Source of the DNA: an uncultured Lachnospiraceae bacterium
Lineage (GTDB): Bacteria > Bacillota > Clostridia > Lachnospirales > Lachnospiraceae
DNA: 64,000 nt
NCBI GenBank assembly: GCA_945949045.1
Contig: CAMFDG010000003.1
Location: 1 to 64,000 of the forward strand
Direction of reading: 5' to 3'
Position numbers and translations under genes: made by a program. Shown piece by piece: positions 1 through 64,000 of the stretch (the first letter of the stretch is position 1; every line of letters starts with the position of its first letter). The notes beneath the pieces are model-generated. The model was not told the origin of the DNA. It worked only from the letters and a program-made list of their open reading frames with translations, and did no database searches.

Positions 1-203
1 TCGTTTTGACTTGTCTTCACGATTGTATTCCCATTTCATTTTGGGACATACAAATGAAGGAAGACAGTCCGGTTACGCCGGATTATGAATCTCCTTTTGA
101 ATTTACGGGAAGAGCGGATGAGATTATTTTACACCAGTATCCAACAGAGGTTGATCCGTTGGAGGAATTGAAAAAACTCTCGAATGTTGAATAAATTTGT
201 TTA

Positions 204-254
204 AGGGCTGTGAATGTTGTGTATGTCTGGCATTCACAGCCTTTTCTTTTTGCC
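204..254 (+). terminator. Rho-independent terminator-like hairpin after the ORF ending at 194
   Basis: GGCTGTGAATG ... CATTCACAGCC followed by TTTTC. Confidence 0.7.
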
Positions 255-322
255 CCCAATATGGTATAACTGAACTATAAGTTTTCAATCGTTTTTATCA
301 ACAGGAGGCAGAAACACAACCT

Positions 323-1888
323 ATGCAGAAACACTTTTGTATTACAGGCACTTGTATTCCGGAAAAACACTATATGGTAGATATGAATACAAGAATAGAG
401 TTCGTGATTCATGAGTATATTGAAAAAGGCAGATATTTTACCATAAATCGTGCGAGACAATATGGAAAAACAACAATGCTGTATCTGTTGGAAAAACAAA
501 TCAAAGAGAAGTATATTGTTCTAAGTTTAAGCTTTGAATCTGCTGATGAATATTTTCATTCACTGTACAGCCTGGCAGAGGGGCTGGTGATGGATATCAG
601 TGACTGTCTTAAGGAACAGGGCGTTTCGGAAACAATTTTGAGGGAATGGAATGGACCTGTATCAGAGAGATTTCCCATGCGTTCATTAGGTATGAAAATT
701 TCTAATTTATGCAGTCAGTGCCAAAAACAGGTGGTACTCATGATTGATGAGGTGGATAAGAGTTCAGATAATCAGATTTTTCTTTCGTTTCTGGGATTAT
801 TAAGGGAGAAATATTTGAGATGGCAGCAGGGAAAAGATGTTACTTTTCAATCGGTGATTCTTGCAGGGGTTCACGATGTGAAAACTTTAAAGATAAAAAT
901 GCATCCGGGAGAGGAATCAAAATATAACAGCCCTTGGAATATTGCAGCAGATTTTACATTGGATATGAGCTTTTCGGCAGAGGATATCGCTTCTATGCTG
1001 CGGGAATATTCGGATGATTATGCAGTTGGCATGAATATCTTAGAGATCAGTCAGATGATCTATGATTATTCTTCGGGATATCCATACCTTGTTTCAAAAA
1101 TATGTCAGCTTTTGGATGAAAGAATTGTGGGAACGGACAATTTCCCTGACAGGGAAGCCGCATGGACAAAGGAGGGCTTTCTTGCTGCAATGAAACTTTT
1201 ATTAAAAGAGCCCAATACATTGTTCGATGATATGACAAAGAAAATGTTAGATTATCCGGATCTTAGGAATATGATCCAGAATATCCTTTTTGACGGATAC
1301 AGCTATCCTTTTAAAAGGGAAGCACCATTCATTGATCTGGGTGTTACCTTTGGTTTCTTTAAAGAACAGGATGGAATGGTTGCGATTTCCAACCGTATTT
1401 TTGAAACACAGCTTTATGATTTGTTTCTATCAGAAATGGCAATCGGAAGTCAACTATATGCAGAAGCTTCTGGTACCCGAAACCAGTTCGTTTCTGCTGG
1501 AAAATTGAATATGGATTTGGTGATGAAGAAATTTTATGAGTATTTTGAAGAAATATATAGCGAAAATGATCAGAAATTCATAGAAGAGAATGGACGAAAA
1601 TTATTTTTGCTGTATTTGAAACCTATTATCAATGGAACTGGAAATTATTATATTGAGGCAAGAACGAGAGATAACCGGAGAACGGATATTATCGTTGATT
1701 ATTGCGGGAAACAGTATATTATTAAACTGAAAATATGGCGTGGAAATGAGTATCATTCCCGTGGAAGGAAGCAGTTGTTTGATTATTTGGAATTCTATAA
1801 AAAAGAGAAGGGCTACCTGTTAAGTTTTAATTTCAACAAGAATAAGAAAACGGGAATGAATTGGAATATGGCGGGAAGAAAATTTTAG
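323..1888 (+). CDS. AAA-like ATPase with C-terminal PD-(D/E)XK-like region
   Basis: Intact 521-aa ORF; RARQYGKTTMLYLLE resembles the P-loop of the AAA-like family; C-term RTDIIVDYCGKQYIIKLKIWRG resembles the nuclease-like tail of these proteins. Confidence 0.75.
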   Translation: MQKHFCITGTCIPEKHYMVDMNTRIEFVIHEYIEKGRYFTINRARQYGKTTMLYLLEKQIKEKYIVLSLSFESADEYFHSLYSLAEGLVMDISDCLKEQGVSETILREWNGPVSERFPMRSLGMKISNLCSQCQKQVVLMIDEVDKSSDNQIFLSFLGLLREKYLRWQQGKDVTFQSVILAGVHDVKTLKIKMHPGEESKYNSPWNIAADFTLDMSFSAEDIASMLREYSDDYAVGMNILEISQMIYDYSSGYPYLVSKICQLLDERIVGTDNFPDREAAWTKEGFLAAMKLLLKEPNTLFDDMTKKMLDYPDLRNMIQNILFDGYSYPFKREAPFIDLGVTFGFFKEQDGMVAISNRIFETQLYDLFLSEMAIGSQLYAEASGTRNQFVSAGKLNMDLVMKKFYEYFEEIYSENDQKFIEENGRKLFLLYLKPIINGTGNYYIEARTRDNRRTDIIVDYCGKQYIIKLKIWRGNEYHSRGRKQLFDYLEFYKKEKGYLLSFNFNKNKKTGMNWNMAGRKF

Positions 1889-2126
1889 AAGTTGTAGTAT
1901 AAAATAGGCGCATTTCTTCATTTTCAAGATTAAACTGTTTCTTTTGGATTATAGAATGCTGTTAATGCTGTTCTGAAAGAATATTGGGATTAGAGTCACG
2001 ACACTACCCATTTAAATTATAAAAAATTATCTGGACCTATAAAATTATATAAAAATGGTTATTTACATATGCCCATATGCGTGTATGATAGTTACTTAGA
2101 AAATAATACGCATAAGGAGATATGTT

Positions 2127-2720
2127 ATGAGAAATGAAAAAATCTACAAACTGACACTTACCGCATTGATGGCAGCGCTGTCCTATGTAGTATTTACGTT
2201 CCTGCAGATTAAGATTACCCTGCCGGGTGGAGATGCAACTTCGTTCCATCTTGGAAATGCTGTATGCGTACTGGGTGCCCTTCTGCTGGGTGGTATTTAT
2301 GGCGGAATTGGTGGAGCTATCGGTATGACCATCGGCGATCTTTTGGATCCGATTTATATCATTTATGCACCGAAGACCTTTATCTTAAAGTTCTGTATCG
2401 GTTTGATCACTGGTCTTATCGCTCACAGGGTTGGTAAGATTTCCACATCCAACGATACCAAGCATGTATTCAAGTGGACCGTGATTGCGGCTGTGTGCGG
2501 CCTTGGTTTTAATGTGATCTTTGATCCGTTGTTTGGATATTTTTATAAGCGCGTGCTTTTGGGCAAGCCGGCAGCAGAGGTTACGCTGGCATGGAACATC
2601 ACTACCACATCTGTGAATGCAGTGCTTTCCGTGATTGCAGCAGTTGTTATTTACATGGCACTTCGCCCTGCTCTTAAGAAGGCAAACCTGTTTCTGACGA
2701 TTGGGAAGAAAGAAGCGTAG
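2127..2720 (+). CDS. ECF transporter S component
   Basis: 197-aa hydrophobic ORF; TLTALMAALSYVVFTF and GDLLDPIYIIYAPKTFILKF are typical of ECF S components. Confidence 0.8.
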   Translation: MRNEKIYKLTLTALMAALSYVVFTFLQIKITLPGGDATSFHLGNAVCVLGALLLGGIYGGIGGAIGMTIGDLLDPIYIIYAPKTFILKFCIGLITGLIAHRVGKISTSNDTKHVFKWTVIAAVCGLGFNVIFDPLFGYFYKRVLLGKPAAEVTLAWNITTTSVNAVLSVIAAVVIYMALRPALKKANLFLTIGKKEA

Positions 2721-2729
2721 AAAAGAACT

Positions 2730-2770
2730 GCTGTACAGACAAAGAGTTGAATTGTCTGTACAGCGTTTTT
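2730..2770 (+). terminator. Rho-independent terminator
   Basis: GCTGTACAGACAA / TTGTCTGTACAGC 13-bp stem then GTTTTTT. Confidence 0.9.
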
Positions 2771-2895
2771 TGAATTGATGGGGATTCCGTTCCTTTTTCT
2801 GAAGCAGAACTCGCCCTTCGTTTTTCTGATTGTGTTTGGAGTAATTGCGTTAGTGATTGGCATGATGATTGCATATCTTAGGATTGAGGAGAAAT

Positions 2896-3612
2896 ATGGT
2901 AAAAAAAATACTGATCACAAATGATGATGGAATTGATGCGGATGGCCTGATCCGTCTGGCACAGACGGCGAAGAATTTTGGAGAGGTGTGGGTCGTGGCA
3001 CCGGATGGACAGAGAAGTGCCATGTCTCACAGTATTTCCTTGAGACATCCGGTGGAGGCATGGGAATGTGAGTTTCCGGTTCCGGGGGTTCATGCTTACG
3101 CCTGCGACGGAACCCCTGCGGATTGTGTAAGAATCGGTGTCCTTAATATTGTTCCGGGAAAGCCGGATCACGTTTTTTCGGGAATCAATTACGGCTATAA
3201 TACGGCCACGGATCTGCAATATTCTGCGACGGCCGGAGCGGCCTTTGAGGCAGCCTTTCAGGGGATTCATACCATTGCATTTTCGGAGGAGGCCTGTGAG
3301 CGTCATGAGGTGTCGGACCGATATCTGAGGGAAATCATGGAAGAATTGCTTCAGAAGCCTCTCGGCATCAACCAGATCTGGAATGTGAATTTCCCAGGCT
3401 GCTCTCTGTCAGAATGTAAGGGTCTGCTTCGCGACAGAAGGGTTTCCACGGAAGTGTTTTACAGGGATCTATACAATGAGACGGTGGTTGCGCCGGGGAG
3501 GATTTCCTACATGGTGGAGGGAATCCGCAACTACGAGGATGAGGATGGGACGGATCTAAAGGCGATTTTTGAAAACTATGTTTCTGTAGGTATTGCTTCA
3601 AATATTTCCTGA
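2896..3612 (+). CDS. surE: 5'/3'-nucleotidase SurE
   Basis: MVKKILITNDDGIDADG..., GTPADCVRIG and SGINYGYNTATDLQYSATAGAAFEA motifs of SurE. Confidence 0.93.
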   Translation: MVKKILITNDDGIDADGLIRLAQTAKNFGEVWVVAPDGQRSAMSHSISLRHPVEAWECEFPVPGVHAYACDGTPADCVRIGVLNIVPGKPDHVFSGINYGYNTATDLQYSATAGAAFEAAFQGIHTIAFSEEACERHEVSDRYLREIMEELLQKPLGINQIWNVNFPGCSLSECKGLLRDRRVSTEVFYRDLYNETVVAPGRISYMVEGIRNYEDEDGTDLKAIFENYVSVGIASNIS

Positions 3613-3637
3613 ATAGATAGCTGGGAGAGAATAAAAG

Positions 3638-3684
3638 AGCAGGGCGCAAAACCGAGGTTTATGGTTTGCGTCCTGCTTTTTTTC
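3638..3684. terminator. Terminator between convergent genes
   Basis: AGCAGGGCGCAAAACC ... GGTTTGCGTCCTGCT then T-run. Confidence 0.85.
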
Positions 3685-3695
3685 GAACCGCTGCA

Positions 3696-4475
3696 CTAGC
3701 GGTAGTCCACTTCAATATCTCCGGTGTTGTTTTCAATGACCAGTTTACAGTCGCTGTCACCGCTGTATTTATACCTTTTGCGGTAGTTTTTGTCGTTGAC
3801 ACTGACCTCACCAATGTCGGTGGAAAGATCCATCTGGTAGTCAGAAAGATCTTTTGTACTTACGGATACATCGCCAACATCATTGGAAATTTCCATGTTC
3901 TGAAAACTTGTATTTTCAAAATCCACATCTCCTACATTCGCATCGGATACTACTTTTTCAAAACTGCAGGCATTGACATCAATATCTCCGACGTTCGCAT
4001 CCAGGTAAAGGTTCTCTGCTGTGATCTGCTTCACGTTGATGTCACCGACATTTGCGCTGATATCGATGGTCTGCAGATCTTCCGGAACGGTAATGGTTAC
4101 AGAGCATTTTTTGCTGTCCAGTCCCATAAGCGAATCGGATTTAAGCCCCTTTTGGGTTAGGACGAGGATGTCGTCATCGACGTCATATTCCGGTACCAGC
4201 TTTTCGCTGGAAGAGTAGCTGATGGAAAAATCAGATCCCTTAGTCAGAGTCAGATCCATGACTTTGACATCCACCGAAATTTTGGAGAAGTCATCCAGCT
4301 TTGTGTTGTCAGCAGTTAACTGCTTCGTAGAATTTTCTGTCTGCTGGAGTTTGAAAAAAGGTACAAGGCGCTCTGCCAGGGAAACACCCCAGCCAATCAC
4401 ATGGTAACAGGTGCCACCGATGATACAGAGGACGGTGACGATTGTCAGTATGGTAAGATAAATATTTTTTTTCAT
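3696..4475 (-). CDS. DUF4097-like repeated beta-strand membrane-anchored protein
   Basis: Single N-terminal TM then repeated DANVGDIDV/ANVGDINV units. Confidence 0.8.
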   Translation of the reverse strand: MKKNIYLTILTIVTVLCIIGGTCYHVIGWGVSLAERLVPFFKLQQTENSTKQLTADNTKLDDFSKISVDVKVMDLTLTKGSDFSISYSSSEKLVPEYDVDDDILVLTQKGLKSDSLMGLDSKKCSVTITVPEDLQTIDISANVGDINVKQITAENLYLDANVGDIDVNACSFEKVVSDANVGDVDFENTSFQNMEISNDVGDVSVSTKDLSDYQMDLSTDIGEVSVNDKNYRKRYKYSGDSDCKLVIENNTGDIEVDYR

Positions 4476-4491
4476 ATAGCAGTTCTCCTAA

Positions 4492-5490
4492 TCATTTAGC
4501 CAGCATATTTTTTACAAGTGTATGGACAATTCCGGCAATGGGCCAGATGATCCAGGTAATGTACCAGTCAAAGCTCAAAAAGCTCCAGATCAGATACAGG
4601 CAGGTGACGGTGGGCCAGTAAACAGACATAACGGCGGCTGCAGTTTTATTGATATACTGCGGCTCGTTCTGCTGGTTTGGCACATAGCTGCCGCCAACGG
4701 TGCCCTGACCGTTCAGGTGAAGCAGTTGCTTGTAACTGTCAAGCCGCATACTGCCCATGACAATGAGAAACACACCGACGGCGACAAAGACAAATAGGAA
4801 GGCGCCGGAACAATCTTCCCAGAAAGCGGAGGAACTCCATACGGCATCAAAAATAATGGGGGGAAGTACACATAAGATGCACAGGATGATACCTACAGTC
4901 AGAAGGACCGCGTAGGTTCCCTTGTAGCTTTCCATCCGCTGGTGGATATATTCTGTCGTGGCGAAATCAGTGACACAGCGCTCTGTTTTCAGGTATTTCC
5001 ACTTCCCAACGGAAACGCCGGAGTATACTAAAAGCCCTACCCCGATGGCAACGATCAGGAAAAAGGCGGCGCCGGCAAAAGCATCCAATAAATCCTCATA
5101 CCGGGGAGAAATCTCTGCAGCAGCACTTAGGAAAATCGGTCCGCAGAAAGATAAAATACAGAACATAACACCCAGTGAGGTCATGTAAGCGTGCTTTGCA
5201 TGGTCGGCAAGATAGCCTTTTACCTCCTCCAGGGAAAGTGCTCTGCCTGCAGGCATCTGGCTGTTTGATTGAACAAAATTTGCAATTCCAAGATCTGCCG
5301 CCAGTTCATCCAGATTTCCAAATTCGGAAATGACAATGCCAATGGCCTCATTTTCTGATTTCCCTTCTTCTTTTAACTCAGTATATTTGTCCTCCATCAT
5401 CTGTAACAGTTCACTTTTGGCCCGATAGACCTCCGGTGTATTTGGAAGATTCAAAAACATAGTTTCCAGATAATTTTTAATCGTTTCCAT
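4492..5490 (-). CDS. Permease-prefix/DUF1700-like integral membrane protein
   Basis: N-terminal soluble KSELLQMMEDKYTELKEEGKSENEAIGIVISEFGNLDEL, then several TM segments; next to a PadR gene. Confidence 0.7.
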   Translation of the reverse strand: METIKNYLETMFLNLPNTPEVYRAKSELLQMMEDKYTELKEEGKSENEAIGIVISEFGNLDELAADLGIANFVQSNSQMPAGRALSLEEVKGYLADHAKHAYMTSLGVMFCILSFCGPIFLSAAAEISPRYEDLLDAFAGAAFFLIVAIGVGLLVYSGVSVGKWKYLKTERCVTDFATTEYIHQRMESYKGTYAVLLTVGIILCILCVLPPIIFDAVWSSSAFWEDCSGAFLFVFVAVGVFLIVMGSMRLDSYKQLLHLNGQGTVGGSYVPNQQNEPQYINKTAAAVMSVYWPTVTCLYLIWSFLSFDWYITWIIWPIAGIVHTLVKNMLAK

Positions 5491-5830
5491 TCCGGTTATC
5501 CCCTTTCAAAATAAATTTTTCCACGACTTCCTGTGTGAGTACCCACTCTTCACATTTTTCCCGGTAATACTTTCGTCCCGCCTCCGTGATGCGGTAATAG
5601 GTACGGCGCTTGCCGGTGTCGGTGCTTTGGCTGGAAAAGGATTCGATATATCCATTCTTCTCCATCCTGGTAAATGCGGAGTACAGCGTGGTCTCTTTAA
5701 TGATATATTTCCCATCGGACAGGGTTTTAATCTGTTTGGAGATCTCGTAGCCGTAAGATGGCTGTTCCCACAGGAGGTAAAGAATCATGGTGTCATTGTA
5801 GCCACGGATCACATCGCTGCTAATGTCCAT
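5477..5830 (-). CDS. PadR family transcriptional regulator
   Basis: LWEQPSYGYEISKQIKTLSDGKYIIKETTLYSAFTRMEKNGYIES winged-helix PadR signature. Confidence 0.9.
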   Translation of the reverse strand: MDISSDVIRGYNDTMILYLLWEQPSYGYEISKQIKTLSDGKYIIKETTLYSAFTRMEKNGYIESFSSQSTDTGKRRTYYRITEAGRKYYREKCEEWVLTQEVVEKFILKGDNRNGND

Positions 5831-5853
5831 TGGTGCATCCCTCCTTTGTGTAT

Positions 5854-5905
5854 TTATACTACGTCTGTCAATATTACGTCTGACGTAGTATGATTGTCGT
5901 AGTAA
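5854..5905. promoter_or_regulatory. Probable PadR operator
   Basis: ATACTACGTC-N16-GACGTAGTAT inverted repeat plus a third CGTAGTA half-site, just upstream of the PadR start. Confidence 0.6.
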
Positions 5906-6083
5906 ATATAGCAGATGGGAAGAGTATTGTCAAGGGTGACTTGTTCGCATTGGGACATATAGATGAAAAATATTCTTCCTAATTCCCTTCTCGCTGAACA
6001 AGCCGTAGCATAACCAGCCCCAAAGGATAGGAGGCGGTCAAAAATATATTGCGCTGCAGGCACCTCCGGTTTATGATAAAACT

Positions 6084-7106
6084 ATGAAAAAAGATGAATC
6101 AGTCATAGGGACAACTACAGATCATGTTACAGACCCTGTCGTGAGGACAATTGCCTATGATATTACAGATCCGAAACCGGGGCAGAAGGTCAGCGGTTTT
6201 CTAAAGGAAAAGGGCTATTCAGAGCAGAATCTTGTGAACCTGAAGAAGGACGGGCATAGTATTCAGGTAAATGGAAGTGATGAGCATCAGAATTATGTTC
6301 TGCAGAAGAAAGATCACCTTATGGTTCAGATTCGGGAGTTGGATTCTTCGGATGGAATCCTTCCGGTAAAGCTGCCGTTTTCCATTGTGTATGAGGATGA
6401 AGATTTGTTTGTGATCGACAAGCCGGCGGGGATGCCAATCCATCCCTCCCGGAATAATCCGGCTAATTCGCTTGGCAATGCTCTGGCGTGGCAGATGAAG
6501 GAAAGGGGAGTCCCTTTTGCGTTCCGGTGTATCAATCGTCTGGACAGGGATACTTCCGGACTTACCATCGTGGCAAAGCATATGGTGAGCGGCGCTATTT
6601 TGAGTCGTATGGTGGCGGAAAAGTCCAGGACAAGGGGAATCCACAGAGAATATCTTGCGATTGTGCAGGGGAGTGTTGAACCACCGGAAGGGGTGATTGA
6701 CGCTCCGATTGCACGGAAAGAAAGCGCCTGTCTGGAGCGTGTTGTGGATTTTGGAAACGGAGATCGGGCAGTGACCCATTACCGCAAAATATCTGAGAAA
6801 AACGGAAACAGCCTTGTTCTGTTAAGGCTGGAAACCGGACGTACACATCAGATCCGGGTGCACATGAAGTATCTGGGATATCCATTAATCGGAGATTTCC
6901 TGTATAATCCCAATTATGTCGGTAATCAGATAGATCGCAAGTGGGTACAGGGGAAAGGTATGGAAAAGGACGGGAGCCATGGTCCACAATACGAAATCCA
7001 CAGGCAGGCCCTTCATGCCTGCCGCCTTAGGTTTCCCCATCCCATGACCGGAGAAATTCTTGAGTTCACTGCACCGCTCCCGGAGGATATGAAGCGGTTG
7101 CTGTAG
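6084..7106 (+). CDS. RluA-family pseudouridine synthase
   Basis: INRLDRDTSGLTIVAKH and LETGRTHQIRVHMKYLGYPLIGD motifs; N-terminal S4-like region. Confidence 0.92.
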   Translation: MKKDESVIGTTTDHVTDPVVRTIAYDITDPKPGQKVSGFLKEKGYSEQNLVNLKKDGHSIQVNGSDEHQNYVLQKKDHLMVQIRELDSSDGILPVKLPFSIVYEDEDLFVIDKPAGMPIHPSRNNPANSLGNALAWQMKERGVPFAFRCINRLDRDTSGLTIVAKHMVSGAILSRMVAEKSRTRGIHREYLAIVQGSVEPPEGVIDAPIARKESACLERVVDFGNGDRAVTHYRKISEKNGNSLVLLRLETGRTHQIRVHMKYLGYPLIGDFLYNPNYVGNQIDRKWVQGKGMEKDGSHGPQYEIHRQALHACRLRFPHPMTGEILEFTAPLPEDMKRLL

Positions 7107-7181
7107 AGAGAAATTGTAGTGTTTTTAACGAAAGCAGCAACTGTGCAAATCGAAAGTTGTCAGGTGGTGAATATTTGATGC

Positions 7182-7226
7182 TTTGGGCGTGGTAAGTAAG
7201 GTATTTGCCTATACGCCCATTTACAA
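7182..7226. repeat. GGGCG/CGCCC intergenic repeat (single copy)
   Basis: TTTGGGCGTGG...CCTATACGCCCAT; related to 9564-9797 and 23960-24065. Confidence 0.5.
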
Positions 7227-7413
7227 ATTGTCTAAACGGCTGGTGTGCAGACATTGCATGTACTTGCAGTTATTGCACCGGTATATTTTTGAAACCAGGG
7301 AGAAATAAGGAGGAGTTCGGTAATGATAGATGAAAAAACAGTAGTAGTAACAAAGGATATACCTCCACATGCTGAATGGGTAGCACCAGCTACCCACAGC
7401 AGACAATGATTCC

Positions 7414-8046
7414 TCAAATCCTCTGTTTACAGATATCCTGCAGGCAGCAGTGCTCACAGTGTGGGGTGGTGCGAGCAGTGCACACCTCCCGTCCATGCAT
7501 GACGAAGCGGTGGCACAGGTCGTTGCCCTCCTCAGGAGGGATGATCTTCCACAGTGCCATCTCCACCTTCTTCGGTTCCTTGATGCCATCCACAAGGCCG
7601 ATGCGGTTGCAGAGGCGGATGCAGTGGGTGTCGGTGACGATGGCCGGCTTGTGAAATACATCTCCCATGATCAGGTTGGCACTCTTGCGGCCGACGCCGG
7701 GCAGGGCTAAAAGTTTGTCAAAATCATCCGGTACCTGGCCATCGTAGGTATCCCGCAGGATCCGCATGCAGGCGCTGATGTCTCTGGCTTTGCTTTTCCC
7801 GAGGCCGCAGGGATGAACAATGGCTTCAATCTCTTCTACGGGCGCCTCAGCCAATGCGCTGACATCCGGAAATTTTTCATATAATTTTTCTACCACCACA
7901 TTGACCCTTGCGTCGGTGCACTGGGCAGCGAGGCGGACGCTGACCAACAGCTTCCAGGCCTCGTTGTAATCCAAGGTGCATTCCGCAATGGGATATGCAG
8001 TTTTCAAGCGGTTTATCACTTCTAAGGCTAATTCTTTCTTACGCAT
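7414..8046 (-). CDS. nth: Endonuclease III
   Basis: SVRLAAQCTDARVN, LPGVGRKSANLIMGD and C-terminal 4Fe-4S Cys cluster CTARTTPHCEHCCLQDIC. Confidence 0.93.
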   Translation of the reverse strand: MRKKELALEVINRLKTAYPIAECTLDYNEAWKLLVSVRLAAQCTDARVNVVVEKLYEKFPDVSALAEAPVEEIEAIVHPCGLGKSKARDISACMRILRDTYDGQVPDDFDKLLALPGVGRKSANLIMGDVFHKPAIVTDTHCIRLCNRIGLVDGIKEPKKVEMALWKIIPPEEGNDLCHRFVMHGREVCTARTTPHCEHCCLQDICKQRI

Positions 8047-8187
8047 GTTTTCACCCATATATGATGTAAAAATATTTCTACAGCATCATGTTTTTCATTT
8101 TCTTCGTTATCTATTCAATCTGCGTTCGGTGGGACGTATTTCATAAATGGAGTAAAAATGAGGATATGATAAAAAGGTTTTGCAAAG

Positions 8188-9360
8188 CTACTTCCTCAGG
8201 ATTCCACTCTGATTGATCACACCAATCAGCTCCTCAATGGTCTCCACCGGCAGCACCAGGGCAAAACGCACATACCCTTCACCGCCGCTTCCGAAGGCAT
8301 CTCCGGGGGTACAGATGACGCCGGTTTTATCCATCAGTTCCATGCAAAATTCCTGCGAGGAGGAAAATCCCTCCGGAATATGGGCCCAGGCAAACATGGT
8401 GCCCTTGCTGTCCGGGACGTTCCAGCCGATGGAGCGGAGCCCGCCACAGAGAGCATCACGCCTTGCCTGATAGTTCTTACACTGTTCCCTCACACCATCT
8501 AACGGTCCGGTCAGGGCTGCGATGGCCGCCCGCTGGATGGGCTCGAAAATGCCGAAATCATATTGGGAGCGCAGCAGCTTGATGGCGTCTATAATCTGTT
8601 TGTTGCCCACGAAAAAGGAAACTCTCGCACCGGTGAGATTGAAGGATTTGGAGAGGGAAAAGGCCTCAATTCCAACTTCCTTTGCGTGTTCATGCTCCAG
8701 GAAGGAGCCACCGTAAACACCATCGTAGATGATATCGGAGTAAGCATTGTCATGAACGACGATAATATTGTATTTTTCCGCAAAAGCAATCAGTTCATCG
8801 TAAAATTCCGGTGGGGCAATGGCACAGACCGGATTGTAGGGATAGGAAACCATGATGTACTTGGCACGCCTTGCAATGTCCTCAGGGATTTCATCCAGGC
8901 GCGGAAGAAAATCATTTTCCTCCTTCAGATCATAGAAGTATAATTCTGCTTCCCCGAGATAAGCACCCACCTCGAAGACCGGATAGCCGGGGTTGGGAAG
9001 GAGAACCACATCCCCCGGATTACACAGTGCCATACCCAGATGGGCCACTCCCTCCTGGGAACCGGGCATGGCAACAATTTCATCTTCGGAAACGGTGACA
9101 CCAAAGCGTCTCTCGTAATAATCTTTAACAGCGGCTGTAAGCTCCGGGATGTCCCTAAGGGTATAGTGGAACTTGTCCGGATCCCTGGCAGCATCGATCA
9201 GCGCCTTCTGCACATGCTCTGCCACCGGGAAATCCGGGGTTCCCACAGAGAGATTATAGACCTTTCGTCCGCTGGCCAGCAGCTGCTCCTTCTTTTCGTT
9301 CAATGCGGCAAAAATGCCGGTTTTAAAATGATTAAGCCGTGAGGCTGTCTCAATCTTCAT
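8188..9360 (-). CDS. Class I/II PLP-dependent aminotransferase
   Basis: VGTPDFPVAEHV, YPYNPVCA and SLSKSFNLTGAR motifs. Confidence 0.9.
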   Translation of the reverse strand: MKIETASRLNHFKTGIFAALNEKKEQLLASGRKVYNLSVGTPDFPVAEHVQKALIDAARDPDKFHYTLRDIPELTAAVKDYYERRFGVTVSEDEIVAMPGSQEGVAHLGMALCNPGDVVLLPNPGYPVFEVGAYLGEAELYFYDLKEENDFLPRLDEIPEDIARRAKYIMVSYPYNPVCAIAPPEFYDELIAFAEKYNIIVVHDNAYSDIIYDGVYGGSFLEHEHAKEVGIEAFSLSKSFNLTGARVSFFVGNKQIIDAIKLLRSQYDFGIFEPIQRAAIAALTGPLDGVREQCKNYQARRDALCGGLRSIGWNVPDSKGTMFAWAHIPEGFSSSQEFCMELMDKTGVICTPGDAFGSGGEGYVRFALVLPVETIEELIGVINQSGILRK

Positions 9361-9563
9361 TCTTTTGTGCCTCCAAATCAAATGTTGTACGTTCGTATCT
9401 GCTTTGCCTTTTCACAGAAACTCTATTTCTTAGTGTAAGACTTTTTGCCGGGGATTACAACAGTAAAAGGGGAGATTTATTTGCACTTTGTGGTATGCAG
9501 GACTATAATAAGGGGTAGATTAAGAAATAGATTGAGGATGCAGCTCACGGGATTTGTAAGATA

Positions 9564-9797
9564 CTGGGCGGAGAGCACATGGCGGAAAGTGTATCGCCCA
9601 GAAAGATCTGCTGGCATCCGAAAATGTGGGCGATAGGGGAGCAAAATAGGTTCTCCGCCCAAAAAAGATTGGAATAATAGAGAAATGCTATTAATTCTGG
9701 GCGGAGAGAAGATCGCGGAAAGTGTATCGCCCAGAAAAATCCGCAAGTATCGTAAAATATGGGCGATAGAGTAGAAATTGGGATTCGCCGCCCATTG
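9564..9797. repeat. Two-copy tandem intergenic repeat, period about 133 bp, built from nested GGGCG/CGCCC inverted repeats
   Basis: Copy 1 CTGGGCGGAGAG...GCGGAAAGTGTATCGCCCAG...TGTGGGCGATAG...CGCCC at 9564; copy 2 starts at 9697 with the same order. Confidence 0.8.
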
Positions 9798-9906
9798 GGA
9801 GAATGGGACAGTTTGGATACAAGGGGAAACTTATAAGTTGGACGCTGATTTTGATTGAAAAAAGAAAAGCTAAAAAAATGAAAGTTATGGAAGGAGACTT
9901 ACAAAT

Positions 9907-10965
9907 ATGAGCAGCAAACACATTGCAATTCCAGCGCTACTTAAAATCGGTCCGGGGGTACTGGATCAGCTGGGAGATCATTTGAAGGAACTGGAACTGG
10001 AAAAGGTAGTCATTCTTTTCGGAAACGGCCTGATTGATATGTTTGGAACGGCTGTGATGGAATCCTTAAAAGATGCGGGCATTGAAGTGGTAGAGTATCA
10101 GGAACTGGATACGGTGCGTTTAGAGGATCTTACCAGCCTTGCCTTTTCTTTTCCGGCCCGGGTGCAGGCGGTCATCGGCATCGGCGGAGGAAAAGTGATT
10201 GATGCAGCCAAATACTGTGGTTTTTTGCGGAATCTTGCCTTTATCAGTATTCCGACTTCAGCCTCCAGCGACGGCTTTTCCAGTGCCAGTGCATCCCTTC
10301 TGGTGGAGGGACACAGAAAGTCCGTTCCGGCCAGACTGGCCTACGGAATTGTGGTGGATACCCAGATTATCAAAAGTGCACCGAAGAAGTTTCTCTATTC
10401 CGGAATCGGTGACATGGTTTCGAAAATCACAGCACTCTACGATTGGATCTTTGAGGAGAAACACGGCTGTGGCAAGGTGAACGATTTTGCCGTGATGATT
10501 GCAAAGAAAGCAGTGAACAGCTTTGTGCGGACACCTTTCGAATCGATTGATGACGATCTGTTCCTGAAAGAACTTCTGGATTCTCTTGCCATGAGTGGAA
10601 TTGCCAATGAGATTGCAGGCAGCAGCGCGCCCACCAGTGGCAGCGAGCATCTGATCTCCCACGCGCTGGACAAAATGCTGGAGCAGCCGCAGCTTCATGG
10701 TATTCAGGTGGGAGTGGCCACCTATCTGATGAGTGTTGTGCACGACCACCGCTATAAGAGAGTGGATACAATTTTTACCCAGACCGGTTTCTGGGATTAT
10801 GTGAAGACTCTGGAACTGCGCAGGGAGGATTTTGAGAAAGCCATCGATCTGGCGCCTTCCATCAAGCCCTTCCGGCATACTTATCTGCATGAGCAGCAGT
10901 ACCGGGATAAGGCGAAGGATGTGCTTCGCACCGATCCGAGACTGCAGGAGATACTTGTGGATTAA
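9907..10965 (+). CDS. sn-glycerol-1-phosphate dehydrogenase-like protein (iron-containing ADH superfamily)
   Basis: VIGIGGGKVIDAAKY, ISIPTSASSDGFSSASASL and SGSEHLISHALD motifs. Confidence 0.85.
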   Translation: MSSKHIAIPALLKIGPGVLDQLGDHLKELELEKVVILFGNGLIDMFGTAVMESLKDAGIEVVEYQELDTVRLEDLTSLAFSFPARVQAVIGIGGGKVIDAAKYCGFLRNLAFISIPTSASSDGFSSASASLLVEGHRKSVPARLAYGIVVDTQIIKSAPKKFLYSGIGDMVSKITALYDWIFEEKHGCGKVNDFAVMIAKKAVNSFVRTPFESIDDDLFLKELLDSLAMSGIANEIAGSSAPTSGSEHLISHALDKMLEQPQLHGIQVGVATYLMSVVHDHRYKRVDTIFTQTGFWDYVKTLELRREDFEKAIDLAPSIKPFRHTYLHEQQYRDKAKDVLRTDPRLQEILVD

Positions 10966-11057
10966 AACGGAAGAAATCGGGATGCGAGGCAGTCTGCCAT
11001 GGGCGGTTTTGCAGAGCCTGGTGACATGTGGAGATAAATCAGACGGAGGAAGAAAGC

Positions 11058-11447
11058 ATGAAAAAACGTATTTTAGGCTATCGGACGAGAATCGATGGCA
11101 TTTTAGAGAAAAATGCACCGGATACCAACTGGGAGGAACTGCTTTCCGAGCATCTGGTGCAGATCGGCTTTTTTCAGCATGAGAGGCTGGTGCATCTTCT
11201 GGTGACGCTGGCCTTTGCCCTGTTTGCCATTCTGACCATCTTTGTGACGATGTTTTCGCCATCCCCGGGGCTTCTTGCGCTGACAATTCTGTTTCTGGTA
11301 CTCTTAATTCCGTACATACAGCATTATTATCTGCTGGAAAATGAGACACAGAAAATGTATCAACAGTATGATCAGATACTGGAGAGGATCCGCAGGGAAA
11401 AAGTGGCACCAACAAGTAACGGCAAAGAACGTGCAGGCATAAAATAA
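11058..11447 (+). CDS. Small membrane protein of unknown function
   Basis: 129-aa ORF with two adjacent TM segments and an RBS. Confidence 0.6.
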   Translation: MKKRILGYRTRIDGILEKNAPDTNWEELLSEHLVQIGFFQHERLVHLLVTLAFALFAILTIFVTMFSPSPGLLALTILFLVLLIPYIQHYYLLENETQKMYQQYDQILERIRREKVAPTSNGKERAGIK

Positions 11448-11482
11448 GGGTGACGTGATAGAAATGATGGGAGATCATCATT

Positions 11483-11959
11483 ATGAGATTTAGGGTGCCT
11501 GTGGCATATGCGAAACTTTCCGGGAGCAGCAGTTATCCGGATATCTCCGGAAAGGTTTATTTTATGAGGGCGCAGGGCGGTACTGTGGTGGCCGCAGAGG
11601 TATGGAACGTAACGGATGAAGCGGGAAAACCGGCCCAGGGATTCAAAGGTTTTCACATTCATGAGGGCAGTGCCTGTAGTGGCAATGACAAGGACCCTTT
11701 TGCCGATACAGGGGCGCATTACAGCAAAGCAAAGGTGCTGCACCCGGATCATGCCGGGGATCTGCCGCCGCTTCTGTTTTCGGATGGATTTGCATGGATG
11801 CAGGTCTATACCGGACGCTTTATGCCGGAGGATGTGATTGGAAAGACCGTGGTGCTTCACGGAATGCCGGATGATTTTCATACACAGCCCTCAGGGGATT
11901 CCGGAATGAAGATCGCCTGTGGCGAAATTGTACCGTGGAGACCGCCTATTATGGGCTGA
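11483..11959 (+). CDS. Cu/Zn superoxide dismutase family protein
   Basis: GFKGFHIHEGSACS, HPDHAGDLPPLL and DDFHTQPSGDSGMKIACGEI match the SOD_Cu layout. Confidence 0.85.
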   Translation: MRFRVPVAYAKLSGSSSYPDISGKVYFMRAQGGTVVAAEVWNVTDEAGKPAQGFKGFHIHEGSACSGNDKDPFADTGAHYSKAKVLHPDHAGDLPPLLFSDGFAWMQVYTGRFMPEDVIGKTVVLHGMPDDFHTQPSGDSGMKIACGEIVPWRPPIMG

Positions 11960-11973
11960 AGGGGAAAAAAATT

Positions 11974-12513
11974 ATGAAGTTTACTTACTGTCCCCACTGT
12001 GGGACCAGATTGACAGAAAAAGAAATCGGCGATGAAGGGCTGGTTCCCTATTGTGGGAACTGCCGGATTCCGCTGTTTGACATGTTTTCCACCTGTATTA
12101 TTGCATTGGTGGTGAATGAGAAGGACGAAGCACTGCTTCTTCGCCAGAGTTATATTTCCAATCATTACTACAATCTGGTTTCCGGCTATATGAAACCGGG
12201 AGAACGGGCGGAGGAAACAGCGGTAAGAGAGATTGCAGAGGAAACCGGGGTGGCGGTAGACAGGCTGGAGTTCGTGGGAACCTACTGGTTCGGGAAAAAG
12301 GATATGCTCATGATCGGGTTCTTTGCAAGGGCAAAAAAACAGGAACCGAAGCTCTCCGGCGAAGTGGATGCCGCAGAGTGGGTTCCTGTGACTTCTGCAA
12401 TCGAAATGGTACATCCCAGTGGCAGTGTATCACACACACTTGTGGAAAAATATATCAGGCAGGAATCAATGGGGTTTCCTGCCGGAGATGATAATCTTTA
12501 TCCTCATCAATGA
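11974..12513 (+). CDS. NUDIX hydrolase with N-terminal zinc ribbon (NADH pyrophosphatase-like)
   Basis: YCPHCG-N21-YCGNCR zinc ribbon; Nudix box GERAEETAVREIAEETGV. Confidence 0.9.
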   Translation: MKFTYCPHCGTRLTEKEIGDEGLVPYCGNCRIPLFDMFSTCIIALVVNEKDEALLLRQSYISNHYYNLVSGYMKPGERAEETAVREIAEETGVAVDRLEFVGTYWFGKKDMLMIGFFARAKKQEPKLSGEVDAAEWVPVTSAIEMVHPSGSVSHTLVEKYIRQESMGFPAGDDNLYPHQ

Positions 12514-14260
12514 TCTCTAACATGCAGTTCGCAATCCTGGGATCCAGCTGGCTGCCCTTCACCCGTTGAATCTCATCACGGACGGCCTGCTGAGGCATCA
12601 CCTGACGGTAGCTGCGGTTGGAGGTCATGGCATCGTACATATCGGCAACAGCGATAATTCTTGCGTAGAGAGGAATCTCTTCTCCCTTAAGACCATCCGG
12701 GTAGCCCTTGCCATCATATCTTTCATGGTGCCACCGGGCTGCCTTTTCAATGTCTTTAATGTCATCCATATTATTCAGAATCTGATAGCCGATGGTGGTA
12801 TGGGTTTTGATGGTGGCATATTCTTCGCTGGTCAGTTTTCCGGGTTTGTTGATGATCGTGTCAGCAATGCCAATCTTTCCAATATCATGAAGCATTCCCA
12901 TGGAATAAACTGCATTCTGTTCTTCTTTGGATAATCCCATTTTTTCTGCCAAAAGCTTGGAATATTTGGCAACTCTGGTGGAATGACCTTTGGTGTAGGG
13001 GTCCTTTGCCTCGATGGTCTCCACGAGGGTATTCATGGCCTGTCTGGTAAGCTTTAATGTCTTTACATGATTGGTAAGATTTTCCTGTTCCAGCCGGTAG
13101 TAATCACGAAGGGCCGACAGAACGGACATGGCCAGCCAGAAGAGTGCGCCCACCGAGAAAAAGCCTCCGTGAAAAATAACAGTTTTTTGCAGATACATAC
13201 CCAGCTGTAAGATGCCGGCAATGGCAAAGCCCACAAATCCGACAATCACGAAGTTATAGGATCCGGCCAGGTGATTTTGAATATCCCGTATGATCGTAAA
13301 AATAATACAGCTGATACTTAGCAGGTGCAGGATCACACAGATGTTAAACAACAGGGAAAAATCGCCGGCTCCTGTGATCTCCAGAACAGATGCGAAGAGC
13401 GAATAACACATTTCAACGCTCAGAAGAACCCGATACAGTTTGTGATATCTCTGTGCCTGGACATTGTCAAAATACAAAAGCAGAGGCAGTGCAAGAAAAT
13501 AGACGGCAAAGTGGGTCATATATCCTGCCAGCGATAGGTTTTTGTAATAAAACTGCCGTAAAGGTGATTCGGAAAGAATCCATATACACAGCAGAAGCAC
13601 GGTCCAGCCCAGATAACTGAGGGGGATTTTCCTCTGCAGCTGCAGATGAATAAGACCGCAGATCAAAATGGTGCCAATGGAAAGAATCAGAAGAAGCAGG
13701 GCACTCATTACTTCAAACAGATTATCCTTTGCAAACCGTAGGAACATTCCAAACACAGTGCCACAGTATGGCTGTCGTACAACACCGCTGTATTTGGAGT
13801 CTGTTGTACAGGAAAAGGTGATTTCTTTTCCCCGGTCGGAGGGTTTCAGCCGAACAAAGTAATAGGCACTTACACTGTTCTTTCCCCACAGCCTGGTATC
13901 TTTTGTGGAATAGGTTCCTCGAAGCTCCCCATCAATGGAAACCGTCATGTCCTGTAACGTGGAGCGAAAACACAGCCATGGAGTTTCGTATGCATCCAGT
14001 GTATCCGGAAGAATTCCGGTCAGTGTGAGAGTCTGTCCCTTTGGGGTGTCACATTTTCCGGGAACCTCAGCAGGTATCCGGCTGCCGTCATCTAAGACCT
14101 GATACCAGTCCAGGTCAAGCTCCTGACAACTGTAAATATTCGTCTGCCTTTCGCTGGGAAAGGTGAGAAAACCAATCAGCAAAAATCCAAGAATCGCACA
14201 CAGGATGAGTTGAAAAAGTATCTCAATAGATCGATCAATGTATTTTCCAATTGCTTTCAT
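12455..14260 (-). CDS. Membrane HD-GYP domain protein
   Basis: GHSTRVAKYSKLLAEKMG, HDIGKIGIADTIINKPGKLT and HHERYDGKGYPDGLKGEEIPLYARII; N-terminal ectodomain plus multiple TMs. Confidence 0.9.
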   Translation of the reverse strand: MKAIGKYIDRSIEILFQLILCAILGFLLIGFLTFPSERQTNIYSCQELDLDWYQVLDDGSRIPAEVPGKCDTPKGQTLTLTGILPDTLDAYETPWLCFRSTLQDMTVSIDGELRGTYSTKDTRLWGKNSVSAYYFVRLKPSDRGKEITFSCTTDSKYSGVVRQPYCGTVFGMFLRFAKDNLFEVMSALLLLILSIGTILICGLIHLQLQRKIPLSYLGWTVLLLCIWILSESPLRQFYYKNLSLAGYMTHFAVYFLALPLLLYFDNVQAQRYHKLYRVLLSVEMCYSLFASVLEITGAGDFSLLFNICVILHLLSISCIIFTIIRDIQNHLAGSYNFVIVGFVGFAIAGILQLGMYLQKTVIFHGGFFSVGALFWLAMSVLSALRDYYRLEQENLTNHVKTLKLTRQAMNTLVETIEAKDPYTKGHSTRVAKYSKLLAEKMGLSKEEQNAVYSMGMLHDIGKIGIADTIINKPGKLTSEEYATIKTHTTIGYQILNNMDDIKDIEKAARWHHERYDGKGYPDGLKGEEIPLYARIIAVADMYDAMTSNRSYRQVMPQQAVRDEIQRVKGSQLDPRIANCMLEIIDEDKDYHLRQETPLIPA

Positions 14261-14480
14261 AGCAGTTCTCCTTTGTAAATACGCTCTTTTACATTTATGG
14301 ACAATCACCATTGGTGATAGTTTTATTCCTGCTAAACAGACACAATAAATTATACAATAGTTTTGAAAAAAATACACTATCAAATTATGCTGCATTTCCC
14401 AATTGGATCCTTTCATGATACATACGAAAAAAAATACAGGACATAATAGAAATGAAATTATGAAAAGAGAGGTGTAAATC

Positions 14481-14939
14481 ATGGTATTGACTGAAAAAGA
14501 GCAGACCACAATCGAGGATCTCAGAACACAGGAGCAGTCCTGTATGGAGAAGTATAAGCGCTATGGCCAGCAGGCGAAAGATCCGGTGCTTCAGGAACTT
14601 TTCGGAAGACTGGAAAAAGAGGAAACCAGGCATTATGAATCCCTGGGACAGGTATTAACCGGAGCGGTACCCTCCTGCAACTGCAACGACCGGGATGGTG
14701 CAGCTTATGAACCAAAGGCATCCTACGACTCCATGACCAATTCCGAGGACAAAAAGAACGACTGCTTTCTGGCAACGGACTGTATCGGAACCGAGAAGAT
14801 GGTTTCCGGGGAGTACAACTCCAATGTATTTGTGTTCGGGGATCCGGGCGTACGGAAGCTTCTGGCAGACATTCAGATCGAGGAGCAGAACCACGCGGAA
14901 ATGCTTTACAAGTACAAAACAGTAAATGGTATGGCATAA
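14481..14939 (+). CDS. Ferritin-like/CotF-type spore coat protein
   Basis: LRTQEQSCMEKYKRYGQQAKDPVLQELFGRLEKEETRHYESL four-helix ferritin-like pattern. Confidence 0.7.
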   Translation: MVLTEKEQTTIEDLRTQEQSCMEKYKRYGQQAKDPVLQELFGRLEKEETRHYESLGQVLTGAVPSCNCNDRDGAAYEPKASYDSMTNSEDKKNDCFLATDCIGTEKMVSGEYNSNVFVFGDPGVRKLLADIQIEEQNHAEMLYKYKTVNGMA

Positions 14940-14942
14940 CAA

Positions 14943-14974
14943 TGGAAGGCGGGATTTCCCGTCTTCTTTTTTGT
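14943..14974 (+). terminator. Rho-independent terminator
   Basis: AAGGCGGGATTTCCCGTCTTCTTTTTT. Confidence 0.75.
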
Positions 14975-15013
14975 GGCGCCGGGCATCCGGTAGAAATAAA
15001 GCGTACAAAAGGA

Positions 15014-15070
15014 TTGACAGGAGCAGAGAATATGATATAATACATACAAACATATGAATAAATGTTCATG
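15014..15070 (+). promoter_or_regulatory. sigma-A-type promoter with overlapping ArsR/CadC-type operator
   Basis: TTGACA (15014) -16 bp- TATAAT (15036); TGAA-N6-TTCA operator at 15055-15068. Confidence 0.75.
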
Positions 15071-15085
15071 TGAGGAGGGAAAAAT

Positions 15086-15304
15086 ATGAAGAAAAGTTAT
15101 AAGATCGAAGTGGACTGCGCAAACTGCGCCAATAAAATGGAGGAGGCTGCCAGGGCGACGGCAGGTGTAAAGGATGCGGTTGTAAACTTCATGACCCTTA
15201 AGATGAATGTGGAGTTTGAAGAGGATGCTGATGTAAAAGCGGTCATGAAGGAAGTCCTCAGAAACTGCAGGAAGGTAGAAGATGACTGTGAGATCTATTT
15301 GTAG
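15086..15304 (+). CDS. Heavy-metal-associated (HMA) domain protein
   Basis: 72 aa; YKIEVDCANCANKMEEAARATAGVKDAVVNF with the CxxC of HMA domains. Confidence 0.88.
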   Translation: MKKSYKIEVDCANCANKMEEAARATAGVKDAVVNFMTLKMNVEFEEDADVKAVMKEVLRNCRKVEDDCEIYL

Positions 15305-15313
15305 GAGAATTAT

Positions 15314-17236
15314 ATGAGTAAAAAGCAGAAAAAAGTATTGATTCGAATCATTGCGGCTGCGGTTCTTTTGGTGGGGTTTTCTGTGCTGGCTGCTCAGGTA
15401 AGGTTAAACCGGTGGCTGGAACTGGCACTGTTTTTGATTCCATATCTGGTGATCGGCTATGATATTTTGAAAAAGGCAGTCAAAGGAATCCTGCACCGCC
15501 AGGTCTTTGATGAGAATTTTCTAATGGCGGTGGCCACGGTGGGAGCCATTGCACTGGGCGATTATAAGGAGGGTGTAGCGGTTATGCTCTTCTACCAGAT
15601 CGGGGAACTGTTCCAGAGCTATGCGGTTGGAAAAAGTCGCCGCAATATCAGCGGCCTTATGGATATCCGCCCGGATTATGCCAATGTGGAGAAGGATGGT
15701 GTTCTGGAGAAGGTAGATCCCTTTGAAGTGGAAATCGGAACCATCATTACGGTTCAACCGGGAGAAAAGGTCCCCATCGATGGGATTGTTGTGGAGGGAA
15801 GCTCTACCTTAAATACCAGCGCCCTGACCGGGGAGAGTGTTCCGCGGGAGGTGGCAGCCGGGGAAGAAATCATCAGCGGCTGCATCAACCTGTCCGGGCT
15901 TCTTAAGATTCGCACTACGAAAGAATTTGGTGAATCCACCGTATCAAAGATTCTGGATCTGGTGGAAAATGCCAGCTCCAGAAAGTCCCGCTCGGAGAGT
16001 TTTATCTCAAAATTTGCCCGGTATTATACGCCGGCAGTCTGTTATAGCGCACTTGCCCTGGCGTTTCTTCCTCCGTTGGTCCGGACATTGTTTATGGGAG
16101 CAGACGCACAGCTTGGCGTCTGGGTATACCGTGCGTTGACATTTCTGGTAATCAGCTGTCCCTGTGCGCTGGTCATCAGTATCCCCTTAAGCTTTTTTGC
16201 CGGAATCGGAGGCGCCAGCGCCAGGGGAATCCTGATTAAGGGATCTAATTATCTGGAAACTCTGGCCCGGACAAAAACGGTGGTTTTTGACAAGACAGGG
16301 ACAATTACCCAGGGAGTATTTGAGGTGTGTGGCATCCATGAGCATTCCTGTGATTCCGGCAGCTGCCCTCTGCAGGACGGCCATTCCATGGGAACCCCGC
16401 AGGAAGAAAAGCTGTTAGAGTATGCGGCTCTGGCAGAGTGTCACAGCAGCCATCCCATCAGCATTAGTCTGCAGAAAGCCTACGGCAAAAAGCTGGATTA
16501 CAGCAGGGTGGCAGACGTGCAGGAAATCAGCGGTCATGGCGTAATAGCCGTTGTTGACGGACATCAGATTGCAGCCGGCAATGATAAACTGATGAAGCGG
16601 CAGAAAATTTCTTATCGGGCCTGCAGCTGTGTAGGAACCGTGGTACACATTGCGGTGGATGGAGTCTATGCCGGCCATATTCTGATCTCTGATGTGATAA
16701 AGCCCCATGCCAAAGCTGCCATGCAGGAGCTGAAGCGGGGCGGCATACACACTCTGGTTATGCTGACCGGAGATGATGCAAAGGTTGCAAAACAGGTTGC
16801 AGCGCAGGTTGGGATCGATGAGGTTCGCAGTGAGCTTCTTCCGGCTGATAAGGTGGCAGAGGTGGAGAGGCTTCTTGCCGAAAAGAGGCAAAAGGAGACT
16901 CTGGCCTTCGTGGGAGACGGCATCAACGATGCACCGGTACTTTCCCGGGCAGACATTGGCATTGCCATGGGGGCCCTGGGTTCGGATGCAGCCATCGAGG
17001 CTGCCGATGTGGTGCTGATGGATGACGATCCACTGAAGATTGCAGGGGCAATCCGTATTGCAAAAAAATGTATGGGTATCGTCTATGAGAACGTTGTGTT
17101 TGCCATTGGAGTGAAACTCATCTGTCTGCTTTTGGGTGCCCTCGGTATCGCCAACATGTGGGTGGCTATTTTTGCGGATGTGGGCGTGATGGTGCTTGCG
17201 GTGCTTAACGCAATACGGACTCTGATGATCAAATAG
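15314..17236 (+). CDS. Heavy metal translocating P-type ATPase (CadA/ZntA-like)
   Basis: TALTGESVP, SCPCALVISIP, FDKTGTITQG and GDGINDAPVLSRADIGIAMG. Confidence 0.95.
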   Translation: MSKKQKKVLIRIIAAAVLLVGFSVLAAQVRLNRWLELALFLIPYLVIGYDILKKAVKGILHRQVFDENFLMAVATVGAIALGDYKEGVAVMLFYQIGELFQSYAVGKSRRNISGLMDIRPDYANVEKDGVLEKVDPFEVEIGTIITVQPGEKVPIDGIVVEGSSTLNTSALTGESVPREVAAGEEIISGCINLSGLLKIRTTKEFGESTVSKILDLVENASSRKSRSESFISKFARYYTPAVCYSALALAFLPPLVRTLFMGADAQLGVWVYRALTFLVISCPCALVISIPLSFFAGIGGASARGILIKGSNYLETLARTKTVVFDKTGTITQGVFEVCGIHEHSCDSGSCPLQDGHSMGTPQEEKLLEYAALAECHSSHPISISLQKAYGKKLDYSRVADVQEISGHGVIAVVDGHQIAAGNDKLMKRQKISYRACSCVGTVVHIAVDGVYAGHILISDVIKPHAKAAMQELKRGGIHTLVMLTGDDAKVAKQVAAQVGIDEVRSELLPADKVAEVERLLAEKRQKETLAFVGDGINDAPVLSRADIGIAMGALGSDAAIEAADVVLMDDDPLKIAGAIRIAKKCMGIVYENVVFAIGVKLICLLLGALGIANMWVAIFADVGVMVLAVLNAIRTLMIK

Positions 17237-17284
17237 AACGAGACTTCATAAAGTTGTAAAGAAAGGGTTAAATATAGAAAGCAT

Positions 17285-17653
17285 ATGAGAAAAGAAGAAA
17301 TGCAGGACGTATGCTGCAGTGAAGTGAAGGTCCACGAGGATCTGCTGAAAATTGTAAATGAGACCATGCCGGAGGAAACGGAACTGTATGATCTGGCGGA
17401 GCTTTTCAAAGTATTTGGGGACTCCACCAGAATCCGTATCCTGTTTGTGCTCTTTGAGGCGGAGGTGTGTGTCTGTGATCTGGCTGAGGTCCTGAATATG
17501 ACACAATCTGCGATTTCGCATCAGCTTCGCATTTTAAAACAGAATAAGCTGGTGAAAAACCGCAGAGAAGGGAAATCGATCTTTTACTCTCTGGCGGATG
17601 ACCATGTGAGAAGTATCATTGCCCAGGGGCGTGAGCACATCGAGGAGGAATGA
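17285..17653 (+). CDS. ArsR/SmtB family metalloregulator
   Basis: LFKVFGDSTRIRILFVLFEAEVCVCDLAEVLNMTQSAISHQLRILKQNKLVKNRREGKSIFYSL. Confidence 0.92.
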   Translation: MRKEEMQDVCCSEVKVHEDLLKIVNETMPEETELYDLAELFKVFGDSTRIRILFVLFEAEVCVCDLAEVLNMTQSAISHQLRILKQNKLVKNRREGKSIFYSLADDHVRSIIAQGREHIEEE

Positions 17654-17762
17654 CGAGGATTCTTAAATTTTCTTAAGTTTCCTTAAAGATGCACATTTTT
17701 TCAAAATGAACTGCTATAATGGCAGTACATAAAAGTCAGATGACATGAAGGAGGATGTGTAC

Positions 17763-18980
17763 ATGGATACAAAGGAGAGGCAGGAGGTCAGTCAGATGCC
17801 TGAGAAGAAAAAGAAAGGCGGCGTTTTAAAAGTCATTGTCGCGGTGGTTCTGATCATCGGGATAGCCGGGAGTACCACATTGTCGGCTTTTAATCTGATG
17901 ACTCTGAAAAACTATATTGCGGAGCGGGAGAAGGAAGACAATCCTGAGACCACAGAGGATTATGTGAAGATTGCGGAATCTTATGAGATTCTGCCGACAA
18001 CCAATATCTCAGACGCCTACAAATCCGGAGATACATCAAATCTCAATGATAAAGAAAAAGAAACCCTGGATATGGCAAAGGCTGCGATCGAGGAGATGAA
18101 GATCAAGGATGACATGTCCGACTATGAGAAGGAAAAGGCCGTTTACGACTGGATGACCACAAAGCTGCAGCAGGATCAGGGAGCACTCACCGTGATCCCC
18201 AGTACCCAGGAGGATTGCGATAAACCCTATGGAGTTCTGAAATACCACAACGCAGTCTGTGTCGGTTATGCGACAACCTTCCGTATGTTTATGCAGATGA
18301 TGGATATCGAGTGCATGGTAGAGCACAATAATGAGCGCTATCACTCCTGGGATCTGGTAAAGCTGGATGATGACTGGTACATAACGGATATCTATTCCGA
18401 TGCAGGAAAGGAAAATTACGCTCATTTTAATATGACGGACTCCATGTTTGGTCAGGAGCAGACCTGGGATCACGATTATTTTCCGGCAGCAAATTCACTG
18501 AAATATAATGTGGCATACCAGAACAAGAAGACAGTGGACAGTGTTTATGATCTTCCGAAGGTGCTTCGTGAAGCGATGGATGAGAAGATGGGATCCATCA
18601 TGATTGCCTTTAAGGATAAGGTGGATGATGAGGATGCCCAGGTTGTCAGTGCAATTGCGATGTCCATGGACAACATGCTGATGACCGGCAGCTACAAGGA
18701 TATGCCATACTCCCTGGGAACCTATAACTGGATTCAGGATCCGGACGGAAATTATCTGTTCCGTGTGGCTTTCAGTGAATATAACACAGCCAACACGGGT
18801 GGACAGAACCTGAGTGAGAAGCAGCAGGAAAAGGTCGACAAGGCAGTGCAGAAGGCAATGGAAGGCCTGACTTCCACCTACGGTGGGGATATGGGAGAGG
18901 GTTACGAGAACTCCATGACCACATCCACGATGGAAGAAGCATCTGAGGAAGCGGTTCCGGTGGAGGAAACCGTGAAATAA
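17763..18980 (+). CDS. Transglutaminase-like domain membrane protein
   Basis: N-terminal TM; AVCVGYATTFRMFMQMMDIEC...YHSWDLVKLDDDWYITDIYSDA catalytic C/H/D pattern. Confidence 0.8.
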   Translation: MDTKERQEVSQMPEKKKKGGVLKVIVAVVLIIGIAGSTTLSAFNLMTLKNYIAEREKEDNPETTEDYVKIAESYEILPTTNISDAYKSGDTSNLNDKEKETLDMAKAAIEEMKIKDDMSDYEKEKAVYDWMTTKLQQDQGALTVIPSTQEDCDKPYGVLKYHNAVCVGYATTFRMFMQMMDIECMVEHNNERYHSWDLVKLDDDWYITDIYSDAGKENYAHFNMTDSMFGQEQTWDHDYFPAANSLKYNVAYQNKKTVDSVYDLPKVLREAMDEKMGSIMIAFKDKVDDEDAQVVSAIAMSMDNMLMTGSYKDMPYSLGTYNWIQDPDGNYLFRVAFSEYNTANTGGQNLSEKQQEKVDKAVQKAMEGLTSTYGGDMGEGYENSMTTSTMEEASEEAVPVEETVK

Positions 18981-19006
18981 GTACGGCAGAACAGGAGAAC
19001 AGAGCT

Positions 19007-19492
19007 ATGAAAAAGCTAAGAGGAATGATTGTGGCTGTCATACTGGTGCTGCTGTGTGGCTGCGGAACCGGAAGCTCCGCCGGCACAGATACGGTCAGCA
19101 TGTATGACCTGGCTCAGAAGATGGAGGCTGCAGAGAGCAGCCTGCCGGAAATGCTGTATGCCAGCAGTGCAGATGGCAATGCAAAGGAACAGTTTACACA
19201 TATCTCCGATATGGAGTATGATAAAGTGGACAGCTACTTTGTGAGCTATTCCAAAGAGGGAAAGGCGGACGAGATTACAGTGATTGCAGTGAAAGATCCC
19301 GCCGATGTCAGTGAGGCGAAGGAGAGTCTTGTGCGTCACCGTCAGAGCAGGATCAAGCTGTTGAATCAGTATGAGCCAAAAGAAGTGAAGCGGATGGAGG
19401 ATGGGCTTATCTTTACCAAAGGACAGTACGCGGTGCTTTTGATCTGTGATCATCCGGATGCAGTTCGAAAAGCTTTTGAAGATGCGGTATAG
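19007..19492 (+). CDS. DUF4358-like lipoprotein
   Basis: Lipobox LVLLCGCGT; DKVDSYFVSYSKEGKADEITVIAVKDPADVSEAKESL. Confidence 0.65.
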   Translation: MKKLRGMIVAVILVLLCGCGTGSSAGTDTVSMYDLAQKMEAAESSLPEMLYASSADGNAKEQFTHISDMEYDKVDSYFVSYSKEGKADEITVIAVKDPADVSEAKESLVRHRQSRIKLLNQYEPKEVKRMEDGLIFTKGQYAVLLICDHPDAVRKAFEDAV

Positions 19493-19660
19493 TAACCGCA
19501 TAAAACAGGTAAGCTTAAAAAATTGAAAAACAGATAGAGGAAGAAACACTGCTGTAGTCACAAAAGGTGGATATGGCAGTGTTTTTATTTCGATTGGGTG
19601 TTGGTATTTGTTAGCTGTTATGGTAAAATATTTGGGAAAAAGGACACAGAGAGTAGAAAA

Positions 19661-20455
19661 TTGACAGAACTTGAAGAATATTATAACAAATTTAATGAAG
19701 AGAAGCGCCTGGACAGCCGCCACGGACGAGTGGAATTTGTGACCAGCATGAAATATATTCATGACTGTCTGGAGAAAATTGCCGACGGACGGGGGCGGGA
19801 GGATATCCGGATTCTTGATCTGGGAGCCGGGACCGGCAGGTACAGCATTCCTCTGGCAGAGGAGGGCTACGATGTTACGGCTGTAGAGCTGGTCCGTCAC
19901 AATCTTGGGCGTCTGAAGAAAAAGGGGAGTTCCGTCAAGGCTTTTCAGGGAAATGCCCTGAACCTGAAACGTTTTGCCGATGACAGCTTTGATCTGACCC
20001 TTCTGTTCGGGCCGTTGTATCATCTGCACAGCCGGCAGGAGAAGCTTGCAGCGCTCAAGGAGGCAAAGAGGGTCACGAAAAGCGGCGGAAAAATCCTGAC
20101 CGCCTATATTATGAATGAGTTCAGCGTCATTACCTACGCTTTCAAGGAACGGCATATTTTAGAGGGGCTTCAGACGGGAATGCTGGATGAGGACTATCAC
20201 TGTACGGAGAAAGCGAACCCGCTGTACAGCATGGTTCGGCTGGAGGACATTGCCAGGCTGAATGAGGAGGCCGGGCTTGAGAGGGATAGGATCATTGCGG
20301 CGGACGGAGCGGCCAACTATATCAGGCCCTTTTTAAATGCACTGACGGAGGAGGAGTTTGAGGAATTCATCCGCTATCATCTGGCAACCTGTGAGAGAAT
20401 GGATCTCATGGGAGCCAGCGGACACACGGTGGATATTCTTTCCGTGCAGAAATAA
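19661..20455 (+). CDS. Class I SAM-dependent methyltransferase
   Basis: IRILDLGAGTGRYSIPLAEEGYDVTAVELV motif I; start taken as TTG 19661 because the longer ORF start at 19598 is unlikely. Confidence 0.85.
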   Translation: MTELEEYYNKFNEEKRLDSRHGRVEFVTSMKYIHDCLEKIADGRGREDIRILDLGAGTGRYSIPLAEEGYDVTAVELVRHNLGRLKKKGSSVKAFQGNALNLKRFADDSFDLTLLFGPLYHLHSRQEKLAALKEAKRVTKSGGKILTAYIMNEFSVITYAFKERHILEGLQTGMLDEDYHCTEKANPLYSMVRLEDIARLNEEAGLERDRIIAADGAANYIRPFLNALTEEEFEEFIRYHLATCERMDLMGASGHTVDILSVQK

Positions 20456-20508
20456 ACGGGAAATACCTTTTGCTCTTTCTATCATATGATAAAGTAAGAA
20501 GGATACAG

Positions 20509-21672
20509 ATGAGAAAACAGATTTTGGAAGGCTTTCTGTGGGCAGCTTTGCTGCTTTCGGCCTGCGGGACACCGACAGGGACCGGGGTGCAGGCCACAGA
20601 ACCGGGTATGACGCAGAGTACTCAGGTGCAGCCTGAATCACAGAGTGTGGACAACAAAAGCACAGAGGAACTTCGAGAGACGCAGGCAGAAGAGGTAACG
20701 GAGCCGAAACTGCAGGAGGTGACCATTACCGCAGTGGGCGACTGTACTCTGGGACCGACGCAGACCCATGGATATGAAGGGTCTTTTCATGATTATTATG
20801 ACCGATACGGGGAAGACTATTTCTTTGAAGGGGTGAGAGACCTTTTTGAAGATGATGATTTTACTTTGGTGAATCTGGAATGTGTGCTGTCAGACTCCAC
20901 GGACCGGGTAGAGAAGACCTGGAATCTGAAGGGAAAGCCGGGGTATGTGGGGATCCTGACGGGCAGCTCAGTGGAGGGCGCAAGCCTCGGAAATAACCAC
21001 ACCTTTGACTATGGGCAGTCCGGCCTGGATGACACGAGAAACGTGCTGGATCAGGCAGGAATTATTTTCGGATTTAACGAACACGTGGCAACCTACGAGA
21101 CGGACGAGGGGATTGTGTTGGGCATCGTTTCTGCCAGTCAATTGTCCGCAGATGAAAAGCACGCCGGGTATATCCGGGATGGAATCCGCACGCTCCGTAA
21201 GGAGGGGGCAGATCTGGTGATTGCCTGCTGCCACTGGGGCATTGAGGGGGATCACTATCCGAACGATTACCAGCAGAAACTGGCTCATCAGATCATCGAC
21301 TGGGGAGCAGATGTTCTGATCGGAACCCATCCACATGTGCTGCAGGGAGTAGAACTGTACAAGGGAAAACTGATCTGCTACAGCCTCGGGAATTTCTGCT
21401 TTGGAGGCAACCGGAATCCGTCCGATAAAGATACGGCAGTATTTCGGCAGACATTCACCTTTGAGGATGGGGTGTTGCAGAAGGGGATTTCTGCCGATAT
21501 GATACCATATAGCATCAGTTCTACCACACAGCGAAATGATTTCCGCCCTACGCCGGCAGAGGGGGAGCGGAAAAAGGATATTATCGGCAAACTCAATGAC
21601 TATTCAAAGTCCTACAGTAATATAGAATTTGACAATGATGGCAGATTGAAGGTCAAGGATCAGAAGGAGTAG
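20509..21672 (+). CDS. CapA family lipoprotein (PGA_cap/metallophosphatase-like)
   Basis: Lipobox LLLSACG; ITAVGDCTLG, EGASLGNNHTFDYGQSG and LIGTHPHVLQGVE. Confidence 0.88.
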   Translation: MRKQILEGFLWAALLLSACGTPTGTGVQATEPGMTQSTQVQPESQSVDNKSTEELRETQAEEVTEPKLQEVTITAVGDCTLGPTQTHGYEGSFHDYYDRYGEDYFFEGVRDLFEDDDFTLVNLECVLSDSTDRVEKTWNLKGKPGYVGILTGSSVEGASLGNNHTFDYGQSGLDDTRNVLDQAGIIFGFNEHVATYETDEGIVLGIVSASQLSADEKHAGYIRDGIRTLRKEGADLVIACCHWGIEGDHYPNDYQQKLAHQIIDWGADVLIGTHPHVLQGVELYKGKLICYSLGNFCFGGNRNPSDKDTAVFRQTFTFEDGVLQKGISADMIPYSISSTTQRNDFRPTPAEGERKKDIIGKLNDYSKSYSNIEFDNDGRLKVKDQKE

Positions 21673-21718
21673 GTCTTATATGTGGAGAATCAGAGGGAGA
21701 GATAAGAGGAAAAATTAC

Positions 21719-23890
21719 ATGAGTTACAACAATGGTTTATATGCAGAGAATGTTTCGGGACAAAAGGCTATGTGGCCGATGACCGGAGGTAATGAGAATC
21801 TGGGTGAGGGACTGCATCCGATAGAAACCATCAATGGCTTTGATGTACGGCCTGGTTTTTTCAGAATGAATGGTACCTATCAGACCGCAGGCGGTGTGAG
21901 CTTTACCGTCAGTTCCCATGGGGCGACGAGCTGTACGCTCTTACTGTTCCATCCGACGGAAAATGAACCCTATGCCAGGATTCCCATTCCGGAGGATTAC
22001 CGGATCGGGGATACCTATTCCATTCTTGTTTATGGTCTTAAAATCGAGGAATTTGAGTATGCGTATCAGTTTGATGGACCGAATGATCCCGCAAAGGGGA
22101 AGCTTTTTAATAAAGACAGTGTGATTCTGGACCCTTATGCCAAGGCTGTGACCGGACAGAGAAAATGGGGAGAGCGTCCGGAGGGCGGCAAGGATTTTGA
22201 ATATAAGGCCCGCGTGGTGAGGAGCAGCTTTGACTGGGGAGATATCGGTCAGTTGAATCATCCCTTTGAGGATCTGGTCATCTACGAAACCCATGTCCGG
22301 GGATTTACCAAGGATGCATCCTCCGGTGTAGAGGGGGCCGGCACCTTTGAAGGACTCCGGCAGAAGATTCCGTATCTGAAGGATCTGGGCATTAACGCAG
22401 TTGAGCTGATGCCGATCTTTGAGTTTGATGAGATGGAAAGTGCCCGTGTGGTAGACGGAGAACAGCTTTACAATTACTGGGGCTACAATACAGTGTCGTT
22501 TTTTGCACCGAATACCAGCTATGCCTATCGGGAGGAGCACAACAGAGAGGGTGATGAGCTCAAGCATCTGATCCGGGAACTGAAGGAAAATGGCATTGAG
22601 GTGATTCTGGATGTGGTGTTTAACCACACTGCAGAGGGCAATGAGATGGGCCCAAGCTTCTGCTTTAAGGGAATTGACAACAATATTTACTATATGCTGA
22701 CACCGGACGGCCATTATTATAATTTTAGCGGCTGTGGGAATGTCATGAACTGTAATCATCCGATTGTTCGGCATTTTATTCTTGACTGCCTGCGCCATTG
22801 GGCCATTGAATACCGTGTAGACGGTTTTCGGTTTGATCTGGCCTCTATTCTGGGAAGAGATCAGAATGGTGCACCAATGGAGAACCCGCCGATTCTTGAG
22901 GCATTGGCCTTTGATCCGTTTCTAAGCCATATGAAGCTGATTGCCGAGGCATGGGATGCCGGCGGCCTGTATCAGGTGGGAAGCTTTCCATCCTGGAACC
23001 GGTGGGCAGAGTGGAATGGACGTTACCGGGACGACATGCGTTGCTTTTTAAAGGGCGATCCGGGGGCCGCGGGGCGCGCAATCACCAGAATTACGGGATC
23101 ACCGGATATGTATGACCCGGTCAGCCGCGGATACAGTGCTTCCGTTAATTTCCTGACCTGTCATGACGGATTTACCCTGTATGATCTGTATTCCTATAAT
23201 GAAAAGCATAACGAGAAAAACGGCTGGAATAATACGGACGGAGATAATAACGGGCACAGCTGGAACTGCGGTGTGGAAGGAGAGACAGATGACCCGAAGG
23301 TGGAGAATCTGCGCCGCCGGCTGATCAAAAACGCCTTTGCTGCGCTTTTGTGCAGTCGTGGACCGGCGATGTTTCTTGCAGGAGATGAGTTCTGCAACAC
23401 GCAGTTTGGGAATAATAATGCATACTGCCAGGATAATATTATTTCCTGGCTGGATTGGAACCGGCTGGAAAAATATCAGGAAATTCATGATTTTGCAAGG
23501 TTTATGATCCATTTTCGTGGAGAGCATCCGATTCTTCGCAAGGATACCAAGCCGGCAGCCTGCGGCCTGCCGGATATCAGTATCCATAACGGGGAGCCGT
23601 ACCAGAATCATACGGATTTTGAAACCCACCTGATTGGAATCATGTATGCAGGAAGAAATCAGTCTGACACAGATGATGATATTGTATTCTATGGGATGAA
23701 CGCATACTGGGAGCCTCTTTCCATGCGGATACCGGAGCTTCCGGCGGAATTCAGATGGAGGCTGGTTGCAAATACCTATTGTGAATATCAGGATGGAGCG
23801 GATTTTGAAGCGCAGACAGAGCACGAAGGAACAAGAGTGGTTGTGCCGGAGCGTTCGACGATTCTTCTGGTTGCAGAGAGAGTATCATAA
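21719..23890 (+). CDS. glgX: Glycogen debranching enzyme/isoamylase-like GH13
   Basis: IYETHVRGFTKD, VILDVVFNHTAEG, YRVDGFRFDLASILGRD and GDEFCNTQFGNNNAYCQDN. Confidence 0.92.
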   Translation: MSYNNGLYAENVSGQKAMWPMTGGNENLGEGLHPIETINGFDVRPGFFRMNGTYQTAGGVSFTVSSHGATSCTLLLFHPTENEPYARIPIPEDYRIGDTYSILVYGLKIEEFEYAYQFDGPNDPAKGKLFNKDSVILDPYAKAVTGQRKWGERPEGGKDFEYKARVVRSSFDWGDIGQLNHPFEDLVIYETHVRGFTKDASSGVEGAGTFEGLRQKIPYLKDLGINAVELMPIFEFDEMESARVVDGEQLYNYWGYNTVSFFAPNTSYAYREEHNREGDELKHLIRELKENGIEVILDVVFNHTAEGNEMGPSFCFKGIDNNIYYMLTPDGHYYNFSGCGNVMNCNHPIVRHFILDCLRHWAIEYRVDGFRFDLASILGRDQNGAPMENPPILEALAFDPFLSHMKLIAEAWDAGGLYQVGSFPSWNRWAEWNGRYRDDMRCFLKGDPGAAGRAITRITGSPDMYDPVSRGYSASVNFLTCHDGFTLYDLYSYNEKHNEKNGWNNTDGDNNGHSWNCGVEGETDDPKVENLRRRLIKNAFAALLCSRGPAMFLAGDEFCNTQFGNNNAYCQDNIISWLDWNRLEKYQEIHDFARFMIHFRGEHPILRKDTKPAACGLPDISIHNGEPYQNHTDFETHLIGIMYAGRNQSDTDDDIVFYGMNAYWEPLSMRIPELPAEFRWRLVANTYCEYQDGADFEAQTEHEGTRVVVPERSTILLVAERVS

Positions 23891-23959
23891 AACATTTGTA
23901 CTATTCAGAACCCCATGCAAATCAGAGAAACACATTTGTTATGCATTTTGATTGTTAAG

Positions 23960-24065
23960 TGATGTTTTGGGCGTGGATACTAATAATTTGATTTATACAT
24001 CCCGCTAAATGCCTAAAATGTGGGCGTGGAGAGCAAGCAGTTGGACTATATGTCCAATTTAGAAA
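23960..24065. repeat. GGGCG-type intergenic repeat
   Basis: TTTTGGGCGTGGATAC... and AAATGTGGGCGTGGAGAGC; same words as 7182 and 9564 loci. Confidence 0.45.
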
Positions 24066-24161
24066 ATAAGTCCGGTTTTGTTATGTATGTGGAGAGGTCC
24101 TGAATCAATAAGAAGAGAGGTATCTGTGAAAGTACTGAACAGATACGAAAAATAAATAAAT

Positions 24162-24208
24162 AGAAACCTCACAAACGACATATTTATGCCGGTTGTGAGG
24201 TTTTTACG
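24162..24208. terminator. Bidirectional terminator-like hairpin
   Basis: AACCTCACAA ... TTGTGAGGTTTTT. Confidence 0.75.
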
Positions 24209-24226
24209 TTCTGCAGGCAGTTAATG

Positions 24227-24529
24227 TCAATTTTTATTTTTGGGTGCTGCCTGATGGGAGAAAGGCGGTAAAGGACAGGAAAAATCGTCCGTCAGGCCCA
24301 CCAGATAGTCCGCAGATACATTGAGAATACGGGATATTCTGGCCAGATCTGTCACTGTGGGGGAACGGCGTCCGGTCCGGTATCCGCTGATGGTGGAAAC
24401 AGACAGGCATAGCTGACGGGCGAGAGTGTGATTGGAGATGTCTCTCAGATACATAATTTTCCCCAGGCGATTGCCGAATTCTTTAAAATTGTACTCTTCC
24501 TTTTGATTTTTCTCTTCGTGCGTATCCAT
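24227..24529 (-). CDS. XRE-family HTH regulator
   Basis: RLGKIMYLRDISNHTLARQLCLSVSTISGYRTGRRSPTVTDLARISRILNVSADYLVGLTD. Confidence 0.9.
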   Translation of the reverse strand: MDTHEEKNQKEEYNFKEFGNRLGKIMYLRDISNHTLARQLCLSVSTISGYRTGRRSPTVTDLARISRILNVSADYLVGLTDDFSCPLPPFSHQAAPKNKN

Positions 24530-24623
24530 AGAGGATATTGTAGAATAGAGAAGAAAGAAAAAAGTCGAAAAACGCGATACGCGTTTTTTTTCTTAGCTTA
24601 TCAGAAAACAATGTATTTTCGTG

Positions 24624-25355
24624 TCAAATCCATCCCCCGTCCAGCACGATGATCTGACTGTTCAGATATTCCGGGCCAGAAGCGATGGAGAGGGCAAGCT
24701 GTGCGGCTTCTTCGGGAGCACCCATACGCCCTGCAGGGATTTCCTCTACAAGGGAAAGACGTTCCTCCTCGGTAAAACAGCGGTTCATATCGGTGTCAAT
24801 GACACCGCAGGCGATGGCATTCACCGTAATATGACTGGGAGCCAGTTCCTTGCCCAATGCCTTTGTAAAAGCATTGATTCCTCCCTTACAGGCAGAATAA
24901 GCCACCTCACAGGAGGCGCCCACATTGCCCCACACGGAGGAAATGTTGATGATACGGCCGCATTTGGCCGAAACCATGGACGGAACAATGCAGCGGCAGG
25001 TGTGAAACACCGATGTCAGATTGGTGGATACGATATGGTTCCAGTCTTCTACAGACATATCGGTCAGCAGACCGATGTAGGAAATTCCCGCATTGTTGAT
25101 CAGAACGTCGATTTTGTGGAAAGTGTTCAGGGTTTCTTCTGTCATCTTTTCAACAAAATCGTAATCCGACACATCGCCCGCAAAGGCAAGAACCTGAACG
25201 TGGCATTCTTTGCGGAGCTGTTCTGCCAGGGAAAGCAGTTCCTCCTTCGAATGGTGGCAGCAGAGGGCCAGGTTGTAGCCGGCTCCTGCAAAAGTCTTTG
25301 CGATTGCCCTTCCGATTCCGCGGGATGCACCTGTGATAAATGCTGTTTTACTCAT
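24624..25355 (-). CDS. SDR family oxidoreductase (FabG/YmfI-like)
   Basis: TGASRGIGRAIA, NNAGIS and YSACKGGINAFTKALGKE. Confidence 0.88.
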   Translation of the reverse strand: MSKTAFITGASRGIGRAIAKTFAGAGYNLALCCHHSKEELLSLAEQLRKECHVQVLAFAGDVSDYDFVEKMTEETLNTFHKIDVLINNAGISYIGLLTDMSVEDWNHIVSTNLTSVFHTCRCIVPSMVSAKCGRIINISSVWGNVGASCEVAYSACKGGINAFTKALGKELAPSHITVNAIACGVIDTDMNRCFTEEERLSLVEEIPAGRMGAPEEAAQLALSIASGPEYLNSQIIVLDGGWI

Positions 25356-25485
25356 GGAAATCCTCCGTATTCTATCGTTACAAATCTGAAGCTAAAAAGA
25401 TTATACAGTATTTATTTGTAAATTTCTATAAATTTTGCTGGACAAAGTCAATTCGCTGTGATATGATAATAGGGCAGTTGTAAAT

Positions 25486-25559
25486 CGGCGCGTGGCTCAG
25501 CTTGGTAGAGCGCTGCGTTCGGGACGCAGAGGTCGCAGGTTCAAATCCTGTCGCGCCGA
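25486..25559 (+). tRNA. tRNA-Pro(CGG)
   Basis: Acceptor CGGCGCG/CGCGCCG, anticodon stem CTGCG/CGCAG with loop TTCGGGA (anticodon CGG), T-arm GCAGGTTCAAATCCTGT. Confidence 0.96.
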
Positions 25560-25560
25560 C
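25517..25560 (+). repeat. Left att direct repeat (within tRNA-Pro)
   Basis: GTTCGGGACGCAGAGGTCGCAGGTTCAAATCCTGTCGCGCCGAC. Confidence 0.95.
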
Positions 25561-25724
25561 GATTTCAAGGATTCCGGTACATAAGTGAGAGAATCCTTGG
25601 CAGGGGCAGCCCCCGGAGGTTTTCCGTTGGAAAGCTTCTGGGGTTTCTTTTTTGCCATACAGAAGGATTCGGACACGAATTTTAGGTCCGTTCTACAAAA
25701 CGTTCTACAAAAACGCTAAAAGTG

Positions 25725-26972
25725 CTATGAGAACAGATTGCCGCAGGATGCAGACAGTGTTTCCAGATCATCCGGGACTTCATTGAGACGTTTTCTGTCA
25801 AAGTGACTGTAAATGTTCAAAGTAGTGCTTGTATCGGAATGGCCGAGCCAGTATTGCAGCTTTTTTACATCCCATCCCTTGTTGATCAGCAGGGATGCAC
25901 AGGTATGACGTAACTTGTGTAGAGTGATCTCTGGACGCCCAAATGCTTTTGTGGCTTTGCAAAAGAGCTTTGAGATGTAATCTGGGTCGTATGGCTTTCC
26001 ATTTTCCCATGTAAATACATAGTTTTCTTTGTTCTGATAACAGTTACCGAAAAATTCGCGGTTTTCTTCCTGCAGAGCCTTTACCTGATTTAAACACCGT
26101 TCAGCGGTGGGAAATAGTGCAAGTGTACGGAAACTGTTGACAGTTTTGGTTGAATCCTTTGCCTCTGTAGTTTTTACACGAACTACGGTGTGCTGGATCC
26201 GAATTGTTTTTTTCTGATAGTCAATGGCATCCCATTTCAACCCAAGAATTTCCGAACGTCGCAAACCATAATAAATGCCGAAAAAACATATTGGGACCAG
26301 CCTGTTGAAGAGAGGATTTGAATTGTCTGCGAGAAAATCCATCAACTCGGTACATTCTTCTTCGGACAGAAACAGCATTTCCTCTTCGTAGTCCTTATTT
26401 TTCTTTCCGTGGACACTGACCATTGAAACTGGATTTGATTGAACCAACCCATCAATGGCAGCCTGGTTATAGACGGCAAGAAGAATACTTTTGATTGACC
26501 GTACAGTACGAACTGCAAGGGGTTCTTTTTTGTGGGTCTTCTGGTTTGTTTTTCCAGAGTGGAGCAGATAGCAGACAAATTTATCAACCATAGTTGCGGT
26601 CAGGTCTCTAAGCAAAGGATTGGTAACGATAAAATAGTTTCGAATCTGTGCTGCCCGGTATTCATAGGATTCATAGGTTGATTTTTCCAATTCATCCCTT
26701 TTCCTGCTGAGCCAGATGTCCAGATAATCGCAGAGCGTGATATCTGGATCATAGTCTGTATTATATTCCTCAGGAAGCTCTTCAAGGTAAGAATACTTTG
26801 CGATGAAATCATTTTTCATGCTTTCTGCTTTTCGTTTATTTCCCTTGACGGTTAATCCGGTGGCTACCATCTTCTGGCACCATTTCTGGGACAGTGGATT
26901 TTTATAGCTTAATTTGATATAATAGTAGCTGTTCCCAGAAGCTGCGTTTTTAACAATTAATGAACCTGTCAT
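25725..26972 (-). CDS. int: Tyrosine recombinase/integrase
   Basis: GLRRSEILGLKWDAID, HKLRHTCASLLINKGWDVKKLQYWLGHSDTSTTLNIYSH (R..HxxR..H/W..Y); next to att. Confidence 0.96.
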   Translation of the reverse strand: MTGSLIVKNAASGNSYYYIKLSYKNPLSQKWCQKMVATGLTVKGNKRKAESMKNDFIAKYSYLEELPEEYNTDYDPDITLCDYLDIWLSRKRDELEKSTYESYEYRAAQIRNYFIVTNPLLRDLTATMVDKFVCYLLHSGKTNQKTHKKEPLAVRTVRSIKSILLAVYNQAAIDGLVQSNPVSMVSVHGKKNKDYEEEMLFLSEEECTELMDFLADNSNPLFNRLVPICFFGIYYGLRRSEILGLKWDAIDYQKKTIRIQHTVVRVKTTEAKDSTKTVNSFRTLALFPTAERCLNQVKALQEENREFFGNCYQNKENYVFTWENGKPYDPDYISKLFCKATKAFGRPEITLHKLRHTCASLLINKGWDVKKLQYWLGHSDTSTTLNIYSHFDRKRLNEVPDDLETLSASCGNLFS

Positions 26973-27041
26973 AATGTTGATACTCCTTTCAAAAATGACA
27001 GGCGCGCTATATGTATATTATAGCACGCCAGTGGATTATTG

Positions 27042-27215
27042 TCATGCCGAGACCATAAAATGGCTGACATCGGTTTTGCGGACTCGGTAAATGCGACCGA
27101 TTTTCTTTGCAGGGAGTTGACCTGTCTGGATTAGAGAGTAAACGGTACGTTTGGAAAGGTGCAGCATCTGACATACTTGGTCGATGTTGACGACATCTGG
27201 ATATTCGCTAAACAT
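27042..27215 (-). CDS. Excisionase-like MerR/HTH_17 small DNA-binding protein (57 aa; not in supplied ORF track)
   Basis: Read by hand: MFSEYPDVVNIDQVCQMLHLSKRTVYSLIQTGQLPAKKIGRIYRVRKTDVSHFMVSA*. Confidence 0.88.
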   Translation of the reverse strand: MFSEYPDVVNIDQVCQMLHLSKRTVYSLIQTGQLPAKKIGRIYRVRKTDVSHFMVSA

Positions 27216-27230
27216 ATATACTCCTCCTGC

Positions 27231-28244
27231 CTATGTCAGAATCAGTGGACGACTAATTGTAGCCTCTCCAACCTGCAGAATGCCATCGGCAACACACTCA
27301 CCCCGGCGAAGTTGTGCGAGAGGTTGGTGCCAGTCACCGCCATGTATATGATGGAGAGACTTCGCGATACGTTGCAAATCCATTTGAGCAGGCTGGAAGT
27401 AAAGCTTGGTCCCAGCCTGTTCTAACATTGACACGGTATTCCGTGGAAAAATGGATAAGGATTGTGTGGCGAGGATAAGGTTAATCCTAAATTTGCGTCC
27501 CTCGCGTAGTAACTGTCGAACCAGAGAAGATGAGCCAAGATATAGACGTTGCACTTCGTCCAAAACAACCATAAAATCCGGAAGATTATTCTCTACGCGA
27601 TCTTTCCAGAGACACGAAAGAACAACCTCAACCAGTATTCGCTGCGTACTATCATCTAAATCGCTAAAGTCAAGGATGTTAATACGTTGAGGTTGAATTT
27701 GGGGTTTTCCAGTACGGATGACATTACATTCGAAGAGGCCCCAGAGGCGCTCAAAAAGATCCTCTCCTGGTGTACCAAGAGCCTTTAAATTGGAACCGAT
27801 GGATTGCAAATCGTTGGTCTCTGGTGTGTGATTATGGAAGGCAGTGGAAACTGCAGCTCGAAGTAGTTTCGTTTGATTAACTCCCAAATTTGCCGGTCTG
27901 GAAATCGCCTGTGTGATGTTGTTGATTGTCATAAAATCAGGAGTGCTACGTTTCTTTCCTGAGAAAAACGGATGAAGATTAATTCCATCCCGGAGGGCGG
28001 AGATTCGATTAGTCACGGGTTCATATTCTGAGCGAATGGGTAGAAATATTTGTTCAGAATCATGGCTGTGGGCTGTATCGATTACGATGATTGTCTGACC
28101 GGCATGTTCAGCATCAAGTTCTATTTGTTGCATACGGCAGGTTTTGCCTGAACCACTTATTCCTGTTATTAGAACAGACTGGTTGGCTGCAGAGTGTGCA
28201 ATTGTGCATTTGTTTTGATGTAAATTACCGAGATTCAATGTCAT
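27231..28244 (-). CDS. HerA/FtsK-like P-loop ATPase
   Basis: SVLITGISGSGKTCRMQQIELDAEHAGQTIIVIDTAHSHD (Walker A), PDFMVVLDEVQRL (Walker B), INLILATQSLSIFP. Confidence 0.8.
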   Translation of the reverse strand: MTLNLGNLHQNKCTIAHSAANQSVLITGISGSGKTCRMQQIELDAEHAGQTIIVIDTAHSHDSEQIFLPIRSEYEPVTNRISALRDGINLHPFFSGKKRSTPDFMTINNITQAISRPANLGVNQTKLLRAAVSTAFHNHTPETNDLQSIGSNLKALGTPGEDLFERLWGLFECNVIRTGKPQIQPQRINILDFSDLDDSTQRILVEVVLSCLWKDRVENNLPDFMVVLDEVQRLYLGSSSLVRQLLREGRKFRINLILATQSLSIFPRNTVSMLEQAGTKLYFQPAQMDLQRIAKSLHHIHGGDWHQPLAQLRRGECVADGILQVGEATISRPLILT

Positions 28245-29328
28245 GGAATTCGCTCCTTTCTTCTAAAGTAAGGTATTCGTTTGAAAGTAAGGCTTCCTTG
28301 TTAAGGCGTATAAACCGCGATATAAGTGTTTGACCGAAGGCGTTATATGTCGTTTTTTTACAGGTGTAATTGGATTGATGGTTGGCATCGACAGAAATTA
28401 TCCCCTCTTGGGCAAGATTCTTGAGAATTTTATGCCATCCGATGTTTTTAAGTAGGGGCTGGAAGATGTCCTTTAGTAGGGAACTAGATATAAAGTAGTG
28501 TTTTTCATTCCATAAAATTGTCATGCCTGTATTTAGTCGAGTATTGGCCTCGCCTTCGATTTGGTCGCAAGGACAGTATGAGATATTCGTGTGCGAGTCC
28601 AGATATTTGTAAAATATATGGACGAAAGTATTGGCAAGGTCAACTGTTGTATCACAATTTAGATGATTCTGAAACAATTCTTGCATATTGCGTTGAAGAG
28701 AGTTCCTCCGAATGGCTGTCTCTTCTTCGTTGTGCTGGGAACGGAACCAGAACAGATAGATTTCTGCAATAACCGCAAGCTGATTAATAAGTAGTGAAGA
28801 TGATTCTGTGTTTTGGAGCTGAAGATAGTTCTTTGAGGTAAATGCTTGCGTCAGTGCCAATGTTAGGTTATCTGGCGATTCTCGAAAAAAATGCTTGCAG
28901 TCTGCTAATTCGGGTAAGCAAGGTGAATTATTAGCTAGAGAATTGAGCGGGAGTGAAATAGTATCAGCAAGGTCCACAAGTTCATCAGGAACAAAGTTGT
29001 TGCACACGACCAGCGGTTGGAAAGAATCTTGCCTCAAAAAAATACCGATATTTTCTGAGGTATCGTACTTCTGCAAAATATACAGACCGAGATGAAAGTT
29101 GGGGACAGAAAAGGACTGTCGCCGTACCGAAGTGATTTCGGTTATGTCCTCAAGGCACCGTAAATTTCCTATCCAGCGATCCCCTTCAGAGGGGGAATCG
29201 TTGCATAAAATCAGACCCTTTGCGGTTGGACAGCCACTAGCCATCAGGGGAGTGTGAAATTCGGCAAGAAGAGAGAGTATCGATATTGAGTCAGAAATTA
29301 GCGAATAGCCAAGGATATTTTTTTCCAT
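28225..29328 (-). CDS. Unknown protein, middle gene of the HerA-like operon
   Basis: Intact 367-aa ORF overlapping both neighbours by about 20-30 bp. Confidence 0.7.
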   Translation of the reverse strand: MEKNILGYSLISDSISILSLLAEFHTPLMASGCPTAKGLILCNDSPSEGDRWIGNLRCLEDITEITSVRRQSFSVPNFHLGLYILQKYDTSENIGIFLRQDSFQPLVVCNNFVPDELVDLADTISLPLNSLANNSPCLPELADCKHFFRESPDNLTLALTQAFTSKNYLQLQNTESSSLLINQLAVIAEIYLFWFRSQHNEEETAIRRNSLQRNMQELFQNHLNCDTTVDLANTFVHIFYKYLDSHTNISYCPCDQIEGEANTRLNTGMTILWNEKHYFISSSLLKDIFQPLLKNIGWHKILKNLAQEGIISVDANHQSNYTCKKTTYNAFGQTLISRFIRLNKEALLSNEYLTLEERSEFHDIESR

Positions 29329-29930
29329 TTTGGTACCTCCAAATTAATAAAAATGAATGTTCCCTGAGGGGTCAAATACCAGCCAGGGGTATCATAAATA
29401 AATGCTGTTTGGTGACAATTAGATATTAGTGTGGAAATTAATTTTCTGGCAAGTTCTTTTTGACCTGCGAAGGAATCAGTATAAAAAGAAATGCCTACGG
29501 ATGAAAGCTTACGAATCAAATAGGATCCCTGTCCGACTTTTGCTGAATCTAGAAAAACAGAAAAAGATTGTTCATTAACTTGTCCAGTAAGTTGAAAAAT
29601 CTGTTCGTCCTCATTCATCCAATGTATCAGATTGACAAGGTTAAAGTGTTTTGCATTGCAGATCAAATGTTGTGTATCATCGGTAGCAGATGACCTACAA
29701 ATTTCGACAGCCGAACCATTTGCGCTAATGACCACTTCGTGGTATAGAGAGCGCTTATACTCTGCTTCTTGAGCCTTGATCCATTGTTTTTGAGCAAATT
29801 TCTTAACATCAAGCTCGGCTTTGACGTTTTGCTTGAAAGCATACGCTTCGCAATCAGCGCTGATGGAAATAAGTTTTTCAGCTGTTTGATCGGATATTTC
29901 CGATGGTGGATAAGAGTTTGGATATATCAT
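29298..29930 (-). CDS. Unknown protein, first gene of the HerA-like operon; C-term vaguely DUF927-like
   Basis: Intact ORF (start chosen at MIYPNSY); TAFIYDTPGWYLTPQGTFIF. Confidence 0.6.
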   Translation of the reverse strand: MIYPNSYPPSEISDQTAEKLISISADCEAYAFKQNVKAELDVKKFAQKQWIKAQEAEYKRSLYHEVVISANGSAVEICRSSATDDTQHLICNAKHFNLVNLIHWMNEDEQIFQLTGQVNEQSFSVFLDSAKVGQGSYLIRKLSSVGISFYTDSFAGQKELARKLISTLISNCHQTAFIYDTPGWYLTPQGTFIFINLEVPKWKKISLAIR

Positions 29931-30079
29931 ATTAGTCTCCTCTCGAAATTGATTCAAAAAGGTATGAAGTTTTCAATGTGCAGTGGATATCCCGTGGTTA
30001 TTTTACTGACATGAATTCGTGTCTGACTCGAGTTTACCAAATCTCAAAAAGCACAGTTGGGACAGGAGGAACACGAAAA

Positions 30080-32866
30080 ATGAAAAAAGAAATTTCTGTG
30101 TTTGAATTGTTTAAAACGTACATAACAGAGAGCCTTATGAAATGTGGGGTTATAGAGGAAAGCAAAAGAAATATTAAAATTAACATGATTATTCAGGATA
30201 TTTTGAGCATTGAAGAGGAAGATAAAGATGAGAAGGAAGATGAAGACGAAAAATATAGCAGGCTAATGGAAAAAATTCATAAATGTCGGACAAGAGGGAG
30301 TGTTATTCAAATCAAATGGAATGAGTTGATACAGAATAAAGTGGGGCTAAAAGATGATACAGACAGGGAAAGGAGAATTGAAGAATCAAACGAGAATTTT
30401 TTTGCATTACTTGAAGCAGCAATAAATTCATCTGATGAATTAACATATCGAATCGATGCGAATCAAGGTAATGACATAGAAAGGGAACTGTCAAATCGGA
30501 TCGAATCATTTGTTGGCGATATAGTATTTAATAGAAATACCGATATATTGTCTAAAGTATATGTATTCTTTATACATGGATTTTATGGAAGGGTTAAGGA
30601 AAGAATACCACATGAGGCTAATGTTCCATATTTGGATAGAGGTAAAGAGCCTTCTATTGGCAAGGATTGGAGTTTTACGTGGATTGTTGGACCTGCATAT
30701 GCCGGTAAAACCAGATTTTTGTTGCATTATGCAGAAAATAATAATAAATCTGTCGTTTATTGTGAGAATCCCGAATCATACGATGAAATAATGAATCAAA
30801 TTTTCTTTGAGGAAGATCAAATTCTAAATGATGATGCACGTGCAATATTAGGGTGTAAAAGTAAGCAGGATTTAAAGAAGGAGGAACGTATTAAATATGT
30901 CTTGGAGGATTTCGTTCTCATTGTTGATGGGGACAGACTGAAGGACGATGATATTGGGAAACTACGTTTATTAAGTAAGTTAGATAAAATTCAGGTGTTT
31001 GTTGAAACACGATCCGGTAATCATATAGATGATCCGGATCAGCATGTTGTTCAAGTTTATCCTTTCACAGCGGATGATGCTATTAATTTGTTTTTGGGGG
31101 TTAGTAAAAAATACGGACAAGGAGAGGCGCGGGAAAAGAATACTGCGCTGAACAGGATATTGCCAGATGTTTGTAAAGTGGTATGTAATAACCCAGGGAT
31201 AATTATTTTGTTGGCAGAGCATTATTGGTATTCAATAAAGAAGAATAATTATCAGAGCAAGAAAGAAGCATTTGAATTCCTAAAAAATGTTATTGATTTC
31301 CAACCAGTAGGTAAAATGGATAAAACAATATGTGGGGAAAAATACTATTCATCATTAGATTACGGGCAAGATGATGGCAATAAACAGGTGCAGGCAAATA
31401 TTCTTGGACATATTCGCAACCTCTTCAAAGCTAATGTTCCTGAAGTGGAGCAGAGCACATTTTATGTTTTAGCTCTTCTGAATGGCATCGAACTAAGGAT
31501 GAATTATTTGATGAATTGGTTTGGCATATCTAAAATGGTAATACAAGAGTTGGAGCGAGACGGTTGGTGTACAGTTGATCAGGAGAATATGACTATTGGG
31601 ATTCCACATCTGATAGTACATGCTTTTGGTGAAGATGAGTTTAAAAAAGTAACGGAATTAAGGACATTTAAAATATATATATCAAATTTGTCTAAGACAC
31701 TTAACAGAAGGGAAATACAACCAACGGATGTAGGAATTATGCAACAAGTGATACAGAGGATCCATGATGTGTTTTTCGTACAGCTGAGAAAGAAAATTTC
31801 GATGTTAGATGAAAGCATATATGAGTTTCATTTTTCTTGTATCAGATATTATTTATATTATGGGAATGCTGTGCAGGCAGAACAGCTAGGTACTTTGAAA
31901 AGTCTGGAAATTGATGAAAAGTATAAAAGCCATGTATATGAGCACATACTGTTGACAATCAAAGATTATATTGGAAAGGATGATTTGGCAAGAATTTACG
32001 ATGATATTATTGATCTATTAAATACGAAAGCAGTATTCAGCTCGTATTTTGGAACATTGGCATTCTTGGATATGATATATCTGTGGTCTGAAAATACGAC
32101 TTTGCGCTGTATAGGATTTGTGATGGAATTTAAGCATACAAACCCTAAACATATAAAGTTTAAATATACAACACTAAAGCGGGTACAGTTTAAACGCATA
32201 AATCCTAAACGGGTAGATTTTAAATACGCAAAATTTGAATATGCAGAATATAGAAATATTAAATTGACAATTAACAGGTTGCGGGAAATTTATGGTGTAA
32301 TAATTTCTATGGAAGAAAAAAACAGAGATTACGGGATTTGTGTTCAATTGAAATTCTATTCAGATGTGTTTGATGATTTCACTTATTCTGAATATTACTC
32401 ACCTGAAGTGCTTTGTCAACGAATACAGTCTTGGAATTCTATTGAAGAGGCTTTTGATAGCTCAGAGAATAAAACCGTAAACGATGTCGAAAAGAAAATT
32501 TATACAAAATCAGTTATTCTTGTTCTGTATGAATTATTCTATCTGATTACGATTAACCTAATTAATCAGAGAAATAATAAAGACGATATTTTATCGGGAA
32601 AGATACATGGAAATCTTAAATCGCATATAAGAGATACCTCGGAACGATTGATTGAATTGAGGGATTGTATTGGAGAATTGCCATGTTACTGTGCAGGTGT
32701 GTGTATATTATCATGCGGATTGGCGGGAGTAATTTTACACGATAAGTCTCTTATGAAGATACGAGAATATGATTATAAACATGTCGCAATGTACAATCAG
32801 AATCATCTGGATTGGCTTCAGAAAGTCATTGCATGTTATCGTAAGTGGGGCGATACGGAGGAATAG
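30080..32866 (+). CDS. Large STAND-like P-loop NTPase with internal pentapeptide-repeat tract
   Basis: RBS AGGAGGA before ATG 30080; FTWIVGPAYAGKTRFLLHYAE Walker A, EDFVLIVDGDRL Walker B-like, VYPFTADDAINLF; tract FKHTN-PKHIK-FKYTT-LKRVQ-FKRIN-PKRVD-FKYAK-FEYAE. Confidence 0.75.
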   Translation: MKKEISVFELFKTYITESLMKCGVIEESKRNIKINMIIQDILSIEEEDKDEKEDEDEKYSRLMEKIHKCRTRGSVIQIKWNELIQNKVGLKDDTDRERRIEESNENFFALLEAAINSSDELTYRIDANQGNDIERELSNRIESFVGDIVFNRNTDILSKVYVFFIHGFYGRVKERIPHEANVPYLDRGKEPSIGKDWSFTWIVGPAYAGKTRFLLHYAENNNKSVVYCENPESYDEIMNQIFFEEDQILNDDARAILGCKSKQDLKKEERIKYVLEDFVLIVDGDRLKDDDIGKLRLLSKLDKIQVFVETRSGNHIDDPDQHVVQVYPFTADDAINLFLGVSKKYGQGEAREKNTALNRILPDVCKVVCNNPGIIILLAEHYWYSIKKNNYQSKKEAFEFLKNVIDFQPVGKMDKTICGEKYYSSLDYGQDDGNKQVQANILGHIRNLFKANVPEVEQSTFYVLALLNGIELRMNYLMNWFGISKMVIQELERDGWCTVDQENMTIGIPHLIVHAFGEDEFKKVTELRTFKIYISNLSKTLNRREIQPTDVGIMQQVIQRIHDVFFVQLRKKISMLDESIYEFHFSCIRYYLYYGNAVQAEQLGTLKSLEIDEKYKSHVYEHILLTIKDYIGKDDLARIYDDIIDLLNTKAVFSSYFGTLAFLDMIYLWSENTTLRCIGFVMEFKHTNPKHIKFKYTTLKRVQFKRINPKRVDFKYAKFEYAEYRNIKLTINRLREIYGVIISMEEKNRDYGICVQLKFYSDVFDDFTYSEYYSPEVLCQRIQSWNSIEEAFDSSENKTVNDVEKKIYTKSVILVLYELFYLITINLINQRNNKDDILSGKIHGNLKSHIRDTSERLIELRDCIGELPCYCAGVCILSCGLAGVILHDKSLMKIREYDYKHVAMYNQNHLDWLQKVIACYRKWGDTEE

Positions 32867-33005
32867 GAAACAGGTAAGTTTTGGGAAATTCTCCCAAGTT
32901 TTTTCAATCTTTTATAAAAAAATGTGCATATAAGGCGATTCGAGTGTAATTTTTTAATATTCTTGATAAAAACTTGGGAAAATATGGTTCTCAGAATTGT
33001 AAGTA

Positions 33006-33049
33006 TTAGGAAAACAGGGGCATGAATTTCATGCTCCCCCTGTTTTTTT
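33006..33049 (+). terminator. Terminator after the STAND-like gene
   Basis: AACAGGGGCATGAATTTCATGCTCCCCCTGTTTTTTT. Confidence 0.8.
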
Positions 33050-33111
33050 AGAAAGTTACTCTATAGAGGTTGAAAAGCAGGCAATAGATTATTTGTACAC
33101 TAGACGGGATG

Positions 33112-33300
33112 TCAATTTCTCATATGGCTTTTTCTTAGGATATACTCACTAACAGCGCAGCGAGGAATTTTCCAACATCGTCCGATCCGGAAAGCTTTGA
33201 TTTCATTATTGTTTAAGAGTGCATATGCTGCATTACGTCCAATGTTCAAGATTTCACAGAGTTCATCTAAAGTGATCAAATCTTCAATTTCATTACTCAT
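33112..33300 (-). CDS. HTH_17/excisionase-family DNA-binding protein
   Basis: LITLDELCEILNIGRNAAYALLNNNEIKAFRIGRCWKIPRCAVSEYI. Confidence 0.88.
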   Translation of the reverse strand: MSNEIEDLITLDELCEILNIGRNAAYALLNNNEIKAFRIGRCWKIPRCAVSEYILRKSHMRN

Positions 33301-33623
33301 ATTGATATCTTCCTTTCAAATTGTTAAAAATTATCCGTATGTTCCGATTTAAAAAATACTATAAGCGCAACAGAAATTTAGGTGACGCATATACAAACAT
33401 AGAAGTAACTAGATAACGAAGAGAAAGTAATGTTGGGAGGAAATCATCATGAATAATGTGAGACGGGAACACGATTGGTAGACTTGTTATTATTATATGA
33501 TTCTAAAAATCATATTGATAAAAGCATTGTCAGATATACAATTAATGAACGTATCTTAGAAAGAATAATTATATACAAATTATAAAATTATAAGAGATAT
33601 ATTATCAGATTGGAGAATTATTC

Positions 33624-33899
33624 ATGGCGAGAGATAAATTCATCACAGTGAAATGCTCAGAAGCAGAATATCAAAGAATTAGTCAGGGAGCATCTAAGTC
33701 CAATAAACCAGTCAGCAGTTATTTGAGAGCACTTGGAACAGAAGGACGATATACCAAGAAGGCTAAGAGGGAGATTGGGATTACGGCAATTGTGAAAATG
33801 ACACAGTTGTGTAATGATACACGGAAGAAGGTGGTTGATGATGATCCGATTGTGGATCTGTTACAGGAAGGAGTAGATAAATTATGGCAAAGCTTATAA
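33624..33899 (+). CDS. MobC-like relaxosome protein
   Basis: ITVKCSEAEYQRISQGASKSNKPVSSYLRALG RHH-like mobilization protein, 16-bp overlap with the relaxase gene. Confidence 0.8.
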   Translation: MARDKFITVKCSEAEYQRISQGASKSNKPVSSYLRALGTEGRYTKKAKREIGITAIVKMTQLCNDTRKKVVDDDPIVDLLQEGVDKLWQSL

Positions 33900-34477
33900 A
33901 TATTAATGGTCAGAAAAAGGGAAAGAAAACGCCCTATGCTGATTCTGATTCAGTAGGGAATCTTTGCAAATATGTTTTGGGGGAAGACGAAAAGCATAGT
34001 AAAAATGAAATACTTGAAATTGGTGCTTACGGGGTGGATGATCATGGTACAACGCAGAAAATGGTGGAACAGATGAAGATTGTTCAAAATGCTTATAGGA
34101 TTGAGAGCAGGGGAGGACGGAGAATGGCGCATATGTGTCTAAGTGTTACGGAAGAGGAGTTTGGGAGTCTTGGTTGCAATGATAAGCTTCTCGGGGAATA
34201 TTTCTCAGATTGTGTAAGAGATATATATGATATGGGACATCAGGTAGTTTATGGATTGCATCTTAATCAAAAGGATGAGGGAGATGATGCCCATGCGTTT
34301 GCACATGTGCATATGGCAGTCAATAGCATTAATTTTACTAATGGCAGAAAGTTTCATTTGACAAAGAAGGAGTTTGTGAATGAAGAGAACGTGATGCGTC
34401 AGAAAATTGAGGGGTATCAGGTGCAGTCGCCGGTAATATTTCAAAATGCAGATGTCTATAGGCGGGTAAATGCATAG
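33884..34477 (+). CDS. Short relaxase (MobA/MobP-like N-terminal domain)
   Basis: HAFAHVHMAVNSINFTNGRKFHLTKKE HUH-type relaxase motif; only 197 aa. Confidence 0.75.
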   Translation: MAKLININGQKKGKKTPYADSDSVGNLCKYVLGEDEKHSKNEILEIGAYGVDDHGTTQKMVEQMKIVQNAYRIESRGGRRMAHMCLSVTEEEFGSLGCNDKLLGEYFSDCVRDIYDMGHQVVYGLHLNQKDEGDDAHAFAHVHMAVNSINFTNGRKFHLTKKEFVNEENVMRQKIEGYQVQSPVIFQNADVYRRVNA

Positions 34478-34578
34478 AGGTAAACTTTGGAAAGTCAAGG
34501 ACATATTATTACTGTGGCGCGTCCCTGGCGCGACCAGATGATGCTAGCGGATCATATAATTAAGAGAATATTGTGTGA

Positions 34579-35792
34579 GTGTTAATAATGTTAATTATAG
34601 AAGCGACTAAGAAAGAATATGATTTCATGTATAAAAAAAATTGCGGTATAAAGAAACATTATTTTTTTGAATCAGTTCAACAGCTGATTGGACAGAATGC
34701 CACACTATTAAAGCAGAATGAAAATCTTACAGTTTCAGTGGCGAAACTGACTGACAAAGTCGATAAACGGAACCAAACCATCAAAAAACTCTGGGATCAG
34801 TTAAACAAAAACTTTAGGAACAGTTTTAACCGTCATCATCTGACGGGCTTGAGAAGCCGACAGTAAAAATGACTGTGACTTTCAATACGGTGGCTGTTGT
34901 CAGCATCAACCTCACATATGAAATCCTTTCCAGTGTGTTTAATATCCCGCTTGTAACCGGTACGTTCGAAAACATTGTAAAGTGTTGTGCGGATTCCATG
35001 AAGGAAACATACGAAAAAATCCAGTTGAAAATGACCGCTTTAGAGCTGATATACTATGATGAAACAGGCTCCCGTGTGGATGGAAAAATCTGGTGGGTAC
35101 ACTATGCCTTTGACAAGGCTTATACTTATCTGACGATCAATAAAAAGCACTGTATTGGAATGGATGAAGCGGTGGTACTGCCGCATGCACGTGGAATCAT
35201 AGTCCATGACTGCTGGGGTTCTTATTGGCAGTATCCGGATGTGACACATGCCGCCTGCTGTGCCCATCTTCTCCGGGAACTAAACGGAGTAATTGAGAAT
35301 CATCCGGAGCAGACCTGGGCTCCAAAGTTCAGGAAACTTCTTCTCGACATGAAAAAGAGCCGGGATGAAGCCGTTCAGGAACACAGGGATGAATTCAGCA
35401 TCCATCAGCTCAGTAAATTTGATACAGAGTATGATTACATCATCAAAACAGCATATGAGGAAAATCCACTTCCTGAAACTTCTGCTAAAAAGCGCGGTCG
35501 CAAGAAAAAGAGCAAAGTATTAAATCTTATCTGCAGACTGGATAATTACAAGGCATCAGTCTGCCTGTTTATAAAGAATTTCTGTGTACCATTTGATAAT
35601 AACCAGGCGGAGCGTGACCTGAGGATGGTAAAAGTAAAAACCAAGGTCTCGGGCTGTTTCCGAAGTGAAGAAGGTGCACAGGAATATCTTACAATCATGA
35701 GTTACATTGGATGTGCCAACAAGCATCACATACATGCTTTTACAGACATCCGCGAAGCATTAAACGGAAACCCTGATATTATTTTTGCGTAA
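34579..35792 (+). pseudogene. IS66-family transposase remnant (frameshift plus internal deletion)
   Basis: N-part VAKLTDKVDKRNQTIKKLWDQLNKN...; out-of-frame SSSDGLEKPTVKMT; C-part YYDETGSRVDGKIWWVHYA, VHDCWGSYWQYP, NNQAERDLRMVKVKTKVSGCFRSEEGAQEYLTIMSYI. Confidence 0.9.
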
Positions 35793-36071
35793 TAGGGGGT
35801 TCTGAACAGTTACATTTTTTCAATGAATGAAATGATGGGAAGATTGAGTTGTATATTATTATTGTGTAGGAGATCGCTTTGAGCATATTGCAGTTTTAAT
35901 ACTAATACAAAGGATATTTACATGGTTATTTACCAATGAAATAGATTTGAAATTAGACTAATATATTTGTAATATTAATTTTAGAGTAGCAAGAGAGGAG
36001 GATATCAGGAAAGATTTTGATTGACTACTTTAGATAAAATTGATTGAAGTTATTAAGGGAGGATAAAGTTT

Positions 36072-36464
36072 ATGGAAGTAGTTGGAGTTTTGGCAATAGT
36101 TTATGCGATCGTTTTGATTGTTCTTGATAGAAAGGTTTTTAGAACTATATATTTTGGAAATGTTGGACAACAGATGTTTAAGGAATTTTTTATGGCCCTT
36201 GCTATAGGTTGTATTTTAAGTATGGTCACAATTACTTTTTGGTGGGTTGCTGTAATAGTGATTTTAATTGCAGGATTAATCATTGCATTTACTAAGGCAA
36301 AAAGGCCAGCACAAAGAGCATGCTTTTTTGGTATTTTTGCAGTAATTGCAATTGTTGTAGGAATTGTTGGTTATAAAACCAATAAGGAGTTAATGGGGGA
36401 TGATGACAAGCAAACTTCGAGTGTTGAACAAATGTTAGATACATACGACGTTGGACTATTTTAG
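36072..36464 (+). CDS. Small integral membrane protein
   Basis: 130 aa, about four TM segments, RBS upstream. Confidence 0.6.
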   Translation: MEVVGVLAIVYAIVLIVLDRKVFRTIYFGNVGQQMFKEFFMALAIGCILSMVTITFWWVAVIVILIAGLIIAFTKAKRPAQRACFFGIFAVIAIVVGIVGYKTNKELMGDDDKQTSSVEQMLDTYDVGLF

Positions 36465-36518
36465 TATATTGCGAGTAAAGATTAAACGAATTAAATAGTA
36501 TGATGGGATGATTTTAAT

Positions 36519-36552
36519 AAGGCTTATCGCAGAATAGCGATAAGCCTTAATT
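36519..36552. terminator. Hairpin terminator
   Basis: AAGGCTTATCGC-AGAATA-GCGATAAGCCTT perfect 12-bp stem. Confidence 0.85.
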
Positions 36553-36648
36553 TATTTTATGTTTGAAATCAAGATGAAAAATACAAGGAATATTTCCAAT
36601 GAAAATGTATTGTAAAAGGACTATAGTGAAATTTAAGAAGGTGATAAT

Positions 36649-36906
36649 TTGAATACACAAGATAAGGTGATAAAATACGCTGGAATATATAATGATTTAG
36701 TAGAATTACTTGGAGAAGAGGCGGTTCAAATCATTTATCGAAATATGGCGGGGCAACAGATTACGTTCCCCAAGAGATTGTATAGTAAAGAGTATGTCGT
36801 TCAAGAAACAAAAAGCATAACGGACAGTGCAGATTTACGTAAGAAAGCCTTGGAATATGGGTATACGGAGAGACGATTGAGGCAGCTGATTAAGGAAGAA
36901 CAATAA
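36649..36906 (+). CDS. Mor transcription-activator-like protein
   Basis: LVELLGEEAVQIIYRNMAGQQITFPKRLYSKEYV...YGYTERRLRQLI. Confidence 0.75.
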   Translation: MNTQDKVIKYAGIYNDLVELLGEEAVQIIYRNMAGQQITFPKRLYSKEYVVQETKSITDSADLRKKALEYGYTERRLRQLIKEEQ

Positions 36907-37049
36907 ATTGCAATATACTACGCTTTATACTAAGGATTCGGGAAAAGTGACGGATTCTCTTGAAAAGGGGAGAGAAGAAATGTGAAATCAAATGTTTTGA
37001 TGTTTTTTGAAACAGTGTATGAAGTATTATGGGAAAGAGAGGATAAATT

Positions 37050-38072
37050 GTGTCTTTAGATAAAAGTTCAGGAATAAAAACGGTCTATATGGATGTTGTG
37101 CAACTAGCAAATTTGATAGAAAAGTGTTTTATTCAGGGGGCCGATGAGAAACAACTAGCACAAGTAAAGGAAACAATAAAGGGACAGACATTTCATATTT
37201 GTGCATATACAAAGGAAGAATATGAACTTAGAGTGGGGAAATATCACATAGGGATTTTCTCACTTAATTGTAGAAAAGTTTGGGTATATGACAAGAGGGA
37301 GAATGTATGCTATGAATTAAAACGCGGACGGTGGTTTATTCAACTTAGAGATGCAGTATATGAAAATTTGGAATTGGCTGGGCGAAGAAAAAATATGATT
37401 TGTCCGAACTGCGGAAAGGAGATTACAGGGAATAGCAAGTATTGTATTCAATGTGGTGCAGATTTGGATGAAATTGTATCTTCAGAAGTACTTGAATCTG
37501 GAAAGAAAAAGAGATTTATGAGGAGACTTGCGAAGATACTTATAATCTTGGCTGTTGTATTTGCAGCCTTCTGCATCATTTGTTGGATAAATAATCGTTC
37601 ACGTGAACAAGAGGAAGGTGATAATTACAACTCCAGTTATGAGGATAATAGTATATCGGATGATACATATGAGAATGAAGATGAGTATGAAAACTTTGAT
37701 GATGCAGAAGAAAATGAGTATGCAGAATCTGAATATACGGAACCAGATGAAATGGAATATGAGGATTATGACTCAAGTCATACAATGGAATATTCATATG
37801 AAGAAGACCAGTGCAGCATGAGGTTAATTCTAAATTATGAGGCTGAGGATAGAGGAACAGCCACAATAGAATATACAGAGGACACAGATATAGGTAGTTC
37901 TTGCAATGTATCAGGTACGTTTGAAGAAAACCAAGATTTGACGGGGATCATTTCGCTGGATTCTGGTGAAAATTTGTTTTATGAGGTGGATATGGAGACT
38001 AATCCTGCATCAATAGAACTAACTTCATCAAATGGAGATACAATAGTTTTGTGGAATAACTTTGATTATTGA
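37050..38072 (+). CDS. Zinc-ribbon single-TM protein with acidic Tyr/Glu-rich stalk
   Basis: MICPNCGKEITGNSKYCIQCGADLDE, TM LAKILIILAVVFAAFCIICWI, then NEDEYENFDDAEENEYAESEYTEPDEMEYEDYD. Confidence 0.75.
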   Translation: MSLDKSSGIKTVYMDVVQLANLIEKCFIQGADEKQLAQVKETIKGQTFHICAYTKEEYELRVGKYHIGIFSLNCRKVWVYDKRENVCYELKRGRWFIQLRDAVYENLELAGRRKNMICPNCGKEITGNSKYCIQCGADLDEIVSSEVLESGKKKRFMRRLAKILIILAVVFAAFCIICWINNRSREQEEGDNYNSSYEDNSISDDTYENEDEYENFDDAEENEYAESEYTEPDEMEYEDYDSSHTMEYSYEEDQCSMRLILNYEAEDRGTATIEYTEDTDIGSSCNVSGTFEENQDLTGIISLDSGENLFYEVDMETNPASIELTSSNGDTIVLWNNFDY

Positions 38073-38119
38073 GAGATGCAAGTTAAGCTGTTTATTTACG
38101 GGAAGGGGAAATAACTAAT

Positions 38120-40135
38120 ATGTCATTATTAAAGTGTCCAGATTGTGGAAAGATGGTATCAAAGAGAGCTGTATCATGCCCAAATTGTGGATGCCCATCA
38201 GAATTCTTTTTGGCTGAGTCAAATCAGGAAGAAACGAATGATATTAATAATGTATCACATGAGGTGGAATTAGGGGAAAGGTCTGATGACAGAATTGGAC
38301 AAAGGGAGGAAGTCTTAGAAAAAAAAGATGAAGAACTATTAGATGAATTTGTTATTATTGGGAAAAAATTTTCTTATCCTAGGAGTGCTGAACTTTACAT
38401 TGAAAGTATTAAGTACCATAATGAGATGGCAGCAAAAACTGAAGTGGCTTTAAAAAAGAAGTACGATGAAACAAACAATGCCGACGATTTGCTGAAAAGC
38501 GTTATACCATCTGCAATAAGGATTATTGATAAGGTAGTAAATGAGAATCTTGAGATATTATATCATTCAGGAATAAATATTGACGAAGAAGACTTTAAAG
38601 AAAAATACGGTATCAACCTAGAGGCGTTTATTACAGGATTGTGTGCTGAATATAATAATATTGTAAAGGATGCACAAAATGTACAGCGTGCAAGAGAATA
38701 TGAACGTGCATCAAGAAGTAGATGGGAAGGAGGGGGCTTTGGAATATCAGGTGCAATTAAAGGTGCGGTTAAGGCTGGCGCACTAAATGCGGTGACTGGT
38801 GTAGGGCGTGCAATTAGTGATTCAATTGTGGATAGCAGTGATAATGCAAATACAAATCGAGCAAAAACAGAACTATCTAATAACGAAGAATATGAGAATT
38901 ATTTTTTATTTGGTTTTCGCGTTTGTATCATGAGAGCCGATGAGGGAATGGCAGAAGAATTCGCGGTTAGAAGCAGGACTATGCGCTTGTCGATAAGCTA
39001 TAAAGATGCATTTCAGGAATATTGCGCAGCAATGAAGTATGAGAATGATAATGTAGAATTATTATTTAAAATGCTAGATATAATTGAAATCCATCCTTTG
39101 CTTAAACCTGCTTACGAAATGATATTGCAAGCATCAATTTTGCTTAACGATGAGGAAGTTGATGAACTTTTCAGATTTATGGCATTTTGGGGTATGCAGG
39201 GGGATTTTCAATCTGTATTTTCAGAGAATGAGGCAAGGAAAAAGGTTAAAGGATATCTTGAGCGGAATCCAGAATTAAAAAAAATAGATTTTGAAGATTA
39301 TAGTCCGGAAACCTATGTAAAAGCTAGAACTGCAAAAAGGGATTTAATTCAACTTTTAGGAAAGCAAAATTTCCCTAAATCGTCTTCGTTTTGTATTCAA
39401 TTAAATAATTTTTATGCTAATTGTATGCGAAACGAGGCATGTCTTGACTCAATATTAGTATTGCCGGAAATTAGTGAAAATACATCCATCTATGATTTGA
39501 CACAAAAAATTCATGAGCAAAAAGAGGTTATACCGGGGCTTCTAACAGGAATATGGGTAAGGGGAGACAAAGACGGTATTCCCGAAGTTAAGCTTAAAAC
39601 GAAATGGTGTCTTCCAGAGAATGATGTGATATTTTTTTATCAAAATAATGCTATTTTTGGTACTGCCTTTGGTGGGGATGGATTTGTGCTGACAAATTCA
39701 GTTATTTGCGATTTGAAATCAAAATCTATTCTACCTCTCGCTCAAATTGAAAATATCATATATAAAGGTGATAAAATATTAGTCTTGAATAATCATTGTA
39801 AAATAGTTATTAATTTGGGTTCGGAAAAATTGGCAAGTAGAAAGTTCTTTTTTGATTGCTTGGAATTATTTATAAAGTATTGTACTTGTTCGAATGAAGA
39901 AAAGCATGTTTATATTGTAAAGGCATACGTTGAACAAATGCAAAGAATTATTTCAAAATATGCTCAAAAGTGTGGTATAGAAGATACAAATGAATTATTA
40001 TATAAGTTTTTGATCAAGCACGGAGTGGAAATATGTGTTCAAGAAAGTACGTTTTGTCCATACTGCGGAAATAAAATATATAAGGGATCAAAATTCTGTA
40101 ATTTTTGTGGAAAAGCAAATACATATGGTAAATAG
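38120..40135 (+). CDS. Large protein with zinc ribbons at both ends, Gly-rich amphipathic segment and PH-like C-terminal region
   Basis: CPDCGKMVSKRAVSCPNCG at N-term; CPYCGNKIYKGSKFCNFCG at C-term; GGGFGISGAIKGAVKAGALNAVTGVGRAI in the middle. Confidence 0.75.
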   Translation: MSLLKCPDCGKMVSKRAVSCPNCGCPSEFFLAESNQEETNDINNVSHEVELGERSDDRIGQREEVLEKKDEELLDEFVIIGKKFSYPRSAELYIESIKYHNEMAAKTEVALKKKYDETNNADDLLKSVIPSAIRIIDKVVNENLEILYHSGINIDEEDFKEKYGINLEAFITGLCAEYNNIVKDAQNVQRAREYERASRSRWEGGGFGISGAIKGAVKAGALNAVTGVGRAISDSIVDSSDNANTNRAKTELSNNEEYENYFLFGFRVCIMRADEGMAEEFAVRSRTMRLSISYKDAFQEYCAAMKYENDNVELLFKMLDIIEIHPLLKPAYEMILQASILLNDEEVDELFRFMAFWGMQGDFQSVFSENEARKKVKGYLERNPELKKIDFEDYSPETYVKARTAKRDLIQLLGKQNFPKSSSFCIQLNNFYANCMRNEACLDSILVLPEISENTSIYDLTQKIHEQKEVIPGLLTGIWVRGDKDGIPEVKLKTKWCLPENDVIFFYQNNAIFGTAFGGDGFVLTNSVICDLKSKSILPLAQIENIIYKGDKILVLNNHCKIVINLGSEKLASRKFFFDCLELFIKYCTCSNEEKHVYIVKAYVEQMQRIISKYAQKCGIEDTNELLYKFLIKHGVEICVQESTFCPYCGNKIYKGSKFCNFCGKANTYGK

Positions 40136-40144
40136 GAGAAAAAA

Positions 40145-40657
40145 ATGAAATGCAGAAATTGTGGAAATGAATTTTCAGAAGGAGTATTTTGTCCAGAGTG
40201 TGGAACAAGAATTCAAATGAACGTGTTTGATGGAGAAAGAAATAACCCTTTTGATTTTGAATTCTTCGGGGAAAAAGATGAAAACAATTATTCAAGAGAC
40301 GAAATAGAATTGGAGTTACAGAGAAACAGGACTGAACAAGAACGAGTTGCATTAGAAGGGGAAAAACAAGAAGATGAAACAGCCAAAGGTATATTAGAGC
40401 AAGATAGAATAACACAGGTGTATGCTGAACAGCAGAGCAAATACTCCAATGAAGGGAAGACGATGTCTATATTATCTTTAATTATGGGAATAATAGCTAT
40501 TATAAGCTGTGGTTGTCTTTATGTGCCGGAAATATTGGGAATTGTGTTTGCATGTTTTGGAAAACAAAATGGAAAGCTGCGTGGAATGTCAATAGCGGGA
40601 TTGGTTTGTAGTATCATTTCTTTGGGAATGTACCTTGTTTTATACCTTATCATATAA
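40145..40657 (+). CDS. Zinc-ribbon DUF4190-like membrane protein
   Basis: CRNCGNEFSEGVFCPECG; SILSLIMGIIAIISCGCLYVPEILGIVFACFGKQNGKLRGMSIAGLVCSIISL. Confidence 0.78.
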   Translation: MKCRNCGNEFSEGVFCPECGTRIQMNVFDGERNNPFDFEFFGEKDENNYSRDEIELELQRNRTEQERVALEGEKQEDETAKGILEQDRITQVYAEQQSKYSNEGKTMSILSLIMGIIAIISCGCLYVPEILGIVFACFGKQNGKLRGMSIAGLVCSIISLGMYLVLYLII

Positions 40658-40745
40658 AATAATTTTCTTCTTCTATAAATTGAGAAGATTGTTGTGGTAA
40701 AATTATGTTGATCAATAATATAGTATCATTATGTAGTAATAACTC

Positions 40746-40778
40746 GGGCTTACTGCCAGTGGCAGTAAGCCCTTTTTT
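40746..40778 (+). terminator. Terminator/leader hairpin directly before parM
   Basis: GGGCTTACTGCC-AGT-GGCAGTAAGCCC-TTTTTT, ends 25 nt before ATG 40798. Confidence 0.85.
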
Positions 40779-40797
40779 CACCAGAAGGGAGGACAAC

Positions 40798-41724
40798 ATG
40801 ATTGATCTGGGAAATGGCAGGTACATCATAGGTTTTGACAACGGCTATCAGTTTGGCAAGACAGCAAACCATATGTTTGACAATGGGGTGTATCCGCTGG
40901 GGAAGGTGGAGCCGTCTGTAAAGGAGCATTCACTGAAATATGAACGGAAGTATTACAAAGTAGCAGAAGGCAGAGCTGCAATCACCGAGGATAAGGTGTC
41001 GGATGAAAATGCGAGGCTTTTGACAATGGTGGCTATGGCAAAGGAGCTTTCCGCTATCGATATACACAGGGCAGAGGTGATTCTTGCAGTGGGGCTTCCG
41101 TTCTCCGACTATGGAAGGGAGAAAAAGGAGCTGATCCGTTATTATGAGCAGAAACCAGTAATAAGATATGAATTGGAAGGAATCCGGTATGACGTGGAAG
41201 TCAGCCGGATTTTTGTTTTCCCGCAATGCTATGCTGCAGTTTCACCAAGGCTTGGGAATATGAAGGGAGATTACCTTGTAGTTGATATCGGGAGCAAGAC
41301 TACGGATGTGGTTTATCTGCGGAACGGACTTCCGGTGGAGAGCCGGTCCATTACCATTGAAAAGGCAATGGTCAGGTGGATCCGGCAGATACAGGGAAGC
41401 CTGCAGGTGCAGTTTGGAAAAGCAGTTCCGGAAAAGGAAATCCTAAAAGTAATCTTAAGGAAGGAAAGCTATCTTCCGAAGCAGTTCGTCTCTCACATTC
41501 GTAAAAAGATGAGGGAGCTGGTCAGTGAAATGGTTCTGGAACTTGCGGAGCATGGATACGACATGGACTATTCGAAGGTGATCTATGTTGGTGGCGGGGC
41601 TGTGGCGGTCAGGAATTTCGGGGAACAAAAGGACAACGTGGCTTATGACTGTGACATACTGGCAAATGCGAAAGGCTATGAATTTCTGGCAGGACAGATG
41701 TTAAGAAAGCAGGGGGCGGCGTGA
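40798..41724 (+). CDS. parM: ParM/StbA-like actin-family segregation ATPase
   Basis: YIIGFDNGYQFGKTANHMF, YLVVDIGSKTTDVVYLRNG and VIYVGGGAVAVRNF. Confidence 0.85.
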   Translation: MIDLGNGRYIIGFDNGYQFGKTANHMFDNGVYPLGKVEPSVKEHSLKYERKYYKVAEGRAAITEDKVSDENARLLTMVAMAKELSAIDIHRAEVILAVGLPFSDYGREKKELIRYYEQKPVIRYELEGIRYDVEVSRIFVFPQCYAAVSPRLGNMKGDYLVVDIGSKTTDVVYLRNGLPVESRSITIEKAMVRWIRQIQGSLQVQFGKAVPEKEILKVILRKESYLPKQFVSHIRKKMRELVSEMVLELAEHGYDMDYSKVIYVGGGAVAVRNFGEQKDNVAYDCDILANAKGYEFLAGQMLRKQGAA

Positions 41725-42092
41725 TGGCAGGGACTATGGTAATCAGCATCCGATTTCATGAGGAGAACCACAGGGACATGGAACTGTATGACAGACTGAA
41801 ACAGGATGCAGGGGAAGTCATGTCCCTTGCTGCTGTGGCAAAGGAAAGAATCCGCGTTTCCTACCAGTCAGAGGAGAAAAAAGAGGAAAAGGCAGAACTT
41901 CTGGAACAGGTTACGAAGGCGGTCAGGGAAGAGATGAAGGATTCCGGAATGAAGATTGCAGGGGCAATTCTGTCGGGAATGCAGGGTACACAACGTACCT
42001 TTCAGAGGGTTCCAGAGAAAAAGGAAAGTGTTCTCCCGGAAGAAGGTGGACAGTTGCCGGAAGGAACATGGGATTTTCTGGATTCTGATTAA
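41724..42092 (+). CDS. ParR-like small partner of ParM
   Basis: ATGA overlap with parM stop; small charged protein with N-terminal ISIRFHEENHRDMELYDRLK. Confidence 0.55.
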   Translation: MAGTMVISIRFHEENHRDMELYDRLKQDAGEVMSLAAVAKERIRVSYQSEEKKEEKAELLEQVTKAVREEMKDSGMKIAGAILSGMQGTQRTFQRVPEKKESVLPEEGGQLPEGTWDFLDSD

Positions 42093-42354
42093 ATTCAGTG
42101 TTGGAAGGAACTCGGTTCCCCTGAAAAGAAGTGTGGTGCTTAAGAAGCAGAGTGGCGCAGATATGAAGCAGATTTCCTTTTGAGTGATAAGGTGGAGCAG
42201 AGATGCTTCAGAATGTTGCAGAAATGCGCTGTATTAAGGAAAACTCTGTTGATTGGATCATATATTATTTTTGTGAATCCTGGAATACATAAGTATCAGG
42301 ACAGGGGGAGGCTGTTATGGCCTCCCCATTTAATTTTGGAAAGGAGGCTGGCAG

Positions 42355-42522
42355 ATGGAAAGAAAAGAAAGAATCAGAAAAGCGGAGGAGCTGGTGCTGG
42401 AAAGGGTGGAGTATCTCCTTGAAACTACAGAGGCACCTGATTTTGTGGAATGTGTTGGAAAAATCGGTGGTGATACTGTCACCTATAGGGTATACAATGA
42501 TGGATCTGTTTATGAAAGATAG
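42355..42522 (+). CDS. Conserved-looking small protein (55 aa; not in supplied ORF track)
   Basis: AAAGGAGG RBS; MERKERIRKAEELVLERVEYLLETTEAPDFVECVGKIGGDTVTYRVYNDGSVYER*. Confidence 0.65.
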   Translation: MERKERIRKAEELVLERVEYLLETTEAPDFVECVGKIGGDTVTYRVYNDGSVYER

Positions 42523-42603
42523 GAAGAAAATTTATTCAAAAACTGTTAACAATTCCCGCTCCTATAAAGGGCGGGTCATTTTATTATGAAGGAGGAATCA
42601 ATT

Positions 42604-43539
42604 ATGGCAGCATTAGTGGAAACAATGTACAGCACAAGGGAAAAACCGTGGCACGGACTTGGGACCGTGGTACGTGAGGCTCCGGCCTCGGAGGAAGCCC
42701 TGCGTCTTGCGGGGCTGGACTGGAACGTGGTGCAGGAACCAATCTACACACCGTTCCGGGAAAAGATCGAAGGCTTCAAGGCAAATGTCAGGGACAAGGA
42801 CCGGAAGGTGCTTGGTGTGGTCAGTGACAGGTACAAGGTGGTGCAGAACGTGGAGGCGTTCAGCTTTACGGATGAACTGCTGGGGCATGGTGTGCGTTAT
42901 GAAACAGCGGGATCCCTAGCAGGAGGAAAAAGGGTGTGGATTCTGGCAAGGCTTCCGAGGGAGTATATCATTGCCGGAGAGCGCATCAGTCCGTATCTGG
43001 TATTTTCCAATACCCATGATGGCAGCGGCTCGGTCAAGGTGGCAGTCACTCCTGTCCGTGTGGTTTGCAACAACACCCTGAACCTTGCACTGGAAACAGC
43101 ACAGCGCAGTTTCAGCATGGTACATACGGGAAACATTTCGGACAAAATCGCAGAGGCAAGGGATACGCTTTTCAAGGCAGAGAATTACATGGACTGTCTT
43201 GGGGCAGAGTTTGAGCAGCTCCACCGGCAGAAAGTGACGGATGAGGAGGTCAAAAACTATATTGAACTTCTGATTCCCATGGAGAGCAGTGCCACAAAGA
43301 CGCAGGCGAAGAATGTGAAACGCCTGCGGGATGATCTTGCCATGCGCTATTATGATGCCCCGGATTTACAGACAGTTGGGAAGAATGCCTACCGTTTCAT
43401 CAATGCCGTATCGGATTTTGCAACGCACGCGGAACCGCTCCGAAGGACGGCAAATTACAGTGAGAACCTGTTCAGCCGTACAGTGGACGGGAACCCGCTC
43501 ATTGACCGGGCATACCAGCTTGTGAAGGCAGCAGCATGA
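42604..43539 (+). CDS. DUF932 / phage-plasmid-like protein
   Basis: STREKPWHGLGTVVREAPASEEAL, VSDRYKVVQNVEAFSFTDELL and VRVVCNNTLNLAL. Confidence 0.9.
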   Translation: MAALVETMYSTREKPWHGLGTVVREAPASEEALRLAGLDWNVVQEPIYTPFREKIEGFKANVRDKDRKVLGVVSDRYKVVQNVEAFSFTDELLGHGVRYETAGSLAGGKRVWILARLPREYIIAGERISPYLVFSNTHDGSGSVKVAVTPVRVVCNNTLNLALETAQRSFSMVHTGNISDKIAEARDTLFKAENYMDCLGAEFEQLHRQKVTDEEVKNYIELLIPMESSATKTQAKNVKRLRDDLAMRYYDAPDLQTVGKNAYRFINAVSDFATHAEPLRRTANYSENLFSRTVDGNPLIDRAYQLVKAAA

Positions 43540-43624
43540 TTATATTATAATAAGAAGATACAGAAAAACGGGCAGGTGCATACCAGTATTGCGCCTGCCT
43601 TTCATTTTGCGGAGGTGGAAAGGA

Positions 43625-44554
43625 ATGAAAGTAGTAGTAAAGACAGCAAATCTGACAAGACAGGAGTGGCTTAAGTACCGGACACAGGGCATTGGAGGAT
43701 CCGATGTCTCCATCATTGCAGGAATCAATCCCTTTAAGTCGGTACACCAGCTCTGGCTGGAAAAGACCGGACAGGTTGAACCGGAAGAGGAGAACAGCGA
43801 GTATACGCATTTTGGGACCATTCTGGAGCCGGTTGTGCGAAAGGAATTCATGGAGCGCACAGGAATCAGGGTAAGACAGAAACATATGCTCCTGCAGAGC
43901 GAAGAGCATCCGTTTATGTTTGCGGATCTGGATGGAGTCATCAACGAGAACGGGGAACTGTGTATCTTTGAGGCAAAGACGGCATCAGCCTACAAGCAGG
44001 ATGTGTGGGAGGATGGCGTTCCGGCACCATATATCCTGCAGGTGCAGCATTACATGGCAGTGACCGGGGCAAAAAAGACCTACATTGCAGCCCTTGTCGG
44101 AGGCAACCATTTCTTTTCCCATGTGGTGGAGAGGGATGAGGAAATGATCGGGAAGATTACTGCAATGGAAAAATACTTCTGGGAAAACCATGTGCTGGGC
44201 GGTGTGGAGCCTGTGCCGGATGGTTCGGAGGCAACCACCAGATATTTTAATGAGAAATTTTCCAGTTCCAATGGCGAAACGGTGGAACTCCCGGAGGAGG
44301 TGCTTCCGGTCTGTGAGAAATATGATGACCTCACCCGGCAGATCAGGGAACTGGAAACGGCAAAGAATGCTGCAGCAAACCAGCTGAAAAGCTATCTTGG
44401 GAATGCAGAAGCCGGGACAGTGGGAGACCGGAGGATTACATGGAAGTCTGTCAGCAAGAATTCCGTGGACACCAAACGTCTGAAACTGGAACATCCGGAT
44501 ATTTACACGGACTGCCTGACACAGAGCAGTTACCGGAGATTTATGGTTGCGTAG
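43625..44554 (+). CDS. YqaJ-family viral recombinase/exonuclease
   Basis: RTQGIGGSDVSIIAGINPFKSVHQLWLEKTG and GELCIFEAKTASAYKQDVWEDGVPAPYILQVQHYMAVTG. Confidence 0.92.
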   Translation: MKVVVKTANLTRQEWLKYRTQGIGGSDVSIIAGINPFKSVHQLWLEKTGQVEPEEENSEYTHFGTILEPVVRKEFMERTGIRVRQKHMLLQSEEHPFMFADLDGVINENGELCIFEAKTASAYKQDVWEDGVPAPYILQVQHYMAVTGAKKTYIAALVGGNHFFSHVVERDEEMIGKITAMEKYFWENHVLGGVEPVPDGSEATTRYFNEKFSSSNGETVELPEEVLPVCEKYDDLTRQIRELETAKNAAANQLKSYLGNAEAGTVGDRRITWKSVSKNSVDTKRLKLEHPDIYTDCLTQSSYRRFMVA

Positions 44555-44566
44555 GAGAGGAGTGGT

Positions 44567-44998
44567 ATGATGAACAGGATTTTTCTGATGGGAAGGCTTA
44601 CAAAGGATCCAGAGGTCCGGTACAGCCATGGAGATAACCCGATTGCGATTGCCAGGTATTCGCTGGCGGTGGAAAAGAAACAGAAGCGGGAGGACGGGAT
44701 CAAAGCGGACTTCTTTAATGTGGTGGCATTTGAGCGCCTCGGGGATTTTGCGGCAAAGTATCTCCGTAAGGGCATTAAGATTGTACTGTCTGGAAGAGTT
44801 CAGACAGGGACTTATGACAATAAGGATGGTGTCAGGATGCCGTTCTTTGAGGTGGTTGCTGAACTGCAGGAATTTGCAGAGAGCAGAACTGCCGGGCAGT
44901 CTGCAGGGAAAGAAGATGCACGGGGCGGAAGCAGGTATCCAGAAGAAGGAGGATTTCTGCAGATTCCGGACAATCTGGATGATCTGCCTTTTGATTAA
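44567..44998 (+). CDS. ssb: Single-stranded DNA-binding protein
   Basis: MMNRIFLMGRLTKDPEVRYSHGDNPIARYSLAV-type OB fold, C-terminal acidic tail DDLPFD. Confidence 0.94.
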   Translation: MMNRIFLMGRLTKDPEVRYSHGDNPIAIARYSLAVEKKQKREDGIKADFFNVVAFERLGDFAAKYLRKGIKIVLSGRVQTGTYDNKDGVRMPFFEVVAELQEFAESRTAGQSAGKEDARGGSRYPEEGGFLQIPDNLDDLPFD

Positions 44999-45023
44999 GC
45001 AGAGGAAAGGAAGTGTGGTGAAC

Positions 45024-45791
45024 ATGGCAGAGAATACAATCCGGCTGCTTCGAGCAGACGAAATTGAGTGCCGTATAGGAATGATCAATGAAAAGGGGTT
45101 GTCCCTGCTTTTATATAAGGATGCGAGAGTGGATATGAAAATCCTCGATGAAGTCTATGGTCCGACTAACTGGCAGAGAAAGCATGAAGTGATCGGTGGC
45201 TGTCTTTACTGTACGGTCAGTATCTGGGACGAGAAAAAACAGCAGTGGATCTCCAAGATGGATGTGGGTACGGCTGGCAGCACTGAGAAAGAAAAAGGTG
45301 AGGCTTCGGATTCTTTCAAGCGTGCCTGCTTTTCCCATGGAATCGGAAGGGAGCTTTACACGGCTCCGTTTATCTGGATCGGGGCAGCCAGGGCAAACAT
45401 TCAGAAAAAAAATGACCGCTTTGTCACCTTTGATAAGTTTAAGGTCAGCAGTATTGTATACAATGACAGCAGGGAGATCACGGGCCTTACGATTATGAAT
45501 CAGGATGGGCAGGTAGTTTATACTCTGAATGGTCAGTTGTCCGGCTGTCAGGTGAAGTCTGGAAACGGCACTGCGGAATCTGGGAAGAAGGACCCGACGA
45601 GTGCTGGCTGCCAGCATCATGGACAGCAGACGGGACATGAGGAGGCTATCAACCGGGAACTGGAACGGACCGGGGTGGCTCTGGATACTGTATTGAAGCG
45701 ATACGGGGTGGGCAGTGTGCAGGAGATGGACGACAGTGTCTACCGCAAAGCCATGAACTGCCTGAAAAGGACAAAGTCAAAGGCTGCATAG
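45024..45791 (+). CDS. Rad52/DUF1071-like annealing protein
   Basis: EVYGPTNWQRKHEVIGGCLYCTVSIWDEKKQQWISKMDVGTAGSTEKEKGEASDSFKRACFSHGIGRELY. Confidence 0.75.
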   Translation: MAENTIRLLRADEIECRIGMINEKGLSLLLYKDARVDMKILDEVYGPTNWQRKHEVIGGCLYCTVSIWDEKKQQWISKMDVGTAGSTEKEKGEASDSFKRACFSHGIGRELYTAPFIWIGAARANIQKKNDRFVTFDKFKVSSIVYNDSREITGLTIMNQDGQVVYTLNGQLSGCQVKSGNGTAESGKKDPTSAGCQHHGQQTGHEEAINRELERTGVALDTVLKRYGVGSVQEMDDSVYRKAMNCLKRTKSKAA

Positions 45792-45901
45792 TAGCTACAA
45801 ACAAAAACAGATCGCCAATAAGTGTTGAATAACAATGGTAAAGCCGGGGACATGTATGTCTCCGGCTTGTTTTACGATTTTAGGAAAGGACGGAGAGAAA
45901 T

Positions 45902-46792
45902 ATGATGGAGTTTAAGGAATTTACAGAAGAAGTGAAAAAGGGACTGGAAAAGCTGGCAGGCAAAAACACAGAGATCCGAATTGAAGAACGTCTGAAAAAT
46001 AATGGGTTGAAGCTGACGGGAGTTTCTGCGCTGCAGAAGGGAGAGAATGTTTCACCGGTGGTGTATCTGGAACCGTATTACCAGAGTTACAGGGATGGAG
46101 ACAGCACCTTAAATAAGATTGTGGAGAGGGTTGCAGGACTTTTGGAAGAACATTCCCAGACAGGGGACATTAAAGCGCATGTTGAGGAGTTCGGGGACTG
46201 GGAAGGGATCCGGTCGCGCATCTTTGCAAAGCTTATCAATGCGGATATGAACCGGGAACTTCTGCAGAGGGTTCCATACAGGGTGTTTATGGATCTTGCC
46301 GTGGTCTATTACGTGAAGGTTAAGGAGTTTGCAGGAGGCGGTGCCGGTACGATACTGATAGATCACAGCCATCTGCAGCAATGGGGAGCAGATGAAAACA
46401 TGCTGTATGAGGCTGCCCTTTCCAATATGGAGGAAGAGGGGACAAGTGTTCAGAGTATGGATGAAATCTTTAGGGAAGCTGGAAGGGATCTCCTTCCGGA
46501 TCCCTGTGGCATGCTTGTCCTTACCAACAGAAGCAAGGTCTTTGGTGCATCGGAATTATTAAGGAAAGATATTCTTCGAAAGCTTGCAGGAAAGCTGCAG
46601 GACAATCTCGTTATCCTGCCAAGCAGCATCCATGAGGTTATCATCCTTCCGGAAAGGGAGGCACCGTCCGAAGGGGAGGCAGCAGCTATGGTGAAGGAGG
46701 TCAATGATAGTGAACTGCTTCCAGAGGAGGTTCTTTCGAACCATGTGTACCGGTTTGATTGGGGAAAAGATGAGGTGTATATTGCTGCATGA
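45902..46792 (+). CDS. DUF5688-family protein
   Basis: 296-aa ORF; NNGLKLTGVSALQKGENVSPVVYLEPYYQSYRDGDSTLNKIV and GMLVLTNRSKVFGASELL. Confidence 0.75.
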   Translation: MMEFKEFTEEVKKGLEKLAGKNTEIRIEERLKNNGLKLTGVSALQKGENVSPVVYLEPYYQSYRDGDSTLNKIVERVAGLLEEHSQTGDIKAHVEEFGDWEGIRSRIFAKLINADMNRELLQRVPYRVFMDLAVVYYVKVKEFAGGGAGTILIDHSHLQQWGADENMLYEAALSNMEEEGTSVQSMDEIFREAGRDLLPDPCGMLVLTNRSKVFGASELLRKDILRKLAGKLQDNLVILPSSIHEVIILPEREAPSEGEAAAMVKEVNDSELLPEEVLSNHVYRFDWGKDEVYIAA

Positions 46793-46868
46793 TGGTTGTA
46801 AAAACAAATTATTGTTGTTATAATATCCTTATACGTCGAGATGAATTTATAAAATGGGGAGTTTGAAT

Positions 46869-47657
46869 ATGGATAATCAGCTCACACTGGAGCAGAAGAA
46901 GCGCAAAGTGCAGGACTTTCGCCCGATTGATGATGTGTTCTTCGAGGTACTGGCAAATGACGTACCATTCTGTGAGGAATTATTAAGAACGATTCTGGAA
47001 GATCCGAAACTTGTCGTAAATGATGTGATTGTACAGAGCAGTGAGAGAAATATGTATGGTCGATCTGTTCGGCTGGATGCATTATGTACTCTGGGCAATG
47101 GGGAAAAGTGTAATATAGAAGTGCAGAGATCAGATAACGATGATCATTTGAAGCGCGTAAGATTCAATGCTTCAAGTATTACGGTTAAGGAATCACAAGT
47201 TGGAGACAGATTCGAGGATGTAGCAGAGGTATATGTAGTATATATTTCTGAATTTGATATCTTTGACAGGGAAAGAACCATATATCATGTAGAAAATGTG
47301 ATTCGTGAGACGGGAGAACAGGTTGACGATGGATTACACAGGATTTTTGTGAATACAATTTATAATGATGGATCAGATATTGCGGATCTAATGTCCTGTT
47401 TTACGCAGAAACAGGTGAACAATCCAAAGTTTCCGGTATTGACACGAAGAATGAATGAGTTAAAAAATGAAGAAGGAGGTCTCAATATCGTGTGTGAAGT
47501 AATGCAGAAGTATGAAAAGATTGCCGCAGAGGATGCTGCAAAGAAGGAAAGAATTGAGGCAATCCAGAATATGATAGAGCTGGGGCTTTCAGAAGAGAAG
47601 ATTTTAACCAAGTATACCAGGGAAGATTATGAAGAAGCACAAAAGGGAAATGGATGA
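46869..47657 (+). CDS. Rpn-like PD-(D/E)XK nuclease-family protein
   Basis: RPIDDVFFEVLANDVPFCEELLRTIL, VRLDALCTLGNGEKCNIEVQRSDNDDHLKRVRFNAS. Confidence 0.85.
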   Translation: MDNQLTLEQKKRKVQDFRPIDDVFFEVLANDVPFCEELLRTILEDPKLVVNDVIVQSSERNMYGRSVRLDALCTLGNGEKCNIEVQRSDNDDHLKRVRFNASSITVKESQVGDRFEDVAEVYVVYISEFDIFDRERTIYHVENVIRETGEQVDDGLHRIFVNTIYNDGSDIADLMSCFTQKQVNNPKFPVLTRRMNELKNEEGGLNIVCEVMQKYEKIAAEDAAKKERIEAIQNMIELGLSEEKILTKYTREDYEEAQKGNG

Positions 47658-47819
47658 TAGCGCGCCTGTGTTCTACAAAAATTCTACAAAATGTGCAATG
47701 AAACGAAATCCGATGGAATCTGTAATCGTTTAGTTAAGTGGGCATAAATGCTTGAAAATAAAGCGTTTGAAAGCATTTTGATAATCTTCGGTGCACCTAG
47801 GGGATTCGTACTGAGTAGA

Positions 47820-47863
47820 GTTCGGGACGCAGAGGTCGCAGGTTCAAATCCTGTCGCGCCGAC
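47820..47863 (+). repeat. Right att direct repeat (3' fragment of tRNA-Pro)
   Basis: Identical 44 bp to 25517-25560; lacks the tRNA 5' half. Confidence 0.95.
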
Positions 47864-47997
47864 TCGAATAAAAACCAGTTTCCCGTATGGGAAGCTGGTT
47901 TTTTGTTGTTAGGGGCAGACTGCAGAGTTCTGAGTGTGGAGGGACTTGGTACGAGATTTCATGTAGAATTTCCGGCAGATTGGAAAGGAGTTTCAGG

Positions 47998-48540
47998 GTG
48001 AGTACACAAAACGAGACAGAAGAGCGTAAAAATAAGAAAAAGGCAGTGCTGGAGTGGGGGGCGTATTTTGTCCTGCTGGCAGTGCTTTTTATCGTGTTCC
48101 ATTTCTTTTTAATGATCGGGAGGATTCCTTCCGAGAGTATGGAGCCGACACTTATGGTGCATGACTGGACCATCGGAGATCGGAGGGCCTTTCGTGAAGC
48201 CTCGCCCCAGAGAGGTGATATCATCGTCTTTTATTCGGATGAAGAGGATGAATCCATGGTCAAGCGTGTGGTCGGACTTCCCGGTGAGACGGTGACCTTC
48301 GTGGGAGGACATGTCTACATAGACGGAGAGCCTTTAGACGAGTCGGCTTATCTGGATGACTCAGTTGTGACGGAGTGCGATGAGAAATTTGTTGTTCCCG
48401 AGGAATCCTATTTTATGCTGGGGGACAATAGAGAGGTGTCTCTGGATTCCCGATATTGGGAGGATCCCTATGTGACCCTTGACGATATCCAGTCGAAGGT
48501 GCTGTGTGTGATTCCTTTTCACAAGCTGCCCTGGTTTTAA
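47998..48540 (+). CDS. lepB: Signal peptidase I
   Basis: GRIPSESMEPTLMVHDWTIGDR, GDIIVFYSD, VKRVVGLPGETV and MLGDNREVSLDSRYW; GTG start after AAAGGAG. Confidence 0.93.
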   Translation: MSTQNETEERKNKKKAVLEWGAYFVLLAVLFIVFHFFLMIGRIPSESMEPTLMVHDWTIGDRRAFREASPQRGDIIVFYSDEEDESMVKRVVGLPGETVTFVGGHVYIDGEPLDESAYLDDSVVTECDEKFVVPEESYFMLGDNREVSLDSRYWEDPYVTLDDIQSKVLCVIPFHKLPWF

Positions 48541-48660
48541 CAGTGGAGTATTTACAACTGTCTTGACAGTAAGAGACCCTCTCTTTATACTTAAGAAAGC
48601 GGTAATGAAGAGCCGGATGGTGCTGTTCGTTAGCAAAATAAAAAGATGGGAGCATTGCAT

Positions 48661-49581
48661 ATGTTTACAACAAGAGAATTGCAGGATGAGATCATCCGTT
48701 TAAAGAAGGAGAAGGATGTCTGTATTCTGGCACATGCCTACCAGAGTCACGATATCTGGGAGGTGGCGGATTATGTGGGAGATTCCTACGGCCTCAGCAA
48801 ACAGGCGACACTTGCCCCACAGAAAACGGTGCTGATGTGCGGGGTACGCTTTATGGCAGAGACGGTGAAGATCCTTTCCCCGGAGAAGAAAGTGCTTCTG
48901 TCCAATGCCCAGGCCGGCTGTCCTATGGCGGAGCAGATGGATGTGGAGCTGATTTCCGGTATCAGGGAGAAATATCCGGATTATACGGTGGTTGCCTATA
49001 TCAATACCACTTCCGAACTGAAGACAATCTGCGATGTCTGTGTGACCTCCTCCTCGGCAGTGCAGATCGTTAAGAATATTGAGAATAAAAATATTTTATT
49101 TATTCCGGACTGCAACTTGGGACGCTGGGTGGCAGACCAGGTGCCGGAGAAGAATATCAAGCTGCTGCAGGGAGGCTGTCCGACCCACGTGCGTATGTCA
49201 AAGCACGATGTGGAAAAAGCCCGTGCTGCCCATCCGGACGCGCTGCTTCTGGTGCATCCGGAGTGTCTGCCGGAGGTATCGGAACAGGCAGATTATAGAG
49301 GAAGCACCACCGGCATTATGGATTTCGCGAAGAAGAGCAAGGCGAAGGAGTTTATCATCGGGACGGAGAACAGCATCGTGCAGCACCTGCAGTTCGAATG
49401 TCCGGATAAGAAATTCTATCCCCTTTCCAAGGATTGCGTCTGCCATAATATGAAGCTTACCACGCTGGCAGATGTCTATCAGTGTGTGCTTGGTACCGGT
49501 GGAGAGGAAATCAATCTCACGCCCGATGTGATGGAAAAAGCCCGCCGGTGCATTAACACCATGTTGACGCTGGGGGCGTAA
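48661..49581 (+). CDS. nadA: Quinolinate synthase A
   Basis: ILAHAYQSHDIWEVADYVGDSYGLSKQA, CPMAEQM and FIPDCNLGRWVADQ. Confidence 0.93.
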   Translation: MFTTRELQDEIIRLKKEKDVCILAHAYQSHDIWEVADYVGDSYGLSKQATLAPQKTVLMCGVRFMAETVKILSPEKKVLLSNAQAGCPMAEQMDVELISGIREKYPDYTVVAYINTTSELKTICDVCVTSSSAVQIVKNIENKNILFIPDCNLGRWVADQVPEKNIKLLQGGCPTHVRMSKHDVEKARAAHPDALLLVHPECLPEVSEQADYRGSTTGIMDFAKKSKAKEFIIGTENSIVQHLQFECPDKKFYPLSKDCVCHNMKLTTLADVYQCVLGTGGEEINLTPDVMEKARRCINTMLTLGA

Positions 49582-49780
49582 CGGTACATAAAAACCTCCC
49601 GCACGGATTTTCGTGCAGCTGTGCCTGCCGCCTGTTTCCTCTGCGGGGGGATAGCGGAACTCGCGCAATTGCGTAGATTTGTCAGGTATCGGATTTCGGC
49701 TCCATGTTTGTATACATTCGACAGACGGACACTTCCGCAGCGGTGTTCAGCTATGGCAGACACTCTCCGGATTCCTCCAC

Positions 49781-50800
49781 CTAGTGCGAGTAAATACCTC
49801 CATCCGCAGAGTCTTTGGTTTTCCCGGGATTCTGCGGATTTTGTGCTTTTCCGGGTTTTCCCCCGCCCCGCTGTCCCTGTTCCCCGGTTCCATAGACAAG
49901 GGAGGTCATTTCCACGGTTGTTGTGGTATCCCCGGTGGTCAGCGTGTAGGTTTCCCCCTTTTTCAGCGCGGGACAGCTGATTAGTACAGAATTGTACTCT
50001 TTTGCGGGAGAACAGGAGACGAGAGTCTGCCCTTTGGCGTCTGTCAGTGTAAGTTCTCCGGTTATTTGTGCGTCGGAAACTGTGACAAGCATGGATCCCT
50101 GGGTGGAGTCCTCCCCGAAATTCTGGGCCATGCCACTGGCGCCGACAGCCACGATGGTTTCGCCTGAGATGGATGCTGTACCGGCATAGTCAAGGGCTCC
50201 GTTTCCACAGTTGGTGGGGCAGTAAACATGGATTTCACCGCCTTTTCCGCCTTCAGATCTGCATCGGAATGAACGCCGTCATCGCCGGCGGAAATCTTCA
50301 TCGTTCCACCGTCAATCTGCAGTGTATCCTCTGCATCAAGCCCGTCAGAAGCACTGGTAATACTTAAATTGCCGCCTGCCACGTAGATAAATCCCTTTTC
50401 CTCATCTTCCGTGTTTTCGCTGTGAATACCATCAGACCCTGCGTCGAGAGTAAGTGTGCCGTCAGCAACCCGCACGCTGTCCTTTCCCGACAGGGCATGC
50501 TTTGCAGCTGTAATCTGGTAATTGCCGCCGGTAATCACAAGATCATCTTTGGAGACAATCCCATGTCCATATGCGGCCTGAAGGGTAAGGTTACCCGGGC
50601 CGCCCAGGGTGAGAAAGACCTTGTCGGCCTGTCTGACATAAATGGCTGCGCTGGTGTCGCAGTTTATGTCTGTATTGTCCAAAATCAGCTGGACCTTTTC
50701 ACTGTCCGCATCCACGATGATCTGTCCGTTGGAAAGCTTCCCGGTCAGCCGGTAACAGCCTCCCGGTGCGTTCCCGATGAAAATATCATAGGCCCCAAAC
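49781..50800 (-). pseudogene. Decayed Cthe_2159-like/carbohydrate-binding beta-helix protein
   Basis: VQLILDNTDINCDTSAAIYV...GSDGIHSENTEDEEKGFIYVAGGNLSITSASDGLDAEDTLQIDGG then frameshift near 50.2 kb into a second frame; N-terminus missing. Confidence 0.8.
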
Positions 50801-50935
50801 CTTAAGTGTACTTAAAATCTTAAAGGAAAATTAATTGACGAACGCATATATATTATATAAAATGGATGTGTTGTGATAAGACATAGGAAATGAGCATGAA
50901 TGAAGATATGCGATGTTCATAGTCAGGAGGGAAAA

Positions 50936-51502
50936 ATGATTTGTCCAAAATGTGGAAGTGAAGTAAGTGAAGGAAGTGCTTTTTGTACCAAGTGCGGCGC
51001 TGCATTGGGCGCAAATGCACAGCAGACAAATAACGGGATGCCGCAGGGAGCACCACAGCCGGATGCACAGCAGGCCGGAAACGGGATGCCTTATGGCAGC
51101 CAGCAGATGAATAACGGGGTACCGCCATATGGAATGCCACAGCAGCCATACATGGATCCGAAGGATCATACGGCAGAATTTGACCCGAAGGATGTTTCCG
51201 ATAACAAGGTCATGGCCATGCTGGCGTATCTGATGGGAACAATTGGTATTATTATTGCTCTGTTAGCATCCAGAGAATCACCGTATACTTATTTTCATGT
51301 TCGCCAGGCTGCAAAGATTTCTGTAGTGACGGTTCTGGTGGGCCTGATTACAGCCGTCCTCTGCTGGACTGTGATCGTACCGATTGCAGGCGGTGTGTGC
51401 GTAGTAATCTTACTGGTTGTACGTATCATCAGCTTTTTCCAGGTATGTTCCGGAAAAGCAAAGGAAGCGGCAATTGTCAGCAGCTTCGGATTTTTGAAGT
51501 AA
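50936..51502 (+). CDS. Zinc-ribbon plus DUF4870-like membrane protein
   Basis: MICPKCGSEVSEGSAFCTKCGAALG; KVMAMLAYLMGTIGIIIALLASRESPYTYFHVRQAAKIS. Confidence 0.78.
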   Translation: MICPKCGSEVSEGSAFCTKCGAALGANAQQTNNGMPQGAPQPDAQQAGNGMPYGSQQMNNGVPPYGMPQQPYMDPKDHTAEFDPKDVSDNKVMAMLAYLMGTIGIIIALLASRESPYTYFHVRQAAKISVVTVLVGLITAVLCWTVIVPIAGGVCVVILLVVRIISFFQVCSGKAKEAAIVSSFGFLK

Positions 51503-51512
51503 TCATGAAATG

Positions 51513-51572
51513 AGAAAGACCTCGAAGGCCGCCGGGTTTGATATCCCGGACGATCTTCGAGGTCTTTTTCTT
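51513..51572. terminator. Terminator hairpin
   Basis: AAAGACCTCGAAG ... CTTCGAGGTCTTTTTCT. Confidence 0.8.
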
Positions 51573-52734
51573 ACAGACGGACAGAAATCGTAAGAGATGC
51601 TCCGTCCTCACTTTTGGCACTGATTTTTCCTTTGTGGGTGCCAACAATGGCGTAGGCCACCGATAGACCGATGCCAAAGCCTCCGGTTTCCCTGCTTCGT
51701 GAGTTGTCCGGGCGGTAGAACCGTTCAAAAAGCTCATCGTGCCTGCCGGGCTTTATGGCACTGACCGAGTTTGTGACAGTAAGCAGGCATCCCTTTGTAT
51801 GGACACACAGGGAAAGTAAGATCCTTCCCCCTTCATCGGAATATTTGACGGCGTTATCTAACAGGAGAGAAACCAGCTGTCGGATCATGGTTTCGTTTCC
51901 GTGGAATCTGATTCCCGGCTCAATCTGAAGGGTCAGTGTTTTTCCCCGGGAAGCAGCAAGAGGGATGAAGGGCTCCGCTGTGTCCAGGACAGCGTCTGAC
52001 AGTTCAAAGTCCTGCATTTCCACAGGGACCGTATCTTCGTCCATTTGTTTTCGCCTCCTGTCATCTCAAGAATCTCAGTGTTGGCATCAACGATGATAAG
52101 AGGCGTCTTGATTTCATGGCTTGCATCTGTGATAAACCGCTTCTGCTTCCGGTAGCTTTCTGCCACCGGCCTCATCATGATACGGGAGAAAATAACCACC
52201 AGAAGAAATACCAAAGACAGCCCCAGAAGACTGATGCCTACACTTGCGGTCAGAAAGGTGTAAAAGGCATTCAGTTCTCTTTCACAGTTGACAAAGATGT
52301 ACATGGTTTTTCCTTCGGCTGTCTGTTGGGCACGATATCTATAGCAGTCGATAAAACCGGACCGCCTGCCTTTTCGTATAAAGCCTCAGCATAGTCTTTT
52401 GCATCCTCGCTGGAAATTGATGCAATTTTTCCCAGATCTGTCTGTGCAATTCTCCGTCCGGCAGGAAGGTAATGGTGAAAAAACGTGTATCGAAGGCTGC
52501 CTCCGGGGACAAAGACTGTTTCGTTTTTCTCTGATCCGGAGAGAACGCTTTCCCATCCTTCATATTTTGCGGGAGCCGGCCATTGTTGTCCGCAATCATG
52601 GTAATTCGACGGTCGGCATTCTGGCACACATTGACAAAGCTTGCAATGTTGATGCCCGCAATCATCAGGGTCAGCACCAGGGCCATGGAACACATGGCAA
52701 TCCCAATAAATTTTCTGCGTAATTTTACGATCAT
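51571..52734 (-). pseudogene. Sensor histidine kinase, frameshifted in at least two places
   Basis: Pieces in different frames: N-term TM/sensor (52734-52339), DASHEIKTPLIIVDANTEILEMTGGE (52304-51933), ATPase DNAVKYSDEGGRILLSL/GFGIGLSVAYAIVG (52044-51571). Confidence 0.88.
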
Positions 52735-52776
52735 ATGGTGTCCTTCTATCTTTAGAAAATGCGTGTTTTTTGTTTC

Positions 52777-53052
52777 CTACAGTGAAATTGAATACCCCAG
52801 TCCCCGGGAGGACCTGATTTTCACCTGAGAGCCCAAAGAGGTAAGTTTTTTCCGCAGGTAGGAGATATAAACCCAAACGACATTTAATTCCGCATCGCTG
52901 TCGTAACCCCAGATCCGGTCCATAAACTGCTCCACGGAGATGATCTGGCCGGGATCCGGGCCAGAAGCTCCTTCATGGAAAAGGGCTTCGTCAGGTAATC
53001 GTCTGCTCCGCTGTCCATCCCCGGAGAATCCCGGCGGCAGGCAGAACCGCAC
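52777..53052 (-). pseudogene. OmpR/PhoB-type response regulator, receiver mostly lost and linker deleted
   Basis: C-term [34 protein letters not shown]...IRSSRGLGYSI; out-of-frame [23 protein letters not shown] joined almost directly to it. Confidence 0.85.
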
Positions 53053-53125
53053 GAAAATCAGTATGGAAAGTTTAAGTATATACCTTTATCTTTAAATGAA
53101 CCTAAAAAAACTACTTTCCATAGTT

Positions 53126-53165
53126 TTTACTTTAACTTTACATAACAATGGTTACGCATTTTACA
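53126..53165 (+). promoter_or_regulatory. Putative Pho box upstream of pstS
   Basis: TTTACT 53126, TTTACA 53137, TTTACA 53160 (spacings 11 and 23). Confidence 0.6.
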
Positions 53166-53236
53166 CAGGGTCGATAAGATAGCACTCGTAATCAAACAGA
53201 AATCAAAATTGTAGAAAAAGAAAAGAGGAAGAAATC

Positions 53237-54169
53237 ATGAAAAACAAATTTGTAAAAATGTTGGCATTACTTACAGCGACAACAGTGGTTGCAGCAGGTG
53301 TGATCGGATGTGGCAGCAACGATAGTCAGAGTGTAGATGCAAACGCAGATGCAGAGACTGGAACGAATACACAGGCAGCAGACAACACAGATGCGCAGGC
53401 GGATGAGAACGCGGATGCAGCAGGTGCAGATTTAAGCGGAACCGTAACTCTGGCAGGAAGCACTTCTATGGAGAAACTTGCCAATGCAATGGCTGAGGCA
53501 TTTATGGAGAAATATCCGAACGTCAAGGTTACTCCTGAGTTTACCGGATCCAGTGCAGGTCTTGAGTCCCTTGCAGCCGGCAGCGTGGATATCGGAGATG
53601 CGTCCCGTGCCCTGACCGATGAGGAGAAGGCTTCCGGAGCTGTTGAGAATATTGTTGCAATCGACGGAATCGCAACCATTACCGACACGGAAAATACCGT
53701 AACGGATTTAAAGACCGAGGATCTGGCAAAGATTTATAAGGGAGAAATTACCAACTGGAAAGATCTGGGCGGCCCGGATGAGAGCATTGTTGTCATCGGA
53801 CGTGAGGCTGGATCCGGTACAAGAGATGCCTTCGAGGAGCTGGTAGATGTGAAGGATGCCTGCAAGTACGCACAGGAACTGGATTCCACAGGTGCGGTTC
53901 TCGCAAAGGTAGCTGCAACTCCGGGCTCTATCGGATATGTATCTCTCGACGTTGTGGATGACACGGTAAGCGCTCTGAAATTAAATTCTGTTGAGCCTAC
54001 CGAGGAGAATATCTTAAAGGGTGACTATGTACTTCAGAGACCATTCGTAATGGCAACCAAGGGCGAGATTTCCGAGCAGAGCGATACCGTAAAGGCTTTC
54101 TTCGACTTCATCAACTCTGATGAGGGTAAAGCAGTCATCCAGCAGGTTGGCCTGATCATTCCACAGTAG
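53237..54169 (+). CDS. pstS: Phosphate ABC transporter substrate-binding lipoprotein
   Basis: Lipobox GVIGCGS; TLAGSTSMEKLANAMAEAF, FTGSSAGLESLAAGSVDIGDASR and REAGSGTRDAFEELV. Confidence 0.95.
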   Translation: MKNKFVKMLALLTATTVVAAGVIGCGSNDSQSVDANADAETGTNTQAADNTDAQADENADAAGADLSGTVTLAGSTSMEKLANAMAEAFMEKYPNVKVTPEFTGSSAGLESLAAGSVDIGDASRALTDEEKASGAVENIVAIDGIATITDTENTVTDLKTEDLAKIYKGEITNWKDLGGPDESIVVIGREAGSGTRDAFEELVDVKDACKYAQELDSTGAVLAKVAATPGSIGYVSLDVVDDTVSALKLNSVEPTEENILKGDYVLQRPFVMATKGEISEQSDTVKAFFDFINSDEGKAVIQQVGLIIPQ

Positions 54170-54195
54170 TGTAAACACAGAGAAAGGATCCATTT

Positions 54196-55107
54196 ATGAG
54201 AAGCGGCAAGGCAAAATCCATTGTGGAGCGCACAGCAAAAATCATCTTTCTGGTTTGCGCTGTGGCTGCCATTGCGGCGGTTGTTTCGATAACGGCATAT
54301 ATGTTGACCAAAGGCACCCCGGCCCTTGCAAAGGTCGGGGTAGCTGACTTGTTATTCGGAACGGTATGGCAGCCCAAGGCAGCAAATCCATCCTACGGAA
54401 TTTTATTTATTATTTTAACATCCATTGTGGGCACATTTGCGGCAATTTTGATCGGAGTTCCCATCGGACTTCTGACCGCGGTATTTATTGCAGAGGTTGC
54501 GAACAAAAAACTGGCAGCGGTCGTACAGCCGGCAGTGGAGCTTCTGGCGGCAATTCCATCGGTTATTTACGGCCTTTTAGGCATGATGATCTTAAATCCC
54601 GTCATGTTTAAGCTGGAAAAGCGGGTATTTCTGGGAAGTGAAACCCATCAGTTTACCGGAGGCGCCAATCTTTTATCTGCGGTCATCGTGCTGGCAATTA
54701 TGATTCTGCCTACAGTGATCAATATCAGCGTTTCTTCTATCCGGGCGGTGCCATCGCATTTGAAATCGGCTTCCCTGGCACTGGGAGCTACCCATATCCA
54801 GACAATTTTTAAGGTGATTATCCCGGCTGCCCGTTCCGGCATTATGACCGGCGTGGTGCTCGGAATCGGCCGTGCATTGGGAGAGGCGATGGCGATCAAC
54901 ATGGTTGCCGGAGGTGCCGTGAACCTGCCGCTTCCGTTCAACTCTGTCCGTTTCCTGACCACACAGATCGTCAGTGAGATGAGCTATGCTTCCGGCGTAC
55001 ATCGTCAGGTACTGTTTACCGTAGGGCTGGTATTGTTTATCTTCATTATGATTATCAATCTGGTTCTTGCAAAGCTGGAGAAGAAGGGAGAGCTGGAAAA
55101 TGACTAG
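54196..55107 (+). CDS. pstC: Phosphate ABC transporter permease PstC
   Basis: VELLAAIPSVIYGLLGMMIL and ATHIQTIFKVIIPAARSGIMTGVVLGIGRALGEAMAINMVAGG. Confidence 0.95.
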   Translation: MRSGKAKSIVERTAKIIFLVCAVAAIAAVVSITAYMLTKGTPALAKVGVADLLFGTVWQPKAANPSYGILFIILTSIVGTFAAILIGVPIGLLTAVFIAEVANKKLAAVVQPAVELLAAIPSVIYGLLGMMILNPVMFKLEKRVFLGSETHQFTGGANLLSAVIVLAIMILPTVINISVSSIRAVPSHLKSASLALGATHIQTIFKVIIPAARSGIMTGVVLGIGRALGEAMAINMVAGGAVNLPLPFNSVRFLTTQIVSEMSYASGVHRQVLFTVGLVLFIFIMIINLVLAKLEKKGELEND

Positions 55108-55966
55108 TATCCATACGAAAAAAAGACATCCGGCAGATGTGCTTCTTTACATAGCCATATACATCTGCGCGGCCTTTTCCGTGGCCCTGCTTCTGGGAAT
55201 TATTGTGTACGTTCTGATCAAGGGTGTGCGAAGCGTCAGCTGGGATTTCCTGACAGGCGTTACCTCTGTACTGAAGGGAACCACCGGAATTGCCGGAAAT
55301 ATTGTGAATACCATCTATATCATTGTGGTGACGATGCTCATCGCTACGCCCATCGGTGTTGGTGCAGCAGTTTACCTCAACGAGTATGCAAAGCCGGGCA
55401 AGCTGGTAAATGCCATTGAATTTGCCACGGAGACACTGGCAGGAATCCCTTCCATTATTTTTGGTTTGTTTGGAAATGTGTTTTTCGGTGAGACGCTGGG
55501 GCTCAGCTACTCGCTGCTCACCGGAGCCTTTACCATGGTACTCATGGTGCTCCCGCTGATCACCAGAAATACCCAGGAGGCGCTTAAGACAGTGCCGGAT
55601 TCCTACCGTCAGGGTGCTGTAGGCCTGGGAGCCGGAAAATGGTATACCATAAGAACGATTCTTCTGCCATCCGCCATGCCGGGCATCATTACCGGTGTGA
55701 TTCTTGCAGTGGGCAGAATCGTCGGGGAATCCGCAGCACTTCTGTTTACCGCAGGAAGCTCGGGACTTCTTCCCAACAGCTTTACGGAGCTGATGAAAAA
55801 GGCAATGCAGTCCGGCGGAACCTTGACGATCCAGTTGTACTTAAGTGCGACCAAGGGCGAATTCGGTGTGGCCTTCGGTATTGCCGTGGTACTTTTGGTA
55901 ATCGTGCTGGGAATCAACTTCCTGACCAAGGCACTGGCAAAACAATTTGACGTCAATAGACGGTAG
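55100..55966 (+). CDS. pstA: Phosphate ABC transporter permease PstA
   Basis: EFATETLAGIPSIIFGLFG and TIRTILLPSAMPGIITGVILAVGRIVGESAALLFTAG; overlaps pstC. Confidence 0.95.
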   Translation: MTSIHTKKRHPADVLLYIAIYICAAFSVALLLGIIVYVLIKGVRSVSWDFLTGVTSVLKGTTGIAGNIVNTIYIIVVTMLIATPIGVGAAVYLNEYAKPGKLVNAIEFATETLAGIPSIIFGLFGNVFFGETLGLSYSLLTGAFTMVLMVLPLITRNTQEALKTVPDSYRQGAVGLGAGKWYTIRTILLPSAMPGIITGVILAVGRIVGESAALLFTAGSSGLLPNSFTELMKKAMQSGGTLTIQLYLSATKGEFGVAFGIAVVLLVIVLGINFLTKALAKQFDVNRR

Positions 55967-55987
55967 AAATAGGTAGAGGAGAAAACC

Positions 55988-56749
55988 ATGGAGAAAAAGA
56001 CAAAAATATCGGTTCGTAATCTGAATCTGTATTACGGACAGAATCATGCGCTGAAGGATGTCAGCATGGACATCCGGGAAAAGTGCGTAACGGCTTTTAT
56101 CGGGCCGTCCGGCTGTGGCAAATCCACCTTCCTTCGGACTTTAAACCGCATGAATGACCTGGTGGACAATGTGAGGATTACCGGAGAAGTGAAGCTGGAT
56201 GACGAAGATATTTATGGGGAAAATGTGGACACCACGGTCCTCAGAAAGAAAATCGGTATGGTGTTCCAGCAGCCCAATCCCTTTCCAATGAGTATTTATG
56301 ATAACATCGCCTATGGACCGCGGGTTCATGGGATTAAGGATAAGGCGAGACTGGATGCCATTGTGGAGGAAAGTCTAAGAGGAGCAGCCATTTTCGATGA
56401 GGTCAAGGACCGTTTGAAGAAATCGGCGCTGGGTCTTTCCGGAGGACAGCAGCAGAGAATCTGTATTGCAAGAGCTCTGGCGGTGGAGCCGGAGGTGCTT
56501 TTGATGGATGAGCCCACCTCTGCGCTGGATCCGATTTCCACATCTAAGATTGAGGAACTGATGGAGGAACTGAAGAAAAAGTATACCGTTGTTGTGGTGA
56601 CACATAATATGCAGCAGGCTGTTCGTGTTTCGGATGATACCGCCTTTTTCCTGGTAGGTGAGATGGTGGAATTCGGAGATACCAAGACGATTTTCTCCTA
56701 TCCGAAGGATAAACGGACAGAAGATTATATTACAGGGAGGTTTGGCTAA
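55988..56749 (+). CDS. pstB: Phosphate ABC transporter ATPase PstB
   Basis: [41 protein letters not shown] and [16 protein letters not shown]. Confidence 0.97.
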
Positions 56750-57402
56750 TGCGTTCAAAATTCGACGAGCAGCTTAATATGCTCAACCAGGAAATGATGC
56801 ATATGGGAACAATGATCGAGGAGCGGATCCAGAAAGCAATCGAGGCATTGATTGACGGTAATACAGATCTGGCAAAAGAGATCATGGATTCCGACAATGA
56901 GGTAGACCGGGAGCAGAAGATCATTGAGAGCGTCTGCTTTAATCTTCTGATGCAGCAGCAGCCGGTGGCCCGTGATTTACGTGTAATCTCTGCAGCCATG
57001 AAGATGGTGACGGATATGGAGAGAATTGGCGATCATGCGGCAGATATCTCGGAGATGACGATTATGATGCAAAGTACTTCCTATCCAAGCCAGCTGGAGG
57101 ATATTAAGAAAATGGCTTCTGAGACCGTCCTTATGCTGATCCGGAGTATTGAAGCATATGTGGAAAAGGATATGGAAAAGGCCAGGAAGGTGATTGCACA
57201 TGATGACGTGGTGGATGAACTCTTTGACCGGAATAAGTCGGATATTATTGAGATGATCCATAAGGATCCGACTCAGGGTGAGCAGGCGGTGGACCTGCTG
57301 ATGATTGCCAAGTATTTCGAGCGGATCGGTGATCATGCCACCAATATTGCCGAGTGGGTCATTTTTGCCCTTGATGATAAAAAAATCAATACAGAAGTGT
57401 AA
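56749..57402 (+). CDS. phoU: PhoU family phosphate regulator
   Basis: RSKFDEQLNMLNQEMMHMGTMIEERIQKAIEAL; two PhoU repeats with ERIGDHA. Confidence 0.94.
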   Translation: MRSKFDEQLNMLNQEMMHMGTMIEERIQKAIEALIDGNTDLAKEIMDSDNEVDREQKIIESVCFNLLMQQQPVARDLRVISAAMKMVTDMERIGDHAADISEMTIMMQSTSYPSQLEDIKKMASETVLMLIRSIEAYVEKDMEKARKVIAHDDVVDELFDRNKSDIIEMIHKDPTQGEQAVDLLMIAKYFERIGDHATNIAEWVIFALDDKKINTEV

Positions 57403-57403
57403 T

Positions 57404-57443
57404 TTTACATAGATTTTACATAAAAACTACTTTAGATTTTACA
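57404..57443 (+). promoter_or_regulatory. Putative Pho box upstream of Na/Pi cotransporter gene
   Basis: TTTACA at 57404, 57415, 57438 (spacings 11 and 23). Confidence 0.65.
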
Positions 57444-57508
57444 TACTATCGGTATGATGCAATTGTAAAGAAAAGATAAAGAATATGTAAAACTAAAGGA
57501 GTATCAGT

Positions 57509-59302
57509 ATGGATCTATTTGGAGTTCTGACAATGATTGGCGGACTTGCCATGTTTTTGTACGGAATGAATGCAATGGGGGACGGACTGGCGAAGCTTTC
57601 AGGTGGTAAACTCGAGCAGATACTTGAGAAATTAACCTCAAAGCGGATCATGGCCGTCCTGCTTGGCGTTGTGGTAACAGCGGTGATTCAGTCCTCGTCG
57701 GCCACCACGGTTATGGTGGTGGGCTTTGTCAATTCAGGAATCATGAAGCTGACCCAGGCGGTCGGTATCATTATGGGAGCAAATGTGGGAACCACTGTGA
57801 CCTCATGGATTTTGTCTCTGTCTGGCATAAAAGGAACCAATTTCTTTCTTCAGCTGTTAAAGCCCTCCTCCTTTGCACCGGTACTGGCTGCGGTGGGGAT
57901 TATTTTGACCATGACAGCGAAGGGAAGTCACAAAAAGAAGGATATCGGAGATATTCTGGTAGGATTTGCCATCCTGATGTTTGGAATGGAAACCATGAGT
58001 TCCGCCGTGGAGCCTCTTGCAGAAAATGAGGCCTTTACCGGAATTCTTACCATGTTCTCTAACCCGGTTCTCGGCATGATTGCAGGTATGATCCTTACGG
58101 CAGTTATTCAGAGCTCCTCAGCGTCTGTGGGTATTTTGCAGGCGCTCTGTGTGACCGGGGCGGTCGGCTATAAAACTGCGATTCCAATTATTATGGGACA
58201 GAACATCGGAACCTGTGTGACTGCTCTTTTGTCTTCCGTAGGGGCGAACCGTAATGCAAAGCGTGCTTCCATGATTCATCTGTATTTTAATATGATCGGC
58301 ACCTTCCTTTTCATGGTGGTTTTTTATGGAATCAATGCAGTCGTGGGCGGCTTTGCCTTTTTAAATGAGCCTGCAAATGCGGCAGGAATTGCGGTGGTAC
58401 ACAGCCTGTTTAACATTGGAACGCTGCTGGTACTATATCCTTTCGGAAATCAGCTGGTGAAGCTGGCAGAGCTTACGATTCCGGAGCACGAGGAGGAAAA
58501 GACCAGGGAACCGGACGAATTTGCAAGGCTGGATGAGCGCTTCCTGGAGAAACCGGCCTTTGCCATGGAGTTGTGCCGGGAGGCAGCAGCACGGATGGCA
58601 GGGGAGGCAAAAGCATCACTTATGCTTGCATTGGAGAACTTAAAATCGTATAGTGAAGATAACGTGGAAAAAATCATTCATATGGAGCAGAATGTGGACC
58701 ATTATGAGGACGTGCTGGGCACTTATCTGGTAAAGCTGAATAACTGTGATCTGTCCCAGAACGACAGCCGGACGCTTTCCATTCTTCTGCACTGTATCAG
58801 CAATTTTGAGCGGATTTCCGACCATGCGGTCAACATTACGGATTCGGCCCGGCAGATGCAGGAGAACCATATGGTGTTTTCCGGGAAGGCGACGGAGGAG
58901 GTTTCGGTATTTGCCGATGCTCTTTCCGATATCGTGGCACAGACCATGGATGCCTTTGAGCGGAATGATCTTGAGGCAGCCAGAAAGATTGAGCCCTTTG
59001 AGCAGGTGATTGACCGGCTGAGCATTGAAGTCAAGCAGCGGCATATCAAAAGGCTCCGCAAAGGGAAATGCACCATTGAGCTGGGGCTGATCCTGGAGGA
59101 TATTATCACGAATTTTGAACGGATTTCCGATCACTGCTCGAACATTGCAGTGTGCATGATCAGGGTCAGTGCGGACGGTTTTGATACCCATGAATATCTG
59201 GATATCATTAAGGAAGAGAAGGCACCCTGGTTTGAGCAGGAATACTATGCACTTTTAAAGAGGTACGCGCTGCCGTCCAAGAAGAAAAAAGCGGAGGCTT
59301 AA
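57509..59302 (+). CDS. Na/Pi cotransporter family protein with PhoU-like C-terminus
   Basis: MFLYGMNAMGDGLAKLSGGKLEQIL, TAVIQSSSATTVMVVGFVNSG and repeated QSSSASVGILQAL. Confidence 0.93.
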   Translation: MDLFGVLTMIGGLAMFLYGMNAMGDGLAKLSGGKLEQILEKLTSKRIMAVLLGVVVTAVIQSSSATTVMVVGFVNSGIMKLTQAVGIIMGANVGTTVTSWILSLSGIKGTNFFLQLLKPSSFAPVLAAVGIILTMTAKGSHKKKDIGDILVGFAILMFGMETMSSAVEPLAENEAFTGILTMFSNPVLGMIAGMILTAVIQSSSASVGILQALCVTGAVGYKTAIPIIMGQNIGTCVTALLSSVGANRNAKRASMIHLYFNMIGTFLFMVVFYGINAVVGGFAFLNEPANAAGIAVVHSLFNIGTLLVLYPFGNQLVKLAELTIPEHEEEKTREPDEFARLDERFLEKPAFAMELCREAAARMAGEAKASLMLALENLKSYSEDNVEKIIHMEQNVDHYEDVLGTYLVKLNNCDLSQNDSRTLSILLHCISNFERISDHAVNITDSARQMQENHMVFSGKATEEVSVFADALSDIVAQTMDAFERNDLEAARKIEPFEQVIDRLSIEVKQRHIKRLRKGKCTIELGLILEDIITNFERISDHCSNIAVCMIRVSADGFDTHEYLDIIKEEKAPWFEQEYYALLKRYALPSKKKKAEA

Positions 59303-59320
59303 AAGTGGTGGAGGAATATT

Positions 59321-59989
59321 ATGGCACTGATTTATATAGTAGAAGATGACGAAAATATCAGAGAAATTGAGACGATTGCTTTAAAGAACAGCAATTATAT
59401 GGTCTGCGCTTTTGAAAAAGCAAGAGATTTTTATAAAAAGCTGGAGGATATCATGCCGGACCTGGTCCTTTTGGATGTGATGCTGCCGGATGAAAGCGGC
59501 TATGATATTGTTCGCAAGCTCAGGAAGAACCCGGCCACGAAGCGTCTCCCCGTCATTATGGTGACCGCCAAGACCGCAGAGATGGATATGATTAAGGGGC
59601 TGGATGACGGGGCGGATGATTATATCAAGAAACCTTTTTCCATCATGGAATTGATTACGAGGGTGAAGGCACTGCTCCGACGCACCGAGACAGAGGATGT
59701 CAAGCATCTGCAGCTGGACAATATCGTATTGGATCATGAGAGGCATATGGTCTATGTGGACAACAATCCGGTGGATCTGACCTTTAAGGAATACGAACTT
59801 CTGCGCCTTTTGATGACGAACCAGAATGTGGTGCTTTCCAGAGAGGTCATCATGCGCCATGTCTGGGGCACGGAATTTGAGGGCGAGTCACGGACCGTGG
59901 ATATGCATATCAAGACACTGCGTCAGAAGCTGGGGGAGGCAGGCAGCAAAATCCGCACGGTACGTAATGTGGGCTATGTGATTGAGTAA
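59321..59989 (+). CDS. OmpR/PhoB-type response regulator
   Basis: IYIVEDDENIREI, LVLLDVMLPDESGYDIVRKLR, DDYIKKPF and winged helix SREVIMRHVWGTEFEGESRTVDMHIKTLRQKLG. Confidence 0.94.
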   Translation: MALIYIVEDDENIREIETIALKNSNYMVCAFEKARDFYKKLEDIMPDLVLLDVMLPDESGYDIVRKLRKNPATKRLPVIMVTAKTAEMDMIKGLDDGADDYIKKPFSIMELITRVKALLRRTETEDVKHLQLDNIVLDHERHMVYVDNNPVDLTFKEYELLRLLMTNQNVVLSREVIMRHVWGTEFEGESRTVDMHIKTLRQKLGEAGSKIRTVRNVGYVIE

Positions 59990-59998
59990 GGAGAAGTT

Positions 59999-61330
59999 AT
60001 GAAGCAGAAAATCAATAAATGCCTGATTTTAACTGCGGTGCTTGGTATTATTGCCACACTGATCAGTATGACATTTATTTCCTATACATTGTTCCAGCGG
60101 CAGGTGAAGAAGGACCTTAAGATCAACGCGGAAATTCTGGGAGCTTCCGGTGTGTTTTGCAAGGATTCCGACAGCAGGAATTTTGAGCGGGATTATCAGA
60201 TTGATGTGGAGGATCTGCGTATCACCTGGATCGACACGGACGGAAAGGTTCTCTATGATAATGATGCCCAGGCAGATGCGCTGACGAACCACGCTGACCG
60301 GCCGGAGGTTCAGGAGGCCTTGAAGAATGGTACCGGAGAGTGTGTGAGAGATTCCGCCACAATGAAAATGAATACCTTTTATTATGCGCTCCGCCTTTCG
60401 GATGGCACAGTGCTTCGGGTTTCCACAGAGGCGAGAAGTATTTTAAATTTGTTTCTGACGGCAGTACCGATTGTCCTTCTGATCATTCTTCTGATTATTC
60501 TGTTTTCTGTGGTACTTGCTCATTTCCTCACCCGTCAGCTGCTGGCACCGATTCAGGTGATGGCAGAAAACATCGAGGATACAGCGAAGGTCCCGGCTTA
60601 TAAGGAACTGGTGCCCTTTGTCAATACCATCCGTGCCCAGCACGAAAATATACTGATGGCGGCGAAGGTGCGGCAGGATTTTACTGCCAATGTTTCCCAT
60701 GAGTTGAAAACACCTTTGACTGCGATTTCCGGATATGCGGAGCTGATCGAAAACCATATGGTGGATCCGGGGCAGGAGACGCGTTTTGCCCATGAAATTC
60801 AGCAGAATGCAAACCGGCTGCTTTCCCTGATCAATGATATTATTCGTCTGTCCGAATTGGACAGTAAGGAGGGAGATGATCTATCCTGTGACACACTGGA
60901 TCTGGATGAGATTGCCACAGAATGCGTGAAGGGGCTGAAGGTCAATGCCCAGAAGCAGAAGATCTCTCTTTCCTATGAGGGACAGCCCTGCGAGATTCGT
61001 GGCAATCGGGATATGATCATCGAGCTTATTGATAATCTTGGTCAGAATGCCATCCGCTACAACAATGAGGGCGGTTATGTTCACATCCGGGTAACAAAGG
61101 AGGATGGTCGCCCACAGCTTTTGGTAGAAGATAACGGGATCGGCATTCCGAAAGACCAGCAGGAACGCATTTTCGAACGGTTTTACCGGGTGGACAAGAG
61201 CCGTTCCAAGCAGACGGGTGGTACAGGACTTGGTCTTGCCATTGTCAAGCACATCGTGGCGCTGCACGATGCGGAAATCAAATTGGAAAGTGAACCGGGA
61301 AAAGGGACCACGATCCGGGTGCTGTTTTAG
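59999..61330 (+). CDS. PhoR-type sensor histidine kinase
   Basis: FTANVSHELKTPLTAISGYAELIE, NLGQNAIRYNNEGG and GGTGLGLAIVKHIVALH. Confidence 0.94.
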   Translation: MKQKINKCLILTAVLGIIATLISMTFISYTLFQRQVKKDLKINAEILGASGVFCKDSDSRNFERDYQIDVEDLRITWIDTDGKVLYDNDAQADALTNHADRPEVQEALKNGTGECVRDSATMKMNTFYYALRLSDGTVLRVSTEARSILNLFLTAVPIVLLIILLIILFSVVLAHFLTRQLLAPIQVMAENIEDTAKVPAYKELVPFVNTIRAQHENILMAAKVRQDFTANVSHELKTPLTAISGYAELIENHMVDPGQETRFAHEIQQNANRLLSLINDIIRLSELDSKEGDDLSCDTLDLDEIATECVKGLKVNAQKQKISLSYEGQPCEIRGNRDMIIELIDNLGQNAIRYNNEGGYVHIRVTKEDGRPQLLVEDNGIGIPKDQQERIFERFYRVDKSRSKQTGGTGLGLAIVKHIVALHDAEIKLESEPGKGTTIRVLF

Positions 61331-61362
61331 GAGATTTGTTTACAAATCTCCTTTTTTGTGGC
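61328..61362 (+). terminator. Rho-independent terminator
   Basis: GGAGATTTGTTTACAAATCTCCTTTTTT. Confidence 0.9.
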
Positions 61363-61438
61363 ATAATCGGGAAAGATAATGGATCCGAAAGCGGTTAAAG
61401 TACGCTTTTGGAGGCACGAAAGAAAAGAGGCAGTCAGT

Positions 61439-62755
61439 ATGTATCAGGAAATATCACAGTTATTAATGTACGGGGATCTTGATGAGGATTCCATCCTCTA
61501 TCAGATGGGAGAGATTTTTGGGAAATACGAGACCGGTGAATACAATAAGACCGGGCTGGTCAGAGATATCAATACGCAGGTGAAGCGTATTCTTAAAGTG
61601 GCGACGGATTACGGTTTTGATGATAATCTGTGGCACAATTACCTGACTTTTTTCCTGATGATGAGTGAGAATCCTTTCAGCATGACCTGCGAGAAGGTCG
61701 GCGCCAGCGAGGGAAGTGTCAATGCGCTGGTGCAGAATGATTTTCGCATTTTTAAGGAGTTGTTTGACTATGATTTCGGGCCGATTGAGCGGGACCTGGG
61801 AATTCGCTGCTTCAGTCAGATTTCCAGTTATAAGGCCATTCACAAGAAGGATCTGATGTATAATAAGAACGTCAGCGAGAAGGTCCGCTCCCTCAGTAAG
61901 CAGCTGGAGGCTGCAAAGGACGAAAAGGAATTTTTTGACGCGGTAACCGGATTTTATAAGGATTATGGTGTGGGCATGTTTGGACTGAACAAGGCCTTTC
62001 GTATTGACGATACGCCGCAGGGAAGCTTTACTTTCCGGGCCATCAACAACATGGACACCGTTATGCTGGATGATCTGGTGGGCTACGAAATTCAGAAGAA
62101 AAAGCTTGTGGACAACACCGAGGCCTTTGTGCAGGGTAAGAAGGCCAATAATGTTCTGCTGTTTGGTGACAGCGGTACCGGTAAATCCACCAGCATCAAG
62201 GCGATTGTGAACCAGTATTATAAGGATGGTCTTCGCATGATCGAGATTTACAAGCATCAGTTCAAGTATCTATCAGAGATCATCGCTGACATCAAGAATC
62301 GGAATTACCGTTTTATTATTTATATGGATGATCTTTCCTTCGAGGAGTTTGAGATTGAGTACAAGTTTTTAAAGGCAGTCATCGAGGGCGGCGTGGAGAC
62401 GAAGCCGGAGAACATTCTGATCTATGCGACCTCCAACCGGCGCCATCTCATCAAGGAGAACTGGAATGACCGCAATGATCAGGATAATTCCAATGACAGA
62501 CATCATTCCGATACCGTGGAGGAGAAGCTTTCTCTCGTCAACCGTTTTGGTGTCACCATCAATTACTCCAAGCCGACCCAGAAGGAATACTTCGATATTG
62601 TGGTGCATCTGGCGAGACGCGCCGGCGTTACCATGGATGAGGAGAAGCTGAAGCAGGAGGCCAACAAGTGGGAGCTTTCCCACGGGGGAATTTCCGGCCG
62701 TACAGCGGAGCAGTTTGTGAATTATCTGGCATCCCAGCCGGAGGCATTCAAATAG
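61439..62755 (+). CDS. DUF815-like AAA ATPase
   Basis: NNVLLFGDSGTGKSTSIKAIVNQYYKDGLRMIEIYKHQFKYLSEIIADIKNRNYRFIIYMDDLSFEEFEIEYKFLKAVIEGG. Confidence 0.9.
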   Translation: MYQEISQLLMYGDLDEDSILYQMGEIFGKYETGEYNKTGLVRDINTQVKRILKVATDYGFDDNLWHNYLTFFLMMSENPFSMTCEKVGASEGSVNALVQNDFRIFKELFDYDFGPIERDLGIRCFSQISSYKAIHKKDLMYNKNVSEKVRSLSKQLEAAKDEKEFFDAVTGFYKDYGVGMFGLNKAFRIDDTPQGSFTFRAINNMDTVMLDDLVGYEIQKKKLVDNTEAFVQGKKANNVLLFGDSGTGKSTSIKAIVNQYYKDGLRMIEIYKHQFKYLSEIIADIKNRNYRFIIYMDDLSFEEFEIEYKFLKAVIEGGVETKPENILIYATSNRRHLIKENWNDRNDQDNSNDRHHSDTVEEKLSLVNRFGVTINYSKPTQKEYFDIVVHLARRAGVTMDEEKLKQEANKWELSHGGISGRTAEQFVNYLASQPEAFK

Positions 62756-62803
62756 GTGAATGCTGTTCTGATCCCATGCCCATCATAGTATTTAGGAGGT
62801 TAT

Positions 62804-64000
62804 ATGTTATACCAGATTTGTCACGGGGCCGTCTCCTTCGCGGATGATGTGATTCTGCACGACATCAATTTTGAAATCAGAAATACGGAAAAGATTGCTG
62901 TGGTTGGGAGGAACGGCTGTGGCAAGACAACGCTTCTCAAGCTGATCAACGGGGAGGTGGATCTCGATAAGCGTGACAGCGATGAGGACATTTTTATCGC
63001 GAAGGCGGGGAATCCACAGATTGGCTATCTGAAGCAGATTGCCTTCGAGGATCCGTCCATCACACTGGAGCAGGAGATTCGTAAGGTTTTTGCACCCATG
63101 GAGAAACGGAAAAAGGAGCTGGAAGCGGCAGCGACGGCTCTGGAACACGATTATTCTGAGGAGGCGGTTGCACGTTATACCGCCATGGAGGAGTCCTTCA
63201 AGGAGGATGGCGGCTACTATTTTGAAAAGGAATACGATGTTCTGATCCGCAAATTTGGGTTTTCTGAGGAGGAACGAAAGAAACCTCTGTCCGATTTTTC
63301 CGGAGGCCAGCAGACGAAAATTGCCTTTATCAAGCTGCTTTTAAGCAAGCCGGATATATTGCTTCTGGACGAGCCTACGAACCATCTGGATATCACGACC
63401 ATTGAGTGGCTGGAGAGTTATCTGAAGAGTTATCCCAAGGCGGTGGTGGTTGTCTCCCATGACCGGATGTTCTTAGATCATATTGTAGATGTGGTTTATG
63501 AGATCGAATATGGTACGGCGACCCGTTACCCGGGCAATTATACGAATTTCATGGAGCGCAAAAAAGCAAACTATGAAAAGCTGATGAAGGATTATAATGC
63601 CCAGCAGAAAGAGATCGCACGGCTGCAACGTATGGTGGACCGTTTCAAAAATAAACCTACCAAGGTTTCCATGGCCCACTCCAAGGAGAAGGCCATTGAG
63701 CGCATGGTAAAGATTGAGGCACCGGACCGCTTTGACACCCGTACCTTTCATGCGAATTTTGAACCCCGGAAGGAGACGGGAAATGATGTGCTTTCTGTCT
63801 CGCATTTGGAGATTGGCTATGACCATCCTCTTTCCACGGTCAGTTTTGAACTCAAAAAGGGGGAAAAGCTTGGCATTTTAGGTGGCAACGGCTTGGGAAA
63901 ATCTACGCTTCTTAAGACCCTTGTGAACCTTATTTCCCCCCTTTCCGGAGAGTTTCGGTTCGGAACCAATGTGCAGATCGGATATTTTGACCAGCAGATG
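62804..64000 (+). CDS. ABC-F family ATPase (truncated by window end; not in ORF track)
   Basis: VVGRNGCGKTTLLKLINGE, DFSGGQQTKIAFIKLLLSKPDILLLDEPTNHLDITTIEWLE; second Walker A GGNGLGKSTLLKTLV; open at 64000. Confidence 0.93.
   Translation, partial: MLYQICHGAVSFADDVILHDINFEIRNTEKIAVVGRNGCGKTTLLKLINGEVDLDKRDSDEDIFIAKAGNPQIGYLKQIAFEDPSITLEQEIRKVFAPMEKRKKELEAAATALEHDYSEEAVARYTAMEESFKEDGGYYFEKEYDVLIRKFGFSEEERKKPLSDFSGGQQTKIAFIKLLLSKPDILLLDEPTNHLDITTIEWLESYLKSYPKAVVVVSHDRMFLDHIVDVVYEIEYGTATRYPGNYTNFMERKKANYEKLMKDYNAQQKEIARLQRMVDRFKNKPTKVSMAHSKEKAIERMVKIEAPDRFDTRTFHANFEPRKETGNDVLSVSHLEIGYDHPLSTVSFELKKGEKLGILGGNGLGKSTLLKTLVNLISPLSGEFRFGTNVQIGYFDQQM

Follow-up and report, generated by a model that had tools for sequence, protein, structure and literature searches.

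A Walker A-free initiator in two pieces and a HerA/FtsK-class ATPase as the probable replication/excision core of a Lachnospiraceae integrative element

What do three overlapping genes, one coding for an ATPase and two for proteins without a match in the sequence libraries, contribute to the DNA that carries them? The question is raised by a locus in the first 64,000 nucleotides of contig CAMFDG010000003.1 (assembly GCA_945949045.1, an uncultured Lachnospiraceae bacterium), the stretch analysed here and referred to as the window. A first-pass annotation had described the locus as a HerA-like ATPase with two uncharacterised partners and had offered two readings, a defence system pairing HerA with an effector or a function in the element itself. 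We conclude that the three genes are probably the replication/excision core of an integrative, and probably mobilizable, element and not cargo defence. The trio and its downstream neighbours are the following.

29298 to 29930, minus strand: p1, 210 aa from ATG, the putative N-terminal part of a split DUF927/Cch/SaPIBov1-Rep-like initiator; an N-terminal coiled coil is followed by an alpha/beta domain with a GW motif at its end.
28225 to 29328, minus strand: p2, 367 aa, the putative degenerate AAA+ core and C-terminal helix-turn-helix of the same initiator, without Walker A.
27231 to 28244, minus strand: HerA/FtsK-class ATPase, 337 aa, with GISGSGKT, VVLDEVQ, ATQ and EGRK.
27042 to 27215, minus strand: xis, an excisionase-like HTH_17 protein of 57 aa (Pfam HTH_17, E 1.4e-13).
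25725 to 26972, minus strand: int, a tyrosine recombinase (integrase; XerC/XerA models E 6e-22 to 8e-24, PHROG integrase E 5e-63).

A check of the open reading frames and translations in the window confirmed the annotated coordinates: the three frames are intact and overlap on the minus strand in the order p1, p2, ATPase. The overlaps are 31 bp between p1 and p2 and 20 bp between p2 and the ATPase, and Shine-Dalgarno sequences (GGAGG, AAGGAG) are found at the starts of both p2 and the ATPase; an alternative p1 start, TTG at 29957, would give 219 aa. The xis start lies 15 bp past the ATPase stop codon, all five genes share the minus strand, and the catalytic residues of int (R...HxLR...H...Y) are intact as read from the translation. 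From this gene spacing, co-transcription of the trio with xis and int appears likely. The sole strong promoter-like match in the five-gene run (27045-27017) is just before int and overlaps the end of xis; the count of promoter matches in the region was not above chance. Separate initiation of p1 and p2 was preferred to programmed frameshifting, since p2 has its own Shine-Dalgarno sequence and start codon at several loci. An assembly frameshift is an unlikely cause of the split, as the break falls at nearly the same place in eight independent loci.

The GISGSGKT, VVLDEVQ and ILATQS motifs pointed out in the first-pass annotation are all present in the ATPase, and its assignment to the HerA type holds at the level of the HerA/FtsK class, given matches to DndH (PADLOC, E 4.8e-15), mad8 (PADLOC, E 3.1e-14) and DptH (7es4, E 7.9e-15, the best PDB profile match). 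By sequence, it lies nearest within this class to the motor at the C-terminal end of DndH/DptH. The predicted active site comprises the P-loop GISGSGKT, Walker B VVLDEVQ, the sensor-1 glutamine in ATQ and an upstream arginine in EGRK. These catalytic residues are conserved in 11 homologues: the P-loop, the Walker B DE.Q and the arginine are kept across the members and the sensor glutamine in most of them. A HAS-barrel is not present at the N-terminus, where the P-loop begins at residue 28 of 337. Matches of the ATPase to RecA, KaiC and myosin were regarded as P-loop background.

By sequence search alone, the partners remained as uncharacterised as first described: nothing over threshold was obtained for p1 or p2 in Pfam, NCBIfam, PADLOC, PHROGs or, with hmmsearch, PDB. 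The Pfam DUF927 model had no match in the genome of the window, and no member of the initiator family passed the Pfam cut-offs for DUF927 or HTH_56. Structure models were more informative. The AlphaFold model of p1, computed from an alignment of five loci, had a pLDDT of 83.8, and Foldseek against 350,542 PDB chains returned two chains of SaPIBov1 Rep (8tch_A/B) with probability 1.00 and E-values of 9.2e-4 and 2.8e-3. These were the only high-probability matches; the third PDB match had E 0.16 and probability 0.18. Among viral models, the best matches of p1 include phage replication protein B, a ring-shaped helicase and a DUF927 protein. The p2 model was poor (pLDDT 58), and its top PDB match was SCCmec Cch (5dgk, E 3.6e-6, TM about 0.3), followed by AAA+ proteins. 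TM-scores were low (0.3-0.4), as expected with distant or partial models, and the matches support topology, not detail. Partners that strongly match replication proteins in structure are what the first-pass annotation had named as counting against its defence proposal, and this is largely what was found.

Profile-profile comparison by hhalign gave a consistent picture. The p1 profile aligned with the N-terminal domain of DUF927/Cch proteins (E 3.5e-4 to 1e-3, with the GW motifs falling in register; reversed controls about 0.7), and the C-terminus of p2 with the Cch/DUF927 C-terminal helix-turn-helix (E 7.6e-5; reversed control 0.75). These E-values are those of single comparisons picked after a weak HTH_56 hint (Pfam E 0.11), and reversed-sequence controls gave E >0.3 in all p1/p2 comparisons; the Foldseek searches were unsteered by that hint. 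We are thus fairly confident in assigning p1 and p2 to the DUF927/Cch/SaPIBov1-Rep family, and an origin is the probable target of the C-terminal helix-turn-helix of p2. A comparison of p1/p2 with the N-terminal part of DptH showed them to be unrelated to it. In the genome of the window, on contig 49, a further open reading frame (L106, 148-744) lies near the contig edge and adjoins a secA-like frame; its C-terminus has a helix-turn-helix of the Cch type (HTH_56 E 7e-5, below the cut-off), and it is perhaps a remnant of another element.

Walker A ([GA]xxxxGK[ST]) is absent from all 12 initiator homologues, whereas the same pattern is present in most of the DUF927/Cch proteins scanned. Judged from sequence, the trio initiator is not an active member of the Cch/SaPIBov1 Rep family.

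Conservation of the trio was assessed in 397 Lachnospiraceae genomes. The trio is not a chance set of reading frames, because it recurs in the same order, split or fused, in other Lachnospiraceae genomes and in named MAG contigs. Of the 397 genomes, ten have an initiator match at E<1e-6 and every one of them also carries the ATPase, so that the joint conservation sought in a neighbourhood search was indeed found. The p2 profile recovers the same set as the ATPase profile (G000, G155, G199, G260, G261, G273, G302, G360, G397, G434); G269 gave a marginal p2-profile match with four stop codons. Within the family, the ATPase profile detects further genomes with stand-alone relatives of ~340-360 aa that are accompanied by p1/p2-type partners; in the rest of the phylum sample its only matches are large proteins of DndH-like or other HerA-like type. 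It additionally found a decayed locus in G464 and a relative in a different context in G190. The former (L074, 6801-10766) is a module in which a stop interrupts the ATPase, the initiator is not intact and the integrase is broken. In the latter (L004, 2-2190, at a contig edge) the ATPase relative has a DUF4007 gene and another P-loop gene as neighbours; this is probably a different, defence-like system with the same motor. No p2 relatives were found in plasmid records. Viral contigs gave no relatives with two ATPase queries and, with a third, one weak ATPase relative without partner genes; there is accordingly no sign of a phage module.

The two partners are not independent proteins. In four loci (L008, L069, L070, L075) a single fused gene of 611-724 aa replaces p1 and p2, while the split is found in the window and seven others. 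These single fused genes in other elements show that p1 and p2 derive from one ancestral protein, p1 from its N-terminal and p2 from its C-terminal part; the earlier description of two partners therefore stands for the genes and has to be revised for their ancestry. The ATPases of the eight split loci form one clade (local support 0.79, or 0.93 without L072), and distances among the initiators track those among the ATPases (Mantel r 0.84, p 0.0001, n=12).

Downstream of the trio, a recombinase is encoded on the same strand in all 12 loci whose contigs reach that far. It is a serine recombinase at L007, L068, L069, L070, L071, L077 and L078 and a tyrosine recombinase at the window, L008, L073, L074 and L075, with one extra gene between trio and recombinase at L075. 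At L077 the C-terminal remnant of a second, L070-type ATPase (7224-7556, plus strand) separates the intact trio from the serine recombinase, which suggests that one trio replaced another. Five loci also carry window-like YqaJ, Rad52-like or DUF5688 genes, or a ParM-like gene.

In the window, the trio, xis and int all lie inside a 22.3-kb integrative element bounded by a 44-bp direct repeat. Its borders and principal genes are as follows.

25517 to 25560, plus strand: left attachment repeat, 44 bp, at the 3' end of tRNA-Pro(CGG) (25486-25560).
47820 to 47863, plus strand: right attachment repeat, 44 bp, 100% identical to the left copy (genome-wide search).
33624 to 33899, plus strand: MobC/NikA-like accessory mobilization protein (Pfam NikA-like, E 2.9e-9).
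33884 to 34477, plus strand: short relaxase with a MobA/VirD2 nuclease domain, 197 aa (Pfam Relaxase, E 1e-9).
34869 to 35792, plus strand: IS66 family transposase, apparently an insertion-sequence remnant, adjoining the relaxase gene.
40705 to 41724, plus strand: ParM/Alp-like plasmid segregation actin (ALP_N 3.1e-9, MreB-like_C 3.5e-10, PHROG partition protein 7.9e-35).
43589 to 44554, plus strand: YqaJ exonuclease (Pfam YqaJ, E 4.4e-38).
44567 to 44998, plus strand: single-strand DNA-binding protein, SSB (Pfam SSB, E 1.6e-22).
45021 to 45791, plus strand: Rad52/Erf-like ssDNA annealing protein (PHROG Erf-like, E 3.9e-16; Pfam Rad52_Rad22, E 0.002, below the cut-off).

DUF932 and DUF5688 proteins are also encoded. 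In the related genome G005 the left flank extends to window position 25650 and the right flank resumes from 48031; as these flanks are only ~130 bp apart there, the 22.3 kb between them represent an insertion. The terminator region after tRNA-Pro (25561-25656, ~95 bp), which lies inside the att repeats, is ~88% identical in element-free relatives. Since it is common to these relatives, the element may carry a copy of the terminator region, or the geometry of the exchange may be unusual. At the same tRNA-Pro in another species (L094, G038 contig 95), short stretches resemble the right end of the element (window 46784-47657), like a remnant of an internal deletion.

Divergent from the trio, at 30080-32866 on the plus strand, lies a gene for a 928-aa P-loop NTPase (GPAYAGKT; AAA_22 E 0.002; weak pentapeptide-repeat match). 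No homologue was found at the other trio loci; it is possibly a STAND-like cargo gene with an anti-phage role.

Pfam recognised no replication initiator in the element besides p1/p2, which themselves were placed by structure and profile comparison, and no primase gene was seen. No iterons were found after the ATPase and none clearly before p1, nor was there a clear set common to the loci; an excess of short, mostly A-rich repeats upstream occurs in a few loci only.

These observations can be assembled into a model. The products of p1 and p2 would be the two halves of an initiator, with a DUF927-type N-terminal domain, an AAA+ core lacking the P-loop and a C-terminal helix-turn-helix, and would form a complex with the HerA/FtsK-class ATPase. 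As Walker A is missing in the initiators and the active site is conserved in the ATPase, the simplest reading would be that the motor function has moved from the former to the latter, so that the separate ATPase would provide the ATP-driven motor now missing from the initiator. Through co-transcription of the trio with xis and int, the 22-kb circle would be excised and replicated in a coupled manner, after which ParM would segregate it; single strands would be handled by the SSB together with Rad52 and YqaJ, while relaxase and MobC may permit mobilization. We hold a role of the trio in replication to be moderately probable, counting in its favour the presence of ParM and SSB in the element and the position of the trio before the recombinase, which parallels that of cch before ccr in SCC (PMC7581432). 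The further proposal that the two-piece initiator, without an AAA+ motor of its own, and the HerA/FtsK-class translocase form a hybrid replicative helicase that unwinds the element origin is put forward tentatively; no biochemical description of such a hybrid in bacteria was found, and an initiator with a dead ATPase might just as well act as a platform for DNA binding, in transfer or in defence.

Transfer is the first of these other roles to be weighed. The ATPase might be a soluble coupling protein that passes the relaxosome to a conjugative system of the host, with p1/p2 as DNA-binding adaptor. The element does encode a relaxase and MobC, the relaxase has a homologue in the G155 element, and PMC10853773 likens the wHTH of its helicase to the conjugation protein TcpK. 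The Pfam TrwB_AAD_bind model also scores just above its cut-off on the ATPase (26.1 vs 20.5 bits), but its best stretch covers the P-loop region only, and the closest families are DndH and HerA. Moreover, the ATPase lacks a transmembrane segment (highest 19-residue hydropathy 0.95), unlike a T4SS coupling protein (VirD4/TcpA), the trio sits with int and not with the mob genes, and a DUF927/Rep fold would be unexpected in a coupling adaptor. We therefore consider this role unlikely.

Slightly less probable still is counter-invader defence, in which the ATPase and the inactive helicase, domesticated from a transposon, would sense intermediates that arise when invaders transfer or replicate, an idea put forward for this class in PMC10853773. 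Besides that proposal, it draws on the proximity of the ATPase to the DndH and MADS mad8 motors and to DptH (7es4), on the related ATPase adjoining a DUF4007 gene at L004, and on the large P-loop NTPase cargo gene divergently beside the trio. That neighbour, however, is without a counterpart at other trio loci, and no nuclease or other effector belongs to the trio or is conserved next to it. The scans of p1 and p2 against Pfam, NCBIfam and PADLOC showed no nuclease, SIR2 or DUF4297 family, and in place of defence partners the folds are those of replication proteins, so that the proposed HerA-effector system finds no support here. Adjacent recombinases, of two types, are kept in 12 of 12 informative loci, and the window element, whose att repeats are exact, whose integrase is intact and which encodes a relaxase, looks mobile, not domesticated. 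A role as recombination accessory, remodelling the att complex or setting the directionality of integration and excision, would account for the constant same-strand position upstream of exchanged recombinase types, but SCC elements arrange their replication helicases likewise and unrelated recombinases beside the same trio make a direct partner less likely, so that we regard it as very improbable.

The replication/excision reading, which corresponds to the element function mentioned as an alternative in the first-pass annotation, is thus the better one, the partners matching SaPIBov1 Rep, SCCmec Cch and DUF927/Cch helicases. It replaces defence partners of unknown nature by a specific, testable role, and the complete, bordered element provides a setting in which to study a published but unexplained association of an inactive helicase with a HerA/FtsK ATPase. 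Should the ATPase truly drive a dead initiator, this would be a replicative helicase built on a new plan and would bear on the acquisition of the DndH motor from mobile elements.

Compared with known systems, the trio shares features with several. Canonical HerA, found with NurA or in HerA-SIR2 and HerA-DUF4297, has the same HerA/FtsK ATPase core, but the trio ATPase is without the N-terminal HAS-barrel and the trio without a NurA, SIR2 or DUF4297 partner. The C-terminal ATPase of DndH/DptH and MADS mad8 belong to the same ATPase branch; unlike DndH, the trio ATPase stands alone at 337 aa without the DndH N-terminal domains, and no dnd, dpt or other mads genes were seen beside the trio. SCCmec Cch and SaPIBov1 Rep are DUF927-type self-loading initiator helicases; Cch, which is related to SaPIBov1 Rep, precedes the ccr recombinase genes in SCC (PMC7581432). 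The trio initiator resembles them in the fold of both halves, in colinear domains and in its place before the recombinase, but differs in being split, in lacking Walker A, in having a separate HerA/FtsK ATPase and in falling below the Pfam cut-offs.

The closest parallel is provided by the mobile operons of Firmicutes described in PMC10853773 (NAR 2024), with an inactive helicase, HerA/FtsK, Xis and a recombinase, for which domestication for defence is suggested. In that account, the helicase is called a D5-type SF3 protein with a C-terminal wHTH, and the HerA/FtsK proteins form clade 1, related to the DndH motor. The window has the like set, a DndH-related ATPase, an inactive helicase with C-terminal wHTH, a Xis-type HTH protein and a tyrosine recombinase, the families being equated from the published description only; since the locus fits that description, the kind of system can be taken as already known. 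In contrast to the D5-type assignment, the p1/p2 matches favour the DUF927/Cch branch, and relative to the operons as described there the helicase is divided between two genes at eight loci, the window included, and many relatives have a serine recombinase. Unlike the domestication view of the same account, the element borders, relaxase and ParM of the window point to a mobile element, and the intact elements seen here argue against domestication. What is added here is the split helicase, its affinity to DUF927/Cch and SaPIBov1 Rep, the versions with a serine recombinase, the strict pairing of initiator and ATPase in the genomes sampled, and a bordered element with mobility and segregation genes in which they reside.
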